A DNA stretch of 64,000 nucleotides from Jilunia laotingensis (lineage in GTDB: Bacteria > Bacteroidota > Bacteroidia > Bacteroidales > Bacteroidaceae): positions 62,001-126,000 of the forward strand of contig NZ_JACRTF010000001.1 of assembly GCF_014385165.1 (NCBI RefSeq). The letters run 5' to 3'. Shown piece by piece: positions 1 through 64,000 of the stretch. Below the pieces are notes generated by a model that worked only from the letters and a program-made list of their open reading frames with translations, was not told where the DNA came from and searched no databases. The position numbers and the translations under genes are program-made. Position 1 is the first letter of the stretch. Every line of letters begins with the position of its first letter.

Positions 1-184
1 CGAAGCTGAAAAATGCAAAGAGACCGGAGAAGAAAAAGTTATATTATTCAACCTGTCCGGACATGGGTTGATAGATATGGCTTCCTACGATAAATATCTT
101 TCCGGAGACCTGGTCAATTACTCTTTAACCGACGAAGATATTCAGAAGAATCTGGATGAAATAGGAAAACAAGTGGGTAATTGA
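1..184 (+). CDS. TrpB-like PLP enzyme, C-terminal end (partial)
   Basis: The reading frame is open from base 2 to the TGA at 182-184; the start lies left of the window. The 60 visible residues include the segment NLSGHGLIDMASYDKYLSG, which resembles the C-terminal end of tryptophan synthase beta chains, in particular the TrpB2-like form found in many Bacteroidetes. The enzyme would condense indole with serine using pyridoxal phosphate. Only the tail is visible, so the lysine that binds the cofactor cannot be checked and the subfamily is uncertain. Enolase follows about 140 bases downstream with its own promoter-like box, so the two need not be one operon. Confidence 0.65.
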   Translation, partial: EAEKCKETGEEKVILFNLSGHGLIDMASYDKYLSGDLVNYSLTDEDIQKNLDEIGKQVGN

Positions 185-220
185 ACAAACATCACTTATT
201 GTATGTTATTTAATTACTGA

Positions 221-1609
<1,389 letters not shown>

Positions 1610-1630
1610 ATCCTTTGCATAAACAGATAT

Positions 1631-1670
1631 TGGGCGTGGCGTTTATATATAATTATAAACATCGCGCCCA
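1631..1670 (+). terminator. Hairpin after eno
   Basis: Imperfect inverted repeat: arms 1631-1647 and 1654-1670 (GGGCG and GTTTATA pair with CGCCC and TATAAAC) around a short AT loop, followed by TTTCTT. It lies 21 bases after the eno stop. Confidence 0.55.
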
Positions 1671-1752
1671 TTTCTTATATACTCGCTTATTACATTGATC
1701 CATCAAATGTAAATCATTGCCCGCTATTGATTAATGCCAATCCTCCAAACAT

Positions 1753-1785
1753 AAAAAAGCATCCCCGGTATTGCCGAAGATGCTT
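1753..1785 (-). terminator. Rho-independent terminator after tRNA-Thr
   Basis: Read on the minus strand, AAGCATC (1785-1779) pairs with GATGCTT (1763-1757), with an inner CGG/CCG pairing, and is followed by a run of T. It lies 12 bases beyond the 3' end of the tRNA and would end the SRP RNA-tRNA transcript. Confidence 0.75.
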
Positions 1786-1796
1786 CCATCATTTTG

Positions 1797-1870
1797 AGCC
1801 TCTTGTCGGATTCGAACCAACGACCCCGAGATTACAAATCACGTGCTCTGGCCAACTGAGCTAAAGAGGC
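1797..1870 (-). tRNA. tRNA-Thr (anticodon TGT)
   Basis: The minus-strand sequence folds as a cloverleaf. The acceptor arm GCCTCTT pairs with AAGAGGC, the D arm is GCTC/GAGC, the anticodon loop TTTGTAA gives anticodon TGT, and the T arm is GTTGG-TTCGAAT-CCGAC. The anticodon stem has one T-T mismatch. CCA is not encoded. The anticodon reads ACA and probably other ACN codons. It lies directly downstream of the SRP RNA on the same strand and is followed by a terminator hairpin. Confidence 0.93.
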
Positions 1871-1874
1871 GGGT

Positions 1875-1970
1875 GGGTAAGCTTACTATATCGCGCCGCT
1901 ACAACCAACTACCTTTGCTGCGATCAAGCCCTGGAGGATTCGAAGGGAGCTGGCCGTATAGGACTTACCC
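1875..1970 (-). ncRNA. ffs: Small signal recognition particle RNA (4.5S-like)
   Basis: On the minus strand a roughly 96-nt RNA is closed by a perfect terminal helix, GGGTAAG (1970-1964) with CTTACCC (1881-1875), extended by CTATA/TATAG. The middle carries CCAGG, an apical loop, GCAGC and AAAGGTAG (1934-1909), matching the layout of SRP domain IV (CAGG, tetraloop, GCAGC), and then TTGTAGCGG, as in 4.5S RNA. It would bind Ffh and guide co-translational membrane targeting. A strong TACCTTTG box precedes it, and tRNA-Thr follows after 4 nt. The apical loop differs from the GGAA of E. coli, so the call rests on layout more than exact sequence. Confidence 0.7.
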
Positions 1971-1982
1971 GTTTTGCGGTTG

Positions 1983-1990
1983 CAAAGGTA
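1983..1990 (-). promoter_or_regulatory. Promoter of SRP RNA / tRNA-Thr
   Basis: On the minus strand TACCTTTG fits TAnnTTTG. ATTG at 2013-2010, separated by about 19 bases, could serve as the -33 element. Transcription would start near 1975. Confidence 0.7.
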
Positions 1991-2157
1991 CGCCTTTTTC
2001 TTTAATCTGCAATAGTTATGCTATATTTTTTCAGATATAAAAAATCATTTCACTGTATCACAAGCATTTATCGAAGGCAAAATGACTTCCTACACGCATC
2101 TTTATGACCTTTATTAACTTTAACAGCCCGATCTCCGTCACCAAACAATATTATTTG

Positions 2158-2165
2158 TACCTTTG
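2158..2165 (+). promoter_or_regulatory. Promoter -7 box of the DUF4199-apbE operon
   Basis: TACCTTTG matches TAnnTTTG, 22 bases before the DUF4199 ATG. The following five genes are tightly spaced and no other strong box is evident before them. Confidence 0.65.
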
Positions 2166-2187
2166 TGCGCTATTTTAGAACTTAAAT

Positions 2188-2745
2188 ATGATAGAGAACA
2201 GAAATTACCTGCAAAAATATGCCATGCATTTCGGCACATATATGGGAGCGTACTGGATATTCAAATTTATTTTATTTCCACTTGGATTTACTATCCCGTT
2301 CCTCTCTTTTCTTTATTTGAGCCTGACGCTTGGTGTACCATTTTTAGGATACCACTATGCCAAGACATACCGTAATAAAGTATGCGGAGGAGTAATCAGC
2401 TTTGCACATGCCTGCCTTTTTACCCTGTTTATGTACATGTTCGCCTCCCTGCTTGTAGCAGTTGCTCATTACATATACTTCCAATTTATTGATCACGGTT
2501 TTGTACTGAATGAATATTCAAAGTTGGTGGATGAAGCATCCAAAATACTCCAGAGGACAGATGAGGAAAAGGAATTCATAAGAAACGTAATCGATACAGC
2601 ACGTACGCTTACACCGGTTGATTTTACCATGCAATTCTTATCATGGGATGTAATTGTCGGTAGTTTATTGGCAATTCCTACTGGCTTGTTCGTTATGAAA
2701 CGTGGGAACCGGGCTGAAACCCCGAATATTACCCCACAACCGTAA
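2188..2745 (+). CDS. DUF4199 family membrane protein
   Basis: 185 residues. The N-terminal half holds hydrophobic helices at about 20-50 and 65-95, and a further helix lies at about 155-172 (IVGSLLAIPTGLFV). The loop between is charged and helical (LVDEASKILQRTDEEKEF). This arrangement is that of the Bacteroidetes DUF4199 family, inner-membrane proteins of unknown function that often precede a family 2 glycosyltransferase, as here. It is the first gene of a six-gene plus-strand operon. No catalytic motif is seen; a role in handling a lipid-linked sugar with the next gene is inference from adjacency only. Confidence 0.8.
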   Translation: MIENRNYLQKYAMHFGTYMGAYWIFKFILFPLGFTIPFLSFLYLSLTLGVPFLGYHYAKTYRNKVCGGVISFAHACLFTLFMYMFASLLVAVAHYIYFQFIDHGFVLNEYSKLVDEASKILQRTDEEKEFIRNVIDTARTLTPVDFTMQFLSWDVIVGSLLAIPTGLFVMKRGNRAETPNITPQP

Positions 2746-2762
2746 TTTGTAATTCGTAATTT
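2742..2762. repeat. Heptamer tandem repeat GTAATTN
   Basis: Three heptamers (GTAATTT, GTAATTC, GTAATTT) lie between the DUF4199 stop and the glycosyltransferase start. Related copies in the opposite sense (ATTACGA twice) lie at 43671-43684. Confidence 0.5.
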
Positions 2763-2769
2763 GAAGAAA

Positions 2770-3723
2770 ATGGATATATCTGTCGTTATTCCCTTGTACA
2801 ATGAAGAAGAATCAATCCCGGAACTATATGCCTGGATTGAAAGAGTTATGAAAGCTAACGGTTATTCATACGAAGTCATCTTTGTCAACGATGGCAGCAC
2901 AGACCGTTCATGGGAGATTATCGAACAGCTCAAAGCTAATTCGAAAGCTGTGAAAGGAATTAAATTCCGTCGTAACTATGGCAAATCTCCGGCATTGTTC
3001 TGTGGATTCGAACAAGCAGAAGGAGAAGTTGTCATTACAATGGATGCCGACTTGCAAGATAGTCCCGATGAAATACCGAAACTTTACGACATGATTACAA
3101 AGGAAGGTTACGACCTTGTATCCGGTTGGAAACAAAAAAGATACGATCCACTTTCCAAAACTATACCGACCAAACTGTTCAATGCCACGGCAAGAAGGGT
3201 TTCAGGCATCAAAAATCTGCACGATTTCAACTGCGGACTGAAAGCTTATCGCAAAGCAGTAGTGAAAAACATTGAGGTTTATGGCGAGATGCACCGTTAT
3301 ATCCCCTATTTGGCAAAAAACGCAGGTTTCAAGAAAATAGGAGAAAAGGTGGTACAGCATCAGGCACGGAAGTTTGGTAAAACTAAATTCGGAGGCATGA
3401 ATCGTTTCTTCAATGGTTATCTGGATTTGATCACACTTTGGTTCCTCTCTACCTTCGGAATAAAGCCCATGCACTTCTTCGGGCTTCTAGGTTCACTGAT
3501 GTTTATTCTAGGATTTATTTCGGTCATCATTGTGGGTGTTACCAAATTATATAGCATGTACAATGGTTTGCCCTACCGTTTGGTGACAGATTCCCCCTAT
3601 TTCTATTTATCACTTACGGCTATGATCATCGGCACGCAGTTGTTCTTGGCGGGATTTATTGGTGAACTGATTTCGCGTAATTCTCCGGAGCGTAACAATT
3701 ACCAGATAGAGAAAATAATCTAA
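2770..3723 (+). CDS. Family 2 glycosyltransferase, DPM1/GtrB/ArnC type
   Basis: 317 residues from the ATG at 2770; a TTG nine bases upstream is in frame but gives no better N terminus. The GT2 Rossmann-like domain begins MDISVVIPLYNEEESIPEL and carries FVNDGSTDRSWEII and MDADLQDSPDEIP (metal-binding DxD region). Two C-terminal transmembrane helices (about 235-260 and 277-303) anchor it. Proteins of this shape move a sugar from a nucleotide donor to undecaprenyl phosphate on the cytoplasmic face. Donor and final glycan are unknown. It lies 24 bases after the DUF4199 gene and 24 before the DUF6452 gene. Confidence 0.9.
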   Translation: MDISVVIPLYNEEESIPELYAWIERVMKANGYSYEVIFVNDGSTDRSWEIIEQLKANSKAVKGIKFRRNYGKSPALFCGFEQAEGEVVITMDADLQDSPDEIPKLYDMITKEGYDLVSGWKQKRYDPLSKTIPTKLFNATARRVSGIKNLHDFNCGLKAYRKAVVKNIEVYGEMHRYIPYLAKNAGFKKIGEKVVQHQARKFGKTKFGGMNRFFNGYLDLITLWFLSTFGIKPMHFFGLLGSLMFILGFISVIIVGVTKLYSMYNGLPYRLVTDSPYFYLSLTAMIIGTQLFLAGFIGELISRNSPERNNYQIEKII

Positions 3724-3747
3724 ACCACATAAAAAAAACAACCCATT

Positions 3748-4257
3748 ATGAAGAATTTAATTCGACTATTCCTGATTTTCCTCATTGCCGGTACTACCAT
3801 CGGTACTTATTCATCGTGTTCCGATGATAGCGACTGTTCGATAACCGGCCGGCCCATGATAAATTGTACGCTCTTTACTACAAATCCAGACACTAAAGAA
3901 CAATTGAAAGATACGCTTGATTCGCTAACGGTAACAGCGCTTGGAACGGATTCTATCATCATCAACAATCAAAAAGATGTTCACACCCTGATGCTTCCAC
4001 TACGTTTTACATCCGATTCAACGGTCTTCATTCTTTATTATGCCTATGGAGCCGACCGTACTTTGTGCGATACGGTATATATCAAACAAAGTAACACCCC
4101 TTACTTTGAATCAATGGATTGTGGTTACAGCATGAAGCAAAGCATCCTCGACGTTCGTTCGAGCAGGCAAGAATTAGATACAATCTTAATAGTCAACAAA
4201 CAAGCCAATACGGATGGTACGGAAAATCTTAAATTACTCTACCGCTTCAGCGATTAG
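3748..4257 (+). CDS. DUF6452 family lipoprotein
   Basis: 169 residues with a type II signal peptide: a hydrophobic stretch at 4-20 and lipobox SSC with the lipid cysteine near residue 24, followed by the acidic run SDDSD, a feature of surface-exported lipoproteins in Bacteroidetes. The rest is predicted beta-rich (for example TVTALGTDSIIINNQKDVH). This matches the Bacteroidetes DUF6452 family, of unknown function, which is regularly found directly before DUF6048. The last 44 bases overlap the start of the DUF6048 gene in another frame, suggesting translational coupling and joint action at the outer membrane. Confidence 0.8.
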   Translation: MKNLIRLFLIFLIAGTTIGTYSSCSDDSDCSITGRPMINCTLFTTNPDTKEQLKDTLDSLTVTALGTDSIIINNQKDVHTLMLPLRFTSDSTVFILYYAYGADRTLCDTVYIKQSNTPYFESMDCGYSMKQSILDVRSSRQELDTILIVNKQANTDGTENLKLLYRFSD

Positions 4258-4996
4258 CTTTATTCTGATCCTGTTAGTAGTAGGAACTTCGGTATGTGCC
4301 CAGCAACGGCCGTATGTCAATCCTACCCCTAAAAGAGATCAGAAAAAGAACGTGAAAGAGGAACCTAAAGAAATAGTTCCCCTCTACAACGGCACATACG
4401 TTGGCGTAGATATTTTTGGCATCGGAAGTAAACTTTTCGGTGGAGATTTCCTGAGTTCGGAAGTAAATGTTACGGTGAACCTGAAAAACAAGTTCCTACC
4501 TACAGCTGAAGTAGGTTTTGGCACCACCGATACTTGGAACGATACGGGTATTCACTATAAAGGTAGTTCTCCCTTTTTCCGCATCGGAATGGATTACAAC
4601 ACCATGTCCAAAAAGAAAGAGAAGAACAGTTATTTGTACGTGGGTCTCCGTTATGCTTTCTGCCCGATGAAATACGACATTAGCAGTTTACCTATACCTG
4701 ATACAGAATTCGGTGGCTCAATGGAAAACCCAAGCCTCATGGACCCTATCTGGGGAGGAAGTGTACCTTACGACTATGCCGGACTCAAAGCTACCATGCA
4801 ATGGTTCGAAATAGTGGCGGGAGTAAGAGTAAAGATTTACAAAAACTTCTATATGGGATGGGCATTACGCATGAAATACAGACTATCTGCTTCCGTCAGT
4901 GAACATGGCAATCCCTGGATGGTACCGGGATTTGGGAAATACAGTTCCAAAAATATGGGAATCACTTACACTCTTACGTATAAACTACCTTATTAA
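4214..4996 (+). CDS. DUF6048 family outer-membrane beta-barrel-like protein
   Basis: 260 residues with a cleavable signal peptide (hydrophobic 12-27, ending SVCAQQ). The mature part alternates aromatic and polar residues and ends in YTLTYKLPY, an aromatic C terminus typical of outer-membrane barrels. The start at 4214 lies inside the preceding gene; the 44-base overlap is accepted because the signal peptide begins right there. The family is Bacteroidetes-specific and without known function. Pairing with the DUF6452 lipoprotein suggests an outer-membrane complex, by inference. Confidence 0.8.
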   Translation: MVRKILNYSTASAISFILILLVVGTSVCAQQRPYVNPTPKRDQKKNVKEEPKEIVPLYNGTYVGVDIFGIGSKLFGGDFLSSEVNVTVNLKNKFLPTAEVGFGTTDTWNDTGIHYKGSSPFFRIGMDYNTMSKKKEKNSYLYVGLRYAFCPMKYDISSLPIPDTEFGGSMENPSLMDPIWGGSVPYDYAGLKATMQWFEIVAGVRVKIYKNFYMGWALRMKYRLSASVSEHGNPWMVPGFGKYSSKNMGITYTLTYKLPY

Positions 4997-5001
4997 TTAC
5001 A

Positions 5002-5583
5002 ATGACAGGATTAGAGATTTGGCTGCTTGCAATTGGTTTGGCGATGGACTGTTTCGCTGTCTCTATTGCAAGCGGTATTATTTTAAAACGTATCCAATGG
5101 AAACCGATGCTGACGATGGCACTCGCTTTTGGCTTTTTCCAAGCTCTTATGCCTCTATTGGGGTGGATAGGTGCCAGCACGTTCAGCCATCTCATCGAAA
5201 GTGTCGACCACTGGATCGCCTTTGGCATCCTCGCTTTTCTGGGTGGACGAATGATTATTGAATCTTTCAAGGACGAAGATTGCCGTCAAGACATCAACCC
5301 GGCAAGCTTGAAAGTGGTGTTCACAATGGCCGTAGCAACCAGCATAGATGCACTGGCAGTAGGTGTATCATTCGCATTTCTGGGAATACGAGATTACTCA
5401 GCCATCCTCTATCCTATCGGCATTATCGGATTAGTCTCTTTCGTGATGTCACTCATCGGACTTTTTTTCGGTATCAAATGTCGTTGCGGAATTGCCCGCA
5501 AACTACGGGCCGAACTCTGGGGAGGCATTATACTGATACTTATTGGGGTCAAAATATTAATTGAACATCTGTTTTTCAACTAA
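5002..5583 (+). CDS. mntP: Manganese efflux pump MntP
   Basis: 193 residues, six predicted transmembrane helices built from two related halves. Each half carries a membrane-embedded acidic motif: AIGLAMDCFAVSIASG near residue 10-22 and AVATSIDALAVGVSF near 110-125, the paired Asp residues typical of MntP/YebN. The protein exports Mn2+ across the inner membrane and protects against manganese overload. It begins 5 bases after the DUF6048 stop and ends 17 before apbE. In other bacteria mntP is often preceded by the yybP-ykoY manganese riboswitch; no leader exists here because it sits inside an operon. Confidence 0.93.
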   Translation: MTGLEIWLLAIGLAMDCFAVSIASGIILKRIQWKPMLTMALAFGFFQALMPLLGWIGASTFSHLIESVDHWIAFGILAFLGGRMIIESFKDEDCRQDINPASLKVVFTMAVATSIDALAVGVSFAFLGIRDYSAILYPIGIIGLVSFVMSLIGLFFGIKCRCGIARKLRAELWGGIILILIGVKILIEHLFFN

Positions 5584-5600
5584 CTAAACCGGAATTTATT

Positions 5601-6611
5601 ATGAAGTCAAAAAAAAGTCTTATCTGGCTCGCCATACTCCTACTTGCCACTGTTTGGATACTGATCCGCAATAACAACGCTCCGTACCAAAGCATCAATG
5701 GATTAGTATTCGGTACTGTTTACAACATCACTTACCAATATGACGGTGATCTAAAAAACGAAATTGAGGCCGAACTAAAACGTTTCGATAATTCACTCTC
5801 ACCTTTCAATGATTCTTCCGTCATTTCACAAGTCAACAGAAATGAAGAGATCGTTACCGACAGTTTCTTCCAAACTTGCTTCAACCGATCGATAGAAATC
5901 TCAAAAGAAACGAAAGGTGCATTCGACATCACTGTGGCTCCACTAGCTAACGCCTGGGGATTCGGATTCAAACAAGGCGCATTTCCCAATTCACTGATGA
6001 TAGATAGCCTGCTGCAGATCACAGGATACGACAAAGTGAAACTTATTGATGGAAAAGTGGTGAAAACCGATCCCCGCATCATGCTTAGCTGCAGTGCGGT
6101 CGCAAAAGGATATTCGGTCGACGTCGTAGCTCGGTTACTCGATAGCAAAGGCATCAAGAATTACATGATAGACATCGGAGGAGAAATAGTGGCTCGCGGT
6201 AAGAACTTACGGGGAGGTTTGTGGCGGATTGGCATCAATAAGCCGATAGACGATTCATTATCTGTCAATCAAGAGATACAAACAATCCTAGAACTAACCG
6301 ATGTAGGATTGGCTACCTCGGGCAACTATCGCAATTATTATTACAAGGATGGGAAAAAGTACGCTCACACCATCGACCCAAGAACAGGATACCCAGTTCA
6401 ACATAACATTCTTTCATCCACCGTCATTGCAGAGGACTGCATGACTGCCGATGCACTGGCTACCGCTTTCATGGTTATGGGACTGGAAGATGCCGAAGCC
6501 TATGCCAATGCTCACCCGTCCATCGATGCTTGCTTCATTTACAGTGATGAAAATGGGGATTTCAAGATGTTCTTCACCGAAGGAATGAAGAAGTACATGA
6601 CAAAGCAATAG
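5601..6611 (+). CDS. apbE: FAD:protein FMN transferase (ApbE)
   Basis: 336 residues. A hydrophobic N-terminal segment (8-22) directs it to the membrane or periplasm. ApbE signatures are all visible: SAVAKGYSVDVVARLL, DIGGEIVARG, HTIDPRTGYPV and the metal-binding AEDCMTADALATAFMVMG. It attaches FMN covalently to threonine or serine of target proteins such as NqrB/NqrC and RnfG subunits, using FAD and Mg2+. No target flavoprotein is encoded nearby, so it probably serves the respiratory Nqr or Rnf complex elsewhere. Last gene of the operon. Confidence 0.95.
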   Translation: MKSKKSLIWLAILLLATVWILIRNNNAPYQSINGLVFGTVYNITYQYDGDLKNEIEAELKRFDNSLSPFNDSSVISQVNRNEEIVTDSFFQTCFNRSIEISKETKGAFDITVAPLANAWGFGFKQGAFPNSLMIDSLLQITGYDKVKLIDGKVVKTDPRIMLSCSAVAKGYSVDVVARLLDSKGIKNYMIDIGGEIVARGKNLRGGLWRIGINKPIDDSLSVNQEIQTILELTDVGLATSGNYRNYYYKDGKKYAHTIDPRTGYPVQHNILSSTVIAEDCMTADALATAFMVMGLEDAEAYANAHPSIDACFIYSDENGDFKMFFTEGMKKYMTKQ

Positions 6612-7512
6612 ATCATAAAAAGAATAATTTTATAAATCCCCTTGATTAAGAGAAAATACATTACACGGCTCACACCTTTAAATGCCGCCATTTTCCCGGC
6701 TCCGAGGAACACATTGAAGGCCACCGATGAACGCCCTCTTCCTCACCGATGAACACCCTCCTCATCACCGAGGAACACCTCCTTCATCACCGAGGTAAAA
6801 CAGGCTTTTATTTCACCTGATAATCAACCATTTAAATTATCATCTTTTCAACGATAGGTTATTTGCATCATGCACTTATGAGCAGGAACAATCGATAAAT
6901 GATATTTACATTCAATAATAAAAGACAAATATCTTATGTAAATCCGCGAATAAAATATCGGCCCACTTAAATACCAATATTTTATAAACAACTTCCTTCT
7001 ACTTATTTGGGCAAATAGAAACAGCTCATAGAAGAGCTAGTATCAATATTGAAAAAATTTAAGTTGCTATTTCAAGGCATTGTCATAAACAATGTTAATA
7101 CAATATAGGATTACAGTTTTTACGGCTATTTATTTTGGTTTCTTTAAAATAAATATGTAAATTGCAAGCAATGATTGATTTCATTACTCTCTAAAGTTCG
7201 AAAGTTAAAGATATGTTTAAAATTGAGATGCTATTATTTTGAATAAACATCATTAATTCTAAAACAGATCTATATCGCAAATATTGTTTAATGTATTTTA
7301 ATTTCAGGCATTATGTTATATTTTATTTCACATATGGCTAAGAAATTAAATCTAATTGGAAAAAATAATTTCAATTAGTTTATCCCCTCTAATAACATTT
7401 CTTGCAAATATATTAGTGGGGATTGTAGTATTCACTCACTACAAAATTTGAATTATTTCAAATAGATGACAATATTCCATATATTATTTACAACATCTTA
7501 ATATTTGCAAAT
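6612..7512. other. Long AT-rich intergenic stretch with a 22-bp repeat array
   Basis: About 900 bases without a convincing gene. The first 200 bases hold the 22-bp-period array (see the separate entry). From about 6800 on the sequence is strongly AT-rich with no open frame of note. A small hairpin lies near 7023-7038 (AGCTC/GAGCT). Confidence 0.7.
6700..6809. repeat. 22-bp-period intergenic repeat array, core CACCGATGAAC
   Basis: Five cores start at 6700, 6722, 6744, 6766 and 6788, exactly 22 bases apart: CTCCGAGGAAC, CACCGATGAAC, CACCGATGAAC, CACCGAGGAAC and CACCGAGGTAA. The intervening 11 bases are C/T-rich and only partly conserved. Because 22 is not a multiple of three, the array does not code a peptide repeat. 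A related array in the opposite orientation lies at 28446-28533. Confidence 0.8.
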
Positions 7513-8295
7513 ATGAAAAAAATATTATTCAGTAAATCACAGGTATTTGTTTTTTATCTTTCTTTGTTAGTGTGTTTTGGGGCTTGTAAAGGCAGTGACG
7601 ATGAATTAAAAACATCAAAAGAAAACTTATTTAATAATACAATAAATATTTCAACTTATTCTGATAACGATATAGAGATTCTGTCCGATAGATATGCTAC
7701 TTTATTTGAAGGAATATACAACGCCATATTGGAAGAAAAAAAACGAATTTCAAATTTAGGATCAAATATTTCCTCTGAAGATTATCTTATACAATATGCG
7801 ACAAATTATATAAACAGCTTAACATCTGAAGAACAAGCTTTTATTTCGCATATGTTTTCTGAACCATCAGAATTTAGTCGAAAAGAACGCTATGTGTTTA
7901 TGGGATTTATAAAGTCAATAGAGCCATTAATCTTTGAAAAAGATGAGGATAAATTAGCAGACGAGATTGATGCTTTTTATAATCGTACAATCTATAAATC
8001 ATTCGATTTGTCTTCTAGGCAAGAAATGAAATTAAGACTTGAATCCTTAAAAAAGGTAAGGTATGTTATTATAAATGGTATAAATGAATTTGTACGAGAT
8101 AATAATCATATTTCAAGAATATCACCGGGTGACAGAATGATCTGGAGCCAGTCGGTGTCTATGTTAACCAAAGATCAGGTACATCTATTAATAGATGTGA
8201 CTTTTGTGGGTGTGGGTTTTATGGCAACGGGATATACTAATACTATGATTTCAATAGCAACAACGATTCATGCAATTTGGTTGTGTTTTAGTTAA
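7513..8295 (+). CDS. Orphan surface-type lipoprotein, unknown function
   Basis: 260 residues, not recognised. A signal peptide (hydrophobic 11-23) ends in a lipobox FGAC with lipid cysteine near residue 25, followed by KGSDDE, an acidic stretch that often marks export to the cell surface in Bacteroidetes. The body is helical and charged with repeated Ser/Glu/Lys, without Cys or known motifs. The last 35 residues are hydrophobic and glycine-rich (FVGVGFMATGYTNTMISIAT), like a transmembrane hairpin, unusual for a lipoprotein. The gene is isolated in an AT-rich stretch with about 900 bases before and 425 after it, and its base composition differs from the neighbouring operons, suggesting acquisition. 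Confidence 0.7.
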   Translation: MKKILFSKSQVFVFYLSLLVCFGACKGSDDELKTSKENLFNNTINISTYSDNDIEILSDRYATLFEGIYNAILEEKKRISNLGSNISSEDYLIQYATNYINSLTSEEQAFISHMFSEPSEFSRKERYVFMGFIKSIEPLIFEKDEDKLADEIDAFYNRTIYKSFDLSSRQEMKLRLESLKKVRYVIINGINEFVRDNNHISRISPGDRMIWSQSVSMLTKDQVHLLIDVTFVGVGFMATGYTNTMISIATTIHAIWLCFS

Positions 8296-8719
8296 AACGA
8301 ATAAATGTTTTAATAAAATGATTTATTACTAAAGTTTCTCACTCCTGTAATAATAATAGGCAGGAAGCAACAAGGGATTCTGAACACTATTAGTATGCGA
8401 TGTCGTACTTTCTTTGGGTTTAAATAGCTTCCGTAACGGCATTGATAGCGTACGTAAACGTTAATATATTTAACGGACAAACATGTGAGTTTCAACCCTT
8501 GCAATATATATTGAACAGAGTGGAAAGCGATAGACACTAAAGTTTTTCACCCCTAAATAAATGATTGAAATATAACAGCTTATATAAAAAACATTCGTAT
8601 ATTAGCTATCACCAAATAACTGATATACAATAACAAATTATTAGCGAACTCTTATTTCTTCACATCCATTCAGGGGTGGAAAATTTTAGTGAATCAGTCT
8701 ATTATTTAATATTTTAATT
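8296..8719. other. Intergenic stretch with three related repeats
   Basis: No convincing gene. Copies of ACTAAAGTTTnTCACnCCT lie at 8328-8346 and 8535-8554, and an inverted copy at 8672-8691. A frame open on the minus strand over 8310-8537 resembles nothing and has no start context. Confidence 0.55.
8535..8691. repeat. MITE-like element bounded by 20-bp inverted repeats
   Basis: Left end CACTAAAGTTTTTCACCCCT (8535-8554); the right end (8672-8691), read on the other strand, is CACTAAAATTTTCCACCCCT, 18 of 20 identical. The 157-bp interior has no coding potential. This is the shape of a miniature inverted-repeat element. No clear target-site duplication is visible. Confidence 0.4.
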
Positions 8720-8920
8720 ATGTTCTATATGGCATGGAAGAAAATAAATATAAGATTCATTCATTATACCGCTGTGGCAGTTTATTTTGGAGCTTTTATC
8801 TTGGCGGCAATGGGAGAAAATCCCGAAATGTATGATTATGCGATTTTGGCGATTTTGGCGGGTTGTACATTATCAATGATTTACAATATCCTTGATTGGC
8901 TGAAGAAGAGAAGAAATTGA
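8720..8920 (+). CDS. Small two-helix membrane protein, hypothetical
   Basis: 66 residues from 8720, or 63 from the ATG at 8729. Two hydrophobic segments (about 15-31 and 40-56) are separated by a short loop, GENPEMYDYA, and the tail is basic (WLKKRRN), consistent with a small inner-membrane protein. The frame ends 12 bases before the stop of the convergent DUF486 gene. No known family is recognised. The composition and clean TM pattern argue for a real gene, but there is no homology-type evidence. Confidence 0.45.
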   Translation: MFYMAWKKINIRFIHYTAVAVYFGAFILAAMGENPEMYDYAILAILAGCTLSMIYNILDWLKKRRN

Positions 8921-8932
8921 TCAACTTCTGTC

Positions 8933-9304
8933 CTACGGTTTCATAAATACAAAATAGACCGCTGCAACCAGGCAAAGAAAAGCTGCGAAATGATTCCAAT
9001 GCAAAGATTCGCCTTTGAACAGCAGAGTTGAGAATACCGTGAATATGATCAAGGTAATCACTTCCTGAATCACCTTGAGCTGCATCAGTGAAAACGGGCC
9101 ACCGTTCCCGCTGAAGCCCAACCGATTGGCAGGAACCTGGCAAGAATACTCGGCCAAAGCGATCAGCCATGAAAACAAAACCACTAAGTAGAGCGGCCAA
9201 TTACTAATCATCTTAGTCTCCTGGAGTTTCAAGTGACCGTACCAAGCAAATGTCATGAATATATTCGACACAATCAACAACGAAATAGCAAAAACACCTT
9301 TCAT
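8933..9304 (-). CDS. DUF486 family small multidrug/metabolite-transporter-like membrane protein
   Basis: 123 residues from the ATG at 9304; the longer frame starts with TTG and adds only two residues. Four hydrophobic helices are spread over the protein, with the DUF486 hallmarks TFAWYGHLK and LIALAEYSCQVPANRLG near the middle and FSLMQLKVIQEVITL. DUF486 proteins are four-helix members of the drug/metabolite transporter superfamily; their substrate is not established. It converges with the small membrane gene upstream on the plus strand and stands alone on its strand. Confidence 0.85.
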   Translation of the reverse strand: MKGVFAISLLIVSNIFMTFAWYGHLKLQETKMISNWPLYLVVLFSWLIALAEYSCQVPANRLGFSGNGGPFSLMQLKVIQEVITLIIFTVFSTLLFKGESLHWNHFAAFLCLVAAVYFVFMKP

Positions 9305-9429
9305 AATCAATCTTTATTTCTTTAATAATAATCCTAAAGCTACAAACTCCCCTCTCATTCTCAACCTGTTTATATCCCCTTTCATCGGGTATCCACAATC
9401 CGCTTCTTGAACGTCCTAGAGCGGCAAAT

Positions 9430-10176
9430 TCATTCTATTTTATCAGGAAGCAATTCTTCCTGTATATTCGTCATACTCCCCCACAAGCTGTAACGAGCTT
9501 CCGGATTCATACCTTCAAGTTGATGTAAAACCCCTTTCATGTCACTTCGGCTCGATTGTGATTCATAAGGACAATTCTTCATTTGCTTCTGATACTGATG
9601 TAACTCGGCCAATTCCAACAGATCAGACTCATGCACCAAACACATAGGACGAATAATCGTCATATCAAATTTTTTCATCACCAACCGCGGAGGCATTGTA
9701 CTGAAAGCACCCTGATAAGTAATGTTCATCAGCAAAGTCTCAAGAATATCATCCATATGATGCCCCAACGCAATCTTATTGCAACCCAGTTCCTTGGCTA
9801 CTGTAAACAGAGCTTTTCGACGATTCCAGGAACAAAGGAAACAAGGTGATTTGCGCGTATCGGTAGAAGGGTCGAAAGAGGTTTCATAAACCACCAAAGG
9901 AATACCGAAAGCTTCCGCATGGCTACGCAAATACATCAAATCGCTTTGATAAGGAATATTCTTCATCACTACATGAACAGCCACAACAGAGAATCTAGGT
10001 TTGAATATACGTGCCCGTCTCCCCAATAGTTCGACCAAAGCAAGCGAATCTTTCCCACCAGATAGACCAATCAAGATTTTATCTCCTTCTTCAATCAGTC
10101 CATACTGCACTACTCCCTTGCTAAATCTCCGATCAATACGACGCAATACCTGCTCTTCTATTGTAAACTTTGTCAT
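9430..10176 (-). CDS. ttcA: TtcA-family tRNA 2-thiocytidine synthetase
   Basis: 248 residues from the ATG at 10176. The 70-residue upstream extension of the frame overlaps the promoter box and looks non-coding. The PP-loop SGGKDSLALVELL (about 45) binds ATP. Cysteines in PCFLC (about 132-135) and in MKNCPYE (about 219) fit the three-cysteine Fe-S site of TtcA. GHHMDDILETLLMN is a second conserved block. TtcA thiolates cytidine 32 of some tRNAs; paralogues act on other positions, so the exact target is inferred. Monocistronic, with its own box 19 bases upstream of the ATG. Confidence 0.88.
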   Translation of the reverse strand: MTKFTIEEQVLRRIDRRFSKGVVQYGLIEEGDKILIGLSGGKDSLALVELLGRRARIFKPRFSVVAVHVVMKNIPYQSDLMYLRSHAEAFGIPLVVYETSFDPSTDTRKSPCFLCSWNRRKALFTVAKELGCNKIALGHHMDDILETLLMNITYQGAFSTMPPRLVMKKFDMTIIRPMCLVHESDLLELAELHQYQKQMKNCPYESQSSRSDMKGVLHQLEGMNPEARYSLWGSMTNIQEELLPDKIE

Positions 10177-10194
10177 AGTTTCAAAAATCGGCTG

Positions 10195-10202
10195 CAAAAG
10201 TA
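10195..10202 (-). promoter_or_regulatory. Promoter -7 box of ttcA
   Basis: On the minus strand TACTTTTG fits TAnnTTTG, 18 bases ahead of the ttcA ATG. This position supports the shorter start at 10176. Confidence 0.6.
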
Positions 10203-10275
10203 AGCGAAAAGATTGATTTAAAGAAGAATTAACATAATAGAATAACATAAAAATAGAATATTCCCGATTAATTCG

Positions 10276-10283
10276 TATTTTTG
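10276..10283 (+). promoter_or_regulatory. Possible promoter of the TPR-nfeD-floA operon
   Basis: TATTTTTG fits TAnnTTTG and would give an untranslated leader of about 145 bases before 10436. It lies back to back with the ttcA promoter. Confidence 0.45.
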
Positions 10284-10435
10284 AACTCGTGAAATAGTTA
10301 CAGGCTATAACGGTACGTATAAACGATCGAAAGATAAACGTACTCAATTGAAGAAACAGATTAAAATTTTTAAAGAGATAAATCAAACTGCTTCTAAAAT
10401 ACTGTCTGCAAACTGAAAGCTAAAAACTTAGAAAC

Positions 10436-11866
10436 ATGAAGAAAAAACATATTTTATTCCTTTTATCTTGCTTTATATTAACGACCCTATCTGCCCAAAC
10501 ATTGGAACAAGCAAAAGCAATGTACAATAAGGGGGAATATGAACAAGCCAAACCGGTATTTAAGAAATTTGTAAAATCTCAACCGGCAAATGGCAACTAT
10601 AACCTGTGGTACGGGGTAAGTTGCTTGAAAACAGGGGAACCGCAAGAAGCCTTGAAGTATATCGAAACAGCTGTAAAGAAGCGTATCCCGACCGGACAAC
10701 TCTATTTGGCAGAGACTTACAACGATTTATATCGCTTTGACGATGCGATCAAGAATTACGAAGAATATATAGCCGAACTTACCAAAAGAAAAAAACCGGT
10801 GGAAGATGCTGAAAAGCTACTTGAAAAAACTAAATCTAATCTGCGAATGCTGAAAGGAGTAGAAGAAGTATGCGTGATAGACAGCTTTGTGGTAGATAAG
10901 ACGGATTTCTTGAATACATATAAAATCAGTGAGGAATCTGGCAAGTTATTCACATACAATGACTATTTCAAAACGGAAGGTAAGCATCTTGGGACGGTTT
11001 ATGAAACCGAATTGGGCAATAAAATTTATTACGGAGAAGCTGACAAGAACGGATTGATGAACATCTTGTCTAAAAACAAACTACAAAACGAATGGAGCAA
11101 AGGATATCCTCTACCCGATAAAATCAATGCCACAGGCAATACTAACTATCCCTATGTACTGACTGACGGTGTAACCATCTACTACGCTTCGGATGGTGAC
11201 AATTCTATCGGTGGCTACGACATCTTCGTAACCCGCTATAATACTAACACTGATACATATCTTTCACCAGAAAACGTCGGAATGCCCTTCAACTCACCCT
11301 ACAATGACTACATGTATGTGATCGATGAGTACAACAATCTGGGCTGGTTTGCTTCAGACCGTTTTCAACCGGAAGATAAAGTTTGTATTTATGTATTTAT
11401 TCCAAACGAATCGAAGCGAGTATACAATTACGAGGCAATGGATACTAAGCAGATCGTTGCATTGGCACAACTTAAATCACTAAAAGCTACCTGGAAAGAT
11501 CAAAAGGAAGTTGCAGCTGCCCAAAAAAGACTGGATGCGGCCATTCATCATAAACCGCAAGAGCAGTTTATTGCCGATTTTGAATTTGTCATTGACGATC
11601 ATACAATTTACTATCACCTTAGCGATTTCAAAACTCCGAAAGGAAAAGAGTTTTTTAAAAAATATCAGCAAAAGGAGAAAGACTACCGCCAACAGATGGA
11701 AAAGCTCGACGACCAACGCCAGTGGTATGCCCGCGCGGGTAAAGACGAGAAAGCAAAAATAGCTCCAGCCATTCTCGATCTGGAAAAACAGATACAACAA
11801 ATATCACAAGAATTGGAAAGCCTCGCTATCCAAGTGCGTAATGCAGAAAAACAACTTATAAAATAA
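10436..11866 (+). CDS. Envelope TPR / PD40 beta-propeller protein
   Basis: 476 residues with a signal peptide (MKKKHILFLLSCFILTTLSA). Residues about 22-140 form tetratricopeptide-type helices (AMYNKGEYEQAKPVFKKF, EPQEALKYIETAVKK, RFDDAIKNYEEYIAEL). Residues about 170-340 contain PD40/WD40-like blades (YPYVLTDGVTIYYASDG, IGGYDIFVTRY, NDYMYVIDEYNNLGWFASDR). The C terminus (about 420-476) is a coiled coil. The layout is like Bacteroidetes OmpA-associated TPR-PD40 proteins, but no OmpA domain is present. It begins an operon with NfeD (7-base gap) and FloA (24-base gap), suggesting action with the flotillin membrane scaffold. Periplasmic or outer-membrane-associated. Confidence 0.75.
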   Translation: MKKKHILFLLSCFILTTLSAQTLEQAKAMYNKGEYEQAKPVFKKFVKSQPANGNYNLWYGVSCLKTGEPQEALKYIETAVKKRIPTGQLYLAETYNDLYRFDDAIKNYEEYIAELTKRKKPVEDAEKLLEKTKSNLRMLKGVEEVCVIDSFVVDKTDFLNTYKISEESGKLFTYNDYFKTEGKHLGTVYETELGNKIYYGEADKNGLMNILSKNKLQNEWSKGYPLPDKINATGNTNYPYVLTDGVTIYYASDGDNSIGGYDIFVTRYNTNTDTYLSPENVGMPFNSPYNDYMYVIDEYNNLGWFASDRFQPEDKVCIYVFIPNESKRVYNYEAMDTKQIVALAQLKSLKATWKDQKEVAAAQKRLDAAIHHKPQEQFIADFEFVIDDHTIYYHLSDFKTPKGKEFFKKYQQKEKDYRQQMEKLDDQRQWYARAGKDEKAKIAPAILDLEKQIQQISQELESLAIQVRNAEKQLIK

Positions 11867-11873
11867 CAAGACT

Positions 11874-12344
11874 ATGGATGTACTAATAATTATTGTACTC
11901 ATTATTGCCGCTGTCATACTGTTCCTTGTAGAACTGTTTGTCATTCCTGGAATCAGTGTTGCCGGGTTCGCAGCACTGGGATGCATCATTTATGCGAATT
12001 ATTATGCATTTGCCAATTTGGGTACAGGTGCCGGATTCATCACTCTGGTTGTCTCAGGAGTGGCATGCATCGGATCACTTGTCTGGTTCATGCGGTCTAA
12101 AACCTTGGATAAGATTGCCCTAAAGAAAGATATCACATCCAAAATAGACAAAAGTGCTGCCGAAAAAGTAAAAGTGGGCGATACAGGGATAACTATCACC
12201 CGTCTGGCACAAATCGGCAACGCGGAGATCAACGGAAACATTATTGAAGTAAAAACGCTAGAGGGACTACTCAATGAAAAAACTCCGGTCATTGTCACTC
12301 GGATTACCGATGGTATAATATATGTAGAGAAACAAAAACCCTAA
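11874..12344 (+). CDS. NfeD-family membrane protein
   Basis: 156 residues. The N-terminal half has three or four transmembrane helices (5-25, 30-50, 52-75), with VELFVIPGISVAGFAAL in the first two. Residues about 95-153 are a small OB-like beta domain: KVGDTGITITRLAQIGNAEINGN and KTPVIVTRITDGIIYVEK. This is the short NfeD type without the ClpP-like protease domain, whose genes typically accompany flotillin-like genes. The next gene is floA, as expected. NfeD is thought to bind the flotillin and modulate membrane microdomains. Confidence 0.9.
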   Translation: MDVLIIIVLIIAAVILFLVELFVIPGISVAGFAALGCIIYANYYAFANLGTGAGFITLVVSGVACIGSLVWFMRSKTLDKIALKKDITSKIDKSAAEKVKVGDTGITITRLAQIGNAEINGNIIEVKTLEGLLNEKTPVIVTRITDGIIYVEKQKP

Positions 12345-12368
12345 TATTCACTTAATTCAAAACTCATT

Positions 12369-13367
12369 ATGCTTGAACCGATGTATCTGACTATCATTCT
12401 GATAGCGGGAGGAATTGTCTTCCTGGTTCTTTTCTTCCATTATGTACCTTTCTTCCTTTGGCTATCAGCCAAGGTATCTGGAGTCAACATCTCTTTGGTA
12501 CAGCTTTTCCTAATGCGTATTCGTAATGTCCCGCCATACATTATTGTACCGGGTATGATTGAAGCCCATAAAGCTGGTTTGAGTAACATTACTCGCGATG
12601 AATTGGAAGCACATTACCTGGCAGGTGGACACGTGGAAAGAGTTGTACATGCACTGGTGTCTGCTTCAAAAGCCCGTATCGAATTACCATTCCAAATGGC
12701 TACAGCCATCGATTTGGCAGGACGTGACGTATTCGAAGCCGTACAAATGTCGGTAAACCCGAAAGTAATCGATACTCCCCCTGTAACAGCCGTAGCAAAA
12801 GACGGTATTCAGTTAATTGCCAAAGCACGTGTTACAGTTCGTGCCAATATCCGCCAGTTAGTGGGTGGTGCTGGCGAAGATACGATTCTCGCCCGTGTAG
12901 GTGAAGGTATCGTTTCATCTATCGGTTCATCAGAAAATCATAAGTCGGTGCTTGAAAATCCGGACTCTATTTCAAAACTAGTACTCCGCAAAGGGTTGGA
13001 CGCAGGAACAGCTTTTGAAATCCTATCTATCGACATAGCAGATATCGATATAGGTAAGAATATTGGCGCAGCTTTACAAATAGACCAAGCGAATGCAGAT
13101 AAAAACATCGCTCAAGCGAAAGCCGAAGAACGCCGCGCAATGGCTGTAGCCCGGGAACAAGAAATGAAAGCAAAAGCCGAAGAGGCACGTGCAAACGTGA
13201 TTCAAGCAGAAGCTGAAGTTCCGAAAGCCATGGCAGAAGCTTTCCGTAACGGTAATCTGGGAATTATGGATTATTATAAAATGAAAAATATCCAAGCCGA
13301 TACGTCTATGCGCGAAAATATAGCAAAGCCGGTCGGTAGCAATACGGACAAACCTCTCAGCGAATAA
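12369..13367 (+). CDS. floA: Flotillin-like protein FloA
   Basis: 332 residues. An N-terminal membrane helix (6-27) is followed by the SPFH/PHB domain and an alanine- and glutamate-rich helical region (about 235-305, with [20 protein letters not shown] and AEARAN-type repeats). The N terminus, the block [20 protein letters not shown] and the SPFH core match the YqfA/FloA type (UPF0365). These proteins oligomerise and organise membrane microdomains. It follows nfeD in the same operon and is followed by a weak hairpin. Confidence 0.93.
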
Positions 13368-13390
13368 TTGACAACTATTCGAGAATACCG

Positions 13391-13436
13391 GAGTTCCATT
13401 GAGTTTTCCTAATTTAATAAACACTTTATGGAACTC
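13391..13436 (+). terminator. Inverted repeat after floA
   Basis: GAGTTCCAT (13391-13399) and ATGGAACTC (13428-13436) are perfect complements around a 28-base loop. There is no strong T run, so termination is a guess. Confidence 0.35.
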
Positions 13437-13483
13437 TGCGTTATTTATTAAAAGAACTTGTTTATTAGTAACCTCCTATTGAC

Positions 13484-14362
13484 ATGAAAAAGTATTTTCC
13501 TTCCTCAGAGTTGATTATCAACGAAGACGGTTCAATATTCCATCTGCATGTAAAGCCGGAACAACTGGCCGACAAAGTGATTCTGGTCGGTGATCCCGGA
13601 CGCGTGGCATTAGTGGCTTCCCATTTCGACAAAAAAGAATTTGAAGTGGAGAGCCGCGAGTTTAAAACCATTACCGGAACCTATAAAGGTAAACGCATCA
13701 CCGTGGTTTCAACGGGCATAGGCTGTGATAATATCGACATTGTGATGAACGAATTGGATGCACTGGCAAATATAGATTTCCAGACTCGCGAAGAAAAAGA
13801 ACATCTCCGGTCATTGGAATTAGTACGTATCGGCACTTGTGGCGGACTCCAACCGAATACTCCGGTAGGTACTTTCGTCTGTTCAGAGAAGTCAATCGGA
13901 TTTGATGGTTTGTTGAATTTTTACGAGGGACGTAATGCTGTCTGCGACCTTCCTTTTGAACGTTCATTCCTCAATCACATGGGCTGGTCGGGTAATATGT
14001 GCGCTCCGGCTCCGTATGTGATAGCTGCCGATGCTGACCTAATCGACCGTATAGCTAAAGAGGACATGGTTCGTGGAGTGACAATTGCCGCTGGTGGATT
14101 CTTCGGTCCCCAAGGTCGTGAACTGCGTGTACCATTGGCAGACCCACATCAAAATGATAAGATAGAGAAGTTTGAATACAACGGACATAAAATTACAAAC
14201 TTCGAAATGGAAAGCTCCGCACTGGCTGGGCTTGCCAAACTAATGGGACATAAAGCCATGACCGTTTGTATGGTAATAGCCAACCGATTGATAAAAGAGG
14301 CAAATACTGGCTATAAGAATACAATAGACACGTTGATCAAAACAGTTCTCGACAGAATTTAA
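13484..14362 (+). CDS. Nucleoside (uridine-type) phosphorylase
   Basis: 292 residues of the PNP/UDP phosphorylase superfamily. Visible motifs are VGDPGRVALVASHFD (phosphate loop), VVSTGIGCDNIDI, LVRIGTCGGLQPNTPVG, and MESSALAGLAKLMGHKAMTVCMV, where the glutamate holds the ribose. The protein is longer than E. coli Udp (253 residues) but fits a family common in Bacteroidetes, annotated as uridine phosphorylase. It cleaves a nucleoside with phosphate to a free base and ribose-1-phosphate for salvage. The base preference cannot be read from the sequence. The stop overlaps the ATG of the exonuclease by one base. Confidence 0.87.
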   Translation: MKKYFPSSELIINEDGSIFHLHVKPEQLADKVILVGDPGRVALVASHFDKKEFEVESREFKTITGTYKGKRITVVSTGIGCDNIDIVMNELDALANIDFQTREEKEHLRSLELVRIGTCGGLQPNTPVGTFVCSEKSIGFDGLLNFYEGRNAVCDLPFERSFLNHMGWSGNMCAPAPYVIAADADLIDRIAKEDMVRGVTIAAGGFFGPQGRELRVPLADPHQNDKIEKFEYNGHKITNFEMESSALAGLAKLMGHKAMTVCMVIANRLIKEANTGYKNTIDTLIKTVLDRI

Positions 14363-14890
14363 TGAATTTATCATTTACCGCCATCGACTTTGAAACGGCT
14401 ACAGGCTATATGGAAAGTGCTTGTGCCGTTGGCATTGTAACAGTTACAGACGGTGTAATATCCGATGAATATTACAGCCTCATCCAACCTCCCGAAAACG
14501 AATATTGGCGTTCGAATATTTTAATACATGGCATCACCCCGGACATGACTGAATCATTGCCCGGGTTTCATGCCATCTATCCCGAAGTAAGAAAACGGTT
14601 ACAGGGGAAAAACAATTGTTGCCCATAATGAACAATTCGACCGCACCGTCCTACAACATACCATGCACATGTACGGTCTTGATTACGATGAACTGCTACT
14701 TAGTGAAAAATGGGAATGCACCTGTCGTATCTACCGTTCTTTAGGATATAAACCTGCCAATTTGAGTGCTTGCTGCGAAAGGCAGGGTATTGCACTAAAA
14801 CATCACGAGGCTTTATCGGATGCACGGGGCTGCGCAATGCTTTATCTCAATTTTCTTGAGAGTTACTATCCGGTCAATACCCTATGGTAA
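14362..14890 (+). pseudogene. DEDDh 3'-5' exonuclease, split by a frameshift
   Basis: A DnaQ-like exonuclease in two frames. The first frame (14362-14628) gives FTAIDFETATGYMESACAVG, the exonuclease I motif, and ends soon after a run of five A at 14608-14612. Removing one A restores GKTIVAHNEQFDRTVLQHT and joins the second frame (in phase by 14612, ending 14890), which carries HHEALSDARGCAMLY, the H-x4-D motif III. All catalytic motifs would be present in the repaired 175-residue protein, normal for this family (DNA polymerase III epsilon-like). The extra base could be a sequencing error, a recent mutation or slippage-tolerant expression. The 3' end overlaps the convergent SDR gene by 17 bases. 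Confidence 0.8.
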
Positions 14891-15524
14891 ATCGTTCTTG
14901 ATGATGAACCGGCTTTTCCAATTCATCAATCATGGCAGCGGCATAATCCTGAACAGAAATATGGCTGTTACCTACTTTATCGACTATCATATCATCTTTT
15001 CCCAATCTGTATCTGCCGGTACGTACTCCCGACCTCATATCTGCTGCGGGTGAAAAGAATACCCAATCAATCTCTTTTTCTTTTTTCAGGAAATCCAGAT
15101 AGAAACTTCCTAAAGCCCGGACTCCCGGTAGAATCTTTTCGGGTACCTCACCTGAATCCATCAACCGAAGCCCGGGAGCAATGAATAATGAACCTGCTCC
15201 ACCTACCATAAGAAAACGATTCACACCGGCTTTCTTCACTCCATCGATAATATTGAGATACACTTTAATCGTTTCATTATAGATATTCGGGTTATCCCAG
15301 CCGGGATTATAAGCACTGATAACAGCATCTGCCCCTTTACAAACATTATATACTTCCTCAAGTGAAGAGACATCCGCTTTCTTCACTTGAAGGTTTTCAT
15401 TCTCAATCTTAATCTTTTCCGGATTACGAACAACCGCCGTAACATGAAATCCTCGGTTCAGAGCTTCGTTCAAAATAGCCGAACCTACAAAGCCACTGGC
15501 TCCGATCAATACGATATTCTTCAT
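14874..15524 (-). CDS. NAD(P)H-binding SDR-like oxidoreductase
   Basis: 216 residues. The N terminus MKNIVLIGASGFVGSAILNE carries the nucleotide-binding GxxGxxG. KADVSSLEEVYNVCKGADAVISAY follows, typical of the NAD(P)-binding atypical SDR group (NmrA/YwnB-like, flavin-reductase-like). A C-terminal part, DMIVDKVGNSHISVQDYAAAMIDELE, fits the same family. No YxxxK catalytic pair is evident, so it may act as a redox sensor or reductase of unknown substrate. Single gene on its strand, convergent with the exonuclease. Confidence 0.8.
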   Translation of the reverse strand: MKNIVLIGASGFVGSAILNEALNRGFHVTAVVRNPEKIKIENENLQVKKADVSSLEEVYNVCKGADAVISAYNPGWDNPNIYNETIKVYLNIIDGVKKAGVNRFLMVGGAGSLFIAPGLRLMDSGEVPEKILPGVRALGSFYLDFLKKEKEIDWVFFSPAADMRSGVRTGRYRLGKDDMIVDKVGNSHISVQDYAAAMIDELEKPVHHQERFTIGY

Positions 15525-15667
15525 ACTGTAATTTATTTAGCATCCGGATAAATAACACTCACAAAAACAAATTGTTGAATACCTCAAAGAAAGGAAAAAA
15601 CAACCTTGTCCAATTTAAAATTACAGAATAGTAATACTCCATACGCCATAGTAAAAGAAAAGTCCTT

Positions 15668-17566
15668 CTACAAATAAGCTTCAATAACTTCCTTCAATTT
15701 CTCCAAAGGATAAGGTTTAGCTATTACTTCATTACAACCAGCCTGTAAAGCTTGTTCACTTTCCTTACAGCAGGCATAGGCTGTGACTGCTATAATCGGA
15801 ACAGAATCTGAATAAGTACGTATTTTAGCAGTTGCCTGAATACCATTCATCACAGGCATTCGGATATCCATTAATACCATGTCGGGCTTTTCTCGTAGGA
15901 AGCTATTAACGGCTTCCTCACCATTCGATACCCAAAGTAGAGTATATTCCTTCCTCAAAAAAGCACTTATTTGTAAATAACTTGCCTCAACATCTTCAGC
16001 AACCAGAATCTTCTTTCTGCCACCCTTGTGAACAATATTATTCATCGTATTATATTTGCCACTTTTCTCTGATTGGTCTTGTCGGTATGGTAAATAAAGA
16101 TCAAATGTGCTTCCTTCACCCGGTTTAGATTCAACCTCTATCCGTCCGCCAAGTCGTTCAACGATACTTTTGCAAATAGGCAATCCTAAACCTGTTCCTT
16201 GTACAAAATCATTAATCTTTTCAAAACGATTGAATATCAAGGGTAACTTTTCTTTGGAAATACCACAACCGGTATCCTCAACAGAAAGTTTTATCCATTC
16301 TCCCTCAATGACGAGCCTTAAGGAAATACTTCCTTTTTTAGTATTCTTGATAGCATTCGATAAAAAATTAAAAAGCACTTGAGTTACTCGATTCCGATCC
16401 GTAGATATCCATATTTCATTATCAGGACGGCTAACGATCAGCTCCACGCCATCCTTCATTTTAATACGATGCACTTTTTCGACTTCATCTACCAGACTAC
16501 TCATCTCCGTTAATTGACAACACATCTCAGATTTACCGGACTCAATACGTGATAAATCAAGAATATCATTAATCAACTGCAACAATAAATTACTGTTTTG
16601 TTGGATTATATGAAGGTATTCCTCCTTTTCTTTCTCATCTTCCGTAAGCGCAATAATTTCCGAGAACCCGACAATAGCATTTAAAGGAGTACGGATCTCA
16701 TGACTCATATTCGCAAGAAAAACAGATTTCATTCTGTCAGCCTCTTCTGCACGTTGTTTTGCCTCCACCAATTCTCGCGAACGACGTACACGCTCACCAA
16801 TATCATGGATCAATGCAAGTACTTTATTGCTTTCGAACGGAGCAATTCGTGCCTGAAAATAATATCGCCCGCTTTCCACATCCAAAGGATATTCTATTTC
16901 TTTTAACTGCCCATCCTTCAAACAATCATGAATAGTTCGAATAAACAAGTCACTCACTTCAGGAGAATAAACCGAACGCCCATCGATTCCTTTCAATACT
17001 TCGACAGGATGGAGTAATTCAATTCCCGGAGCAATCAGCACATCACGAATAAAAAAGTTATCGTCAAAAATAAAAATAAACTCCGGCAAAGCCTCGATTA
17101 CTTTCCTGTTTCGCTCCTCCAAATGCCTGATCTGCAATTCTTTTTCACAACGAGAAGTAACGTTAGCAGTATAAGCAATTATCTTAGTAGGATGACCTTC
17201 CGAATTCTTCTGATAAGAGATAAAATTATCTTCCAGCCAAATAACTTCACCATGAACACCGATACAACGGACAATAATCTGCGAAGTCTTCGTATCGGAC
17301 TCCAACATCTTTTCAAAAGCAATTCGATAAGGAAGTATGTCTTCAGGAGCGGCAAAACGATAAAAATCATCAATATCCATAAAAGAAATACCAGCGTCTT
17401 TCAATCCGAGAATGTGGAAATATTCATCAGTAAAACTACATTTCCCCGTAGGGATATCATACTCCCACATTGCAATCTTATGCCCCGCAAGAACAGAGGT
17501 TATTTTCAAATATTCTTCTTGCAGTTTTGCAAAATCCTCAAACAATGAATTTTCCACATTTGTCAT
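15668..17566 (-). CDS. Hybrid sensor histidine kinase / response regulator
   Basis: 632 residues, cytoplasmic: no transmembrane segment is visible. Two PAS-like sensor domains (about 25-140 and 150-260) are followed by a dimerisation and phosphoacceptor domain with MSHEIRTPLNAIVGFSE (His near 288), a HATPase domain with VEDTGCGISKEKLP and GTGLGLPICKSIVERLGG, and a C-terminal receiver domain (about 515-630) with ILVAEDVEAS, the phosphorylated Asp in VLMDIRMPVMNG (near 566) and IAVTAY. It would autophosphorylate in response to a cytoplasmic signal and pass phosphate to its own receiver. No output domain or partner gene is adjacent. Divergent from mnmE. Confidence 0.93.
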   Translation of the reverse strand: MTNVENSLFEDFAKLQEEYLKITSVLAGHKIAMWEYDIPTGKCSFTDEYFHILGLKDAGISFMDIDDFYRFAAPEDILPYRIAFEKMLESDTKTSQIIVRCIGVHGEVIWLEDNFISYQKNSEGHPTKIIAYTANVTSRCEKELQIRHLEERNRKVIEALPEFIFIFDDNFFIRDVLIAPGIELLHPVEVLKGIDGRSVYSPEVSDLFIRTIHDCLKDGQLKEIEYPLDVESGRYYFQARIAPFESNKVLALIHDIGERVRRSRELVEAKQRAEEADRMKSVFLANMSHEIRTPLNAIVGFSEIIALTEDEKEKEEYLHIIQQNSNLLLQLINDILDLSRIESGKSEMCCQLTEMSSLVDEVEKVHRIKMKDGVELIVSRPDNEIWISTDRNRVTQVLFNFLSNAIKNTKKGSISLRLVIEGEWIKLSVEDTGCGISKEKLPLIFNRFEKINDFVQGTGLGLPICKSIVERLGGRIEVESKPGEGSTFDLYLPYRQDQSEKSGKYNTMNNIVHKGGRKKILVAEDVEASYLQISAFLRKEYTLLWVSNGEEAVNSFLREKPDMVLMDIRMPVMNGIQATAKIRTYSDSVPIIAVTAYACCKESEQALQAGCNEVIAKPYPLEKLKEVIEAYL

Positions 17567-17598
17567 ACTTTACTATTGTTTCGTTCGGTGTATGTCAA

Positions 17599-17606
17599 CA
17601 AAGATA
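17599..17606 (-). promoter_or_regulatory. Promoter -7 box of the hybrid kinase
   Basis: On the minus strand TATCTTTG fits TAnnTTTG, 32 bases ahead of the kinase ATG. The mnmE box TATCTTTG lies 55 bases away on the other strand. Confidence 0.6.
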
Positions 17607-17661
17607 GAACAATAAAACATATCTTATATCACTTTACTTCAAATTTTATAGAAGAAAGTTC

Positions 17662-17669
17662 TATCTTTG
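17662..17669 (+). promoter_or_regulatory. Promoter -7 box of mnmE
   Basis: TATCTTTG fits TAnnTTTG, 24 bases before the ATG at 17694. Confidence 0.65.
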
Positions 17670-17693
17670 TAAGCCAAAAAACAAATAGTGATA

Positions 17694-19091
17694 ATGAACC
17701 AAGACACCATCTGCGCTATAGCCACCGCACAGGGGGGAGCCATCGGAAGCATTCGTGTTTCCGGTGCCGATGCCATAGCTATTACAAACCAGATCTTCAC
17801 TCCTGTCAAAGTTGGTAAGAGACTCACCGATCGAAAGCCTTATACACTAACTTTTGGTCGTATCTACAATGGGGATGAGTTATTAGATGAAGTACTCGTA
17901 AGCTTGTTTCGTGCCCCACACTCTTATACGGGAGAAGACAGTACAGAAATCACCTGCCACGGATCTGCCTATATTCTTCAGCAGGTCATGCAATTACTCA
18001 TTAGAAATGGTTGTCGGATGGCACAACCTGGCGAATTCACTCAACGTGCATTTCTGAACGGTAAAATGGATCTCAGTCAGGCAGAAGCAGTAGCCGATCT
18101 GATAGCCTCTTCGTCCGCAGCCACCCACCGCCTAGCCATGAGCCAAATGCGAGGAGGATTCAGTAAAGAATTGGCAAATCTTCGCGAACAACTTCTTAAC
18201 TTCACATCCATGATTGAATTGGAACTCGATTTCAGCGAAGAAGATGTAGAGTTTGCAGACCGTTCCGCCCTTAGAACTTTAGCAGATGGAATAGAAAAGA
18301 TTATCGAACGGCTAGTTAATTCTTTCAATGTGGGCAATGCAATAAAGAATGGTATTCCCGTTGCCATAATCGGTGAAACAAACGCGGGAAAATCAACGCT
18401 TCTTAATGTGTTATTAAATGAGGAAAAAGCCATAGTCAGTGATATACACGGTACAACACGTGATGTTATCGAAGATACTATAAATATTGGTGGCATCACA
18501 TTTCGTTTCATCGATACTGCAGGAATACGTGATACGAATGATACTATCGAGAATTTGGGTATCGAACGTACTTTCCAAAAGCTTGACCAAGCCGAAATTG
18601 TACTTTGGATGATTGATGCAACCGACGCGTCTTCACAAATAAAGCAACTTTCAAGCAAGATACTTCCTCACTGCAAAAATAAATATGTAATCTTAGCATT
18701 CAACAAATCAGACTTAATTTTAGAAGAGCAAAAAGAATCTATTAATTCACTAGTTTCTCACTTAGCTCATAATCACATTTCTTCCATTTTCATTTCTGCA
18801 AAGAATAGATATAACACAGAAGAATTACAACAATTATTAATTAGTGCCACCCATCTGCCTACCGTCACTCAAAATGATGTAATTGTTAGTAATGTTAGGC
18901 ATTATCATGCCTTATCACGCGCCTTAGATGCCATTCATCGTGTTCAGCAAGGGTTAGACATCAATCTTTCCGGAGATCTTTTATCACAAGATATACGAGA
19001 TTGCATATTCCATTTATCAGATATTGCAGGAGAAGTTACAAATGATATGATTTTACAAAATATATTTATGAAGTTTTGCATCGGAAAATAG
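17694..19091 (+). CDS. mnmE: tRNA uridine-5-carboxymethylaminomethyl modification GTPase MnmE
   Basis: 465 residues from the ATG at 17694; a GTG two codons upstream is also open. The N-terminal tetrahydrofolate-binding domain begins MNQDTICAIATAQGGAIGSIRVSG. The G domain has the P loop GETNAGKSTLLN, switch region GTTRDVIEDTI, DTAGIRDT and NKSD. The C terminus is the invariant motif CIGK. With MnmG it installs the cmnm5 group on wobble uridine 34. The gene stands alone with its own promoter box. The end CIGK is intact, so the protein should be active. Confidence 0.97.
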   Translation: MNQDTICAIATAQGGAIGSIRVSGADAIAITNQIFTPVKVGKRLTDRKPYTLTFGRIYNGDELLDEVLVSLFRAPHSYTGEDSTEITCHGSAYILQQVMQLLIRNGCRMAQPGEFTQRAFLNGKMDLSQAEAVADLIASSSAATHRLAMSQMRGGFSKELANLREQLLNFTSMIELELDFSEEDVEFADRSALRTLADGIEKIIERLVNSFNVGNAIKNGIPVAIIGETNAGKSTLLNVLLNEEKAIVSDIHGTTRDVIEDTINIGGITFRFIDTAGIRDTNDTIENLGIERTFQKLDQAEIVLWMIDATDASSQIKQLSSKILPHCKNKYVILAFNKSDLILEEQKESINSLVSHLAHNHISSIFISAKNRYNTEELQQLLISATHLPTVTQNDVIVSNVRHYHALSRALDAIHRVQQGLDINLSGDLLSQDIRDCIFHLSDIAGEVTNDMILQNIFMKFCIGK

Positions 19092-19247
19092 CCTATACAA
19101 AACATTGACAATCAATAATTTGAACGTTTTAAACCAAAGTCAACAAAGAGATTAAACAGCTACAAATCAAATGATTAGCATCATATAACAATAACAACAA
19201 AACAAAATGATCTCATTTAAAAAGGTAAACTTATTACCATATTTTGT

Positions 19248-19255
19248 TACCTTTG
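19248..19255 (+). promoter_or_regulatory. Promoter -7 box of the DUF6236 gene
   Basis: TACCTTTG fits TAnnTTTG, 22 bases before the ATG at 19278. Confidence 0.65.
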
Positions 19256-19277
19256 TACATAAGTAATTCCGAAAACA

Positions 19278-20291
19278 ATGAACAATCTATTATACTATCC
19301 ATACATAAATCTACCAAATACTGATTGGACTATACGAGCCCTGCTTTACTATGACAATATTAGTTCTATAGTACCAGCTCAATATTTCCATGAACCAGAA
19401 CACTATGAGCCTTTCATGCGGGAGGTGATTCAACGTGAATTACTCACTCCGATAAATCCTATGACTGTTCTTGAAAATCCATGGGAGGTTTCAAAAATAT
19501 TTATTGACTATCTGAACGTGAAACAGAATATTTTAGAAAAAAGGAGATTATCTTTGGAAAAAAATAAAACATATCAGATTCATAGAGACAAATTCTCATT
19601 TAGGAAAAATACTACTCACTTACATGCTAATAAATTTGATGATGAAATTTTCCACCATCTTATTCATATGGGATTGGCAGAACGGATAGACGGTTATTGG
19701 TATAATGTAGAAAAGAAAACTGCCAATGAACTCATGATTTTTTTAACTTCAGTAATTGCTAATAAGATCGATTATCAGCCGGCTACAGATAAGATTGATT
19801 GTAGTTTCGCTACAACATATATGCGAAACCAAGATATTGAATTACGAACAAGACAGTATAAAAGAGATTTGATACTTAACAATTTGATACCATATCCTAA
19901 ACAGATAGATTTGATCAATCTTAGACGATTTAAAGATAAGCATCGTGATTTGCTAAACGCATTTAGCAACAAAGTAGAACTATTAGTTCTAAATCCAACA
20001 ATCACTCCGGAATCGCCATTATTCAAAATAACTCTTGAGGATATGAAAATGGCTAAAGAAGAATTATCCGCAAGGATGAATGAAAGCCATATAGGTGATA
20101 TCGTTTTTGGAACAATATGTGGAACTATTTCCGCAGGAATAGGATTACTAGCCAGTCCTGTTTTAGGTGCTATACCCGGCTTCCTAAACGCTATTTATTC
20201 AGCATGTAAAATTGAAAAACCTGAAAATGTAATTGATCAAACAGGATTAAAATATCTGGCTTTAGTCGATAAAAGATTGAGAAGACAATAA
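19278..20291 (+). CDS. DUF6236 family protein, unknown function
   Basis: 337 residues. The N terminus NLLYYPYINLPNTDWTIRAL and the C-terminal YLALVDKRLRR are what I recognise as the DUF6236 family. The middle is mostly alpha-helical and charged. Near 275-300 a glycine-rich hydrophobic segment, TICGTISAGIGLLASPVLGAIPGFL, could insert into a membrane, but no signal peptide is present. Function is unknown; members are scattered and strain-specific, as expected of an accessory gene. It sits alone between mnmE and the sugar transporter, with its own promoter box and an AT-rich composition. Confidence 0.7.
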   Translation: MNNLLYYPYINLPNTDWTIRALLYYDNISSIVPAQYFHEPEHYEPFMREVIQRELLTPINPMTVLENPWEVSKIFIDYLNVKQNILEKRRLSLEKNKTYQIHRDKFSFRKNTTHLHANKFDDEIFHHLIHMGLAERIDGYWYNVEKKTANELMIFLTSVIANKIDYQPATDKIDCSFATTYMRNQDIELRTRQYKRDLILNNLIPYPKQIDLINLRRFKDKHRDLLNAFSNKVELLVLNPTITPESPLFKITLEDMKMAKEELSARMNESHIGDIVFGTICGTISAGIGLLASPVLGAIPGFLNAIYSACKIEKPENVIDQTGLKYLALVDKRLRRQ

Positions 20292-20339
20292 ATATCTTCA
20301 AAAACGAAATACCACCTATGCTATTTAAAGAACTTTTGG

Positions 20340-20359
20340 CGCTGATTTGTTGCTCAGCG
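20340..20359 (+). terminator. Hairpin after the DUF6236 gene
   Basis: CGCTGA (20340-20345) and TCAGCG (20354-20359) pair around an 8-base loop, about 50 bases after the stop. There is no adjacent T run, so it is a weak call. The rest of the 278-base gap holds no convincing gene. Confidence 0.3.
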
Positions 20360-20570
20360 ACGTGTGTTTTAGATGCCAACTATCTTATTTACAACAATAT
20401 AAGTTGTATATTTTTTCAATTCTTGCATCGGAAGGCAAGCGAAACAGCAATTACCAACAATAAGTATAGCTCACTATCGATTAATAAAGCATTGAGGTTC
20501 AACGCCTTTATTTCTGTGATTAAGTAATTGAAAGCAATTATTTTATGAGTGAAATATACATTAGGTCCTT

Positions 20571-21845
20571 TCAGACATCATTTTTTATCTTATATCCATT
20601 TAAGCCATAATACAAAATATAAGCTTCTCCAAGAATGACCAATACCCAGGTCCAATGCCAATTTCCACCCATCAGGTCGGCTAGAATCCCCTGCAGGAAA
20701 GGAATGATACCCCCACCAACAACTCCCATAGTGAGTACTCCGGAAGCTTTTGTTGTATATATGCCCAATTTGTTGGTAGCTAAGGTAAAAATAGCAGGCC
20801 ACATGATGGAATGGAAGAAGCCAATACCTGTCAAAATCCAAGGATTTGCTAACAACATGGCAACTATAAGTAACGCAATGGCTCCAACGGAAGCTATAAC
20901 TAGTTGCCTCTCTGAAGATATTTTTTTGATGAAAGAACCAAGAAAACGACCTAAAAGAAGAAGCCCCCAATATAAAGCTGCCATATGAGTTGCATTAGAG
21001 GCAAAAGCTCCTCCTAATTCAGAAGCATACATATTAACGTTAGCTCCGACAGCTACCTCGATACCGACATAAAAGAAAATACCCCATACACCTAATTTAA
21101 GATGCCTGAAAGACCACACGCTCTTTTCAAGCTTTTCTCCCGGGGATTGTATGACGTTATCCATAGATGGCATTTGTACTCTGTTTACAAAAAACGACAT
21201 AATCATCATCAACATGATTAAAACTGCAAGTGGCAATACAAATTGTCTAGTACTAATGTCATGCAGCGGTGTTCCATAAAAGATAAGATAACTAATGATA
21301 AGCGGTGCAACAGCCATGCCAATAGAATTACTCGTGCCACCGATCATCTGCCGTTGCAGGGCAGTCGTACTCCCTATTTGACAAACGGCAAGATATAAAT
21401 TCAGTACTACCTGTAGGACAGTAGCAGCCATCCCGATAACAAAGGAACCCAACAAAAAAATAAAGAAACCGACAGATATCTCGTTGCCAAGGATTGAAAT
21501 CTCTGTCGGAATATAGATATGGAAAAGTACGGCTATTTCATAGATTGTAAGTCCCGCAACAAGTATAAGCAATGCAAGAAAAGATGTTTTTCGATACCCA
21601 TATTTTTCTAACCAGCGAGTCCCAAATCCTTGTGACAGTGGATAAGCAAGGAACCATGAGAAATTCAACATTGTGACTAATGCATTTGTAATATTACCAT
21701 CATGAGGCAACATAGCCGTTTGCAGCGGTATCTGAAACTGTTGATTGATTACGGTAAAAAGTCCTACTATAAAATAAAGTACCAGCATTATAGTAAATGC
21801 GACAAAGACGTTCACTCCTCTAACCGGATTTCCCTTTTGAATCAT
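20571..21845 (-). CDS. Sugar MFS transporter, FucP/GluP family
   Basis: 424 residues with about twelve transmembrane helices. The N-terminal blocks FFTVIN-like FTVINQQFQIPLQTAM and NFSWFLAYPLSQGFGTRWLEKYGYRKTSF, and later FLGSFIKK, fit the fucose/glucose proton symporter family of the major facilitator superfamily. It would import a hexose across the inner membrane. The residues that would separate fucose, glucose and N-acetylglucosamine transport cannot be judged here. No sugar kinase or isomerase lies next to it; it stands alone, convergent with the DUF6236 gene. Confidence 0.88.
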   Translation of the reverse strand: MIQKGNPVRGVNVFVAFTIMLVLYFIVGLFTVINQQFQIPLQTAMLPHDGNITNALVTMLNFSWFLAYPLSQGFGTRWLEKYGYRKTSFLALLILVAGLTIYEIAVLFHIYIPTEISILGNEISVGFFIFLLGSFVIGMAATVLQVVLNLYLAVCQIGSTTALQRQMIGGTSNSIGMAVAPLIISYLIFYGTPLHDISTRQFVLPLAVLIMLMMIMSFFVNRVQMPSMDNVIQSPGEKLEKSVWSFRHLKLGVWGIFFYVGIEVAVGANVNMYASELGGAFASNATHMAALYWGLLLLGRFLGSFIKKISSERQLVIASVGAIALLIVAMLLANPWILTGIGFFHSIMWPAIFTLATNKLGIYTTKASGVLTMGVVGGGIIPFLQGILADLMGGNWHWTWVLVILGEAYILYYGLNGYKIKNDV

Positions 21846-22152
21846 TATGAGATAATTTTGATTTTATGTTTTCACAACAATTCTTCTCATTGGAAGGTTT
21901 TGTAAAAGTGCATTATTATCTTACTTATAATAGTCGCTCTTTTTCTCAATCAAACTGCACTTCGACACAACTTCATCCATACATTCATATTTCATGCACA
22001 AACAAAAATTTTCATATCAACTTATCATATTATAACTGAAAACTATTACATTTGTATATAGACATCATTGGTTAAACGAATAGCTATGAATATTATGTAG
22101 ATCGAGCAAGCTCATAAACAAATTCATTTATTGAAACTTAAAAACAGGAATT
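21846..22152. other. Divergent intergenic region
   Basis: Lies between the minus-strand sugar transporter and the plus-strand DUF169 gene. It holds a TACATTTG box at 22047-22054 and a roughly 95-base leader before the DUF169 ATG. No gene or repeat was seen. Confidence 0.5.
22047..22054 (+). promoter_or_regulatory. Promoter -7 box of the DUF169 gene
   Basis: TACATTTG fits TAnnTTTG and gives a leader of roughly 95 bases. Confidence 0.5.
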
Positions 22153-22875
22153 ATGAACATTCAGAGTTTTATCCAAAACTATCGAGAGGCTTTCGGAACG
22201 TATGCTTCCCTCCCCATTTCTTTTTATTACAGTGACACACCACTGGCTGAAACAGAAAAGATAAACGGTTGTTTTTTCAAGGGACTTCATTCTGTGCGTG
22301 AAGGAAATCCCATAAGCCTGAATGCAGAGGTTATCGGCTGCGGAGGTGGGAAGTTCTACACCGGATTTTCCGAATTGCCGGAGCATGTACCCGGATTTGT
22401 TTCTACTAAAGAACGATACAAACAAACGCCTGAGATGGTTCTTGAATTCATCAAACTAATAGACGTGAGACGAACGGATAAAAAATATCTGAACTTCATC
22501 CGCATTGATCAATTGGATAGTTTCGACAATATGGAAGGCCTGCTCTTTTTTGCAACCCCGGACATACTATCCGGTCTATGCACTTGGGCATGCTTTGACA
22601 ACAACGATACCGATGCAGTGACTTCCCTGTTCGGCTCAGGATGCTCAAACATTATTTCTACCGCAGTACAGGAAAACCGAATGAATGGACACCGGACCTT
22701 TCTCGGTCTGTTCGACCCATCAGTCCGTCCATACGTCGGTGCCAATGAACTTAGTTTTGTAATCCCCTACTGCCGTTTTAAGACAATGTATGAAACAATG
22801 AAGTCATGTTGCCTTTTCGATACACATGCTTGGGAAAAGGTAAAAGGACGTATCAATTCTGAAAAAGGATGCTGA
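22153..22875 (+). CDS. DUF169 family protein
   Basis: 240 residues, cytoplasmic, no membrane segment. The segment INGCFFKGLHSVREGNPISL, the cysteine- and glycine-rich VIGCGGGKFYTGFSE and SLFGSGCSNIISTAVQ near residue 160 are DUF169 features. Several conserved cysteines are present, so metal or thiol chemistry is possible. The family is widespread in anaerobes and its function is not established. The neighbours are a transporter in the opposite direction and GNAT enzymes downstream; neither informs the function. Confidence 0.85.
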   Translation: MNIQSFIQNYREAFGTYASLPISFYYSDTPLAETEKINGCFFKGLHSVREGNPISLNAEVIGCGGGKFYTGFSELPEHVPGFVSTKERYKQTPEMVLEFIKLIDVRRTDKKYLNFIRIDQLDSFDNMEGLLFFATPDILSGLCTWACFDNNDTDAVTSLFGSGCSNIISTAVQENRMNGHRTFLGLFDPSVRPYVGANELSFVIPYCRFKTMYETMKSCCLFDTHAWEKVKGRINSEKGC

Positions 22876-22978
22876 TTGGGATACAGATATTGATTTGTAA
22901 TGCTCGAAACAGATAATCAAATAGGTTTATTATGATCGTTCAGAATTTCACCACCTTTGTCCAATATAAACTCATTTA

Positions 22979-23410
22979 ATGAAAACAAACCGTCCAACAC
23001 CACATGAATACAATGAACTGCTACAGTTGTGGGAGGCATCTGTACGCAGTACCCATCACTTCTTAACAGAAGGAGATATTCAATTCTACAAGTCCATTGT
23101 ACCACAATATTTCCCCAAAGTCGATCTTTACGTAACACGGGATGAGCAGAATAAAATCACTGCATTCATGGGGTTGAGCGAGGAAGTTATCGAGATGCTT
23201 TTTGTCCATCCTAACGAACAAGGAAAAGGCTTGGGGAAGCAACTGATTCATATTGCAATCAATGATAAAAAGATTAAGAAAGTTGATGTAAATGAACAGA
23301 ACACCTCAGCTCTACAATTCTACTTACACATTGGATTTAGAATAATTGGGCGGGATTCAACCGATGCTTCCGGCAAACCGTTCCCGATATTGCACCTACA
23401 ACTTGCATAA
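22979..23410 (+). CDS. GNAT family N-acetyltransferase (first of three)
   Basis: 143 residues. The acetyl-CoA binding loop is visible in VHPNEQGKGLGKQLIHIAI, the R/Q-x-x-G-x-G/A pattern, with the preceding beta strand EEVIEMLFV. The C-terminal NEQNTSALQFYLHIGFRIIGR is the usual GNAT motif B. It resembles the YjaB type of small acetyltransferase, whose acceptor is not known. A CACCTTTG near 22949 may be a weak promoter. Start codon chosen for its fit to family length. Confidence 0.88.
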   Translation: MKTNRPTPHEYNELLQLWEASVRSTHHFLTEGDIQFYKSIVPQYFPKVDLYVTRDEQNKITAFMGLSEEVIEMLFVHPNEQGKGLGKQLIHIAINDKKIKKVDVNEQNTSALQFYLHIGFRIIGRDSTDASGKPFPILHLQLA

Positions 23411-23487
23411 AAGCATATAATTCCTGAACGAGTATATTGATCACTTAAGCAGCACACTCATTATAAAGGAATTAAGTTTCAATTATC

Positions 23488-23607
23488 AACTATTAATAGT
23501 CATCGCGTTGGATATTAAAGGCCGGCAGAGTGGATATTAATATCCAGCACGATAGCTATTAATCACTAGTAAACCGAATATTAATAGGGATCGTGAAGGA
23601 TATAGTT
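23488..23607. repeat. 22-bp-period intergenic repeat array, core TATTAAT
   Basis: TATTAAT or a one-base variant starts at 23491, 23513, 23535, 23557 and 23579, exactly 22 bases apart, and a partial TATAGTT follows at 23601. The 15 bases between cores are unrelated to each other. This constant spacing with variable fill is the same geometry as the arrays at 6700 and 28446, but with a different core. Confidence 0.75.
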
Positions 23608-23739
23608 GCCCCAAAGCCAGTCCTTCAAAGTTCTGAAAATGAATGCCATATAATTTCGTTGTAAACATCAACTGCCTTTGGAAGCTGGATGAGCGCATAA
23701 ATGACAAGCCCAACTATTGCAAAACCTTATAATTATTGA

Positions 23740-23747
23740 TACCTTTG
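23740..23747 (+). promoter_or_regulatory. Promoter of the small-protein/GNAT operon
   Basis: TACCTTTG fits TAnnTTTG; ATTG at 23716-23719, 20 bases upstream, could be the -33 element. It lies 16 bases before the ATG at 23764. Confidence 0.65.
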
Positions 23748-23763
23748 CTTCATAATCAGATAA

Positions 23764-23943
23764 ATGGAACAAAAAGTCATGGCAGATAATTACATAGAAA
23801 GGCAATATGAAGAATACGAAGCCAGAAAAGCGGCTTGGGAAAAAGCCCGTAAATTTGGCAAAAAGAAGAAAACAAGTAAAATCCCCACCCGTCAACCGAA
23901 AATGAACCAAGAAGAAACTCCTCCTGAAAAAGAGGATAAATAA
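23764..23943 (+). CDS. Small charged protein, conserved-type hypothetical
   Basis: 59 residues; an alternative start, MADNYIERQYEEYEARK, is at 23779. It is highly charged and helical, with a lysine-rich centre (KFGKKKKTSK) and an acidic tail (EETPPEKEDK). No membrane segment or known domain is seen. Short basic proteins of this kind (YxxREYEEYxxRKAAWEK) recur in Bacteroides genomes, but their function is unknown to me. A strong promoter box and codon pattern support it, and it lies 10 bases before a GNAT gene, so it is probably the first gene of that operon. Confidence 0.65.
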   Translation: MEQKVMADNYIERQYEEYEARKAAWEKARKFGKKKKTSKIPTRQPKMNQEETPPEKEDK

Positions 23944-23953
23944 GTTAATCGGC

Positions 23954-24472
23954 ATGAATACGAATTTTTCTCTAAGAGAAGCCAATCTCAATGACCTATC
24001 CCTTTTACAACCGGTTTTTGAAAAGAGTGTACGACAAACTTGCATTCGCCATTATTCGAAAAGGCAAATAGATGCTTGGATAAACAAAGCCTCCCCAGAG
24101 CGATGGAAAGAATTGCTGGAAAGTGATTTGCATTTCATTGTAGCGGAAGATACAGAAAAGGATATGATTGCCGGTTTTACTTCGATCAACAAAAAAGGTT
24201 ATCTGCATAGCATGTTTGTAGCCCCGGATTATCAACGGCAAAAGGTTGCAAGCCTTTTACTTAAAGCTGCAGAGAGTTTCGCTGGCCGACACCATGCTGA
24301 ATTCGTCTTCACAGAAGCCAGTAAAACCGCAAAACCTTTTTTCGAGTTCATGGGCTATCAGACGGAAAGGAAACAGACCGTTAGTGTCAACCAGGTGGAA
24401 ATGATTAACTTCGTGATGAAAAAATACTTAAGCTTTAAAACGGTGTCTAATGAAAATCTCTCAGGTTATTGA
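23954..24472 (+). CDS. GNAT family N-acetyltransferase (second of three)
   Basis: 172 residues. The acetyl-CoA loop is VAPDYQRQKVASLLLKAAE, preceded by the strand HSMFV, and motif B is AKPFFEFMGYQTERKQTV. The glutamine- and arginine-containing loop replaces the usual glycine-rich one but keeps the position. It is most like the GNAT group that acetylates small amines or protein N termini; the acceptor is not predicted. The stop overlaps the next GNAT start by 23 bases, so the two are translationally coupled. Confidence 0.88.
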   Translation: MNTNFSLREANLNDLSLLQPVFEKSVRQTCIRHYSKRQIDAWINKASPERWKELLESDLHFIVAEDTEKDMIAGFTSINKKGYLHSMFVAPDYQRQKVASLLLKAAESFAGRHHAEFVFTEASKTAKPFFEFMGYQTERKQTVSVNQVEMINFVMKKYLSFKTVSNENLSGY

Positions 24473-24896
24473 AAACAAAAAAGATTATCTTGACCTCTTG
24501 TTGCTCGCCGATGAACAGGAGTCAATGATCGACCGGTATCTGGAAAGAGGCGAAATGTTCGTCCTCACTGATGGGGATAAAACCGTTGCCGTCTGTGTCG
24601 TTACCAATGAAGGAGAAGGCGTGTATGAAATCAAGAACATTGCAACCGCACCACTTTTCCAACGAAAAGGGCATGGGAAGCGATTGATCGATTTCCTATG
24701 CCAACACTATAAAAAGAATGGCCATACAATGTTGGTAGGCACCGGAGACAGCCCGTTGAGCATACCGTTCTACGAACATTGCGGTTTTACATACTCACAT
24801 CGTATTCCTGACTTCTTTACAAAGAATTATGATCATCCGATTATAGAAGATGGAAAGCTGTTAACAGATATGGTTTATTTAAGAAAACCTTTGTAA
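24450..24896 (+). CDS. GNAT family N-acetyltransferase (third of three)
   Basis: 148 residues. Its acetyl-CoA loop is a clear RKGHGKRLIDFLCQHYKKNG, with IKNIATAPLFQ before it, and motif B is DSPLSIPFYEHCGFTYSHRI. The protein resembles YhfO-like acetyltransferases of firmicutes and Bacteroidetes. The substrate is unknown. It overlaps the preceding GNAT gene and ends the operon 47 bases before an inverted repeat. Confidence 0.9.
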   Translation: MKISQVIENKKDYLDLLLLADEQESMIDRYLERGEMFVLTDGDKTVAVCVVTNEGEGVYEIKNIATAPLFQRKGHGKRLIDFLCQHYKKNGHTMLVGTGDSPLSIPFYEHCGFTYSHRIPDFFTKNYDHPIIEDGKLLTDMVYLRKPL

Positions 24897-24942
24897 TGTT
24901 GCGCAAAATGATTCCAACTAACATATGGGATCATTATCTCTT

Positions 24943-24987
24943 CACGGATTACACAGCTTTAGAAAATTGAAAGTTGCGTAATCCGTG
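24943..24987 (+). repeat. Inverted repeat CACGGATTAC ... GTAATCCGTG
   Basis: A perfect 10-base inverted repeat (24943-24952 and 24978-24987) with a 25-base loop between two convergent genes. A related pair (TACGGATTTA, TAAATCCGTA) lies at 26301-26358, which suggests a dispersed intergenic element that may also act as a bidirectional terminator. Confidence 0.5.
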
Positions 24988-25006
24988 GAAACTTGCACCA
25001 ATGCTT

Positions 25007-25471
25007 TTAATTGAAGTGATATAAGAAAGTTGCCACACCCTCGATCGCTTTCTTAGGTTGATCTTTAATTTCAATGGCAAATTTAATCTCAGCTTTCGCA
25101 ATCCCCCGCAAATTTGCCAGAGACTGCAATTTGGCAACCAGACGGATGCTCTGCCCAGCCAAGACAGCCTGACCGAACTTCATTTTATCCATGCCATAAT
25201 TAATCATCATCTTCAGATTGTTCACTTCAATGATCTGATTCCAAAGAAACGGCAGCATCGACAACGTAAGATAACCGTGCGCAATCGTGCTATGAAAAGG
25301 GCTTTCCACTTTTGCACGTTCCGTATCCACATGTATCCACTGGTGATCCAACGTTGCATCTGCGAAAAGATCGATACGTTCCTGAGGCAGTTCCACATAA
25401 TCGGAAACACCTATTTGCTGGCCTACCAGCTTTTCAAAATCTTCATAAGAGTTAATTATTACCTTATCCAT
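25007..25471 (-). CDS. MaoC-family dehydratase
   Basis: 154 residues. The hotdog-fold hydratase motif is seen as DATLDHQWIHVDTERAKVESPFHSTIAHGYLTLS (about 53-86), carrying the catalytic Asp/His pair. C-terminal MNYGMDKMKFGQAVLAGQSIRL and EIKFAIEIKDQPKKAIEG complete the family. It would hydrate an enoyl-CoA. No fatty acid or PHA genes are adjacent; in Bacteroidetes this gene is often orphan. A TACATTTG box lies at 25517-25510 on the minus strand. Confidence 0.9.
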   Translation of the reverse strand: MDKVIINSYEDFEKLVGQQIGVSDYVELPQERIDLFADATLDHQWIHVDTERAKVESPFHSTIAHGYLTLSMLPFLWNQIIEVNNLKMMINYGMDKMKFGQAVLAGQSIRLVAKLQSLANLRGIAKAEIKFAIEIKDQPKKAIEGVATFLYHFN

Positions 25472-25509
25472 GTTTTTATATTTAATGAATTCTTTTTGAA
25501 TATGGAGTG

Positions 25510-25517
25510 CAAATGTA
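25510..25517 (-). promoter_or_regulatory. Promoter -7 box of the MaoC gene
   Basis: On the minus strand TACATTTG fits TAnnTTTG, 38 bases before the ATG. Confidence 0.55.
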
Positions 25518-25531
25518 CGAAATATTATCAG

Positions 25532-26116
25532 TTATCCGCGTATCTCCTGGCAAGAGAAAAGATCAGGACACTTACCGGCAGCTTCCTTCAAGGCATTTGT
25601 CAATATCCTGTATCCACCACTATTCAAATGGACATCATCGATAGTGAAATCCGGATTCAGCCGTCCATCCAATAAAAGCCGGTCGAAGACATCGAGATAT
25701 ACGATATCACTGCCCGTTACCCTTGAACGTATCTTATCGTTCAGTGCAGCGATAAACTTGTTCACAGCCGTGCTTCCTCCGGGATAATCGTTCCGTGGAA
25801 AAATACAATAAAGAAAAGTCCTCCGGGCAGAAATCGCCTTTACCGCCTTCACATAACGGTCTGCATAAGCTTCCATAGTATCATAAGTCAGCCGATAGAT
25901 ATCGTTTGTACCAAACTGGACGACGGCATTACTATCGCTCACATTTTTGTCAAATGATTCTATATAGTCGATACCTTCACCCGGAACACCGAAATTCAGA
26001 CATTCCCACTTCGGGAAGTAGACCTCAAGCGGCCAAAAAGCGATATGACTGTTGCCGACAAAAGCAAAGACAGGTTTTTCTGAAGAAGCACATGAGACTG
26101 GATCAACTAAAGACAT
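25532..26116 (-). CDS. SGNH/GDSL-family hydrolase
   Basis: 194 residues. The family blocks are visible: block I as FAFVGNSHIAFWP (Ser nucleophile in GNS), block II as NFGVPGEGIDYIESF, block III as VQFGTNDIYR, and block V as DDVHLNSGGYRIL (Asp/His). This is an esterase or sugar O-acetylesterase type. Such enzymes are usually exported, but the visible N terminus MSLVDPVSCASSEKP has no hydrophobic signal segment; the cysteine could be a lipobox remnant, so the true start may lie upstream or the signal may be damaged. The upstream frame is closed by a TAA a few codons back. Confidence 0.85.
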   Translation of the reverse strand: MSLVDPVSCASSEKPVFAFVGNSHIAFWPLEVYFPKWECLNFGVPGEGIDYIESFDKNVSDSNAVVQFGTNDIYRLTYDTMEAYADRYVKAVKAISARRTFLYCIFPRNDYPGGSTAVNKFIAALNDKIRSRVTGSDIVYLDVFDRLLLDGRLNPDFTIDDVHLNSGGYRILTNALKEAAGKCPDLFSCQEIRG

Positions 26117-26300
26117 ACTAACGATCTTTTAATAATTACTTTGAGTTTGTTTATATCTTGCAATTGTAATCAAAAGGAATGAAATGAGCATACAAAAATG
26201 ATTTTATTATCACAGACAACTCCGTTTTTGTACGAACAGGTCCTTTGAATGGCAGAAAAAACGGAAAAGAAAGTAGAAAATAATATCCCACCACTAATCC

Positions 26301-26358
26301 TACGGATTTACAGGAATTCTATTTCTAAACCAAGATCACAAACCCACATAAATCCGTA
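26301..26358 (+). repeat. Inverted repeat TACGGATTTA ... TAAATCCGTA
   Basis: A perfect 10-base inverted repeat with a 38-base loop, related in sequence to the repeat at 24943-24987. It lies in the 280-base gap between the SGNH hydrolase and the small GNAT gene, which otherwise holds nothing evident. Confidence 0.45.
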
Positions 26359-26396
26359 TTTCCCGTGATGAGATATATTTATCACTCAGCATTTTA

Positions 26397-26678
26397 TTAA
26401 TCGACACCTACGATATCATTCAGTTCAGGATGCCTTTGCAACCATTTCACTGCATAAGAACAGGTTGCTTTCGGTTTTAAACCATTTGCCAAAGCATAAT
26501 CATAAGCAGCTTTCACAAGCGCAGCCGCAATTCCATTACCCTCCAAAGGACGGGGGACGATGGTATGGATTATATCCAGACATCCGTTCAACAAACGGTA
26601 TTGTACAAAAGCCGTCCGGCCTTCTATTTCAGTTTTGAACATTCTCTGTTCGGGCACATGAATAATCTCAAATTCCAT
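26397..26678 (-). CDS. YjdJ-like short GNAT N-acetyltransferase
   Basis: 93 residues, the short GNAT_2 or YjdJ type. The motif VPRPLEGNGIAAALVKAAYDYA (acetyl-CoA loop) and the C-terminal CSYAVKWLQRHPEL with its conserved cysteine-tyrosine are characteristic. It would transfer acetyl from acetyl-CoA; the acceptor is not known. It lies 31 bases downstream of the epimerase-lipocalin gene on the same strand, so the two are probably cotranscribed. Confidence 0.88.
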   Translation of the reverse strand: MEFEIIHVPEQRMFKTEIEGRTAFVQYRLLNGCLDIIHTIVPRPLEGNGIAAALVKAAYDYALANGLKPKATCSYAVKWLQRHPELNDIVGVD

Positions 26679-26709
26679 AACTCAATCTATTTACTGGTTC
26701 TACATATCT

Positions 26710-28020
26710 TTAAATCTGCTCAATCCACATCAGCTTTCCCGTATCATACCCACGCTGTGCGGCTGCATGCAGCAATTTCTTCTTTATATCTTCGGGCAAA
26801 TGAGGCGTACGGCTCAATATCCACAAATACTTGTCGGAACGGCTTCCGATAAGAGCATAGTTATACCCTACGGTATCCAATTCCAAAACATAATAATCGG
26901 AATAAAACCAAAGGAAGAAGGAAACCTTCAACCGTCCCGGAAATGCCGGATCGGGAACATAAGCCTTACCGATCGCCTTTTTATGTATCTTTTTGCCTTC
27001 CTCGTTGCGAACTCCCTCATTCTCCACACGCAAAGTTCCATTGGGCAGCAATGTGTAAGTAGCCGTCACCTCCGACATGCCACGTTTAAAGCGATGATCG
27101 TAACGGGCTATCTCATACCAACGCCCTAAATAACGCTTCAAATCAAGTTCGTCCACTGTAGTGCGATCTGTACCCGAAAAGAGTTTTTCTAATGTAGGTG
27201 TCTCAAACCGGAAATTCATTTCCTTCAGCCGTGTGGGACGGACAGATGGTCCTGTGGTAAGAAAGGAGGCCGCTTCACCATACATGAAACGAAACACGAA
27301 CTTTGGCACAATGAGCGTCAACCCTGCATTGTAAGCTTTTGACATGGCTTTAGTAAAAGCCCATTGCGAAACTTGCTGAGGTGCCACCAAGTTCACCACC
27401 CCGCTGACAGATTCATTATGGATGATAAAATCCATTGCCCGGCAAAGGTCACGTATGTCTATCCACGGAAATGGTTGAGTTCCCGGGCCAATGGCTGTTC
27501 CTATTTTTGCTAACTTCAACGGCCTCAACATCTGTACCATTGCGCCTCCGTCCGGAGAGATGACAATGCCGAAACGGGTGATGACAAGACGAGTCTGCGA
27601 TGGACAACGCCGTGCCTCCTTCTCCCATGCATAACACAAATCAGCAAGAAATCCCCCACCCCGGGTATTGGTATATTCGTCACTATCTCCTTCCGTCGGA
27701 TAAATCCCTACGGCAGAAGCAGAGATCAGGACTTTCGGTTTGGTACGCACAGCGTTCAACGCACTGATAATGCGGTGTGTCACGCGGATTCGGCTGTCAT
27801 AGAGTTCACGCTTATGCTCCGGTGTCCAACGCTTACTGATGGGTGCCCCCGCCAGATTGATCACCACATCACAGTGCGACAGCGCTTGGGTCAGATATCC
27901 CAGCATACCTTCACGAAACATGGGCCGTGCCAGAGGTATTACCCGGTGCCCGCGCTCCGTGAAGTATGCTGTGAGATGTCTGCCTATGAAGCCGCTGGCT
28001 CCGCTGATTGCTATATTCAT
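26710..28020 (-). CDS. TIGR01777 SDR epimerase fused to a bacterial lipocalin
   Basis: 436 residues in two domains. Residues 1-285 are an atypical extended SDR of the TIGR01777 type: MNIAISGASGFIGRHLTAYF, DVVINLAGAPISKRW, SASAVGIYPTEGD and PWIDIRDLCRAM. Residues about 292-436 are a Blc-type lipocalin: LKRYLGRWYEIARYDHRFKRG (the GxWYEIAR signature), KVSFFLWFYSDYYVLELD, and YLWILSRTPHLPEDIKKKL. Blc itself is an outer-membrane lipoprotein, whereas TIGR01777 proteins are cytoplasmic; the fusion carries no signal peptide, so it is probably cytoplasmic. The joint function, perhaps modification of a lipid or lipophilic ligand held by the barrel, is inference. The frame is continuous across the junction. 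Confidence 0.9.
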   Translation of the reverse strand: MNIAISGASGFIGRHLTAYFTERGHRVIPLARPMFREGMLGYLTQALSHCDVVINLAGAPISKRWTPEHKRELYDSRIRVTHRIISALNAVRTKPKVLISASAVGIYPTEGDSDEYTNTRGGGFLADLCYAWEKEARRCPSQTRLVITRFGIVISPDGGAMVQMLRPLKLAKIGTAIGPGTQPFPWIDIRDLCRAMDFIIHNESVSGVVNLVAPQQVSQWAFTKAMSKAYNAGLTLIVPKFVFRFMYGEAASFLTTGPSVRPTRLKEMNFRFETPTLEKLFSGTDRTTVDELDLKRYLGRWYEIARYDHRFKRGMSEVTATYTLLPNGTLRVENEGVRNEEGKKIHKKAIGKAYVPDPAFPGRLKVSFFLWFYSDYYVLELDTVGYNYALIGSRSDKYLWILSRTPHLPEDIKKKLLHAAAQRGYDTGKLMWIEQI

Positions 28021-28100
28021 TGCGATGATACGTTTTCTTAATATATACTACAGAACGTATTAAAAGCAGGAAAAGTTCTTTGCAGGAAACGAAATGGGAT

Positions 28101-28108
28101 TATCTTTG
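28101..28108 (+). promoter_or_regulatory. Promoter -7 box ahead of the glycosylase remnant
   Basis: TATCTTTG fits TAnnTTTG, 49 bases before the remnant's ATG at 28158. It may be left over from the intact gene. Confidence 0.45.
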
Positions 28109-28157
28109 CACGCATGAAAGCGAAAAACGCTACTGCATCCCTAAAAAAACTCTTGCC

Positions 28158-28265
28158 ATGATTGAAGCACCCGAAGCCCGTTACCTGACCGAACAGTTGA
28201 GTCACCTTGTAAAAGGTAACTACCTCTAAGGCAGTATTTATCACTGCCGGGGTGCCAGCAATTAA
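28158..28265 (+). pseudogene. Fpg/Nei-type DNA glycosylase remnant
   Basis: The frame begins MIEAPEARYLTEQLSHLVKG, like the N terminus of Bacteroidetes formamidopyrimidine-DNA glycosylases (MIExPEA, with the catalytic Pro shifted to follow the Glu). After NYL and an in-frame TAA at 28227 the same frame continues GSIYHCRGAS, which resembles the C-terminal zinc-finger end YLGGSIYYCPGCQ of the same family. A full gene is about 250 codons, so about 200 codons are missing between the two ends. This looks like an old internal deletion plus a nonsense change. The call rests on two short matches. Confidence 0.5.
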
Positions 28266-28445
28266 GCAATAATCTGTAAAAGCCGATCCTTTCCTGACAG
28301 AAAGATCAAAAATACACCTATTTCCTAACATAGACTTTTAAATAAAACTCCAGATAAATAGCCCTCTTCTCTTCCGGATGAAATAATATGCAAGAAAGGA
28401 CAGAGAAAAGGTTATAAATATACGGTAAAGATAGATTCATATACC

Positions 28446-28533
28446 CTTCATCGGTGAGCAACTGTCTCTTCATCGGTAAGCAACCGTCCCTTCATCGGTG
28501 AGCAACCGCCCCTTCATCGGTGAGGAAGTAGTC
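28446..28533. repeat. 22-bp-period intergenic repeat array, inverted CACCGATGAAG
   Basis: Four units start at 28446, 28468, 28490 and 28512, exactly 22 bases apart, each with the core CTTCATCGGT(G/A)AG. Read on the minus strand the core is CACCGATGAAG, nearly that of the array at 6700. The fill between cores is more conserved here (GCAACnGnCC). An extra, inverted single core (CACCGAAGAG) lies just after, near 28540. Confidence 0.8.
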
Positions 28534-28901
28534 GAACATCACCGAAGAGATGCTTGAGAAGTCATCAGTAGACAGAAACAGGACTATTTTTCTCCAGTCG
28601 TCCGATAAGAACGACCGATTTTAAAGCAACAAAAAGATCGGAGAATAGCAAGTTTCGCATCTTTTATCAGCAAAATACGAAACATGCCCAATGATATGCG
28701 CACCAAACGGACATTCGGTTTCCTTTTTAATATTCCACTATTTAAAATAGAGTGAGTTTTTCAAACTTATCAACCAAAGGCACGGAAAAATGTTATCTAT
28801 AAGCGATAGAAAATACAAATTGTCATTTTGACCAATCTCCCTGGTTAAGTTTAAAAAGAAAATATGTATCTTTACATCCCACAATAAAATTAAGAAGTCA
28901 A

Positions 28902-29879
28902 ATGAAACCTATACGTACCAACTATATCATCGGATTTGCGCTTGCCCTCTGTGCCGGAGCCGCCATTCCTTTCCTCATCGGCAGCATTCAGCCCGGTGAG
29001 CCTCATTCCATCAAATCCGAAGTACCCTATTGCGTCACTCCTCCCAGCGTACCGGAAGAGGCAGTATTTGACGGGAAAACCATCGATCTGCGCCGCTACG
29101 ACCGTCATGAACGGATGGACAGGGAAATGATGGCTTTCACCTATATGCATTCCACTACCATGTTAATGCTGAAACGCGCCAACCGGTATTTCCCTGTCAT
29201 CGAACCTATATTGAAGGCTAACGGCATTCCGGACGATTTCAAATATCTCATGGTCATCGAAAGTAGCCTTAATCCCATCGCCCGCTCCCCGTCGGGAGCC
29301 GCTGGACTATGGCAGATCATGCCCGCCACCGGTCGTGAATTCGGACTTGAAGTAAACGATAACGTAGATGAACGTTATAATATAAGGAAAGCCACCATGG
29401 CCGCCTGCGATTACTTCAAACAGGCTTATGCCAAATATGGCGACTGGATATCCGTTTCCGCTGCCTATAATGCTGGCCAAGGCCGCATCTCCACCGAATT
29501 GGATAAACAACTGGCAGATCATGCAATGGATCTCTGGCTTGTGGAAGAGACTTCCCGTTACATGTTCCGCCTGTTGGCTGCAAAAGAGATATTCAACAAC
29601 CCACAGCGGTACGGTTTTCTTCTGAAACGGGAACATTTGTATCCACAAATACCTTATAAGGAAGTAATTGTGGACACCGAAATAGCCAATCTGGACGAAT
29701 ATGCCCAGCAAAACGGAATCACTTATGCCCAACTTCGTGATGCGAATCCTTGGCTCCGCGCCCATTCGTTAAAGAACAAAAGCGGGAAACGGTATGTTAT
29801 CCATATACCGACGCAGGAAGGCATGAACTATAACCCGAAAAAGACAGTTCCGCACAACCCGAAGTGGGTGATTGATTAG
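28902..29879 (+). CDS. Lytic transglycosylase (GH23, MltD-like)
   Basis: 325 residues. An N-terminal hydrophobic segment (10-28) is a signal anchor. The transglycosylase SLT domain has YLMVIESSLNPIARSPSGAAGLWQIMPATGREFGL with the catalytic Glu near residue 123, then YNAGQGRIS. The C-terminal part (about 255-315), IANLDEYAQQNGITYAQLRDANPWL, resembles a LysM-like peptidoglycan-binding unit. It cleaves peptidoglycan glycan strands to 1,6-anhydro ends in the periplasm. TATCTTTA at 28866 may be its weaker promoter. The stop overlaps the upstream extension of the next frame, not its chosen ATG. Confidence 0.92.
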   Translation: MKPIRTNYIIGFALALCAGAAIPFLIGSIQPGEPHSIKSEVPYCVTPPSVPEEAVFDGKTIDLRRYDRHERMDREMMAFTYMHSTTMLMLKRANRYFPVIEPILKANGIPDDFKYLMVIESSLNPIARSPSGAAGLWQIMPATGREFGLEVNDNVDERYNIRKATMAACDYFKQAYAKYGDWISVSAAYNAGQGRISTELDKQLADHAMDLWLVEETSRYMFRLLAAKEIFNNPQRYGFLLKREHLYPQIPYKEVIVDTEIANLDEYAQQNGITYAQLRDANPWLRAHSLKNKSGKRYVIHIPTQEGMNYNPKKTVPHNPKWVID

Positions 29880-29913
29880 ATGTTCTAATCATTTGATTTA
29901 TCAAACAGGATTT

Positions 29914-30771
29914 ATGAAACTCAAGGATCGACTCAATCATTTTCTGCACAATCAGGCGTTGAAACATAAGTTGTATGTCATCATTTTCGAGTCCGATACT
30001 CCGGCAGGGAAGTTGTTTGACGTGGTTCTCATCGTTTGCATCATCCTAAGCATACTGCTTGCTATAATCGAAAGCCTGCAAGGACTTCCTTCCTGGCTTT
30101 CAACTCCTTTTGTCATACTCGAATACCTGTTCACAGCCTTCTTCACCTTCGAGTATATCACCCGGATTTACTGTTCACCGAATCCACGCAAATACATCTT
30201 CAGTTTTTTCGGCATCATCGACTTATTGGCAACTCTGCCCCTCTATCTCGCTTTCTTTCTGCCGGGAGCAAGATACCTGTTAGTGATCCGGGCTTTCCGC
30301 ATCATCCGGGTATTTCGTATTTTCAAACTTTTCAATTTCTGGATGGAAGGTGAAAGGTTGCTCACTTCATTGAAAGAGAGTAGCAAGAAGATTGCGGTAT
30401 TTTTTCTCTTTGTCGTCATCCTGGTAACCGCCATCGGCACACTGATGTACATGATAGAAGGTACCCAGCCCAATACGCAGTTCAACAACATCCCCAATAG
30501 CATCTACTGGGCAATAGTAACCATGACAACCGTGGGCTACGGTGATATCACTCCCGCTACCGCACTCGGAAAGTTCCTTTCTGCATGTGTCATGCTGATA
30601 GGCTATACCATCATTGCGGTTCCTACAGGCATCGTTTCCGTTTCGATGATGAAAGAGTACAAGAAATTGAAAGGCTTTGCATGCCCCAACTGCCAAAAGA
30701 CAGGACATGAAGAGAACGCCACATACTGCAAATACTGCGGGCACTTGTTACATCCGGACGAGAAAAAGTAA
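29914..30771 (+). CDS. Voltage-gated-type potassium channel with C-terminal zinc ribbon
   Basis: 286 residues from the ATG at 29914; the frame is open 14 codons further upstream without merit. Six transmembrane helices are visible. The S4-like helix RAFRIIRVFRIFKLF has regularly spaced arginines. The selectivity filter TTVGYGDITP lies at about 208-217 in the pore loop. After the last helix a C-terminal zinc ribbon follows: CPNCQKTGHEENATYCKYCGH, with four cysteines. The ribbon is not part of the common Kv-type ion transporter and may bind a metal or partner as a cytoplasmic gate or assembly domain. It begins 34 bases after the transglycosylase. Confidence 0.9.
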   Translation: MKLKDRLNHFLHNQALKHKLYVIIFESDTPAGKLFDVVLIVCIILSILLAIIESLQGLPSWLSTPFVILEYLFTAFFTFEYITRIYCSPNPRKYIFSFFGIIDLLATLPLYLAFFLPGARYLLVIRAFRIIRVFRIFKLFNFWMEGERLLTSLKESSKKIAVFFLFVVILVTAIGTLMYMIEGTQPNTQFNNIPNSIYWAIVTMTTVGYGDITPATALGKFLSACVMLIGYTIIAVPTGIVSVSMMKEYKKLKGFACPNCQKTGHEENATYCKYCGHLLHPDEKK

Positions 30772-30780
30772 ACGCAACGG

Positions 30781-31212
30781 TCAAAGATACCAATGCGTCC
30801 GTCTTTTATACCCCAAATACGCCTGAGAAGCTCTTTTGCGCCTTTCCATCCTCCGGCTTGTCCATTCCGCAATCCATAAGAGCAGACAGCCAATTGCGTA
30901 GCATACGATATCCAGCCAGTCGAAAGTAGAACCCAGAACAATCCGGGCAAACACGTTACCAGACAAGCCCAGCATGTCAGCAAACTGAAAATACTGAAGC
31001 ACCTCTATGAAACAGGCAAACGAAAACACATAGACCGGCAACCAAACTAAAGAGCGGGGGATGAAAATCCTTATAAAGAAGTAAATAAGTAGCACTACCA
31101 ACACATCACCGATATAAGGACGGACAAAAGCATCATGAACGTATGCCCCGATAAAGAATTCTATTATCAGCAGGACAAGAAAACATAGCAGATAGATCAA
31201 TCTTTTCTTCAT
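30781..31212 (-). CDS. DUF2809 family membrane protein
   Basis: 143 residues with four hydrophobic helices. FIGAYVHDAFVRPYIGDVLVV and the later FDWLDIVCYAIGCLLLW match DUF2809, distantly VanZ-like, whose function is unknown. A highly basic C terminus (RRMERRKRASQAYLGYKRR) lies in the cytoplasm. It converges with the potassium channel gene, separated by 9 bases, and has its own TACTTTTG box. Confidence 0.85.
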   Translation of the reverse strand: MKKRLIYLLCFLVLLIIEFFIGAYVHDAFVRPYIGDVLVVLLIYFFIRIFIPRSLVWLPVYVFSFACFIEVLQYFQFADMLGLSGNVFARIVLGSTFDWLDIVCYAIGCLLLWIAEWTSRRMERRKRASQAYLGYKRRTHWYL

Positions 31213-31251
31213 ATCAACATTTTATGCAGGTAGGCACTAATCTTTTGACTG

Positions 31252-31259
31252 CAAAAGTA
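31252..31259 (-). promoter_or_regulatory. Promoter -7 box of the DUF2809 gene
   Basis: On the minus strand TACTTTTG fits TAnnTTTG, 39 bases before the ATG at 31212. Confidence 0.6.
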
Positions 31260-31336
31260 CGTTATTTATTAAAACAATCGTATCTTTAGGAGGTAATTTA
31301 ATGAAATAAAAACAAGATAGAAAGGAGGCAACACAT

Positions 31337-32005
31337 ATGACACTGGATTTTGACTTCGCATTAAGATTATTGGTGGCGGGAATATTGGGAGCCGTGATCG
31401 GTTTGGACAGGGAATATCGGGCAAAAGAAGCCGGATACCGTACTCACTTCCTGGTATCACTGGGTAGTGCTTTGATCATGATCGTTTCACAATACGGATT
31501 TCAGGATATTATAAAGGAAAGCAGCGTGACACTCGATCCAAGCCGTGTTGCCGCACAAGTAGTGAGCGGCATCGGATTTATCGGTGCGGGAACCATCATT
31601 TTCCAGAAACAGATAGTCCGTGGCCTGACCACTGCCGCTGGATTATGGGCGACAGCCGGAATAGGTCTGGCGATCGGAGGAGGTATGTATATACTCGGCA
31701 TCTCGGCTACCGTGCTGACACTCATCGGACTCGAAGCTCTGAGCCTGATATTTAAAAGGTTGGGAATGAAAAGTTATATGATTTCGTTTTCTACAGACAA
31801 TAAAGATATCCTGAAGGCCATTACCGACAAGTTCAATACCCGATCTTATACCATCGTTTCTTATCAGGTGGAAAAACAAGGATATAAAGATTCCATAATA
31901 TATCAAGTGACGATGGTTTTAAAATCGAAGAAGCATTATGACGAAGGGCATTTGCTGTCCTTATTACAGGAATTTCCGGACATACTGGTGAACAGTATCG
32001 AATGA
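31337..32005 (+). CDS. MgtC/SapB family protein
   Basis: 222 residues. The N-terminal half (about 1-130) has five hydrophobic helices with the MgtC motifs GAVIGLDREYRAKEAGYRTHFLV, SGIGFIGAGTIIF and GLTTAAGLWATAGIGLAIG. The C terminus (about 140-222) is a soluble ACT-like domain. MgtC-type proteins affect magnesium homeostasis and, in pathogens, survival in macrophages. The variant with a C-terminal domain is common in gut anaerobes. TATCTTTA at 31281-31288 is a possible weak promoter. Confidence 0.92.
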   Translation: MTLDFDFALRLLVAGILGAVIGLDREYRAKEAGYRTHFLVSLGSALIMIVSQYGFQDIIKESSVTLDPSRVAAQVVSGIGFIGAGTIIFQKQIVRGLTTAAGLWATAGIGLAIGGGMYILGISATVLTLIGLEALSLIFKRLGMKSYMISFSTDNKDILKAITDKFNTRSYTIVSYQVEKQGYKDSIIYQVTMVLKSKKHYDEGHLLSLLQEFPDILVNSIE

Positions 32006-32008
32006 AGT

Positions 32009-32788
32009 TTATTTCTGTTTCTCCGTAATATACTTCCAATAGCGTACCGGCATATCCTGTTTATGTTTTCTCGGATTGAGTCTCTCTTTGATGGTGATAG
32101 ATTTGAAATAGGTTTTCCATAAACGCTGGAAGAGTTTCTCATCCTTATCCATCAGCGTTTCATCCAGCATACCGGTGATAAGATGGGAGGTACTGCTTTC
32201 ATCGTCAAAAGTTACCTCTTCCACCGTCTGCAAATCGTAATAATACCCATAACGTCGCTTCATATCATAGATCAGCCATTTCTGATCGGCAAAACGGTCT
32301 TTGAAATGGTTGACAACAAGAGGCAACGCATTGTGTTGCGGTTCAAAAGCAGCAAAGAAAGTACCGTCAGCAGCTTTCTGAAAACGCACAAACTGCACCA
32401 TACGGAGCCGTTCCCAATCCACACGTTTCCATATCCGTGAAAGTTCCAACACATCGGGATCACTGAAATTGGTTTCTATAGACCTCGGAGAATCGATTGC
32501 TTTCCGGATGTAACGAAACAATAGCATACCTACCTCGGGGAGTTCCGAAAGCCAGCACCACGTAAGTGACGAAAGGGCGGACGAAGATAACTTCTTCTGC
32601 AATCCGCGCCAGACGCGTCCGGCCTTCTCTTCATCGGTAATCACGGTGAAAGACTCTTCATAAAACAAAGGTAAAGCATCTCCTGCCGAAAGCAGCAAAT
32701 CCGGGAAAGTCTTGCGGTTGTAAGCATCGAACACAGCGGTCAGCAATCCCTCAAAGGTCTTATCGTAGATAAATATATTCATAGGCAC
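32009..32788 (-). CDS. DUF4130 / TIGR03915 DNA-metabolism protein
   Basis: 259 residues, no membrane segment. The start MNIFIYDKTFEGLLTAVFDAY (from 32782, or MPMN from 32788) and the C-terminal KLFQRLWKTYFKSITIKERLNPRKHKQDMPVRYWKYITE match TIGR03915, the SAM-associated putative DNA-metabolism protein, whose C-terminal DUF4130 is related to uracil-DNA-glycosylase-type proteins. It is always found next to the TIGR03916 radical SAM protein, which is the upstream neighbour here (16 bases). Together they are thought to repair or modify DNA; the chemistry is not known. Confidence 0.9.
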   Translation of the reverse strand: MPMNIFIYDKTFEGLLTAVFDAYNRKTFPDLLLSAGDALPLFYEESFTVITDEEKAGRVWRGLQKKLSSSALSSLTWCWLSELPEVGMLLFRYIRKAIDSPRSIETNFSDPDVLELSRIWKRVDWERLRMVQFVRFQKAADGTFFAAFEPQHNALPLVVNHFKDRFADQKWLIYDMKRRYGYYYDLQTVEEVTFDDESSTSHLITGMLDETLMDKDEKLFQRLWKTYFKSITIKERLNPRKHKQDMPVRYWKYITEKQK

Positions 32789-32804
32789 TATCTAAACGGA
32801 CGTT

Positions 32805-34070
32805 CTAATCTTGAAAATCAAGCAACAATTGATTCTCGTCTATTTTCTTTTTATGGGATTTCGGGATCAGCAAACTGCGTACAGTTTGCGGTGTCATCTC
32901 ATTTACCGTCTTCATAGGAAGTTCACTGCAAGTAATGAAATACTGAGCTTTTTTCATCACCACTCCTATTTTTTTAAGCTGATAATAACCCAGTCTGGAA
33001 TAACGCCGTGATGCCACAATTAGTTTGGCGGACTTTACCCCAAGTCCCGGAATGCGAAGCAACATTTCATAATCGGCACGGTTGATATCTACCGGGAACT
33101 GCTCAGGATGCCGGAGTGCCCATGACAGTTTCGGATCAATCTCCAGATCGAGGTCAGGATAAGAGTCGTCCACAATCTCATCCACTTTAAATTCATAAAA
33201 ACGCATCAGCCAGTCCGCTTGATAAAGGCGGTGTTCACGCACAAGAGGAGGTTGCTTCAAGGCAGGCAACCTGGTATCGTACGTATTCACGGAGATATAA
33301 CCCGAATAATAGACGCGCTTCATGGTAGGCCGCTGATAAAGGGCGGAAGAGAGAAAAAGGATGTCTTTATCTGTCTCCGCCGTAGCACCTACGATCATCT
33401 GAGTGCTTTGTCCGGCAGGTGCAAAACGGGGAGCATGACGAAATTTCCTCCGTTCTTCACTACTTTCCAACACTCCTTGCTGTATGTAGCTCATCGGTGC
33501 AAACACACTTTTATGATCCTTTTCCGGAGCAAGTCTCTTCAAATTCTCTTCTTTGGGTATTTCCACATTTACACTCAACCGGTCGGCATAGCGTCCGGCT
33601 TCGTTAACCAGTTCCCGGCTGGCACCGGGTATGCTCTTCAAATGTATATATCCATTGAAATGATGTACTTCACGGAGATCTTTGGCCACCCGGACCAAGC
33701 GCTCCATAGTATAATCCGGGTTATTGATCACTCCCGAACTCAGAAACAAGCCCTCAATATAATTGCGCCGGTAAAATTCGATTGTCAGATCCACCAATTC
33801 AGATACGGTAAGAGTGGCGCGTGGCAAGTCATTGCTCCTCCTGTTAATGCAATATGCACAATCATAAATACAATTGTTCGTCAACATGATTTTCAACAAC
33901 GAGATGCATCGCCCGTCTTCAGCAAAGCTATGACATATCCCCCAGCCTCCTACAGTGTTTCCCAAAGCACCCGGCTTATTGGAACGAACCGTACCGCTTG
34001 AGGCACATGAAACATCATATTTGGCAGACTCTGCCAATATCTTCAACTTCCCAAGAACATTTTCATTCAT
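32805..34070 (-). CDS. TIGR03916 radical SAM DNA modification/repair protein
   Basis: 421 residues. The radical SAM cysteine motif CIYDCAYC (CxxxCxxC, near residue 68) binds a 4Fe-4S cluster that cleaves SAM. The C-terminal third (about 340-380) has a helix-hairpin-helix DNA-binding motif, LLRIPGLGVKSAKLIVASRR. This pairing is the hallmark of the putative DNA modification/repair radical SAM family. Its ATG overlaps the end of the WYL regulator gene by 4 bases, and it is followed by its DUF4130 partner, so the three form one translationally coupled operon. Confidence 0.93.
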   Translation of the reverse strand: MNENVLGKLKILAESAKYDVSCASSGTVRSNKPGALGNTVGGWGICHSFAEDGRCISLLKIMLTNNCIYDCAYCINRRSNDLPRATLTVSELVDLTIEFYRRNYIEGLFLSSGVINNPDYTMERLVRVAKDLREVHHFNGYIHLKSIPGASRELVNEAGRYADRLSVNVEIPKEENLKRLAPEKDHKSVFAPMSYIQQGVLESSEERRKFRHAPRFAPAGQSTQMIVGATAETDKDILFLSSALYQRPTMKRVYYSGYISVNTYDTRLPALKQPPLVREHRLYQADWLMRFYEFKVDEIVDDSYPDLDLEIDPKLSWALRHPEQFPVDINRADYEMLLRIPGLGVKSAKLIVASRRYSRLGYYQLKKIGVVMKKAQYFITCSELPMKTVNEMTPQTVRSLLIPKSHKKKIDENQLLLDFQD

Positions 34071-34966
34071 AAGCCATATAGTTTTTGCATCTTCATTACT
34101 TCCTCTTCCATTCTATCTCGCAGGCTTTGAGGTTCAAGTACCTCAATTGTGGCTCCTTTCGATAGCAATTCCTGAATGAAGTCATAAGTATGGGACAAAC
34201 AAAGTTCAAAATCAACATATTCATTCGTCATCGCAATCACCTTTTGGCTCCGGTGCAAAGGTAAATTCCGCAGATAGGGAGCTTGCCCGGCAGCAACTCT
34301 CAGCACTGTTCGTTGCGGAAATAGATTCTCTTCCCTGATAATACCGAAACAATCTTCAAAATAATCATCGGCTACGAACTTCCTCGGAAATGTAAATGTA
34401 TCTTCTCCCATTACCATCTGTTTTACCCTGTCGAGCGAGTAAGCACGGAAAGCCTTATACTCACGATTTATCCCGATCAAATACCATCGATGACGGAACT
34501 GTTTCAAGAAATAAGGCTCAAGTAACACATGCTTAGGACGATCCCAATTATAAGCTTGATAATCCATCAATACTATATTACCTGCCCGCATTGCTTCCAC
34601 GGCAATGTCCATGTATTGCAAACCCGAAGGAGCCTCTTCAAATACGATGCGATTCTTCATATCTACATGTTCCTGCAGAATATTGTTCAATGAAAAGCTA
34701 TTCAACAACCACATTTTAAGCTTATCACCCAGCATACCCTCCGCATCGGCAATGTAGTATGTATTCGTACTTTTGTCACATTCAATGTTTATATCGAACA
34801 TTTCCTCTATAGCCTGCCGATGGTTATGAAATGTCCGTAAAGGGATATCGACACGTGTACTATCTCCTGCCCTCCAACGGTGGTTTATCTCCGCAAAAGT
34901 TACAGGGCCGTTCCGGTAAATCGTATCTACCAGCCAGATCAGTTTGTTGAATTGTTGCTTTGCCAT
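34067..34966 (-). CDS. WYL-domain transcriptional regulator
   Basis: 299 residues. The N-terminal winged helix (about 1-90) has INHRWRAG and IPLRTFHNHRQAIEEMF. The middle and C-terminal WYL domain begins near 125 with VLMDYQAYNW and PYFLKQFRHRWYLIGIN, and ends with a WCX extension, VDFELCLSHTYDFIQELLSKG. The family senses ligand or single-stranded nucleic acid and controls DNA-damage or defence genes. Here it is the first gene of the operon with the radical SAM and DUF4130 genes, so it probably controls them. A short inverted repeat, TCTGCT...AGCAGA, lies upstream (34983-35001) and could be its operator. Confidence 0.9.
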   Translation of the reverse strand: MAKQQFNKLIWLVDTIYRNGPVTFAEINHRWRAGDSTRVDIPLRTFHNHRQAIEEMFDINIECDKSTNTYYIADAEGMLGDKLKMWLLNSFSLNNILQEHVDMKNRIVFEEAPSGLQYMDIAVEAMRAGNIVLMDYQAYNWDRPKHVLLEPYFLKQFRHRWYLIGINREYKAFRAYSLDRVKQMVMGEDTFTFPRKFVADDYFEDCFGIIREENLFPQRTVLRVAAGQAPYLRNLPLHRSQKVIAMTNEYVDFELCLSHTYDFIQELLSKGATIEVLEPQSLRDRMEEEVMKMQKLYGL

Positions 34967-34982
34967 ATCCTATACCTTTGAT

Positions 34983-35001
34983 TCTGCTGCAAAGTAGCAG
35001 A
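34983..35001. promoter_or_regulatory. Inverted repeat between the WYL and msrAB genes
   Basis: TCTGCT (34983-34988) and AGCAGA (34996-35001) form a palindrome close to the WYL gene start on one side and downstream of a plus-strand TACCTTTG box at 34973-34980 on the other. It is a candidate operator only. Confidence 0.3.
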
Positions 35002-35117
35002 TTGTTTATGCCAAAAACAAGCATAAGAAGTTATTTATATAGTGAAATAACTAAAAAAAGTCGCTTCAAACAAGTAAGTCGTTGAACTTTGATTGTTATA
35101 GATATATAGTAAAGAAT

Positions 35118-36203
35118 ATGAAAACAATTGTCATGTCTATACTGCTCTTAATGGGTAGTTCGGTGATAAATAACGCACAAGGAGTGCAGAGTAATAATCT
35201 TAATAAACAAAAGAACAGTAATATGAAGAATCAGAGTGAAATATACTTTGCCGGTGGATGTTTCTGGGGTACGGAACATTTTCTGAAACAAATCAGAGGA
35301 GTAGAAAGCACGGAAGTAGGGTATGCCAATGGAAACATTGCCAACCCTACGTACGAACAGGTATGCAGTGGAAATACAAACTTTGCCGAAACTGTAAAAG
35401 TCGTATATGATCCGCAAGAAGTAAAACTTCCCCTATTGATCGATCTGTACTTCAAAACCATTGACCCTACCAGCATCAACCGCCAAGGTAACGACCGCGG
35501 TTCCCAGTACCGTACCGGAATTTACTATACGGATAAAGCAGACCTCCCTGTTATTCAGGCAACCGTACAGGCTCTGGCAAAGGACTATTCAAAACCGATT
35601 GTTGTAGAGATCAAACCTTTATCCAACTTTTACAAAGCAGAAGATTATCATCAGGATTATCTGGATAAGCATCCGGGAGGTTACTGCCACATTAACCCCG
35701 CATTGTTTGAGATAGCTAAAAAAGCCAATGCAGCTAAAACTGCCGCAAAACCTGTTTATAAAAAGCCGGACGAAGGAACACTTCGTTCTACACTGACCGC
35801 TGAACAGTTTGCCGTTACTCAAAAAAATGCTACCGAACCTGCATTCCACAACAAATATTGGAATGAAAAACGTCCTGGAATCTATGTAGATATCACTACC
35901 GGTGAGCCATTATTTATTTCAACCGACAAGTTCGATTCCGGATGTGGTTGGCCAAGTTTCACTAAACCGATAGATAAATCCTTGATCAAAGAAAACATCG
36001 ATACTACCCACGGAATGATCCGTACTGAAGTGCGCAGTAAAACGGGTGATGCACATTTGGGACATGTCTTCCCGGACGGGCCACAAGACAAAGGCGGATT
36101 ACGTTACTGCATCAATAGTGCTTCATTGCGTTTTATCCCAAAAGATAAGATGCAGGAAGAAGGATATGGAGAGTATCTGAAATTGATCGATAACGATAAA
36201 TAA
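35118..36203 (+). CDS. msrAB: Exported bifunctional methionine sulfoxide reductase MsrAB
   Basis: 361 residues from the ATG at 35118. A signal peptide ([20 protein letters not shown]) sends it to the periplasm. The MsrA domain has the active-site [10 protein letters not shown] (Cys 48) and [20 protein letters not shown]. The MsrB domain starts near 225 ([20 protein letters not shown]) and has [14 protein letters not shown] and [11 protein letters not shown] with the catalytic Cys. The MsrB part lacks the two CxxC pairs that bind structural zinc in many MsrB proteins ([13 protein letters not shown] in their place). It repairs both diastereomers of oxidised methionine in envelope proteins. A hairpin follows the stop. 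Confidence 0.95.
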
Positions 36204-36586
36204 AAAGAATAAGATTCCAAAATATATAAAGGGGAAGACTCGTTCAACACTCGTCATCAGTCTTCCCCCAAATAACTGTAATAGACACCTAAACTACAAT
36301 TACTTTATATCTGAACATAGATTGCACTTCCCCCATAAAGAGTCATAATTAAATACTATATTTTCATCATTCTCATTGTAATATTCTATAGGTAATGTTA
36401 ACAATGTACCTGCATTAATCGCATAAACACTAATATCCAGCCATCATTTCCTATCTTTTCTATATATATATTAATAAAAGTTGCTTTTAAACATATCAAT
36501 ATTTTTCGTTATCAATAATAAAATTCATATCATTGCACTCCAATCTTGTGAGTTAAATCTATTATTAACATTCTAATCAAAAAAAC
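36204..36586. other. Intergenic region after msrAB
   Basis: Holds the msrAB terminator (36231-36268). Beyond it the sequence is AT-rich. On the minus strand an ATG-less open frame over about 36300-36443 has protein-like composition and could be the tail of a decayed gene, but this is weak. Confidence 0.5.
36231..36268 (+). terminator. Terminator hairpin after msrAB
   Basis: A perfect 10-base inverted repeat, GGGGAAGACT (36231-36240) and AGTCTTCCCC (36259-36268), with an 18-base loop, 27 bases past the msrAB stop. The following T-poor sequence makes it less typical. Confidence 0.6.
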
Positions 36587-39500
36587 ATGAAACATCTGTT
36601 TACACTACTTTTGGTTATTGGTGCCTTATGTTCATTGAATGTAAATGCACAAAAATCTTCCAATGCTAAAGTTCCAATCCAACGAACTGGGACAACTAAA
36701 GGCTTACAATGGACGCGAAGTAAACCACTTTCATTATCCGGTTCTTTCAAAACACCAATGCCTTTCAAATTACCCAAGGACTACGCATCAGGTAAGCACT
36801 TTGCTAAATCTGTCGGAGATGGGACTATTATCAATGGCTGTGTAATTTCCGCAAACAATTGGACAGAAGAAAACCTTCATTATGGTATATATTCATTCGA
36901 GGCTAAAGGTAATTTCACTCTCACTCCAATTAAAGAGAATGAGAATTTCAATTCGCCAAGAGCGGTCTTCGCAAAAGGAAAATATTATATTTATTCTGTA
37001 ACCGAATTCTTTGGATCAATATTATATTTATCATGCACTGTATACAACAGTGACACTTGGGAAGAAATAAATTCATACGAAAACGAAACGGTGTGGAGCA
37101 ATATTCCTTATGCTTCTTCTCTAACTTACGATCCCATATCAGACAATGTTTATGGTATAACATATGGAGCCGACTCAAACAGCTTCTATCTTAGTATAAT
37201 GGATAAAGAGAATGGATCTTTTACTAAAGTTTGTGACCTCAGTATGTCATTTATCACTTTGGCAGCCTCACCCGATGGTACGCTCTATGGTATTTCAGAC
37301 AACGGAGCGCTTTACAAATTGGATAAAGATGGAAAAGAAACCTATATTGGAAGTACGGGCTTAGCTCCTAAATATGCCCAATCCATGACTTGTGATCCAA
37401 TTACCGGAAAACTATACTGGGCGTTTATCAATGATACCGAATCTGCATTATATGAAGTAAATACCCAGAGTGGCGCTGCATATAAAATTGATGATATGCC
37501 AAATGGTGAAGAAATTGTAGGAATGTTTATCGAAACCCCGGAAATTTCAGAGACAGCACCATCATCTGTATCCGATCTTAAATTTACGCCCGACCAAAAT
37601 GGTAGTTTAACAGGAACACTGTCCTGCGTAGCACCGATAAAAGACAGAAAAGGAGATAACCTATCCGGTACGGTAAAAGTAACCATCTATTCAGCTGGAG
37701 AAAAAATAATCGAACAAGATGTCGCACCTGGTGCCACCGTGAAAAAAGAAAACTATACGTTTAAAGCCAACGAGCTTTATACCCTCTATGCTATTGCATC
37801 AAATGCTTCCGGTAACGGTCCTAAAAACAGTATAACTGTTTATATCGGGAAAGACAATGCAAGCGCACCGACTGATATCATTCTTAATATAGAAGATAAA
37901 AAAGCAACATTGACTTGGAAGGCTCCGGTAAAAGGATTGAATGACGGATATATCAATCCGGCTGAAATATCCTATAAAGTCGTACGCCACGCTGGCGATG
38001 ATGAAGGACTGCTTATCACAACAACTCAGGCAGGGGTAACTTCCTGTGAGGATGTAGTGACTAATGCAACTGCACAATACTATTATGAAGTGACTGCCAT
38101 ATATAATGGACAAGAGGGAGGAACCGGAGTTTCGAATAAAGTACTTTCCGTTGGAGCGTATGAACTACCATTTTACGATGATTTCAGTGATGGCGAGTTA
38201 TGCAAGGCATTATATACCTATCTGGACATTGACAATGACGGTCATGACAATATGAGCTTATGGTTCTGGAAAGAAGATGAGAAATTAATGCAATTCTGTT
38301 CCGATAATGAGCATGTTGGCAATGACTGGCTGATAACACCGGCTATTCATCTGGACGGTAAGAATTTATATGATCTCGGATTCAGCATCAATATGGGAGC
38401 TACTTCTAATCTAAGAGTAACTATCGGTACATCTACAGATCCGAAAGATCATTCAACCGTTCTTGATTTGCAAAATATTAATGATAGGTGGAGAACAGAT
38501 TATTCAGCAGTCGTAAAAGCCCCGAAAGACGGTAATTATTACATTGGATTTTATGCTTATAGCGGTTTGGAAGGCTTTTACCTAAATCTATTTGACATAA
38601 AATTAGAAGCAGGTATGTCCTCCGAAATACCAGATTCCGTATACAATCTGAAAGTTATTCCGGGAGAAATGGGAGAAGCCTTTGCCGAGTTATCATTTAA
38701 TGCTCCGAATAAATTGATTAACGATACGGAAATTTCCAATCCTTTGAAAGTTAATATTTATCGCAATGATGAATTAGCAAAAGAGATTGAAACGACTCCC
38801 GGTAGTCCTGTTCAATGGAAAGATGAAAATCCTGTTTTAGGCCAAAACACATATCGCATAGTAGCTTTAATAGATCAAAAAGAAGGATTAGCCCACTCTA
38901 AAACAGTCTGGATTGGCCCAGATATCTCAGAACCTGTCAAGGATATGACAGCCAAAACAGTTGATGGCAACATGCATGTATGTCTCACTTGGAAAGCCCC
39001 AGAAAAAGGAGCTAACGGAGGCTATTTCGATATTAATAATGTAACCTATTCCGTATGGCGAAGTTTGGATGGAGACGAATTTGAGCAATTGGAAAAAGAC
39101 CTGAAAGTACTGACTTATACCGATATACAAGTTGAACAGGAAGTTACAGGAAAACAGGAAAGTTATTATTATGCGGTAACTGCAGATACAAAGAGTGGAA
39201 TCAGCAGCGCAGATGCACGCTTCATCGTTGTAGGTACCCCATACACAACACCTGAATGGGAATCTTTCCCCAAAGGACAATTCCATATATATCCTTGGAC
39301 TACAGAGTCAATAGAAGGATCATTCGGTTGGGAATGTCTCACCAATGATAAAAGTGCCGGTGTCTATCCGCAAGATGATGATAAAGGATTTATTAAATTC
39401 CAAAACAGTTGGGATGACAGAGCAGACAGCCGTTTGAAAACTCCTATTTTTGATTTGAGTGGTAGCAAGAACCCCACTTTCAGCTTCTTTATGTTCCATT

Positions 39501-41128
39501 GGAATGCAGATGACGTAGAGGCTGACGGTGGTATGACAAAAATAGCAATTGAAATTTCAGTTGATGGTGGTGAATTCATACAAGTAGGCGAAGCAATTAC
39601 AGCAGCTTATGACAGAGAAGGATGGGTAGAACACCGAATAGATTTATCCGAATTCAAAAATGCCAAACAAGTACAATTTGGTCTAAGAGGTTCTACCGAT
39701 AATAACTGGATGTATTTCTACGTTGACAATATTCATATTGACGAACAAGAGGACTACGATTTAGCAATTGCCGGATTCAGTGGTACTACCAACGCAAATG
39801 TCAATGAAGAAGGTATTTATTCTATAGAATATTTTAACCGTGGTCTGCAAGCAGCTTCCGGATATACTATCGATTTATATCAGGACGACAACCTGATACA
39901 ATCTTTAAAAGGAGATGACATCGAACCGGGTGAGGCAAAAACAGTAGATGCCAAAGTGATATTAAATGCTTCCACAGCAGATAAAGAGAGCGTATTCTAC
40001 GCTGTTATTACGTATGATAAAGATAGAAACACGGAAAACAACCAAACGTCCTCTGTTACTACAACCATTAAAGGTACCTGGTATCCGGGAATCGAAAACT
40101 TAAATGGTACAGCTAAAGGGGACGAAGTTACTTTAACCTGGACACCTCCGGTAATTCCGACTGATGTCAAAGAAACCGAGGATAGTGTAGAAGATTATGA
40201 ACCATTCGCTATCAACAATATAGGCAATTGGATAACATATGATGGAGACCAACATGGTTGCGGCTCTATGAGCGATTTGCCAGATTATCCCAATAAAGGA
40301 GTAAACCAAGCCTTCCAAGTTTGGGCACCCGCCTATATAGAAGCGACCCCGGAATTGTATCCATCCATACAACCAAGAACAGGAGATCAATGCTTCATTT
40401 CTTGGTATGCAAATGTTAATATTGATGGAGTAGCACCTTACAATGATGATTACCTGATTTCCCCTGAAGTTTTAGGAGGAACAAAAGTTAGTTTCTATAT
40501 TCATCGTATCAACGAAAAAACAACAGAAGAATATTATCAGATAATGTATTCAACCACCACACAAGATCCCAAAGAATTCAAAGTACTTCAAGAGGGCGAA
40601 GCTGGATTTGAGTGGGAAAAGGTAGAAGCTACATTACCGGAAGAAGCCCGCTATTTTGCAATCCATTATATGGCAGAAGACGGGTGGGGTATATTGATTG
40701 ATGATATCAGCTACACTTCTGCAATATATGCACTCAAAGTAAGCGGATACAATATCTTCCGAAACGGTCAGAAAATCAATGACGCCTTATTGACCGAACC
40801 GACCTTCGTAGATACTAATCTACCGGAAGGCAACCATAAATATCAGGTGTCTGTCGTTTATGATCGTGGTGAATCTAATGCCTCTGAAGCAGTTGAAGTT
40901 TCTATTTTAAGCGGCATTAGTGAGATTGAAGCAGGAATCCAAGTATATGGTGAAAAGAATCATATCACCATCATCACTGAAAACATGCAACCGGCTACCA
41001 TTTATGCTATGGATGGTATATCCATCATATCTCGCAATGTTACAGGAAGAGCAGACTTCCCTGTTCAAAAGGGCATGTATATTGTCAAAGTGGGAGAAAA
41101 CGTATTCAAGGTAGCAGTGAAAGGATAA
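36587..41128 (+). CDS. Large secreted choice-of-anchor J / FN3-type protein
   Basis: 1513 residues with a signal peptide (KHLFTLLLVIGALCSLNVNA). Residues about 60-330 resemble a beta-propeller with repeated YDPISDNVYGI, SPDGTLYGISDNGALYKLDKDG and CDPITGKLYWAF units. Three choice-of-anchor J (cleaved-adhesin) domains follow, at about 520-660 (PFYDDFSDG, GNDWLITPAIHL), 880-1060 (WESFPKGQ, SRLKTPIFDLSG) and 1190-1370 (DDYLISPEVLGG), separated by fibronectin-III-like units. The last 70 residues (GISEIEAGIQVYGEKNHITI...) look like a type IX-secretion or envelope C-terminal sorting domain. It is probably a surface adhesin or glycan-binding protein. Monocistronic, with a palindromic terminator. Confidence 0.85.
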   Translation: MKHLFTLLLVIGALCSLNVNAQKSSNAKVPIQRTGTTKGLQWTRSKPLSLSGSFKTPMPFKLPKDYASGKHFAKSVGDGTIINGCVISANNWTEENLHYGIYSFEAKGNFTLTPIKENENFNSPRAVFAKGKYYIYSVTEFFGSILYLSCTVYNSDTWEEINSYENETVWSNIPYASSLTYDPISDNVYGITYGADSNSFYLSIMDKENGSFTKVCDLSMSFITLAASPDGTLYGISDNGALYKLDKDGKETYIGSTGLAPKYAQSMTCDPITGKLYWAFINDTESALYEVNTQSGAAYKIDDMPNGEEIVGMFIETPEISETAPSSVSDLKFTPDQNGSLTGTLSCVAPIKDRKGDNLSGTVKVTIYSAGEKIIEQDVAPGATVKKENYTFKANELYTLYAIASNASGNGPKNSITVYIGKDNASAPTDIILNIEDKKATLTWKAPVKGLNDGYINPAEISYKVVRHAGDDEGLLITTTQAGVTSCEDVVTNATAQYYYEVTAIYNGQEGGTGVSNKVLSVGAYELPFYDDFSDGELCKALYTYLDIDNDGHDNMSLWFWKEDEKLMQFCSDNEHVGNDWLITPAIHLDGKNLYDLGFSINMGATSNLRVTIGTSTDPKDHSTVLDLQNINDRWRTDYSAVVKAPKDGNYYIGFYAYSGLEGFYLNLFDIKLEAGMSSEIPDSVYNLKVIPGEMGEAFAELSFNAPNKLINDTEISNPLKVNIYRNDELAKEIETTPGSPVQWKDENPVLGQNTYRIVALIDQKEGLAHSKTVWIGPDISEPVKDMTAKTVDGNMHVCLTWKAPEKGANGGYFDINNVTYSVWRSLDGDEFEQLEKDLKVLTYTDIQVEQEVTGKQESYYYAVTADTKSGISSADARFIVVGTPYTTPEWESFPKGQFHIYPWTTESIEGSFGWECLTNDKSAGVYPQDDDKGFIKFQNSWDDRADSRLKTPIFDLSGSKNPTFSFFMFHWNADDVEADGGMTKIAIEISVDGGEFIQVGEAITAAYDREGWVEHRIDLSEFKNAKQVQFGLRGSTDNNWMYFYVDNIHIDEQEDYDLAIAGFSGTTNANVNEEGIYSIEYFNRGLQAASGYTIDLYQDDNLIQSLKGDDIEPGEAKTVDAKVILNASTADKESVFYAVITYDKDRNTENNQTSSVTTTIKGTWYPGIENLNGTAKGDEVTLTWTPPVIPTDVKETEDSVEDYEPFAINNIGNWITYDGDQHGCGSMSDLPDYPNKGVNQAFQVWAPAYIEATPELYPSIQPRTGDQCFISWYANVNIDGVAPYNDDYLISPEVLGGTKVSFYIHRINEKTTEEYYQIMYSTTTQDPKEFKVLQEGEAGFEWEKVEATLPEEARYFAIHYMAEDGWGILIDDISYTSAIYALKVSGYNIFRNGQKINDALLTEPTFVDTNLPEGNHKYQVSVVYDRGESNASEAVEVSILSGISEIEAGIQVYGEKNHITIITENMQPATIYAMDGISIISRNVTGRADFPVQKGMYIVKVGENVFKVAVKG

Positions 41129-41166
41129 ACTGAAAATCAAAGGCATAAAAATATGCCGGATAATGT

Positions 41167-41202
41167 TTTGATTCTTACCTATGATCATAGGTAAGAATCA
41201 AA
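41167..41202 (+). terminator. Perfect 36-bp palindrome after the large secreted protein gene
   Basis: Each 18-base half is the exact reverse complement of the other (left half TTTGATTCTTACCTATGA). It lies 39 bases after the stop, and an AT-rich stretch follows. It probably forms a terminator hairpin, but a symmetric protein-binding site is also possible. Confidence 0.6.
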
Positions 41203-41227
41203 CTTATAAAAACTTGAATGGAAAATA

Positions 41228-41256
41228 AAAAAGCCAGACCTCTTTAGGTTTGGCTT
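41228..41256 (-). terminator. Terminator after the histone-H1-like gene
   Basis: On the minus strand AAGCCAAACCT pairs with AGGTCTGGCTT around AAAG, followed by TTTTATTTTC. The stem has one mismatch or wobble. Because the plus-strand side also has T residues (GCTTTC), it may work in both directions. Confidence 0.75.
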
Positions 41257-41280
41257 TCACGTTTCTTGCTATTCGGCAAA

Positions 41281-41457
41281 TTACTTCTTAGATTCTTCCA
41301 AAGATACTTTACGGAACTCTTTCATTACTTTTTCAATTTCCAATGAAGCCTTGCGGGCACGTGTTCCAGCAGCCTTGTTACCGTTCTCGATCTGTGCATT
41401 TGCATCCTTGTTGAATTCAGCTACCAAAGCTGCAATCTTTTCTACTAATTCTTTCAT
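41281..41457 (-). CDS. Histone H1-like DNA-binding protein
   Basis: 58 residues from the ATG at 41457; the frame is open 21 codons further, through the promoter box, but that is not used. The protein is one long amphipathic helix rich in Lys and Ala (MKELVEKIAALVAEFNKD, NGNKAAGTRARKASLEIEK). It resembles small Hc1/histone-H1-like proteins annotated throughout Bacteroidetes. It probably binds DNA without sequence preference and compacts the nucleoid. Monocistronic with its own promoter and terminator. Confidence 0.85.
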   Translation of the reverse strand: MKELVEKIAALVAEFNKDANAQIENGNKAAGTRARKASLEIEKVMKEFRKVSLEESKK

Positions 41458-41490
41458 AATTCTTTTTATTTCTTCGTTAATAATGATTGG

Positions 41491-41498
41491 CAAAAATA
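41491..41498 (-). promoter_or_regulatory. Promoter -7 box of the histone-H1-like gene
   Basis: On the minus strand TATTTTTG fits TAnnTTTG, 33 bases before the ATG. Confidence 0.6.
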
Positions 41499-41591
41499 CA
41501 CTCTTTCCCGAAATAAACACATAAAAACAATATTTTTTTTGAAATAATCACCGAAAATAAATCGAAAAGCTATGTATTCGCCTTTTTTCCG

Positions 41592-41599
41592 TACTTTTG
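41592..41599 (+). promoter_or_regulatory. Promoter -7 box of the AlbA-domain gene (leaderless?)
   Basis: TACTTTTG fits TAnnTTTG and ends only 5 bases before the ATG at 41605. Transcription would start at or very near the ATG, so the mRNA would have almost no leader. Confidence 0.55.
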
Positions 41600-41604
41600 C
41601 ATCT

Positions 41605-42246
41605 ATGAAACCACGTACTGACAACGATTACATACATGTTTTAATAGCTGAAGGAGAGCATCAACAACAAGACTTTAAATTCGAGATTTCCGATGCCCGT
41701 AAAATAGCAAAAACTCTGTCAGCTTTCTCAAACACTGATGGAGGACGCTTACTAATCGGCGTTAAAGATAATGGCAAAATTGCCGGTGTACGTTCAGACG
41801 AAGAGAAATATATGATTGAGGCAGCGGCTCAACTCTATTGTTTGCCCGAAGTTCACTACTCCATGCAAACATTTCACGTAGATGGACGTTCTGTATTAGT
41901 AGTGCAGATAGATGAAAGTGAAACCAAACCTGTATACGCCAAAGATGAAACAGGTAAACCACTTGCTTACATACGTATTAAAGATGAGAATATACTGGCC
42001 ACTCCGGTACATTTGAAAGTATGGCAACAAAGTGGCAGCCCTATAGGAGAGCTGATAGAGTATACAGAACGCGAACAGCTCCTACTCGACTTATTGGAAC
42101 AAAATTCATCACTTTCATTGAATCGCTACTGTCGCCAAGCCAATATATCCCGCCGGGCAGCAGAACACCTGCTGGCAAAATTTATCCGATTCGATATAGT
42201 GGAACCGATATTCGAGAATCATAAATTTTACTTCCGACTGAAATAA
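41605..42246 (+). CDS. AlbA_2-domain DNA-binding/helix-turn-helix protein
   Basis: 213 residues from the ATG at 41605. The frame is open 11 codons further upstream (from 41572), but the promoter box lies inside that stretch. The AlbA_2 domain (residues about 1-125) has GEHQQQDFKFEISDARKIAKTLSAFSNTDGGRLLIGVKDNGKIAGV, a nucleotide- or DNA-binding fold. A C-terminal winged-helix part (about 150-210) contains NRYCRQANISRRAAEHLLAKFIRFDIV. It is probably a transcriptional regulator. It is followed 7 bases later by the alanine symporter, so it may control that gene. Confidence 0.85.
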   Translation: MKPRTDNDYIHVLIAEGEHQQQDFKFEISDARKIAKTLSAFSNTDGGRLLIGVKDNGKIAGVRSDEEKYMIEAAAQLYCLPEVHYSMQTFHVDGRSVLVVQIDESETKPVYAKDETGKPLAYIRIKDENILATPVHLKVWQQSGSPIGELIEYTEREQLLLDLLEQNSSLSLNRYCRQANISRRAAEHLLAKFIRFDIVEPIFENHKFYFRLK

Positions 42247-42253
42247 GAAATAA

Positions 42254-43654
42254 ATGAATTGGATTTATAATTGGATAACTACAATTAATGATGTACTTTG
42301 GACTTATATCCTGATAGCCCTGTTGTTAGGATGTGCAATATGGTTTACCTTTAAGACGCATTTTGTACAATTCCGCATGATCCGTGAAATGGTACGCCTG
42401 TTAGGTGATTCCACAGGGAAAGGAGAAAAAGGAGAAAAGCATATTTCTTCTTTTCAAGCTTTTGCCATATCGTTGGCCAGTCGCGTAGGAACCGGTAACT
42501 TGGCAGGTGTAGCCACCGCAATAGCGGTTGGAGGACCCGGTGCCGTATTTTGGATGTGGATTATTGCTTTATTGGGAGCTTCAAGTGCATTTGTAGAGTC
42601 CACTTTAGCGCAGTTATACAAGACAAAGGGCAAAGATTCTTTTATCGGCGGACCAGCTTATTACATGAAAAAAGGATTGAAAAAGCCATGGATGGGAATC
42701 TTATTTGCGATACTCATCACCATTACATTTGGATTCGCTTTCAATTCGGTACAGAGTAACACCATATGTGCAGCTATCGAACATGCTTTCGGATTCAATC
42801 ACGTACCTATGGGAATTATTATTACCGGACTTACACTCATCATCATTTTTGGGGGAATCCAACGCATAGCAAAGGTTAGCAGTATCATTGTTCCCGTAAT
42901 GGCATTAGCCTACATAGGCTTGGCACTCATCATTGTATTATTAAATATTACACATCTGCCTGGAGTCATCAAAACAATCGTCAGCCATGCATTCGGATGG
43001 CAACAGGCTATAGCCGGAGGTGTTGGTGTAGCATTGATGCAGGGCATCAAACGCGGGTTATTCAGTAACGAAGCCGGTATGGGTTCAGCTCCGAATGTTG
43101 CAGCCACTGCCTTTGTATCCCATCCGGTGAAGCAAGGACTGATTCAGACGTTAGGAGTTTTTACCGACACATTAATTATCTGTACTTGTACAGCATTTAT
43201 AATTCTGTTCAGTGGTGCCCCTCTCGATGGTTCTGCCAATGGCGTACAACTCACACAACATGCCCTAAATAACGAAATAGGTGCCTCCGGAGGTATCTTT
43301 GTGGCGATCGCTCTCTTCTTTTTTGCATTCAGCAGTATCATTGGAAATTATTATTATGGCGAAGCCAATATTCGCTATCTGACTCAACGGAAATGGGTGG
43401 TCTATGGATATAGAATTTTAGTAGGTGGGATGGTACTTTTCGGTTCGCTTGCCACCCTTGATTTTGTTTGGAGCTTAGCGGATATCACCATGGGGCTAAT
43501 GGCGATCTGCAATCTGATAGCTATTAGTTTTCTAGGAAAATATGCATTCAGATTATTAAAGGATTATCGCGCGCAAAAGAAAGCAGGCATCAAAAGCCCT
43601 GTCTTCACCAAAGACAAAATGAAAGATATTGAAAAAGACATTGAATGCTGGTAA
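42254..43654 (+). CDS. Sodium:alanine/glycine symporter (AGCS family)
   Basis: 466 residues with about ten transmembrane helices. AGCS signatures are the N-terminal YNWITTINDVLWTYILIAL, FQAFAISLASRVGTGNLAGVATAIAVGGPGAVFWMW, IGGPAYYMKKGL and the GMGSAPNVAATA block near the middle. It imports alanine or glycine with sodium across the inner membrane. It lies 7 bases downstream of the AlbA-type regulator, on the same strand. Substrate choice between alanine and glycine cannot be read. Confidence 0.95.
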   Translation: MNWIYNWITTINDVLWTYILIALLLGCAIWFTFKTHFVQFRMIREMVRLLGDSTGKGEKGEKHISSFQAFAISLASRVGTGNLAGVATAIAVGGPGAVFWMWIIALLGASSAFVESTLAQLYKTKGKDSFIGGPAYYMKKGLKKPWMGILFAILITITFGFAFNSVQSNTICAAIEHAFGFNHVPMGIIITGLTLIIIFGGIQRIAKVSSIIVPVMALAYIGLALIIVLLNITHLPGVIKTIVSHAFGWQQAIAGGVGVALMQGIKRGLFSNEAGMGSAPNVAATAFVSHPVKQGLIQTLGVFTDTLIICTCTAFIILFSGAPLDGSANGVQLTQHALNNEIGASGGIFVAIALFFFAFSSIIGNYYYGEANIRYLTQRKWVVYGYRILVGGMVLFGSLATLDFVWSLADITMGLMAICNLIAISFLGKYAFRLLKDYRAQKKAGIKSPVFTKDKMKDIEKDIECW

Positions 43655-43669
43655 AGAACATTAAGTATA

Positions 43670-43687
43670 AATTACGAATTACGAATA
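43670..43687. repeat. Tandem ATTACGA heptamers
   Basis: AATTACGAATTACGAATA lies just after the symporter stop. It is the reverse complement of the GTAATTC-type heptamers at 2742-2762. A further TAATTTGTAATTA lies at 43740-43752. Confidence 0.4.
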
Positions 43688-43711
43688 GTTGGTGTAAATC
43701 AACTTATTTCG

Positions 43712-43719
43712 TACTTTTG
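43712..43719 (+). promoter_or_regulatory. Promoter -7 box of the 43761 gene
   Basis: TACTTTTG fits TAnnTTTG, 41 bases before the ATG. Confidence 0.6.
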
Positions 43720-43760
43720 CACTCGCAACAGTAAGATTCTAATTTGTAATTATCATAACT

Positions 43761-44396
43761 ATGAGCATATTCGCTAATTTATTCAAGAAAAAATCTGAAG
43801 CCGATGGTAAAGCAGTTGGCAATGTAGAAGATTTCGTGTCATTGACGCGCGTATATTTTCAATCTGTCATTGCCGTCAATCTTGGTATCACTAACATTCG
43901 ATTTTTACCGGATGTGGCACAATTCAAACGCCTCTTTAAAGTCCCGACACAAGGTGGAAAACTGGGATTAGCTGAAAAATCGGCATCTCGGAAAATGCTA
44001 ATGGAGGATTATGGCATTAGTGAATCTTTTTTCAAGGAAATCGACACTTCCATCAAGAAAAACTGTCGTAACCAAAACGACATCCAACCCTACCTTTTCA
44101 TGTATCAAGGTTTCTCTAACGACTTAATGATGTTGATGGGAAATCTTATGCAATGGAAATTCCGTATGCCTTCCGTCTTCAAGAAAGCACTTCGTTCCAT
44201 GACGGAAAAGACCGTACATGACGTATGTACTAAAACCGTATGGAAAGCTGATGACGTACACAAAACAGCAGCTACTGTACGGCAGTACAAAGAACGTCTT
44301 GGTTACTCCGAACAATGGATGACAGAATATGTCTACAACATCGTTTTACTGGCAAAAAAAGAGCCAAAACGTAAAGACGACGAAACAAAAGCATAA
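43761..44396 (+). CDS. Hypothetical cytoplasmic protein, Bacteroidetes type
   Basis: 211 residues, not recognised. No signal peptide or membrane helix. The first 25 residues (MSIFANLFKKKSEADGKAVGNV) are basic, and the C-terminal part is helical and rich in charged residues (MTEKTVHDVCTKTVWKADDVHKTAATVRQYKERLGYSE). Two cysteines are present, but no metal motif. The gene has a good promoter box and a strong terminator, so it is a single-gene transcription unit. The codon use is like that of the neighbours. Confidence 0.75.
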   Translation: MSIFANLFKKKSEADGKAVGNVEDFVSLTRVYFQSVIAVNLGITNIRFLPDVAQFKRLFKVPTQGGKLGLAEKSASRKMLMEDYGISESFFKEIDTSIKKNCRNQNDIQPYLFMYQGFSNDLMMLMGNLMQWKFRMPSVFKKALRSMTEKTVHDVCTKTVWKADDVHKTAATVRQYKERLGYSEQWMTEYVYNIVLLAKKEPKRKDDETKA

Positions 44397-44440
44397 ATGT
44401 TACGAAACAAAAAAGAATCGTAAAAGAAACAGGCTATCAA

Positions 44441-44470
44441 AAAGCGGAGGATAATTACCTCCGCTTTTTT
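44441..44470 (+). terminator. Rho-independent terminator after the 43761 gene
   Basis: AAAGCGGAGG (44441-44450) and CCTCCGCTTT (44458-44467) form a perfect 10-base stem with a 7-base loop and run directly into seven T. A typical intrinsic terminator. Confidence 0.9.
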
Positions 44471-44523
44471 TGTTATTTTTAGGCAACTATTCTGATTATA
44501 AACCTTCCCAAAAACAATCGCTT

Positions 44524-46620
44524 ATGAAACAAAAGAAAATGCTAACCTTTACTCTTTCCCAATTAAAACAACTTTATCAACAGGAGTTACCGGAGTTATG
44601 CCAGCTGGCAACTGAAAGTCTTAGTGACGAAGACTTCAGAAACCGCCTCGACAGCTTCTTGTCACTTCATCCACAAGTTGAAAGTAGTACAGGCAAGCAA
44701 ATTCGACTCCTGATTGATTATGACGGCACACAGATACATGAACTGTCTACAGACCGAGACATGTCAGTACAGACACTTGTATTTCTCCGGCACTTCCTCA
44801 CAGGAACTTTAGAGAATGTTGAGATGCCGACAGATTTATTCATCGATCTTTTCTATCTTTTCAAACGTCTGGAAGAACCGGATAGGCAACTTCCTTCCTC
44901 CCAACGAATAAAGAACCGGACCGAACGATGGCCCACCGGATTGGATAAAGAAGTCATAGAACTTCGTAACCAAAACAAAGAGAGAATGTTACATCTGTTA
45001 ATCCAAAAAATAGAAAACCGGAAATCAGGTTCCACCCGTTTTCGGTTTGACGAAGGATTAAGTTATGAAGAGAAATATTTACTTGTCAGTCAATGGTGGA
45101 ATGATTTCCGCTTCCATTTATCGATGGCGATAAAAAGCCCTGCCGAATTAAATCGTTTTCTAGGCAACTCATTATCATCAGAAACGATGTATCTGCTTTC
45201 ACGTGCCCGCAAAAAGGGAATGCCATTCTTCGCCACACCTTACTATCTGTCATTACTCGATATTACCGGTGATGGATATAACGATGATGCTATACGCAGT
45301 TATATCCTCTATTCACCACGTTTAGTCGAGACATACGGAAATATTCATGCTTGGGAAAAAGAAGATATTGTTGAAGCCGGAAAGCCCAATGCTGCCGGAT
45401 GGTTATTACCGGACGGACACAACATCCACCGCCGCTATCCCGAAGTTGCAATTTTAATTCCGGACACTATGGGACGCGCCTGTGGCGGGTTGTGTGCTTC
45501 TTGCCAACGCATGTACGACTTTCAAAGTGAACGTCTCAATTTTGAGTTTGCCACATTACGCCCCAAAGAGAGCTGGGATCATAAACTACGGCGGCTCATG
45601 AATTATTTTGAAGAAGACACACAACTGCGTGACATCCTAATTACGGGTGGTGATGCCTTAATGAGCCAAAACAAAACACTACGGAATATTCTTGAAGCGG
45701 TCTACCGCATGGCAGCACGAAAACGGAAAGCAAACCTTGGACGGCCGGAAGGAGAAAAATATGCTGAATTACAGCGAGTACGTCTTGGTTCCAGATTACC
45801 CGCCTATCTTCCTATGCGGATTAATGATGAGTTGATAGAAATACTGCGTGAATTTAAAGACAAAGCGTCCGCTATAGGTGTTAAACAGTTCATTATCCAA
45901 ACACACTTACAGACTCCTTTAGAGATCACACCCGAAACTAAAGAAGCAATCGATAAAATACTATCAGCCGGATGGTTAATCACTAACCAATTGGTCTATA
46001 CCGTAGCAGCTTCACGCAGGGGACATACCACCCGACTACGCCAGATTCTCAATTCATTAGGGGTGGTCTGCTATTATACATTCTCAGTAAAAGGCTTCAA
46101 CGAAAACTACGCTATGTTCACACCCAACAGCCGTTCACTCCAAGAACAATATGAAGAAAAGGTATTTGGCCGATTGACAAATGAACAAGCTACCGAACTC
46201 TACACTTTACTTGAGAGAGGTGAAGACAGTGCCTCCCACATCCGTCGTTTCATGAAAAAACACCATCTTCCCTTCCTTGCTACCGACCGAAGCGTACTCA
46301 ATCTACCAGCAATCGGCAAAAGTATGACATTCAATCTTATAGGAATTACAGAAGATGGTAAACGCATTCTACGTTTCGACCATGATGATACTCGTCGCCA
46401 TAGCCCGATTATTGACAAAATGGGACAGATTTACATAGTAGAAAACAAATCTATTGCCGCATATCTCAGGCAATTAGGAAAAATGGGAGAAGATCCGGAA
46501 GACTATTCCAGCATTTGGAAATATACGGCAGGTAAAACAGAACCCCGGTTCAGTTTATATGAATATCCTGAGTTCGAATTCCAAATGACAGAGAGGATGA
46601 GTAATTTAGAAATAGGATAA
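44524..46620 (+). CDS. KamA-like radical SAM protein (lysine 2,3-aminomutase family)
   Basis: 698 residues from the ATG at 44524; a longer open frame starts at 44470 but overlaps the terminator. The radical SAM motif is CGGLCASC (CxxxCxxC, near residue 322), and LITGGDALMSQNKTLRNILEAVY is the GGD-type SAM-binding segment. The N-terminal 280 residues and the C-terminal tail are extra compared with lysine 2,3-aminomutase (about 420 residues), and I do not see the GGGGK segment that holds PLP in that enzyme. The reaction is therefore unclear. It stands alone between two terminators, with a weak TATTTTTA promoter at 44474-44481. Confidence 0.85.
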   Translation: MKQKKMLTFTLSQLKQLYQQELPELCQLATESLSDEDFRNRLDSFLSLHPQVESSTGKQIRLLIDYDGTQIHELSTDRDMSVQTLVFLRHFLTGTLENVEMPTDLFIDLFYLFKRLEEPDRQLPSSQRIKNRTERWPTGLDKEVIELRNQNKERMLHLLIQKIENRKSGSTRFRFDEGLSYEEKYLLVSQWWNDFRFHLSMAIKSPAELNRFLGNSLSSETMYLLSRARKKGMPFFATPYYLSLLDITGDGYNDDAIRSYILYSPRLVETYGNIHAWEKEDIVEAGKPNAAGWLLPDGHNIHRRYPEVAILIPDTMGRACGGLCASCQRMYDFQSERLNFEFATLRPKESWDHKLRRLMNYFEEDTQLRDILITGGDALMSQNKTLRNILEAVYRMAARKRKANLGRPEGEKYAELQRVRLGSRLPAYLPMRINDELIEILREFKDKASAIGVKQFIIQTHLQTPLEITPETKEAIDKILSAGWLITNQLVYTVAASRRGHTTRLRQILNSLGVVCYYTFSVKGFNENYAMFTPNSRSLQEQYEEKVFGRLTNEQATELYTLLERGEDSASHIRRFMKKHHLPFLATDRSVLNLPAIGKSMTFNLIGITEDGKRILRFDHDDTRRHSPIIDKMGQIYIVENKSIAAYLRQLGKMGEDPEDYSSIWKYTAGKTEPRFSLYEYPEFEFQMTERMSNLEIG

Positions 46621-46621
46621 A

Positions 46622-46664
46622 TAATAACTGCCGGAATTCCAATAAAACGTAGGTTCCGGCTATT
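46622..46664. terminator. Bidirectional terminator between the KamA-like gene and the capsule operon
   Basis: AATAACTGCCGGAA (46623-46636) pairs with TTCCGGCTATTATT (46654-46667) with two mismatches. It lies in the 80-base gap between two convergent genes. Confidence 0.6.
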
Positions 46665-46699
46665 ATTATATAAATTATAAATAAGGAGTAACACATTAA

Positions 46700-47650
46700 C
46701 TATTTCCGTAAATGCAAACTAAAATATTTCTTCATAAACCAAATATAAATAACACTTAACAGAATAATACTTCCTACAAGATATGTATACCCATAAGCAT
46801 AACAGTTGATATACCCGATAATAATTCCAAGTTGCACCGCCATATATATCAAAGATACCATCACATGAGAAACTTCAAGTTCGTTCGCCATAATCTGATA
46901 TAGATGTTTCCGGTGTGGTAAACCGATATTCTCATGCAGCAGCAAACGATGAATAATTGTCAAGACACTATCAACTCCATAAACAACTAACAAAATAACC
47001 CAACTAAAATTTTCAGTCTTTATAATCAACTTACCAATCAAAAACAAAATAACAAAAGCCATACTCACAGAGCCAACATCACCTGCGAAGCATCTGGCAC
47101 GTTTTCGAAAATTAAAGAAATTAAAGACTAATACAGCGCAAAGCATTATAAGGATCAAACGCTGATCTGCAAAAAAGTCAATCTTAATGTTTATATAAGC
47201 CAACGTACCCAGTATTATTAAAGAATAGCCTCCTGTTATTCCATTGATGCCATCCATAAAGTTATATGCATTAATGATACCCGTACAGACTATCAGTGCC
47301 ACAAGAATCGTCCACCAAGGAAGCGAAAACAATCCCCACTGGTAGAACATCAATGCCATGGCCGCGAAATGAAACGCCAAACGCAAACCTTGGGAAGTGG
47401 AACGAATGTCATCCACAAAACTGATAAAGGTAATCAAAGTCAAAGCCAATATAAACCAAGGATATTCGAAACTGTTCGTCAGAAAAAAGACCAAAGCACC
47501 AAAATAGAAAATTATCCCGCCTCCGCGCAAAGTAATCCGGGTATGCGAACTACGCTCATTGGGCTTATCGATTATATTGCATTTATCGGCTATACGGAAA
47601 TAAAAAAGTTCTGCCAGGAATAGCAGAACCAATATGATAAGATAATACAT
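46700..47650 (-). CDS. Initiating phosphosugar transferase, MraY/WecA-like
   Basis: 316 residues with about ten transmembrane helices. WecA-type signatures are IIDKPNERSSHTRITLRGGG near the N terminus, FVDDIRSTSQGLRLAFH, the metal-binding NAYNFMDGINGITGGYSL, AGDVGSVSMAFVILF, and GLPHRKHLYQIMAN in the last cytoplasmic loop. It would transfer an acetamido sugar-1-phosphate from a UDP donor to undecaprenyl phosphate, the first step of the polysaccharide. It is the last gene of the operon, preceded by an epimerase, the usual arrangement at the 3' end of Bacteroides capsule loci. Confidence 0.92.
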   Translation of the reverse strand: MYYLIILVLLFLAELFYFRIADKCNIIDKPNERSSHTRITLRGGGIIFYFGALVFFLTNSFEYPWFILALTLITFISFVDDIRSTSQGLRLAFHFAAMALMFYQWGLFSLPWWTILVALIVCTGIINAYNFMDGINGITGGYSLIILGTLAYINIKIDFFADQRLILIMLCAVLVFNFFNFRKRARCFAGDVGSVSMAFVILFLIGKLIIKTENFSWVILLVVYGVDSVLTIIHRLLLHENIGLPHRKHLYQIMANELEVSHVMVSLIYMAVQLGIIIGYINCYAYGYTYLVGSIILLSVIYIWFMKKYFSLHLRK

Positions 47651-47680
47651 AACCTATTGTTTTTATTATACGTAATCCCG

Positions 47681-48640
47681 TTATATTTTTCCGGAGTCTA
47701 GAAAGCTTCGAATAGTTTTCACCAATCCTTCTTTTGCCGTAAATGGCATTTTTTCAATATCCAATGCCTTTTTTATTTTGGCATTACTCACAACATAATT
47801 CTCCGTAAGCTTACGAAGACGCTCTGTATTCAAAGGCAAATGCAGTAACGTACCCAGTCCGGCACACCCTTCCATGAATTTCCTGTTCATCCTCCAGATG
47901 TGAGCATTCTTCCCCATCACTTCACACATCGTCTCGATCAGTTCATTGGTAGACATTGCTTCATCATCACCCATATGGTAGATACCACTTGCTACATCCC
48001 TGGTCAGCAGCCCCTCTAGTACATAGCAAAGATTATCTATCGATGTAAACGAACGACGATTTTCAAAATCGCCCAAGGGCCATGGAATACCCTTCTTCAC
48101 TACATTATAAAGCAAGTTCAGATTCCCCTTATTTCCGGGGCCATGAATCATGCAAGGACGAAGAATGTAAACTTGCTTCTCTTTTGAAAGATGCTGTCGT
48201 ATATACTCTTCCGCCCTGATTTTACTTTCCCCATAAGGGCCAACCGGTATGGGAATTACATCTTCAGTCAACATATTTCCTGCCACACTGTCGGCAGCAG
48301 CTTTCACAGAGCTAAAAAAGATGAACTTCTTGGTATTGCTCTCCAAGAAGAAATCGAATATCTTCTGCGTTAATCCTGTATTAATATCGAAATAGACTTG
48401 CGTTTGTGATTGATTTTTAGTGTCGTGTGCCTTGCCGGCAAGGTGGATGATGGCGTCAAACTGCGGAAGCTTCTGCATAGGATAAGATTGCGGTTCGAAA
48501 TCATGCCAAGTATAAGTTTTTGCAACTCCTTCTTTTTTAGGAAATACAATATCCAATCCATAAAGCGCATGATGTTGTTTTAAGGCGCTAACTAGATTGG
48601 TTCCCACGAAACCGTGAATTCCGGTGATAAGTATGTTCAT
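47681..48640 (-). CDS. NAD-dependent sugar epimerase/dehydratase (WbpV-like)
   Basis: 319 residues, extended SDR. The N-terminal MNILITGIHGFVGTNLVSAL has the GxxGxxG motif. The active-site YGESKIRAEEYI gives YxxxK, with SSVKAAAD before it. FIHLAGKAHD-like IIHLAGKAHDTKN is shared with WbpV/WbgU-type UDP-GlcNAc or FucNAc epimerases and reductases that supply the sugar used by the initiating transferase next to it. The gap to the transferase is 30 bases. The exact product (UDP-QuiNAc, FucNAc or GalNAc) is uncertain. Confidence 0.87.
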   Translation of the reverse strand: MNILITGIHGFVGTNLVSALKQHHALYGLDIVFPKKEGVAKTYTWHDFEPQSYPMQKLPQFDAIIHLAGKAHDTKNQSQTQVYFDINTGLTQKIFDFFLESNTKKFIFFSSVKAAADSVAGNMLTEDVIPIPVGPYGESKIRAEEYIRQHLSKEKQVYILRPCMIHGPGNKGNLNLLYNVVKKGIPWPLGDFENRRSFTSIDNLCYVLEGLLTRDVASGIYHMGDDEAMSTNELIETMCEVMGKNAHIWRMNRKFMEGCAGLGTLLHLPLNTERLRKLTENYVVSNAKIKKALDIEKMPFTAKEGLVKTIRSFLDSGKI

Positions 48641-48683
48641 TATTCTAACAAATATGTCAATTATAATATGGTTTCCTCCTTAT

Positions 48684-49688
48684 TTATATTTTAGAATCGG
48701 TCTGATAAAACACATCATCAACCCATTGTTTTAAAGAATATTTTTGTAATATCTCTTTGGGAATTTCCACATACTTTGATTCAACGAATTCTTGAGGAAT
48801 ATACGGATTATCTCTATTTATCACTAAAATATTTTCCGGACAATAGAAGTCGCATTTTTTTACGTATTCATTCGTTGTAATATATTTCCTATGTGCGGCT
48901 AAAGCTTCGTAAACTCTCATCGAAAGTCCAACTTGATCTGGATAGCTAATATCTAGGACACAACGTGACTGTTTTGTAAGTTCTGCTATTTGAGATAAGT
49001 TAAGTGCATTATACTGAGGTTTTATTTGTTTACCGAATTTACCAAAACTGATAAATTTGTTTCTATAGTATAATATTTTGCTAACTACATATAAATGCAT
49101 ATTTAACTTACAGTCATTATAAATGTTATTTTTTATTGAGCATAAAATAGGATAACGCACTCTATCCATAGTTGCTACATAAGAAATGTCGTATTTAGTT
49201 CCTTTTTGTAAAGATATCGTTTCAAAGATTGGCAAGAAAAAAGTTGGTCTAAAATGAACACCGAAATGAGATTTAGCGTCTTCCTCATCAAAAGAAAGGA
49301 CTTTGTCAAAGTAATTGAAGCATTCTGAAACATTTGTAGCCTTCAATATATCCCAAAGGTATAGTATAAAGTATGCCTTTGGTAATTTCTTACGTAAATA
49401 AGTAAGTGACATCGGTGTAAATGCCTCTCCTCTAAGAACTATTAAATAGTCAATAGAATCAGTGTCAACTTGCCCAATAACCTTTTTAAGATAACTGATA
49501 AAAATTTGTGGCAATTTTTTTTTCATCAATCTTATGATGATTTTTGTCATTGATGACTGAGAAGGCCGCTCGTCAAAAGCATATACGATGGCTCCTCTTG
49601 ACTCTAATTCTTTTTGAATGTAGTATCCATAGTGTTTTGTAATGCCGTACGGATAAAACATGAGTATTTTTTTCCCCTTAAAATTCAT
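48684..49688 (-). CDS. Glycosyltransferase-like protein (CgeB type)
   Basis: 334 residues, no membrane segment. The N-terminal KILMFYPYGITKHYGYYIQKELESRG and the C-terminal VGLSMRVYEALAAHRKYITTN with a Glu in the NDP-sugar site resemble GT4/CgeB-like transferases found in polysaccharide loci. The AT-rich codon use is shared with the central part of the locus. No donor specificity can be read. A 43-base gap separates it from the epimerase gene and a 9-base gap from the RmlD-like gene. Confidence 0.7.
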   Translation of the reverse strand: MNFKGKKILMFYPYGITKHYGYYIQKELESRGAIVYAFDERPSQSSMTKIIIRLMKKKLPQIFISYLKKVIGQVDTDSIDYLIVLRGEAFTPMSLTYLRKKLPKAYFILYLWDILKATNVSECFNYFDKVLSFDEEDAKSHFGVHFRPTFFLPIFETISLQKGTKYDISYVATMDRVRYPILCSIKNNIYNDCKLNMHLYVVSKILYYRNKFISFGKFGKQIKPQYNALNLSQIAELTKQSRCVLDISYPDQVGLSMRVYEALAAHRKYITTNEYVKKCDFYCPENILVINRDNPYIPQEFVESKYVEIPKEILQKYSLKQWVDDVFYQTDSKI

Positions 49689-49697
49689 ATTTAAACA

Positions 49698-50549
49698 TTA
49701 TATGTACAATGGATACAATTCTTTGTGATTATTTACCCATTCTTTCATATCAATCACCATTTGTTCATAAGAAGGTACTACAAAATCAAAATCATTACGC
49801 TTGCAGATCAAAGTTTTGTCCAGAACCAACTTACCCGATTTTTCTATTTTAATTTCGTCATTCCTAAAATGCTTATTGAATAAGCAAAGGAGATTGTATT
49901 TACTAATACTATCATTATTTACTAAATTATACAGACCTGTTAAGTTAGTTTGTATGGCTTTATCCATAGCTTTAGCTAATGTAAGTGTTGTTACCCCTGT
50001 CCAAATAGCTTTCGTAAAACCATTAATGATACCATTTTGCTGTATAAACCAATGGAACAGTCCTATGCCATTTTTATTTATATCTGGACCGATAATGGAG
50101 TTACGAAATGTGAGGTTTTTATCATCATTTACTTCACCAAGTGCTTTGGTTCGATCATAGTATGACAGGCCGTTGGGAAGTGATTGCTCATCATAGGGAC
50201 CGTCATTTCCTGCAAAGACGCAGTCTGTACTCATCTGGATAAATTTTGTGGGCGTATCTTTTAACCACGCTACTATCTGATGAGGTAAATAGCCGTTGAT
50301 GTATATAGCTTTTTCTGGAGCTGATTCAGCATACTGATTGAGTAATCCTATGCAGTTTATTACGGTATTATAATGACCGGAGGTGACAACATGCTTTAGT
50401 TTTTCAGTATCAAATGCATCTCCTTCAATCCACTTACAATAAGGAAATGGCTTGCGAGAAAAAGCATGCACTTCATATCCTTGTTCTTTAAAGTAAAGTG
50501 CTATGGTATGCCCTGCCATACCGGTAGCTCCAAGTACCAGAATTTTCAT
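49698..50549 (-). CDS. RmlD-like / FnlB-WbjC-type SDR reductase
   Basis: 283 residues, SDR of the dTDP-4-dehydrorhamnose reductase group. MKILVLGATGMAGHTIALYF has the coenzyme-binding GxxGxxG. The catalytic YDRTKALGE gives YxxxK, preceded by MSTDCVFAG. In FnlA-FnlB pairs this reduces and epimerises the 4-keto-6-deoxy intermediate to a UDP-N-acetyl-L-6-deoxy sugar. It lacks the C-terminal cupin domain of CapF. Its ATG is coupled to the FnlA-like gene (TAATG). Confidence 0.85.
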   Translation of the reverse strand: MKILVLGATGMAGHTIALYFKEQGYEVHAFSRKPFPYCKWIEGDAFDTEKLKHVVTSGHYNTVINCIGLLNQYAESAPEKAIYINGYLPHQIVAWLKDTPTKFIQMSTDCVFAGNDGPYDEQSLPNGLSYYDRTKALGEVNDDKNLTFRNSIIGPDINKNGIGLFHWFIQQNGIINGFTKAIWTGVTTLTLAKAMDKAIQTNLTGLYNLVNNDSISKYNLLCLFNKHFRNDEIKIEKSGKLVLDKTLICKRNDFDFVVPSYEQMVIDMKEWVNNHKELYPLYI

Positions 50550-51643
50550 TATTCAGAACGTATTTCACGGGCTTTTGCTCTTGGTTGTAGACCCAAATCT
50601 TCACGGATAAATGTAAGTTTCAACAGAAGTTCTTTCATACCGTCAACATCGAGACGGGCGGTATTATGACTGTGGTACTCTTCCATTTTATCAATATCAG
50701 GATTACCACCTTCGACCTTATCATAATTCAAATCACGTCCATCACAAGGTATACGATAATAATTACCCATGTCAATAGCGCGTGACATTTCTTCACGAGT
50801 GACAAGAGTTTCATAAATTTTCTCACCGTGGCGAGTTCCAATAATTTTTACTTTAGTTTCGCCATATTTGGGATTAATCTTTGCATAAGTTTGTATTAAA
50901 GCTTCTGCCAAGACATCAAGTGTTGCTGCCGGTGCTTTTTGGACAAAAAGGTCACCATTTTCCCCGTGTTCGAAAGCATAGATTACCAAGTCTACCGCAT
51001 CATTTAATGTCATCATGAAACGAGTCATGTGAGAATCTGTAATTGTAATAGGCTTGCCTGCTTCAATCTGCTCCACCCAAAGTGGGATGACAGAACCACG
51101 GGAAGCCATCACATTACCATAGCGCGTACAGCAGATGGTAGTCTCTGCATTAGTACCAAGCTGACGTCCCTTCGCAGTTGCTACTTTTTCCATCATGGCT
51201 TTAGAGATACCCATAGCATTGATCGGATAAGCTGCCTTATCGGTAGAGAGTACTACCACATTTTTTACACCATGAGCAATGGCTGATTCAAGTACGTTAT
51301 TTGTTCCGTAAACATTGGTTTCAACAGCTTGCATAGGAAAGAATTCACATGATGGCACCTGCTTTAGGGCAGCTGCAGAGAATATGTAATCTACACCACC
51401 GCGCATAACAATATCTACGCTTTGACGATTGCGTACATCTCCAATATAGAACTTTACCTTATTGGCAACTTCTGGCGGGTATTGGTCCTGAAGATGATGA
51501 CGCATATCATCTTGTTTTTTCTCATCTCTGGAGAAAATACGAATTTCTTTGATATCGCTTTCTAGAAATCTTTTAAGAACCATATTTCCAAATGAGCCAG
51601 TACCACCTGTAATCAGCAAAGTTTTGTCTTTAAATATTGACAT
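50549..51643 (-). CDS. UDP-GlcNAc 4,6-dehydratase/5-epimerase, FnlA/CapE/WbjB-like
   Basis: 364 residues. MSIFKDKTLLITGGTGSFGNMVL is the NAD-binding start. VVVLSTDKAAYPINAMGISKAMMEKV carries the MxxxK (in place of YxxxK) that marks inverting dehydratases of the CapE/FlaA1 type, and GEKIYETLVTREEMSRA follows. It would convert UDP-GlcNAc to a 4-keto-6-deoxy-L sugar, first step to UDP-L-FucNAc or related. It shares one base with the reductase gene downstream, so they act as a pair. Confidence 0.92.
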   Translation of the reverse strand: MSIFKDKTLLITGGTGSFGNMVLKRFLESDIKEIRIFSRDEKKQDDMRHHLQDQYPPEVANKVKFYIGDVRNRQSVDIVMRGGVDYIFSAAALKQVPSCEFFPMQAVETNVYGTNNVLESAIAHGVKNVVVLSTDKAAYPINAMGISKAMMEKVATAKGRQLGTNAETTICCTRYGNVMASRGSVIPLWVEQIEAGKPITITDSHMTRFMMTLNDAVDLVIYAFEHGENGDLFVQKAPAATLDVLAEALIQTYAKINPKYGETKVKIIGTRHGEKIYETLVTREEMSRAIDMGNYYRIPCDGRDLNYDKVEGGNPDIDKMEEYHSHNTARLDVDGMKELLLKLTFIREDLGLQPRAKAREIRSE

Positions 51644-51657
51644 AACGATTAATGTGT

Positions 51658-52764
51658 TTAAATTTTCAATAATTGGGAATAAAAACCTTTTAGATAATTA
51701 GCTGTAACATCTTTGTATACAGCCCAACTCTTCAATAATAGAGATGATTTGATTAGTAAATCATTTTTTTCCAACGATATGATTAGGTTCTGTAAATCCA
51801 AAAATCTTTCACCAATAGCAAATCCGTAATTATTCTTTGTAATTTTGTCACCTACAATGATTCCTTCCGTTGTGATTACAGGCTTTCCGACAAACATTGC
51901 TTCATAATATTTATTCGGTGCTGCATATATGTGGTTAGGGTTGATCTTTGAATACATAGCATAGATTAAATCAGCATTATACATGATTCTTAGACCATCT
52001 GTATAAGATACCTTACCAAAATATTTCATATTCGGACAACTTTTGAAACTTGCCAATTTATCTATAACAGACTGCGTGCCGTATCCGGCTATTAAAAGAT
52101 TATAAAGGCCTTCAGAAGCTCCATGAATTAAATTATCCAAACATCTATCTTCAGAGAAACCACCTACATAAGAGATCGTAAACTTATTGTTTTCAAAACG
52201 ATATAAATTATCTTTGAATAAAAACTCTGAGTTGTCAAATGCTGGAATATTCTGAAGGACACTGTACTTCCCTTTAATATTATAAGGGATTTGACCAACT
52301 CTTTCTTCTTCGCAGATAATAATATGGTCAGAGTTTCTAATAGTAGCCTTTTCCATAATCTTAAAGGTATGAAGTACTAGCTTTCCTTGATTATATAGAG
52401 TGTCAGAGAACCAGTCAAAAACATCAAAAAGAACATAATTACTCCTTTTACTCAGGCGCTTATATATTACTGCTGGATATGCACTATCCAAATCACATGC
52501 ATGTATTTTTAAATCCCTTTTAAGTGAGAATAATGTTTTCACAACAAAGTACATCCATTTTATACGGTCAATAACCGCATAGAATCCTCCTTGATTATAT
52601 TTACTGGCTTTGTTGTAATAAATAGTATGGGGCAATTTGTCGGGAGTTCCTGTACGATTCCAAGCTATTATTTTATAAGAAATATTGTTCTTCTTATAAA
52701 AATCAATATACTTTTTAGCTCTGGAATCGGATATAATGTCGTTAGATCTAACTAAAATAATCAT
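51658..52764 (-). CDS. Glycosyltransferase, GT4-like
   Basis: 368 residues. MIILVRSNDIISDSRAKKYIDFYKKNNI and, near the C terminus, YYEAMFVGKPVITTEGIIVG (E-x7-E region) fit family 4 transferases with a GT-B fold. It would add a sugar to the lipid-linked repeating unit on the cytoplasmic face. Donor unknown. It lies 14 bases upstream of the FnlA-like gene and overlaps the WecB-like stop by one base. Confidence 0.8.
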   Translation of the reverse strand: MIILVRSNDIISDSRAKKYIDFYKKNNISYKIIAWNRTGTPDKLPHTIYYNKASKYNQGGFYAVIDRIKWMYFVVKTLFSLKRDLKIHACDLDSAYPAVIYKRLSKRSNYVLFDVFDWFSDTLYNQGKLVLHTFKIMEKATIRNSDHIIICEEERVGQIPYNIKGKYSVLQNIPAFDNSEFLFKDNLYRFENNKFTISYVGGFSEDRCLDNLIHGASEGLYNLLIAGYGTQSVIDKLASFKSCPNMKYFGKVSYTDGLRIMYNADLIYAMYSKINPNHIYAAPNKYYEAMFVGKPVITTEGIIVGDKITKNNYGFAIGERFLDLQNLIISLEKNDLLIKSSLLLKSWAVYKDVTANYLKGFYSQLLKI

Positions 52765-53915
52765 TATCTCAAAACATCAACTATTCTACCACAAGCCAAT
52801 CCATCTCCGTACGGATTAACTGCTAGGCTCATTTCATTATAGTGTATCTCATCATCAAGAAGGGCAGATACCTCATTAACAATTCTGTTGTAATCAGTGC
52901 CGACAAGTTTTACGGTACCGGCAGAAAGGGCTTCGGGACGTTCGGTCGTATCGCGCATCACCAGCACCGGCTTGCCAAGTCCGGGAGCTTCTTCCTGAAT
53001 ACCACCGCTATCGGTAAGAACTATATTGGATTTTTCCATTAAGTATACAAATGAAAGATAGTCAAGTGGTTCAATAAAGAACATATTTGCAATACCTTCT
53101 AAGTTTTCTCCAAATACCTCGTGAATGGGTTTTCTGACATTTGGATTCAAATGCATAGGATAGACGAAGTCCACATCTTGATATTTATCTTTTAAATCTC
53201 TGATTGCAGTGCATATTGAGATAAATCCATTTCCGAAATTTTCGCGTCTATGTCCGGTTATTAGTACAAGCCTTTTTCCATTAGACAGTCTGTTCACATT
53301 ATATCCCGCTTGATTTAAAAGAGTGGCTTGTTCTGCTTCTAAAGCAGAATCAGTTTTAAATTTTCCTACAACCATATAAAGAGCATCAATTACAGTATTT
53401 CCAGTAACTGTGATTGTTTCGTTCTTGGTGTTTTCTTTTAGGAGATTCTCTTTACTCAATTGGGTTGGAGAGAAATTATAAGTCGCGATTCTACTGGTTA
53501 TCAATCGATTCATTTCTTCCGGCCAAGGACTGTATATATTGCCTGTACGAAGTCCCGCCTCGACATGACCTACCGGAATTTGTTGATAAAATGCCGCCAG
53601 AGCCGAAGCTGCAGAAGTGGTTGTATCACCATGTACCAGTACAACATCCGGCTGTGCTTCCTTCAGCACATCGCGCATACCTGTAAGTACACGGGCTGTA
53701 ACATCATAAAGGTCTTGCCCCTGTTTCATAATATTGAGGTCATAGTCGGGGGTTATTTCAAAAATTTGAAGTACCTGGTCAAGCATTTCGCGGTGCTGTC
53801 CTGTCACACAGACAATGGTTTTAAACTCGGATGGGTATTTTTGGAACTCCTTTACCAGGGGAGCCATCTTTATGGCTTCGGGACGAGTTCCGAAGACTAA
53901 CATTATTTTTTTCAT
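52764..53915 (-). CDS. wecB: UDP-GlcNAc 2-epimerase, WecB-like
   Basis: 383 residues of the non-hydrolysing epimerase family. MKKIMLVFGTRPEAIKMAPLVKEF, CVTGQHREMLDQVL, GHVEAGLRTGNIYSPWPEEMNR and VLTDSGGIQEEAPGLGKPVL are family motifs. It interconverts UDP-GlcNAc and UDP-ManNAc. The sequence is WecB-like rather than FnlC-like (FnlC begins with a different GTRPEIIR block), so the FnlA-FnlB pair lacks its usual third enzyme unless this protein fills that role. Gene order FnlB-FnlA-GT-WecB. Confidence 0.9.
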   Translation of the reverse strand: MKKIMLVFGTRPEAIKMAPLVKEFQKYPSEFKTIVCVTGQHREMLDQVLQIFEITPDYDLNIMKQGQDLYDVTARVLTGMRDVLKEAQPDVVLVHGDTTTSAASALAAFYQQIPVGHVEAGLRTGNIYSPWPEEMNRLITSRIATYNFSPTQLSKENLLKENTKNETITVTGNTVIDALYMVVGKFKTDSALEAEQATLLNQAGYNVNRLSNGKRLVLITGHRRENFGNGFISICTAIRDLKDKYQDVDFVYPMHLNPNVRKPIHEVFGENLEGIANMFFIEPLDYLSFVYLMEKSNIVLTDSGGIQEEAPGLGKPVLVMRDTTERPEALSAGTVKLVGTDYNRIVNEVSALLDDEIHYNEMSLAVNPYGDGLACGRIVDVLR

Positions 53916-53927
53916 AACTATGCCTAT

Positions 53928-55127
53928 TTATAAATTATAATATTGTTCAATTATTTGTTTTTCGGAGAACTCTGAATTTGGTCTAAGCACAACATTAGTA
54001 AGCTTATCATTTGAAAAGTCGGAATAGATATTTTCTAATGTATTTGCAATAGAATCTATATCAGTTACATCAGCAAAATATTGCACAAAACCATTATTAT
54101 ACATGTCGTTAAGCACACCAACAGATGGACTTACCGCAAAGATTGGTTTATGACATTGCATAAAGTCTGTGACTTTAGTGGGAAGGAAAATACCTTCATT
54201 GCATTGGGCTTCAACAATAAGCGCAATTTGATAGTCTTTTAGTATCTCCAAACTTTGTGTGTATGAGACAGGAGGTATTAACTTCACAACATCCTCAAGT
54301 TTTAGCTGTTTTATTAATTTTGCTCCTTTTTCCTCTATAATTCCAAGTATTGATACTTCGATGTTAGAATCAGGATTATTCAATAGGAACAACTTCAATG
54401 CACGAAGGAACGTTTCAGGATCTCTGGGTGATTGGAGTGTACCTGAATGTAAAAGTTTTAAGACTTTTCCCTGTTGTACGTTGTTATTGTCTGTATCTAA
54501 AACAACGTGAGGAATTATCACAGTGTCTTCAAGTCTAATGTTTAAGTACTTGAGCATGTGGTTCCTCAAACGTTCTGAAGGGAATATATATTTGTCAGCC
54601 CCTTCCATAGCAGATGTACACATTTTGTCGAAAACATTACCAGATGCACTCCATCCCTTGCCGTAAGGACAGGGATATTTTACTCCCGGATAAGGATCAT
54701 TCCATGTTGCAATCCACTTAATCCCATATTTATGCTTTAAGTAGTTTCCTATTACAAAACTTGGAGCATCCTTTGTCAAGATATAATCATATTTGTTTTG
54801 CTTAACTAATTTTTCTGCTATTGGAAGAGCTTTTACTGCCCAATGAATGGCTTTAAATGTAATACCAAATTTAAAGAATGCCAGTATATGCTGCCAAATC
54901 ATAATAGGTGTGACTCGCAAATCATTGTCGATAATATGGATAGATTTAAGGGGAATATCTTGTTCTTCCACGGGATAATGCTTCCATTTGATCCTTTGAG
55001 AAATTAAATCAATTTCAAATTTTTCGCTTTTTACTAAAGTGAAAATCAGTTTCTTGTTAACAATAGCTTCTGCTCCAAATGTAGGTATGGAAGAAGGTGC
55101 TATTAATAATATTTTTTTCTTCAGCAT
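53928..55127 (-). CDS. Glycosyltransferase, GT4-like
   Basis: 399 residues from the ATG at 55127; the open frame extends nine codons upstream into the polymerase gene. MLKKKILLIAPSSIPTFGAEAIVNKKL is a typical GT-B N terminus. The C-terminal FLPTKVTDFMQCHKPIFAVSPSVG holds the donor-binding region (KxxDFMxxxKPI). It acts on the lipid-linked sugar in the cytoplasm; the linkage is unknown. It lies 12 bases downstream of the polymerase gene. Confidence 0.8.
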   Translation of the reverse strand: MLKKKILLIAPSSIPTFGAEAIVNKKLIFTLVKSEKFEIDLISQRIKWKHYPVEEQDIPLKSIHIIDNDLRVTPIMIWQHILAFFKFGITFKAIHWAVKALPIAEKLVKQNKYDYILTKDAPSFVIGNYLKHKYGIKWIATWNDPYPGVKYPCPYGKGWSASGNVFDKMCTSAMEGADKYIFPSERLRNHMLKYLNIRLEDTVIIPHVVLDTDNNNVQQGKVLKLLHSGTLQSPRDPETFLRALKLFLLNNPDSNIEVSILGIIEEKGAKLIKQLKLEDVVKLIPPVSYTQSLEILKDYQIALIVEAQCNEGIFLPTKVTDFMQCHKPIFAVSPSVGVLNDMYNNGFVQYFADVTDIDSIANTLENIYSDFSNDKLTNVVLRPNSEFSEKQIIEQYYNL

Positions 55128-55138
55128 AGTATGTTTTA

Positions 55139-56386
55139 TTATAAATGTAAACAAACTTTTGTCCTTTTATCAAGTAAAACTGTAGAATCTGACATATACG
55201 ATGTATATACAAGAATAATGAGCATCATGGCTTTAAAATAGAAGTATGCGATAAAAGACAGAACAATGAAAAGTAGTAACAATGTTTTACCGCATAAATT
55301 TGAATGTTTGAACTCTTTTTTTATAAAGAATGAGAATATGAATACTCCTATTATTCCTGTATGCAACAAACAAGTCTGAACATTATTAAAATATCTTTCC
55401 TTTTCACCGAAAAAATCAGAAACAGGGCTATTATAAATGGCATTATCTATATAAATGGGATTATCATTGCCTATTATTTTATAAATTGTATCATATTGAT
55501 CATAGACAAAATAGCCTCTCCATATTCTGAGAAAGCCTGATGTATAAGCATTAGTTGTGTCGGGTAACTTCATGGTATCGGTTCGCTCAAGCATGGACTC
55601 GCCTATTTCAGAATTAAGGTATATCGGAAATGCTATAATTGATATTAGGAATACCGAAGTGGTAATCCACATTTTTTTTTTCTTCGACAATACTTGGGAG
55701 GTAAACAGCCAGTATATAAAGACCATTGCAATGAGCATAAGCCCAATTAGGGCATTACCAGATCGAGTAAGAAGCAACGTTAATACAACAAATATGCACC
55801 ATCTCCATTTTATATTTTTAAAAGCAAACAATTCAACGATTAAGAGTGGTAATAAGAATTGGACAAACATTGCCGGTTCACTAAAAAATGAACTTGAGCG
55901 CTCTGCCTCTTTCATCTTAGCGATAAACAAAGAAACGTCGACACCAAGAGAATTGGGCAAAAACGACACGACTCCAGGGATTCTTATCCCGGTAATCAGC
56001 AAGGATAACTCTTGAATAAAGAAAAAAGCTATACATATTTTGGCGATAGTTCGGTAACTATCTGTGAACCACATAATGTCAAAGCAACTGTATAACAAAA
56101 GGATTGATAGTAATATTCTTAAAATTCCCAAATGTAATATCCCCCCAATGGACGTACAAGCAATTAAATGTGAGATATAGTAAAATCCCAAAAATACAAG
56201 TAGAGCTTTGGGAACACGATAAAATGGCAGTCCTCTTTTAAAGACATTAGCAACACTCAACAAAGATATGATAATGAATGAAAAGTTGAATGTGCCCCAT
56301 CCGTATGTTTCGAGTATAGGAGAAATGATCAAGGCAGTCATCGAGACTTTATCAAAAAGGGAAGGGTTATTTTGGGTAATTACCAT
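55139..56386 (-). CDS. O-antigen/capsule polymerase-like membrane protein (Wzy)
   Basis: 415 residues with about eleven transmembrane helices and a large periplasmic loop (about 215-310). It has low similarity to anything, as is usual for Wzy polymerases; the layout, hydrophobic with RxGxxxxG-like RSGNALIGLM, supports the call. Wzy joins repeating units on the periplasmic face. AT-rich codon use is shared with its neighbours. It overlaps the F420-like gene start by 20 bases. Confidence 0.75.
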   Translation of the reverse strand: MVITQNNPSLFDKVSMTALIISPILETYGWGTFNFSFIIISLLSVANVFKRGLPFYRVPKALLVFLGFYYISHLIACTSIGGILHLGILRILLSILLLYSCFDIMWFTDSYRTIAKICIAFFFIQELSLLITGIRIPGVVSFLPNSLGVDVSLFIAKMKEAERSSSFFSEPAMFVQFLLPLLIVELFAFKNIKWRWCIFVVLTLLLTRSGNALIGLMLIAMVFIYWLFTSQVLSKKKKMWITTSVFLISIIAFPIYLNSEIGESMLERTDTMKLPDTTNAYTSGFLRIWRGYFVYDQYDTIYKIIGNDNPIYIDNAIYNSPVSDFFGEKERYFNNVQTCLLHTGIIGVFIFSFFIKKEFKHSNLCGKTLLLLFIVLSFIAYFYFKAMMLIILVYTSYMSDSTVLLDKRTKVCLHL

Positions 56387-57617
56387 GATGTAAAGAAAAG
56401 TATGACTTGAAACTGATAAATATCTTTTTGAGTATCCTATAAAATTTATGAATGATATTTAGTCCCGGGGTATATATTATTACATTCGATATTTTAACCT
56501 TAATATATCGAGGGCTACGAAAAACAGTATTAGCTATGGTAGAATAACCTTCGTTTTCTATCTGTTTGTATATATCATCTCTATAAATACTTTTCTCTGT
56601 TCGCTGAATCAGATTCCCATTGAATTTTGCAGCATCTTCAATACGACTTACATGGTTCTCGAGTTGATCTGCAATTTCATTCCAAATAATTTCACCTTTT
56701 CTATTATTAACTAACACCAAGGAAACTCCTTTATTTGTATTCATTTTTGGGAAATACACATTCGCACCCCAAAAGTCAGCTAACGTTATGTCACCTTGCC
56801 GAGGTATACGTGCAAATTTACAATCATAGCAAGAATGTCTATAAGTCATTGCATACATAAAGGAATACAAATAAGGACTTAATTCGTAAGAGGGTAATGT
56901 CAAGCGTTTACTTTTTCCTTTCGGGGTTGCGAAATCTACGATTTCGCAACCCCCCCAATTTTTATTATTTCTAAATTGATATTTTAAAACTTTCCTTTTG
57001 TATTTATTCTCTAAATAATCAATATGTGCATCAAATAATTTCTGACTTGGCACACCATGGCATACCAAATCAGAAGTAATCAGTTTAGGGTAGTCTTTTT
57101 TCAAGAAAGATTTCAGACCGGCAACCTGACAAGGGGTGCCTACAAAATATACCCATCGGTCGGAAGTCAACTGATCCTTTACATCTAAAAAAATATCTCC
57201 TAGATTACTTTGTATGTATTTTGAGCCACGTAAAGGCTGTAAATCGTCTAAATTCTCAATTCCACAATGTTTCAATTTAAGATTTTCGTCAAAAGCTGCC
57301 CCATAAACTGTTCCTCTTTTAGATAAAACTGCTTTAGCTATAGAATAAAACAAGCCACCACTCGAACTTTTGACTAACTCTTTTGTATTATACAATTTTG
57401 CTGCATATACTATAGGATTCGAGTTATTGTCATATAAGGGATGTTCAACAGGACAGCTCCGTTCGCATAGCCCACAATTGATACATGTGGAGTGGTCTAT
57501 TTGAGGATATTTAAAGCCTTCTTCATCATCTGAAAAAGAAATTGATTTTGTAGGGCAAATATGTTGGCAGACCGTACATGCACAACATTCTTTCTTATCT
57601 AATGATTTAAAAAACAT
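56367..57617 (-). CDS. Ferredoxin-type F420 hydrogenase/dehydrogenase beta-like protein
   Basis: 416 residues. The N terminus has two 4Fe-4S motifs: CCACTVCQHICPTKSISF and CINCGLCERSCPVEHP. The FrhB-like middle has SSSGGLFYSIAKAVL, FVGTPCQVAGLKSFL and DLVCHGVPSQKLFDAH, then FARIPRQGDITLADFWG near 290. Such genes are often paired with polysaccharide pyruvyl transferase in capsule loci, as here (adjacent, one-base overlap). The reaction is unknown; a redox step on the sugar or pyruvyl group is likely by inference. Confidence 0.9.
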   Translation of the reverse strand: MFFKSLDKKECCACTVCQHICPTKSISFSDDEEGFKYPQIDHSTCINCGLCERSCPVEHPLYDNNSNPIVYAAKLYNTKELVKSSSGGLFYSIAKAVLSKRGTVYGAAFDENLKLKHCGIENLDDLQPLRGSKYIQSNLGDIFLDVKDQLTSDRWVYFVGTPCQVAGLKSFLKKDYPKLITSDLVCHGVPSQKLFDAHIDYLENKYKRKVLKYQFRNNKNWGGCEIVDFATPKGKSKRLTLPSYELSPYLYSFMYAMTYRHSCYDCKFARIPRQGDITLADFWGANVYFPKMNTNKGVSLVLVNNRKGEIIWNEIADQLENHVSRIEDAAKFNGNLIQRTEKSIYRDDIYKQIENEGYSTIANTVFRSPRYIKVKISNVIIYTPGLNIIHKFYRILKKIFISFKSYFSLHHGNYPK

Positions 57618-58708
57618 TATTTGTTACTTAAAGAATGACTTAAATAGGTTATCGCTTTTACTCGCTCTAGTTGTATGATATCGTTTACCGAAGAGAAATC
57701 AATTTCTTTGTCTAACAAATCATCTGATATTACCCCATCGATAATTCGTTCATTCAATCCACACAAATTGGCAAGACTTGATATTCGCGTAGAAAAGTTG
57801 GAGGGCATATAAAGGCAAAATTGGCGATTAAGATTTATAGAAAATGCCAGTCCATGAAAGGAATTTGTGACTACATAATCTGCATGATATATTAAAGATA
57901 GCACATCACCAGGACCAATAAATAAATAAGTATGATCGGCAAGAGGCTCTTTGTAAAAACTATGAGAATATGTTATTACTTTCAATTTCTTTTTCCTAGC
58001 AATCTTTCGAGCAGTGTCATAACAAATTTGTTTATTTTTGATATTATATGGAAGATATACAAAAAGATAGGGCTCTTTAACCCATCGTTCGGAAGCATAT
58101 TTTGACCATTGATCTCTGTTGAGCATAAGCGTCGGATCAACTACCTGACGTACATCTCTCCCTATTTGTTTAAAGATATCAACTGCTGATTCCTCTCTTA
58201 CATAGATAGAATGATAATCTTTAGTGTATTGAGACAACCATTTTAATTCTTGTTCATCCACGCTACTTTTTCCTATACTCGAAGCATAAGCTATCTTCTT
58301 TCCTTTGATTCCATCGAAAAAATAATGGGTATCTAATCCTTCATTATGTGTTGTGTTCCAAACCTGATCACTTCCGGTAATATAAACATCCGCTTTTGGG
58401 CATTTCTTAACAAAATCTGAGTCTGCATAAATCTTATTCGACACCTTACAATATTTAGATAAATAGCTTGAAAAACGATTCGTTTCTTCATATAAAAAAG
58501 GAAAGAAGATGATTCGTCTTAAAAATCTTAATACTGATCCCTTTGCTACGTTCCAATATCTTTTATAAGTTACCCGAGGAGGAATATAGTTCACACAAAT
58601 AGGTTCTCCACCTAATTGTTTCAAAACTTCTGATGTTGCTATGGTTTGAAGCGTTGAGCCAAAATTAGAGCCTACATGAATAGTTATGAATGCAATTTTC
58701 ATTTTCAT
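57617..58708 (-). CDS. Polysaccharide pyruvyl transferase family protein
   Basis: 363 residues. IAFITIHVGSNFGSTLQTIATSEVLKQLGG and ADVYITGSDQVWNTTHNEGL, then VTNSFHGLAFSINLNRQFCLYM, fit the PS_pyruv_trans family, a GT-B-like fold. It transfers pyruvate from PEP to a sugar to form a ketal. The start at 58708 (MKMKIAFITIHVG) is one of two close ATGs. It is coupled to the F420-like gene downstream by a one-base overlap. Confidence 0.9.
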   Translation of the reverse strand: MKMKIAFITIHVGSNFGSTLQTIATSEVLKQLGGEPICVNYIPPRVTYKRYWNVAKGSVLRFLRRIIFFPFLYEETNRFSSYLSKYCKVSNKIYADSDFVKKCPKADVYITGSDQVWNTTHNEGLDTHYFFDGIKGKKIAYASSIGKSSVDEQELKWLSQYTKDYHSIYVREESAVDIFKQIGRDVRQVVDPTLMLNRDQWSKYASERWVKEPYLFVYLPYNIKNKQICYDTARKIARKKKLKVITYSHSFYKEPLADHTYLFIGPGDVLSLIYHADYVVTNSFHGLAFSINLNRQFCLYMPSNFSTRISSLANLCGLNERIIDGVISDDLLDKEIDFSSVNDIIQLERVKAITYLSHSLSNK

Positions 58709-58776
58709 TAATTGATAATCATTATTACAAAATCAAAGCATTTTTATAATCATACTTTAAGTTCGCAATTAATCCA

Positions 58777-59982
58777 TTAGCGTAACACTTTGATTACATT
58801 TCGCAGTCTATTAATAAAATTGAGTCCAAAAACATATATAACAACAAAGAGTAACCAATCTTTCATAGACTTACGCATCTTCATATCGTATGGGACAAAC
58901 TTGAACTTTGAGTCAATAATAGCCTGGTGAGAAGAGTAGTCTAATTTCTCTATCTTATAATTGTCTATTTTTTTTCTGGAATAATTTTTAGATTCTAAGA
59001 TATCTTTCAATAAATCAATAATTTTTATTCTAGGCTCATGCTCATTTCTAAATAGGCAATTATTTGTTGTATAACCAAGAACACCGATAGCATCATAGTC
59101 GTTTCCGTCTATAGCAATTGTAGGAATACCTTCATTTTTTGTTAATGTAGTACATCCCGCAGTTCCTATTGACACATCAACATAATCAAAGACCTTTCTT
59201 GGAATAGGGAAAGTATATCCCCAAAAAATACAATTTATATTTTGAGAACTCCGAATATTTTCTAATACTTTAGATGTAATCTCTTCACTAGCACTATCGC
59301 CAATTAATAATAGATTTATCGTTTTGTCTAAATGAAGTTTTGCAAACTCCTTTACATTTTCAATCATATTATTTATATATGGCTTTTCCAATCTTCCTAA
59401 ACTCAAAATGTTGTAATCAGCACGGATTAAGCCATTTAATCTATGGTCGTTTATATCTTCCACATTGTTACTAGCACAGCCTATCGCAGGCAAAAAGCAA
59501 CCTTTTGTTTTCTCCTGTTCACCTAAAAAGAAATAAATGGAGCGTTTAGTTATACCAAATAGCAGATTGTTCTGCAGTTTAAAATGGAAGAGACGCTCAC
59601 GATAGGAATCTATTTTGGGAAACTGCTCAGAAAGAAGATAACTGATATGCCTACATTGAGCATATTGAGCAAAAAACTCACCCCACAAAGACAATTCAAC
59701 TGTATGGGATTCGAGAATGATTTGATCAAACCTTAAATCTATAACCTTAGTACATATCTTCTTTTTCTTTGATTTACTAATCCAATTAAAGTTACAAGAT
59801 AGTTCATTAACACAATTGTCTTTAAAGCACTCTAAATTAGGAATAACAACTTTACCATCATTATAAAAAAACACATCCACATCCCAACCATTTTCTTTCA
59901 AATAGTCTAACTTTCTGGATATGTATAATTGAGCCCCACCAACATTGCGAATAGAGGTAGTCAAAAATACGTATTTCTTCAT
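58777..59982 (-). CDS. Glycosyltransferase, GT4-like
   Basis: 401 residues. MKKYVFLTTSIRNVGGAQLYISRKLDYLKENGW is a classical GT4 start (GGAQxxxxRxxxYLK). NILSLGRLEKPYINNMIENVKEF introduces the second Rossmann domain, but the usual donor-binding ExxxxGxPV motif is weak (NEGIPTIAIDGNDYDAIG). The C terminus has a hydrophobic helix and a basic stretch (WLLFVVIYVFGLNFINRLRNVIK) that may anchor it in the membrane. Donor unknown. Confidence 0.8.
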   Translation of the reverse strand: MKKYVFLTTSIRNVGGAQLYISRKLDYLKENGWDVDVFFYNDGKVVIPNLECFKDNCVNELSCNFNWISKSKKKKICTKVIDLRFDQIILESHTVELSLWGEFFAQYAQCRHISYLLSEQFPKIDSYRERLFHFKLQNNLLFGITKRSIYFFLGEQEKTKGCFLPAIGCASNNVEDINDHRLNGLIRADYNILSLGRLEKPYINNMIENVKEFAKLHLDKTINLLLIGDSASEEITSKVLENIRSSQNINCIFWGYTFPIPRKVFDYVDVSIGTAGCTTLTKNEGIPTIAIDGNDYDAIGVLGYTTNNCLFRNEHEPRIKIIDLLKDILESKNYSRKKIDNYKIEKLDYSSHQAIIDSKFKFVPYDMKMRKSMKDWLLFVVIYVFGLNFINRLRNVIKVLR

Positions 59983-59990
59983 TTATAATG

Positions 59991-61139
59991 CTAACCGTTA
60001 TTTTTGGATGTTAACTTAAAATATTCATCCATATACGAATACAATTCTGATTTCTTCCCGATCTTCTTGTTGGATTGTATAATACTCCAATCCCCATTAT
60101 CATTCGCTTCAATCATAAGCCAACCCTTGTCACTGTATGCGATATCCCAAGATATCAATGTAGCACCCTCAACGTTGACTGCCATATCATGTATTAAAGA
60201 TAAAGCTTCATCCCATTTTGGTAACTTATAACCTACAATTTGAATATTCGTATCCGGGTGAATATTAAAATGCTCTCCCCTATAATTAATCGCATCCGTT
60301 TGAACGAATCCGTATTCAGGGTCAATGCTTGCATATATGCCTCCGGAACCGGCATTGTCCATTACGGCATTTCCTACGCCAATTCTCCAGGTCACGCCTA
60401 TAATATTAACTTTACCCTCCAAAACGAATGTAACTACACGCAACGAGTTCACTGACTGCGGATGCATAATGGCCGTCTCTCTACCCTGATTAATAAGTTC
60501 TTCTACTACAAAAGCCCCTTTAGCAATCATTTCAGTAAAAAACATATTAATATCTGTTTCCTTTGAAGAGACAATTTTAATTCCATGTCCGGAATGTTCT
60601 TCCAAAGGCTTAAAAATAAAGTGCTTATGCTTATCAGCAAAAGATAAGAAATGGCCTTTATCTGTTTCATTATAACATCCCAACACATCACGTTTAAAGA
60701 ATTTATGATATTTCTTATAACATGCGTATTTATCAGTCATTAATGACAAAATATTTTCTTTATTCAGAATATCACAGTAATGATATCTCAACTTATCGGA
60801 TACAAAAGATGCCCTACAACGATATTTTTTGTCTATGAATCCATATATGCAATAATCTTGAAAACTTATGCCAAACCGATGTAAGCAATAGACCATATCA
60901 CGCACAACGTCATCCACGGTATACCGTTTCAATTCTTCTTTATGCAATTCAATAGCCTCTTTCGCCAGTCGCACACCACCCTCATAGTATTCCCTATCAA
61001 AGATACTATAATACCCTACATATATTTTCTTCCAGAACTCCGAATTATCAGCTTTATGACTTAGCCAGTTCTCAAGTGGAGTATCAATCTTCCAACGTGC
61101 AATGCGGGGAGATATACCAAAATATCTATCTTTCATCAC
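59991..61139 (-). CDS. Sugar-transfer-associated ATP-grasp protein
   Basis: 382 residues. The ATP-grasp fold is seen in HFIFKPLEEHSGHGIKIVS, FVVEELINQGRETAIMHPQSVNSLRVVTF and WDIAYSDKGWLMIEANDNGDWSIIQ (metal-binding E/N). It belongs to the capsule-associated ATP-grasp family, which probably activates a carboxylate with ATP and joins it to an amine. It lies 8 bases upstream of the glycosyltransferase gene and 6 downstream of the SDR gene. It is one of three ATP-grasp enzymes in this end of the operon. Confidence 0.85.
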   Translation of the reverse strand: MMKDRYFGISPRIARWKIDTPLENWLSHKADNSEFWKKIYVGYYSIFDREYYEGGVRLAKEAIELHKEELKRYTVDDVVRDMVYCLHRFGISFQDYCIYGFIDKKYRCRASFVSDKLRYHYCDILNKENILSLMTDKYACYKKYHKFFKRDVLGCYNETDKGHFLSFADKHKHFIFKPLEEHSGHGIKIVSSKETDINMFFTEMIAKGAFVVEELINQGRETAIMHPQSVNSLRVVTFVLEGKVNIIGVTWRIGVGNAVMDNAGSGGIYASIDPEYGFVQTDAINYRGEHFNIHPDTNIQIVGYKLPKWDEALSLIHDMAVNVEGATLISWDIAYSDKGWLMIEANDNGDWSIIQSNKKIGKKSELYSYMDEYFKLTSKNNG

Positions 61140-61145
61140 TCATCT

Positions 61146-62150
61146 CTATTTATAATCCTCTTCCGTGCCCCACAGTTTGGCAAAACGCTGGAGCCTGCGT
61201 TCATTCATAAACCATTTACAATAATCTTTCCACGAGTACCGTGGTTCATAGCCAAGCTCGGATTTCGTCTTACTGATATCAAGGACGAATTGCATGGCTG
61301 AACGCTTGTCCGGATCATACGTCACAACCGGCTTATTGTCCGGATCGGAGAACACATCAACAATGGCATGGATACGTTCATCAAGCGTAGAGCCCCCGCT
61401 ACCTATGTTATACAATCCACCGTCAAGTCGGGACTCTGCACATTTCTCCACTATTTGCAAAAAATCTTCGACACAGCAGGTCTCAAGAAGACGCTCGGGA
61501 TCACCCCATATGACAATGGGCTCACCACTTTCCGCCCTTTGCATGAAAAAACGATCCGACACCATCACTTTCTCACCATTGGTAAACGTGTAAGGGTTTG
61601 GATGATAGACATAGACACGGGATAAACGAAGGATAAAACGTTTTATGCCATGTACTTTATAATAATGCTCAATCATTTGGACCGCGGCAATCTTAGCTAT
61701 CACATACATGGCATGGTCACCATCCATGGGAGCTTTCATTTCCGAATCAGCAGGTATCGGTATCTTCGATCCAAACAAGTAACTTACATCAAAAAGAGAC
61801 TGCGGGAAAATTATTTTAGGAATGTGGTTCATCCTCATGAATTCCAATATGTTGTATGTACCCTTAATGACAGTGTCAATGTATAACGAACCATCATAGC
61901 CCCGCATAGAAGCCGGCAAGGCCCCGGCAAAATGAGCGACCAGGTTTATGCCCTCGGCTGGCAATTTCTTAAAATCCTCAGCTTTTGAAATGTCCACCGA
62001 ATAATAAGGTATGTTATAGTCTGCAAAAAAGCCGTTGTCACTCTTCCTGTGTCCGACCGCCAAAACCCTATATCCCAATTTATGGAAATGAACGGAGACA
62101 TATGCACCCAATGTGCCCGTAGCACCAAAAACCAAAATTGTTTTCATCAT
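61146..62150 (-). CDS. Extended SDR NAD-dependent epimerase/dehydratase
   Basis: 334 residues. MMKTILVFGATGTLGAYVSVHFH has the GxxGxxG motif, and MYVIAKIAAVQM supplies YxxxK (near residue 154). GLYNIGSGGSTLDERIHAIV is the usual extended-SDR C-terminal block. It would modify a nucleotide sugar. It overlaps the next ATP-grasp gene by 4 bases, so the two are tightly coupled. The base composition here is more GC-rich than that of the glycosyltransferase genes downstream. Confidence 0.85.
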   Translation of the reverse strand: MMKTILVFGATGTLGAYVSVHFHKLGYRVLAVGHRKSDNGFFADYNIPYYSVDISKAEDFKKLPAEGINLVAHFAGALPASMRGYDGSLYIDTVIKGTYNILEFMRMNHIPKIIFPQSLFDVSYLFGSKIPIPADSEMKAPMDGDHAMYVIAKIAAVQMIEHYYKVHGIKRFILRLSRVYVYHPNPYTFTNGEKVMVSDRFFMQRAESGEPIVIWGDPERLLETCCVEDFLQIVEKCAESRLDGGLYNIGSGGSTLDERIHAIVDVFSDPDNKPVVTYDPDKRSAMQFVLDISKTKSELGYEPRYSWKDYCKWFMNERRLQRFAKLWGTEEDYK

Positions 62151-63247
62151 AAAATAATTTTTTTATTCGAGCAATAAAGTATGAAACCGTTACGATCATA
62201 GTTGGAACATGAAGCTGTAAGCTCCTTGCCCCTCCTTTCCCTCAAAACGATCCAGTCCTCCTCGGGCATGTCAAAACAGGGCAACAAGCGAGACGTATAT
62301 GCTGATAGAAAATAAATGCCTGAATACGCGATATTATGAACCGCCACCGGTTCATACATGTCCAAAGCCACGAGGAGCAATTTTTCCAAATAGTCATAGT
62401 CAGTTGACAGATTTATCAAGGCATTCGAGATATAATCCCCACCTCCTCTCGGATTGACTTCTATCAGATAGATACTATTTTTATCATCCACTTTTATTTC
62501 AGTATGTGAAGCTCCATTTATAAAACCGATTGAGGACAGGACAAGCGGAATCACATTCCTAATCCGTTCCTCAACAAACACCGGCAAACAAGCGGGTTGG
62601 TGGTGTTCCAGTTCTACAAAATGCGGAGCCCCGGTTCCTACCTTTTCTGTTATCTGGATGACTTCATGCCGGTTATTGTAAGAGATGGACTCCACGGAAT
62701 ATTCTTTTCCCACGATATACTCTTCGGCCATGAAAGTGGCATCCTTCAAGTCATAAGGAACCGATAAATTTTCCACTGAACGATCCACAAAGTTCACCCC
62801 TTTCTTGGCCGCGCCTTTTACAGGTTTGAGAACATAGGGACGGGGAAAGGAGGACATAAGATTTTCTAAGGGACCGACCTCAAACCTTACTTGGGCAAGA
62901 ACAGGAATAGCGTTGGTCTTTTGCCGGACGAACACTTTATTCTGAATATTCATGAGTACTCGATAGGGCGTACAGACCTTCCCCAGCCTCTCGGCAACGT
63001 ATGATACCACAAGCGCGGTCTCTTCAGATGCATTGGATGCAACCCCGTCCACATTGCAATCCCGGCAATATTGGAAGATCTTATCCATCTCAAATATTGA
63101 AATTGGGATAAAATGATCAACATATTCCTTACATACCGCCCCTTCAGGCCAAGCAAAACAATAGGTTTCCAACCCCATTTCCTTAGCTTTTTTGCAAAGC
63201 GGCAATTGCCCGGTGGATGCTCCTATGATGGCTATTCTTTTTTTCAT
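62147..63247 (-). CDS. ATP-grasp ligase (CarB/D-Ala-D-Ala ligase-like)
   Basis: 366 residues. MKKRIAIIGASTGQLPLCKKAKEMG is a pre-ATP-grasp domain. The ATP-grasp core has RPYVLKPVKGAAKKGVNFV, FMAEEYIVGKEYSVESISY and IYLIEVNPRGGGDYISNAL, with the metal-binding E-x-N. It would couple a carboxylate to an amine using ATP, as in amino-acid ligation. It starts within 4 bases of the next ATP-grasp gene's stop, so the two are coupled. No peptide or carbamoyl partner is seen. Confidence 0.88.
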   Translation of the reverse strand: MKKRIAIIGASTGQLPLCKKAKEMGLETYCFAWPEGAVCKEYVDHFIPISIFEMDKIFQYCRDCNVDGVASNASEETALVVSYVAERLGKVCTPYRVLMNIQNKVFVRQKTNAIPVLAQVRFEVGPLENLMSSFPRPYVLKPVKGAAKKGVNFVDRSVENLSVPYDLKDATFMAEEYIVGKEYSVESISYNNRHEVIQITEKVGTGAPHFVELEHHQPACLPVFVEERIRNVIPLVLSSIGFINGASHTEIKVDDKNSIYLIEVNPRGGGDYISNALINLSTDYDYLEKLLLVALDMYEPVAVHNIAYSGIYFLSAYTSRLLPCFDMPEEDWIVLRERRGKELTASCSNYDRNGFILYCSNKKIIL

Positions 63248-64000
63248 TGCACAACAACTGTTATCAAGGCATCCAAATTTTTCATGCCGGCAATAAGCTC
63301 TTTTTCCGAGTCAAACCTCAACACCAGCGTGCCGATGGCGTCATTCGCCCCCTTAAACGAAGAAACCTTGTCACCCTCTTTTACCCAAAGGTCTGTTTGA
63401 ACGACATGAGATATAGAAAATTCTTCATCAATGTCCAGACGTATGAAATGTCCTTCCCTGTCCGCATGAAGGATCACTTCCGCCCAATATCCATTATAAG
63501 GTTTCTGTTCCACACCTCTCACCTCGTCACCCACTGCGGCACGAACTGCATTGGTTATCAAATCGACACCCGTGGCAAAACGAAGCATCTCGGCCAAACG
63601 GTTACCACCGCCACGAGGGGACACTTCCATGATGTAGGCCCTGCCGTCACGGCCTATACGAGTTTCAATATTATAAATGGAGGTTCGCATCCCCAAAAGC
63701 GACAACAGACGTTGTATTTCGGAGGCCAACTCGGCTTCCTGCCCCTTGGTCATGGTGGAGGGCCAGCTATAGGCCGAAGGGGTATACGGATTGGCGGCGC
63801 CTTCGTCAAACCGCTGGGCCGAGAAGGAAACGAATTTTAACTCTCCGTCAACGGAAAAACTATCCGTATCGGAGGAACAGCCCGACTTCTCGATAAATTC
63901 TTCGACGATCACGCGTTTTGAAATGGAATGTTCAAAGGCGGACTCCAAGGCAGGCCCCAAATCTTCAGGCCTGTCCACCCTCGTCACCCCCTTGCTCCCT
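63244..64000 (-). CDS. ATP-grasp ligase (partial, 5' end beyond the window)
   Basis: The C-terminal part of another ATP-grasp enzyme, about 250 residues visible. The frame is open to the window edge: GSKGVTRVDRPEDLGPAL precedes the GTG that could be taken as a start, and this GSKGV loop belongs inside the fold, so the gene continues upstream. IVEEFIEKSGCSSDTDSFSV and AYIMEVSPRGGGNRLAEML give the ATP/metal site (E-x-S-P-R-G-G-G). A C-terminal hammerhead-like domain follows. It resembles the preceding enzyme and probably acts on the same pathway. Confidence 0.88.
   Translation of the reverse strand, partial: GSKGVTRVDRPEDLGPALESAFEHSISKRVIVEEFIEKSGCSSDTDSFSVDGELKFVSFSAQRFDEGAANPYTPSAYSWPSTMTKGQEAELASEIQRLLSLLGMRTSIYNIETRIGRDGRAYIMEVSPRGGGNRLAEMLRFATGVDLITNAVRAAVGDEVRGVEQKPYNGYWAEVILHADREGHFIRLDIDEEFSISHVVQTDLWVKEGDKVSSFKGANDAIGTLVLRFDSEKELIAGMKNLDALITVVVQ

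Follow-up and report, generated by a model that had tools for sequence, protein, structure and literature searches.

Phased arrays of near-palindromic 22-bp sites are dispersed between the genes of many Bacteroides chromosomes

REPs are 20-40 bp long and are tagged GTAG or CGTC. The arrays reported below resemble REP and BIME sequences, which the portions of two papers drawn on here describe as palindromic, intergenic, protein-binding units of alternating orientation (PMC2817692, PMC3733652), protein binding being putative in our case. The nearest published relative that we found is BrickBuilt of P. gingivalis, and the part of the BrickBuilt paper used here states that 22-nt tandem repeats had previously been noted in P. 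gingivalis W83 (PMC4596501). As described in the same part, BrickBuilt elements are, like our arrays, dispersed and non-coding intergenic sequences of Bacteroidales, and they too are built of short units in head-to-tail order, each unit having a conserved portion and a variable one, with stem-loops predicted (PMC4596501). The PINSR repeat of Prevotella intermedia is likewise lineage-specific, intergenic, dispersed, non-coding and without terminal inverted repeats in the part of its description used here (PMC4755523). No description of the present arrays was found in the open-access literature searched, subscription papers being mostly outside its scope.

The repeat that led to this family lies at 28.4 kb of a 64,000-nucleotide stretch of DNA, hereafter the window (Table 1). 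A sequence-only reading had placed four units there at exact 22-bp spacing, and this was borne out: CTTCATCGGT(G/A)AG recurs at 28446, 28468, 28490 and 28512, with CTTCATCGGTGAG perfect at 28446, 28490 and 28512 and a single mismatch (TAAG) at 28468. Allowing up to two mismatches, a search with CTTCATCGGTGAG gave eight matches on both strands of the window compared with 1.11 expected, a count reached by none of 100 shuffles, and the two-unit pattern gave five matches compared with a shuffled mean of 0.00. TRF recovered the array at 28444-28524 (period 22, 3.7 copies, score 134) and a sister array at 6722-6793 (period 22, 3.3 copies, score 102), whose core is the reverse complement of the 28.4-kb core, as the earlier reading had seen; a weak fifth unit of the sister array may occupy 6695-6716. 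The same reading had counted three phased arrays in the 64 kb, one of them at 23.5 kb. This last array was absent from the TRF output, and it was substantiated with a different core by TATTAA, which occurs five times in exact 22-bp steps (23491, 23513, 23535, 23557 and 23579; expected 0.00). A motif-free test of four-unit periodicity at lags 14-35 yielded two far outliers, both at lag 22 (28444, z 9.0; 6707, z 7.8). At this lag 23498 ranked third with z 4.9, compared with z 5.4 for the top place at any other lag (lag 32), and the TATTAA spacing is better evidence for the 23.5-kb array than the lag test. The 28.4-kb repeat was confirmed to be real and not a product of chance.

Table 1. Phased arrays and an adjoining candidate unit in the window
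Feature	Position	Strand	Details
28.4-kb array, four 22-bp units	28447..28534	+	centre GGT at 28447, 28469, 28491, 28513
Possible degenerate fifth unit, in register	28535..28556	-	centre ACC; AACATCACCGAAGAGATG; proposed from sequence only
Sister array, four units	6717..6804	-	+ strand centre ACC; TRF, pattern search
Third array, five 22-bp units	23488..23597	.	core TATTAA; one unit is the palindrome GGATATTAATATCC

The SLT-domain protein encoded at 28902-29879 of the window (Pfam) had a best match of 84% among 158 Bacteroides genomes, and therefore the species of the window lies outside this set. Rfam matched the Bacteroidales small SRP in the window, which assigns this DNA to the Bacteroidales; two further matches near 28.1 and 28.4 kb were under their gathering scores and were judged to be chance. 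Window positions 28100-28900 had no match in plasmids. About 190 bp before the array, two short stretches at 28158-28258 correspond to both ends of a gene that is intact in relatives (L104 601-1467; Pfam H2TH domain of formamidopyrimidine-DNA glycosylase), with the middle absent from the window.

Each unit of the family consists of a 15-bp pseudo-palindromic core, TTCCTC-(GGT or ACC)-GAGGAA, and a 7-nt variable spacer. The consensus of 342 GGT-oriented units read G-TTCCTC-GGT-G-N-(G/C)-GAA-C, then a variable stretch. The GTTCCTCGGTG half was stronger than the other half (NNGAAC), with C6 at 99% and G10 at 97%, percentages that are partly circular because the units were chosen by matrix and by GGT. 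A unit flipped about its centre keeps register, and arrays mix orientations (for example --++, ---+ and -+++). Unit number peaks at four. When the centre was ignored, and after removal of 132 duplicates and one edge case, four units were found in 35 of 59 arrays, three in 11, five in eight, two in three, and six and seven in one each (range 2-7). With a GGT-trained matrix, four units were found in 46 of 79 arrays, three in 19, two in nine, one in three and five in two, three further loci being too weak to score. Several three-unit arrays had an adjoining in-register unit of the TTTAAAACCAA type.

Across 84,980 species genomes, the two-unit pattern identified 58 stretches: 29 in Bacteroides (14 of them in B. 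heparinolyticus), two in Porphyromonas uenonis and 27 in other taxa, 10 of which we take to be other Bacteroidota. With up to three mismatches, the pattern matched 54, 46, 31, 24, 43, 49 and 35 times in seven genomes (six Bacteroides and one P. uenonis), compared with 0, 0, 1, 2, 0, 0 and 0 matches of a reversed-pattern control in the same order. A sequence-only profile (R1), built from 26 arrays, matched at least 43 of the 158 Bacteroides genomes (E 1e-4) and at least two of 393 sampled Bacteroidales (E 1e-5), both within the Bacteroides set; these counts are lower bounds because few candidates were scored per genome (27 genus-wide in Bacteroides, 11 order-wide in Bacteroidales) and strict filters were applied in both searches. 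Full searches of four relatives at E 0.1, counting both strands, gave 29 matches in G053, 40 in G043, 11 in G020 and 0 in G027. G043 and G053 are the nearest relatives by one protein, and many of their centres are GTA or TAC. The complete B. xylanisolvens chromosome carries about 35 array loci. In P. uenonis and B. faecis, 22-bp arrays also occur whose spacer resembles GAAACTNNAGTTTC; profile R1 represents them poorly.

Arrays of related 22-bp units that resemble TTCATNNNNNTGAAACTNNAGT, often more than four of them, were seen at L046 (B. faecis) and at L050 and L056 (P. uenonis). A lag-22 stretch at about 160-270 of L097 (B. faecis; 29 of 40 matches, palindrome TTCACGTACGTGAA) may share this architecture, with a core that differs again. 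Carriage by phages was rejected, as by eye none of three pattern matches in viral contigs was a four-unit array of this kind. The family is one of dispersed, intergenic, near-palindromic 22-bp sites in many Bacteroides chromosomes, and the earlier proposal of several core types with a common 22-bp period was supported (GGT/ACC, GTA/TAC, TTTAAAA and TATTAA).

Among 50 non-orthologous arrays, 49 had callable flanks, and on the basis of mechanically called ORFs 26 lay in tandem, 16 in convergent and seven in divergent gaps. Distances of 50 bp or less were found on 18 of 58 3' sides and on three of 40 5' sides (Fisher p 0.006); arrays often lie just 3' of stop codons. Regulation specific to a gene family was rejected: no Pfam family occurred in more than two of 38 or more than two of 29 flanking proteins, which together comprised 65 of the 98 flanking ORFs plus two from the window. 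The sequence-only reading had pointed to one array in each orientation, and a meaning in this found no support, as unit centres flip within arrays and between orthologous loci. Comparison of net orientation with the replication fork and with neighbouring genes, which it had also proposed, revealed no bias for the fork (20 versus 21 arrays) and no preferred strand between tandem genes (8 versus 6 arrays). A replication-linked role was rejected: there was no strand bias, and the loci, merged by hand, were evenly distributed along two chromosomes (G019, 39 loci, KS p 0.26 and 0.98; G001, 35 loci, KS p 0.20 and 0.67).

Cores changed more slowly than their surroundings. In 15 orthologous array pairs, cores were identical at 789 of 870 positions (91%), spacers at 305 of 406 (75%), intergenic flanks at 1633 of 2063 (79%) and coding flanks at 7659 of 9009; Fisher p was 1e-12 for core versus spacer and 4e-15 for core versus intergenic flank, in pairs that are not independent and in a set biased to conserved arrays because the profile found it. 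The profile or the pattern had first located the arrays, and their flanks then served to recognise the pairs. The contrast between core and spacer is the same at a locus whose orthologues came from a 1.1-kb DNA query (core 60/60, 53/60 and 51/60; spacer 24/28, 16/28 and 17/28; flanks 110/129, 80/129 and 81/129 identical). Among 64 orthologous units, the centre was flipped in three and otherwise changed in four, and a simple way for the flips to arise would be inversion between the short inverted arms. Since flips in register occur both within arrays and between orthologous units, orientation seems to matter little.

The presence of arrays across Bacteroides is patchy. At two sites, each compared in 30 orthologous places, a four-unit array was present in five and three places and none was found in 25 and 27. 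Most of these orthologous places do without an array, so no single array is essential. Occupancy at both sites was all or none; empty sites were about 150-190 bp shorter and lacked an obvious target duplication, and inspection by eye revealed no terminal repeats. At the first site, the array was missing in a genome with 90% identical flanks and present in two genomes with 79%. A whole-locus scan around orthologues of the window SLT gene found a GGT-type array within 1.5 kb in none of 30 loci.

Some arrays lie within longer repeats (L191/L194, 88.6% identity over 536 bp; L189/L195, 93.1% over 421 bp), and two unrelated loci in the same genome carry nearly identical arrays (L226/L232, 94.7% over 75 bp). 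Flanking sequences differed from one array group to another. In B. xylanisolvens, the array lies mid-way in dispersed repeats of up to 536 bp aligned (L186, L187, L191, L192, L194, L197 and L189/L195), the left side being TGCATA-rich and TTTTCTCTAGTTT standing on the right in several. At L009, L034, L044 and L055 (B. heparinolyticus) and at L160, a hairpin of the ACCCC...GGGGTA type directly adjoins the array, and therefore array and hairpin together form a larger repeat.

Slow-changing, orientation-tolerant, helically phased sites with free spacers would have the look of clustered binding sites. We tentatively favour, at somewhat less than an even chance, a dispersed and phased cluster of protein-binding sites with a suggested role as boundaries where transcription units end. 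In this model, each 22-bp unit would be one site, in which GTTCCTCGGTG is the strong half and NNGAAC the weaker one, with a variable spacer in addition, and usually four such sites would be spaced about two helical turns apart. Because of this spacing, dimers of one putative DNA-binding protein could sit adjacent on one face of the DNA, so that several would lie side by side on an array. Protein binding is suggested by the slower change of cores than of surrounding DNA, and the strict centre, conserved arms and variable spacer are consistent with it. The location after stop codons and in convergent and tandem gaps suggests the boundary role, which might be that of a roadblock, a topological insulator or a protector of mRNA 3' ends, as for BIMEs. 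We infer the binding, its cooperativity and any boundary role from arrays that are BIME-like in position, not in sequence. Against protein binding stand the lack of any match in G027 even in the laxer search, the 115 of 158 genomes without a profile match, the many empty orthologous places at the two sites above, and the weak complementarity of spacers 1-2 and 3-4 together with the strong folds of L263 and L034, which would fit a hairpin instead.

The position just past stop codons would also suit an array that acts as RNA: stem-loops clustered in a 3' UTR or between cistrons could stabilise, process or attenuate the transcript. We consider such a role improbable. Folding of 10 strands gave z values of -15.2 (L263), -7.9 (L034), -4.0 (L178), -3.1 (L183) and -2.5 (L228), and both strands of the 6.7-kb array scored low (-2.3 and -2.7). 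Spacers 1-2 and 3-4 were weakly complementary (p 0.005-0.025) in 28 arrays, chosen by clustering to represent 69 distinct four-unit arrays that include some other core types and one Verrucomicrobiales record, and this complementarity keeps a hairpin alive. However, the fold of the 28.4-kb array itself did not surpass that of most shuffles (z -1.4 and +1.0 for its two strands), no Rfam family fell at an array, terminator-like sites in the two gaps that hold the 28.4-kb and 6.7-kb arrays lay away from the arrays, and a preferred strand between tandem genes was lacking. Nor did the arms covary: every measure was at or below the shuffled mean in 26 arrays, and the excess or deficit per pair was at most 0.07 in 342 units (z -3.5 to +4.1). 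RNA stems were rejected as the constraint, since neither the hairpins centred on units nor those centred on spacers covaried when counted. Also rejected were a long hairpin (units 1-4 and 2-3), striking in L263 and weak over the 28 representatives, and an intrinsic terminator, as a scan of the 28.4-kb and 6.7-kb arrays found no stem with a T-run at either.

Two further explanations concern the origin of the arrays. A neutral minisatellite arising from replication slippage would account for the exact period and for the likeness of the 28.4-kb units (2, 1, 1 and 7 differences from their own consensus); it was already disfavoured and is very unlikely, given that many other arrays have diverged units flipped in register, that unit number clusters at four and that cores are slower to change than spacers. 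An array might also be the conspicuous portion of a MITE-like or BrickBuilt-like element that is mobile but not autonomous; a mobilising enzyme would then recognise the units, which would have no host function. Dispersed copies, the longer repeats around some arrays, all-or-none occupancy and the L226/L232 pair are consistent with mobility, which as a full explanation we regard as unlikely: empty sites lack an obvious target duplication, flanks differ among array groups and cores are conserved in place across species. Mobilisation by Y1 transposases (PF01797, the family searched) was rejected, as these were present in four of 15 array-carrying and three of 15 other genomes. A mobile-element origin is compatible with the binding of a protein to the arrays and may explain their dispersal.

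Extending the preferred reading of phased protein-binding sites, the arrays could represent an undescribed class of 22-bp landing pads, usually with four sites, where a dedicated protein would act as an architectural factor or insulator. In this possible though doubtful proposal, cores vary by lineage (GGT, GTA, TTTAAAA and TATTAA) and the 22-bp architecture is kept, as if site and protein co-evolved. Should the arrays serve as binding platforms, gut Bacteroides would possess a widespread system, regulatory or architectural, that was found neither in Rfam nor in the papers searched, and the short tandem repeats of 22 bp between Bacteroides genes would be accounted for.

Comparison with known systems sets the family apart in several respects. 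A CRISPR array was rejected on repeat architecture, a 15-bp core with a 7-nt spacer here versus longer repeats with unique spacers. PINSR is a 188-bp repeat with 177 and 184 copies, for which the part of the paper drawn on here describes no 22-bp architecture (PMC4755523). According to the corresponding part of the BrickBuilt paper (PMC4596501), its unit is 23 nt compared with 22 here, elements have from 1 to 22.8 units compared with usually four, and a leader, a tail and IS5-like terminal repeats are present, none of which was seen here, where flanks differ between array groups and two empty or occupied sites revealed no terminal repeats by eye; the authors' BLAST placed BrickBuilt in P. gingivalis and P. 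gulae. This distinction is drawn from the description, not from the unit sequence. In contrast to REP and BIME sequences with a RAYT, the present arrays show no association with a Y1 transposase. They share with REPs and BIMEs palindromic intergenic units in both orientations near gene 3' ends, and differ from them by a 22-bp unit, a CGGTG/CACCG centre and strict 22-bp phasing.
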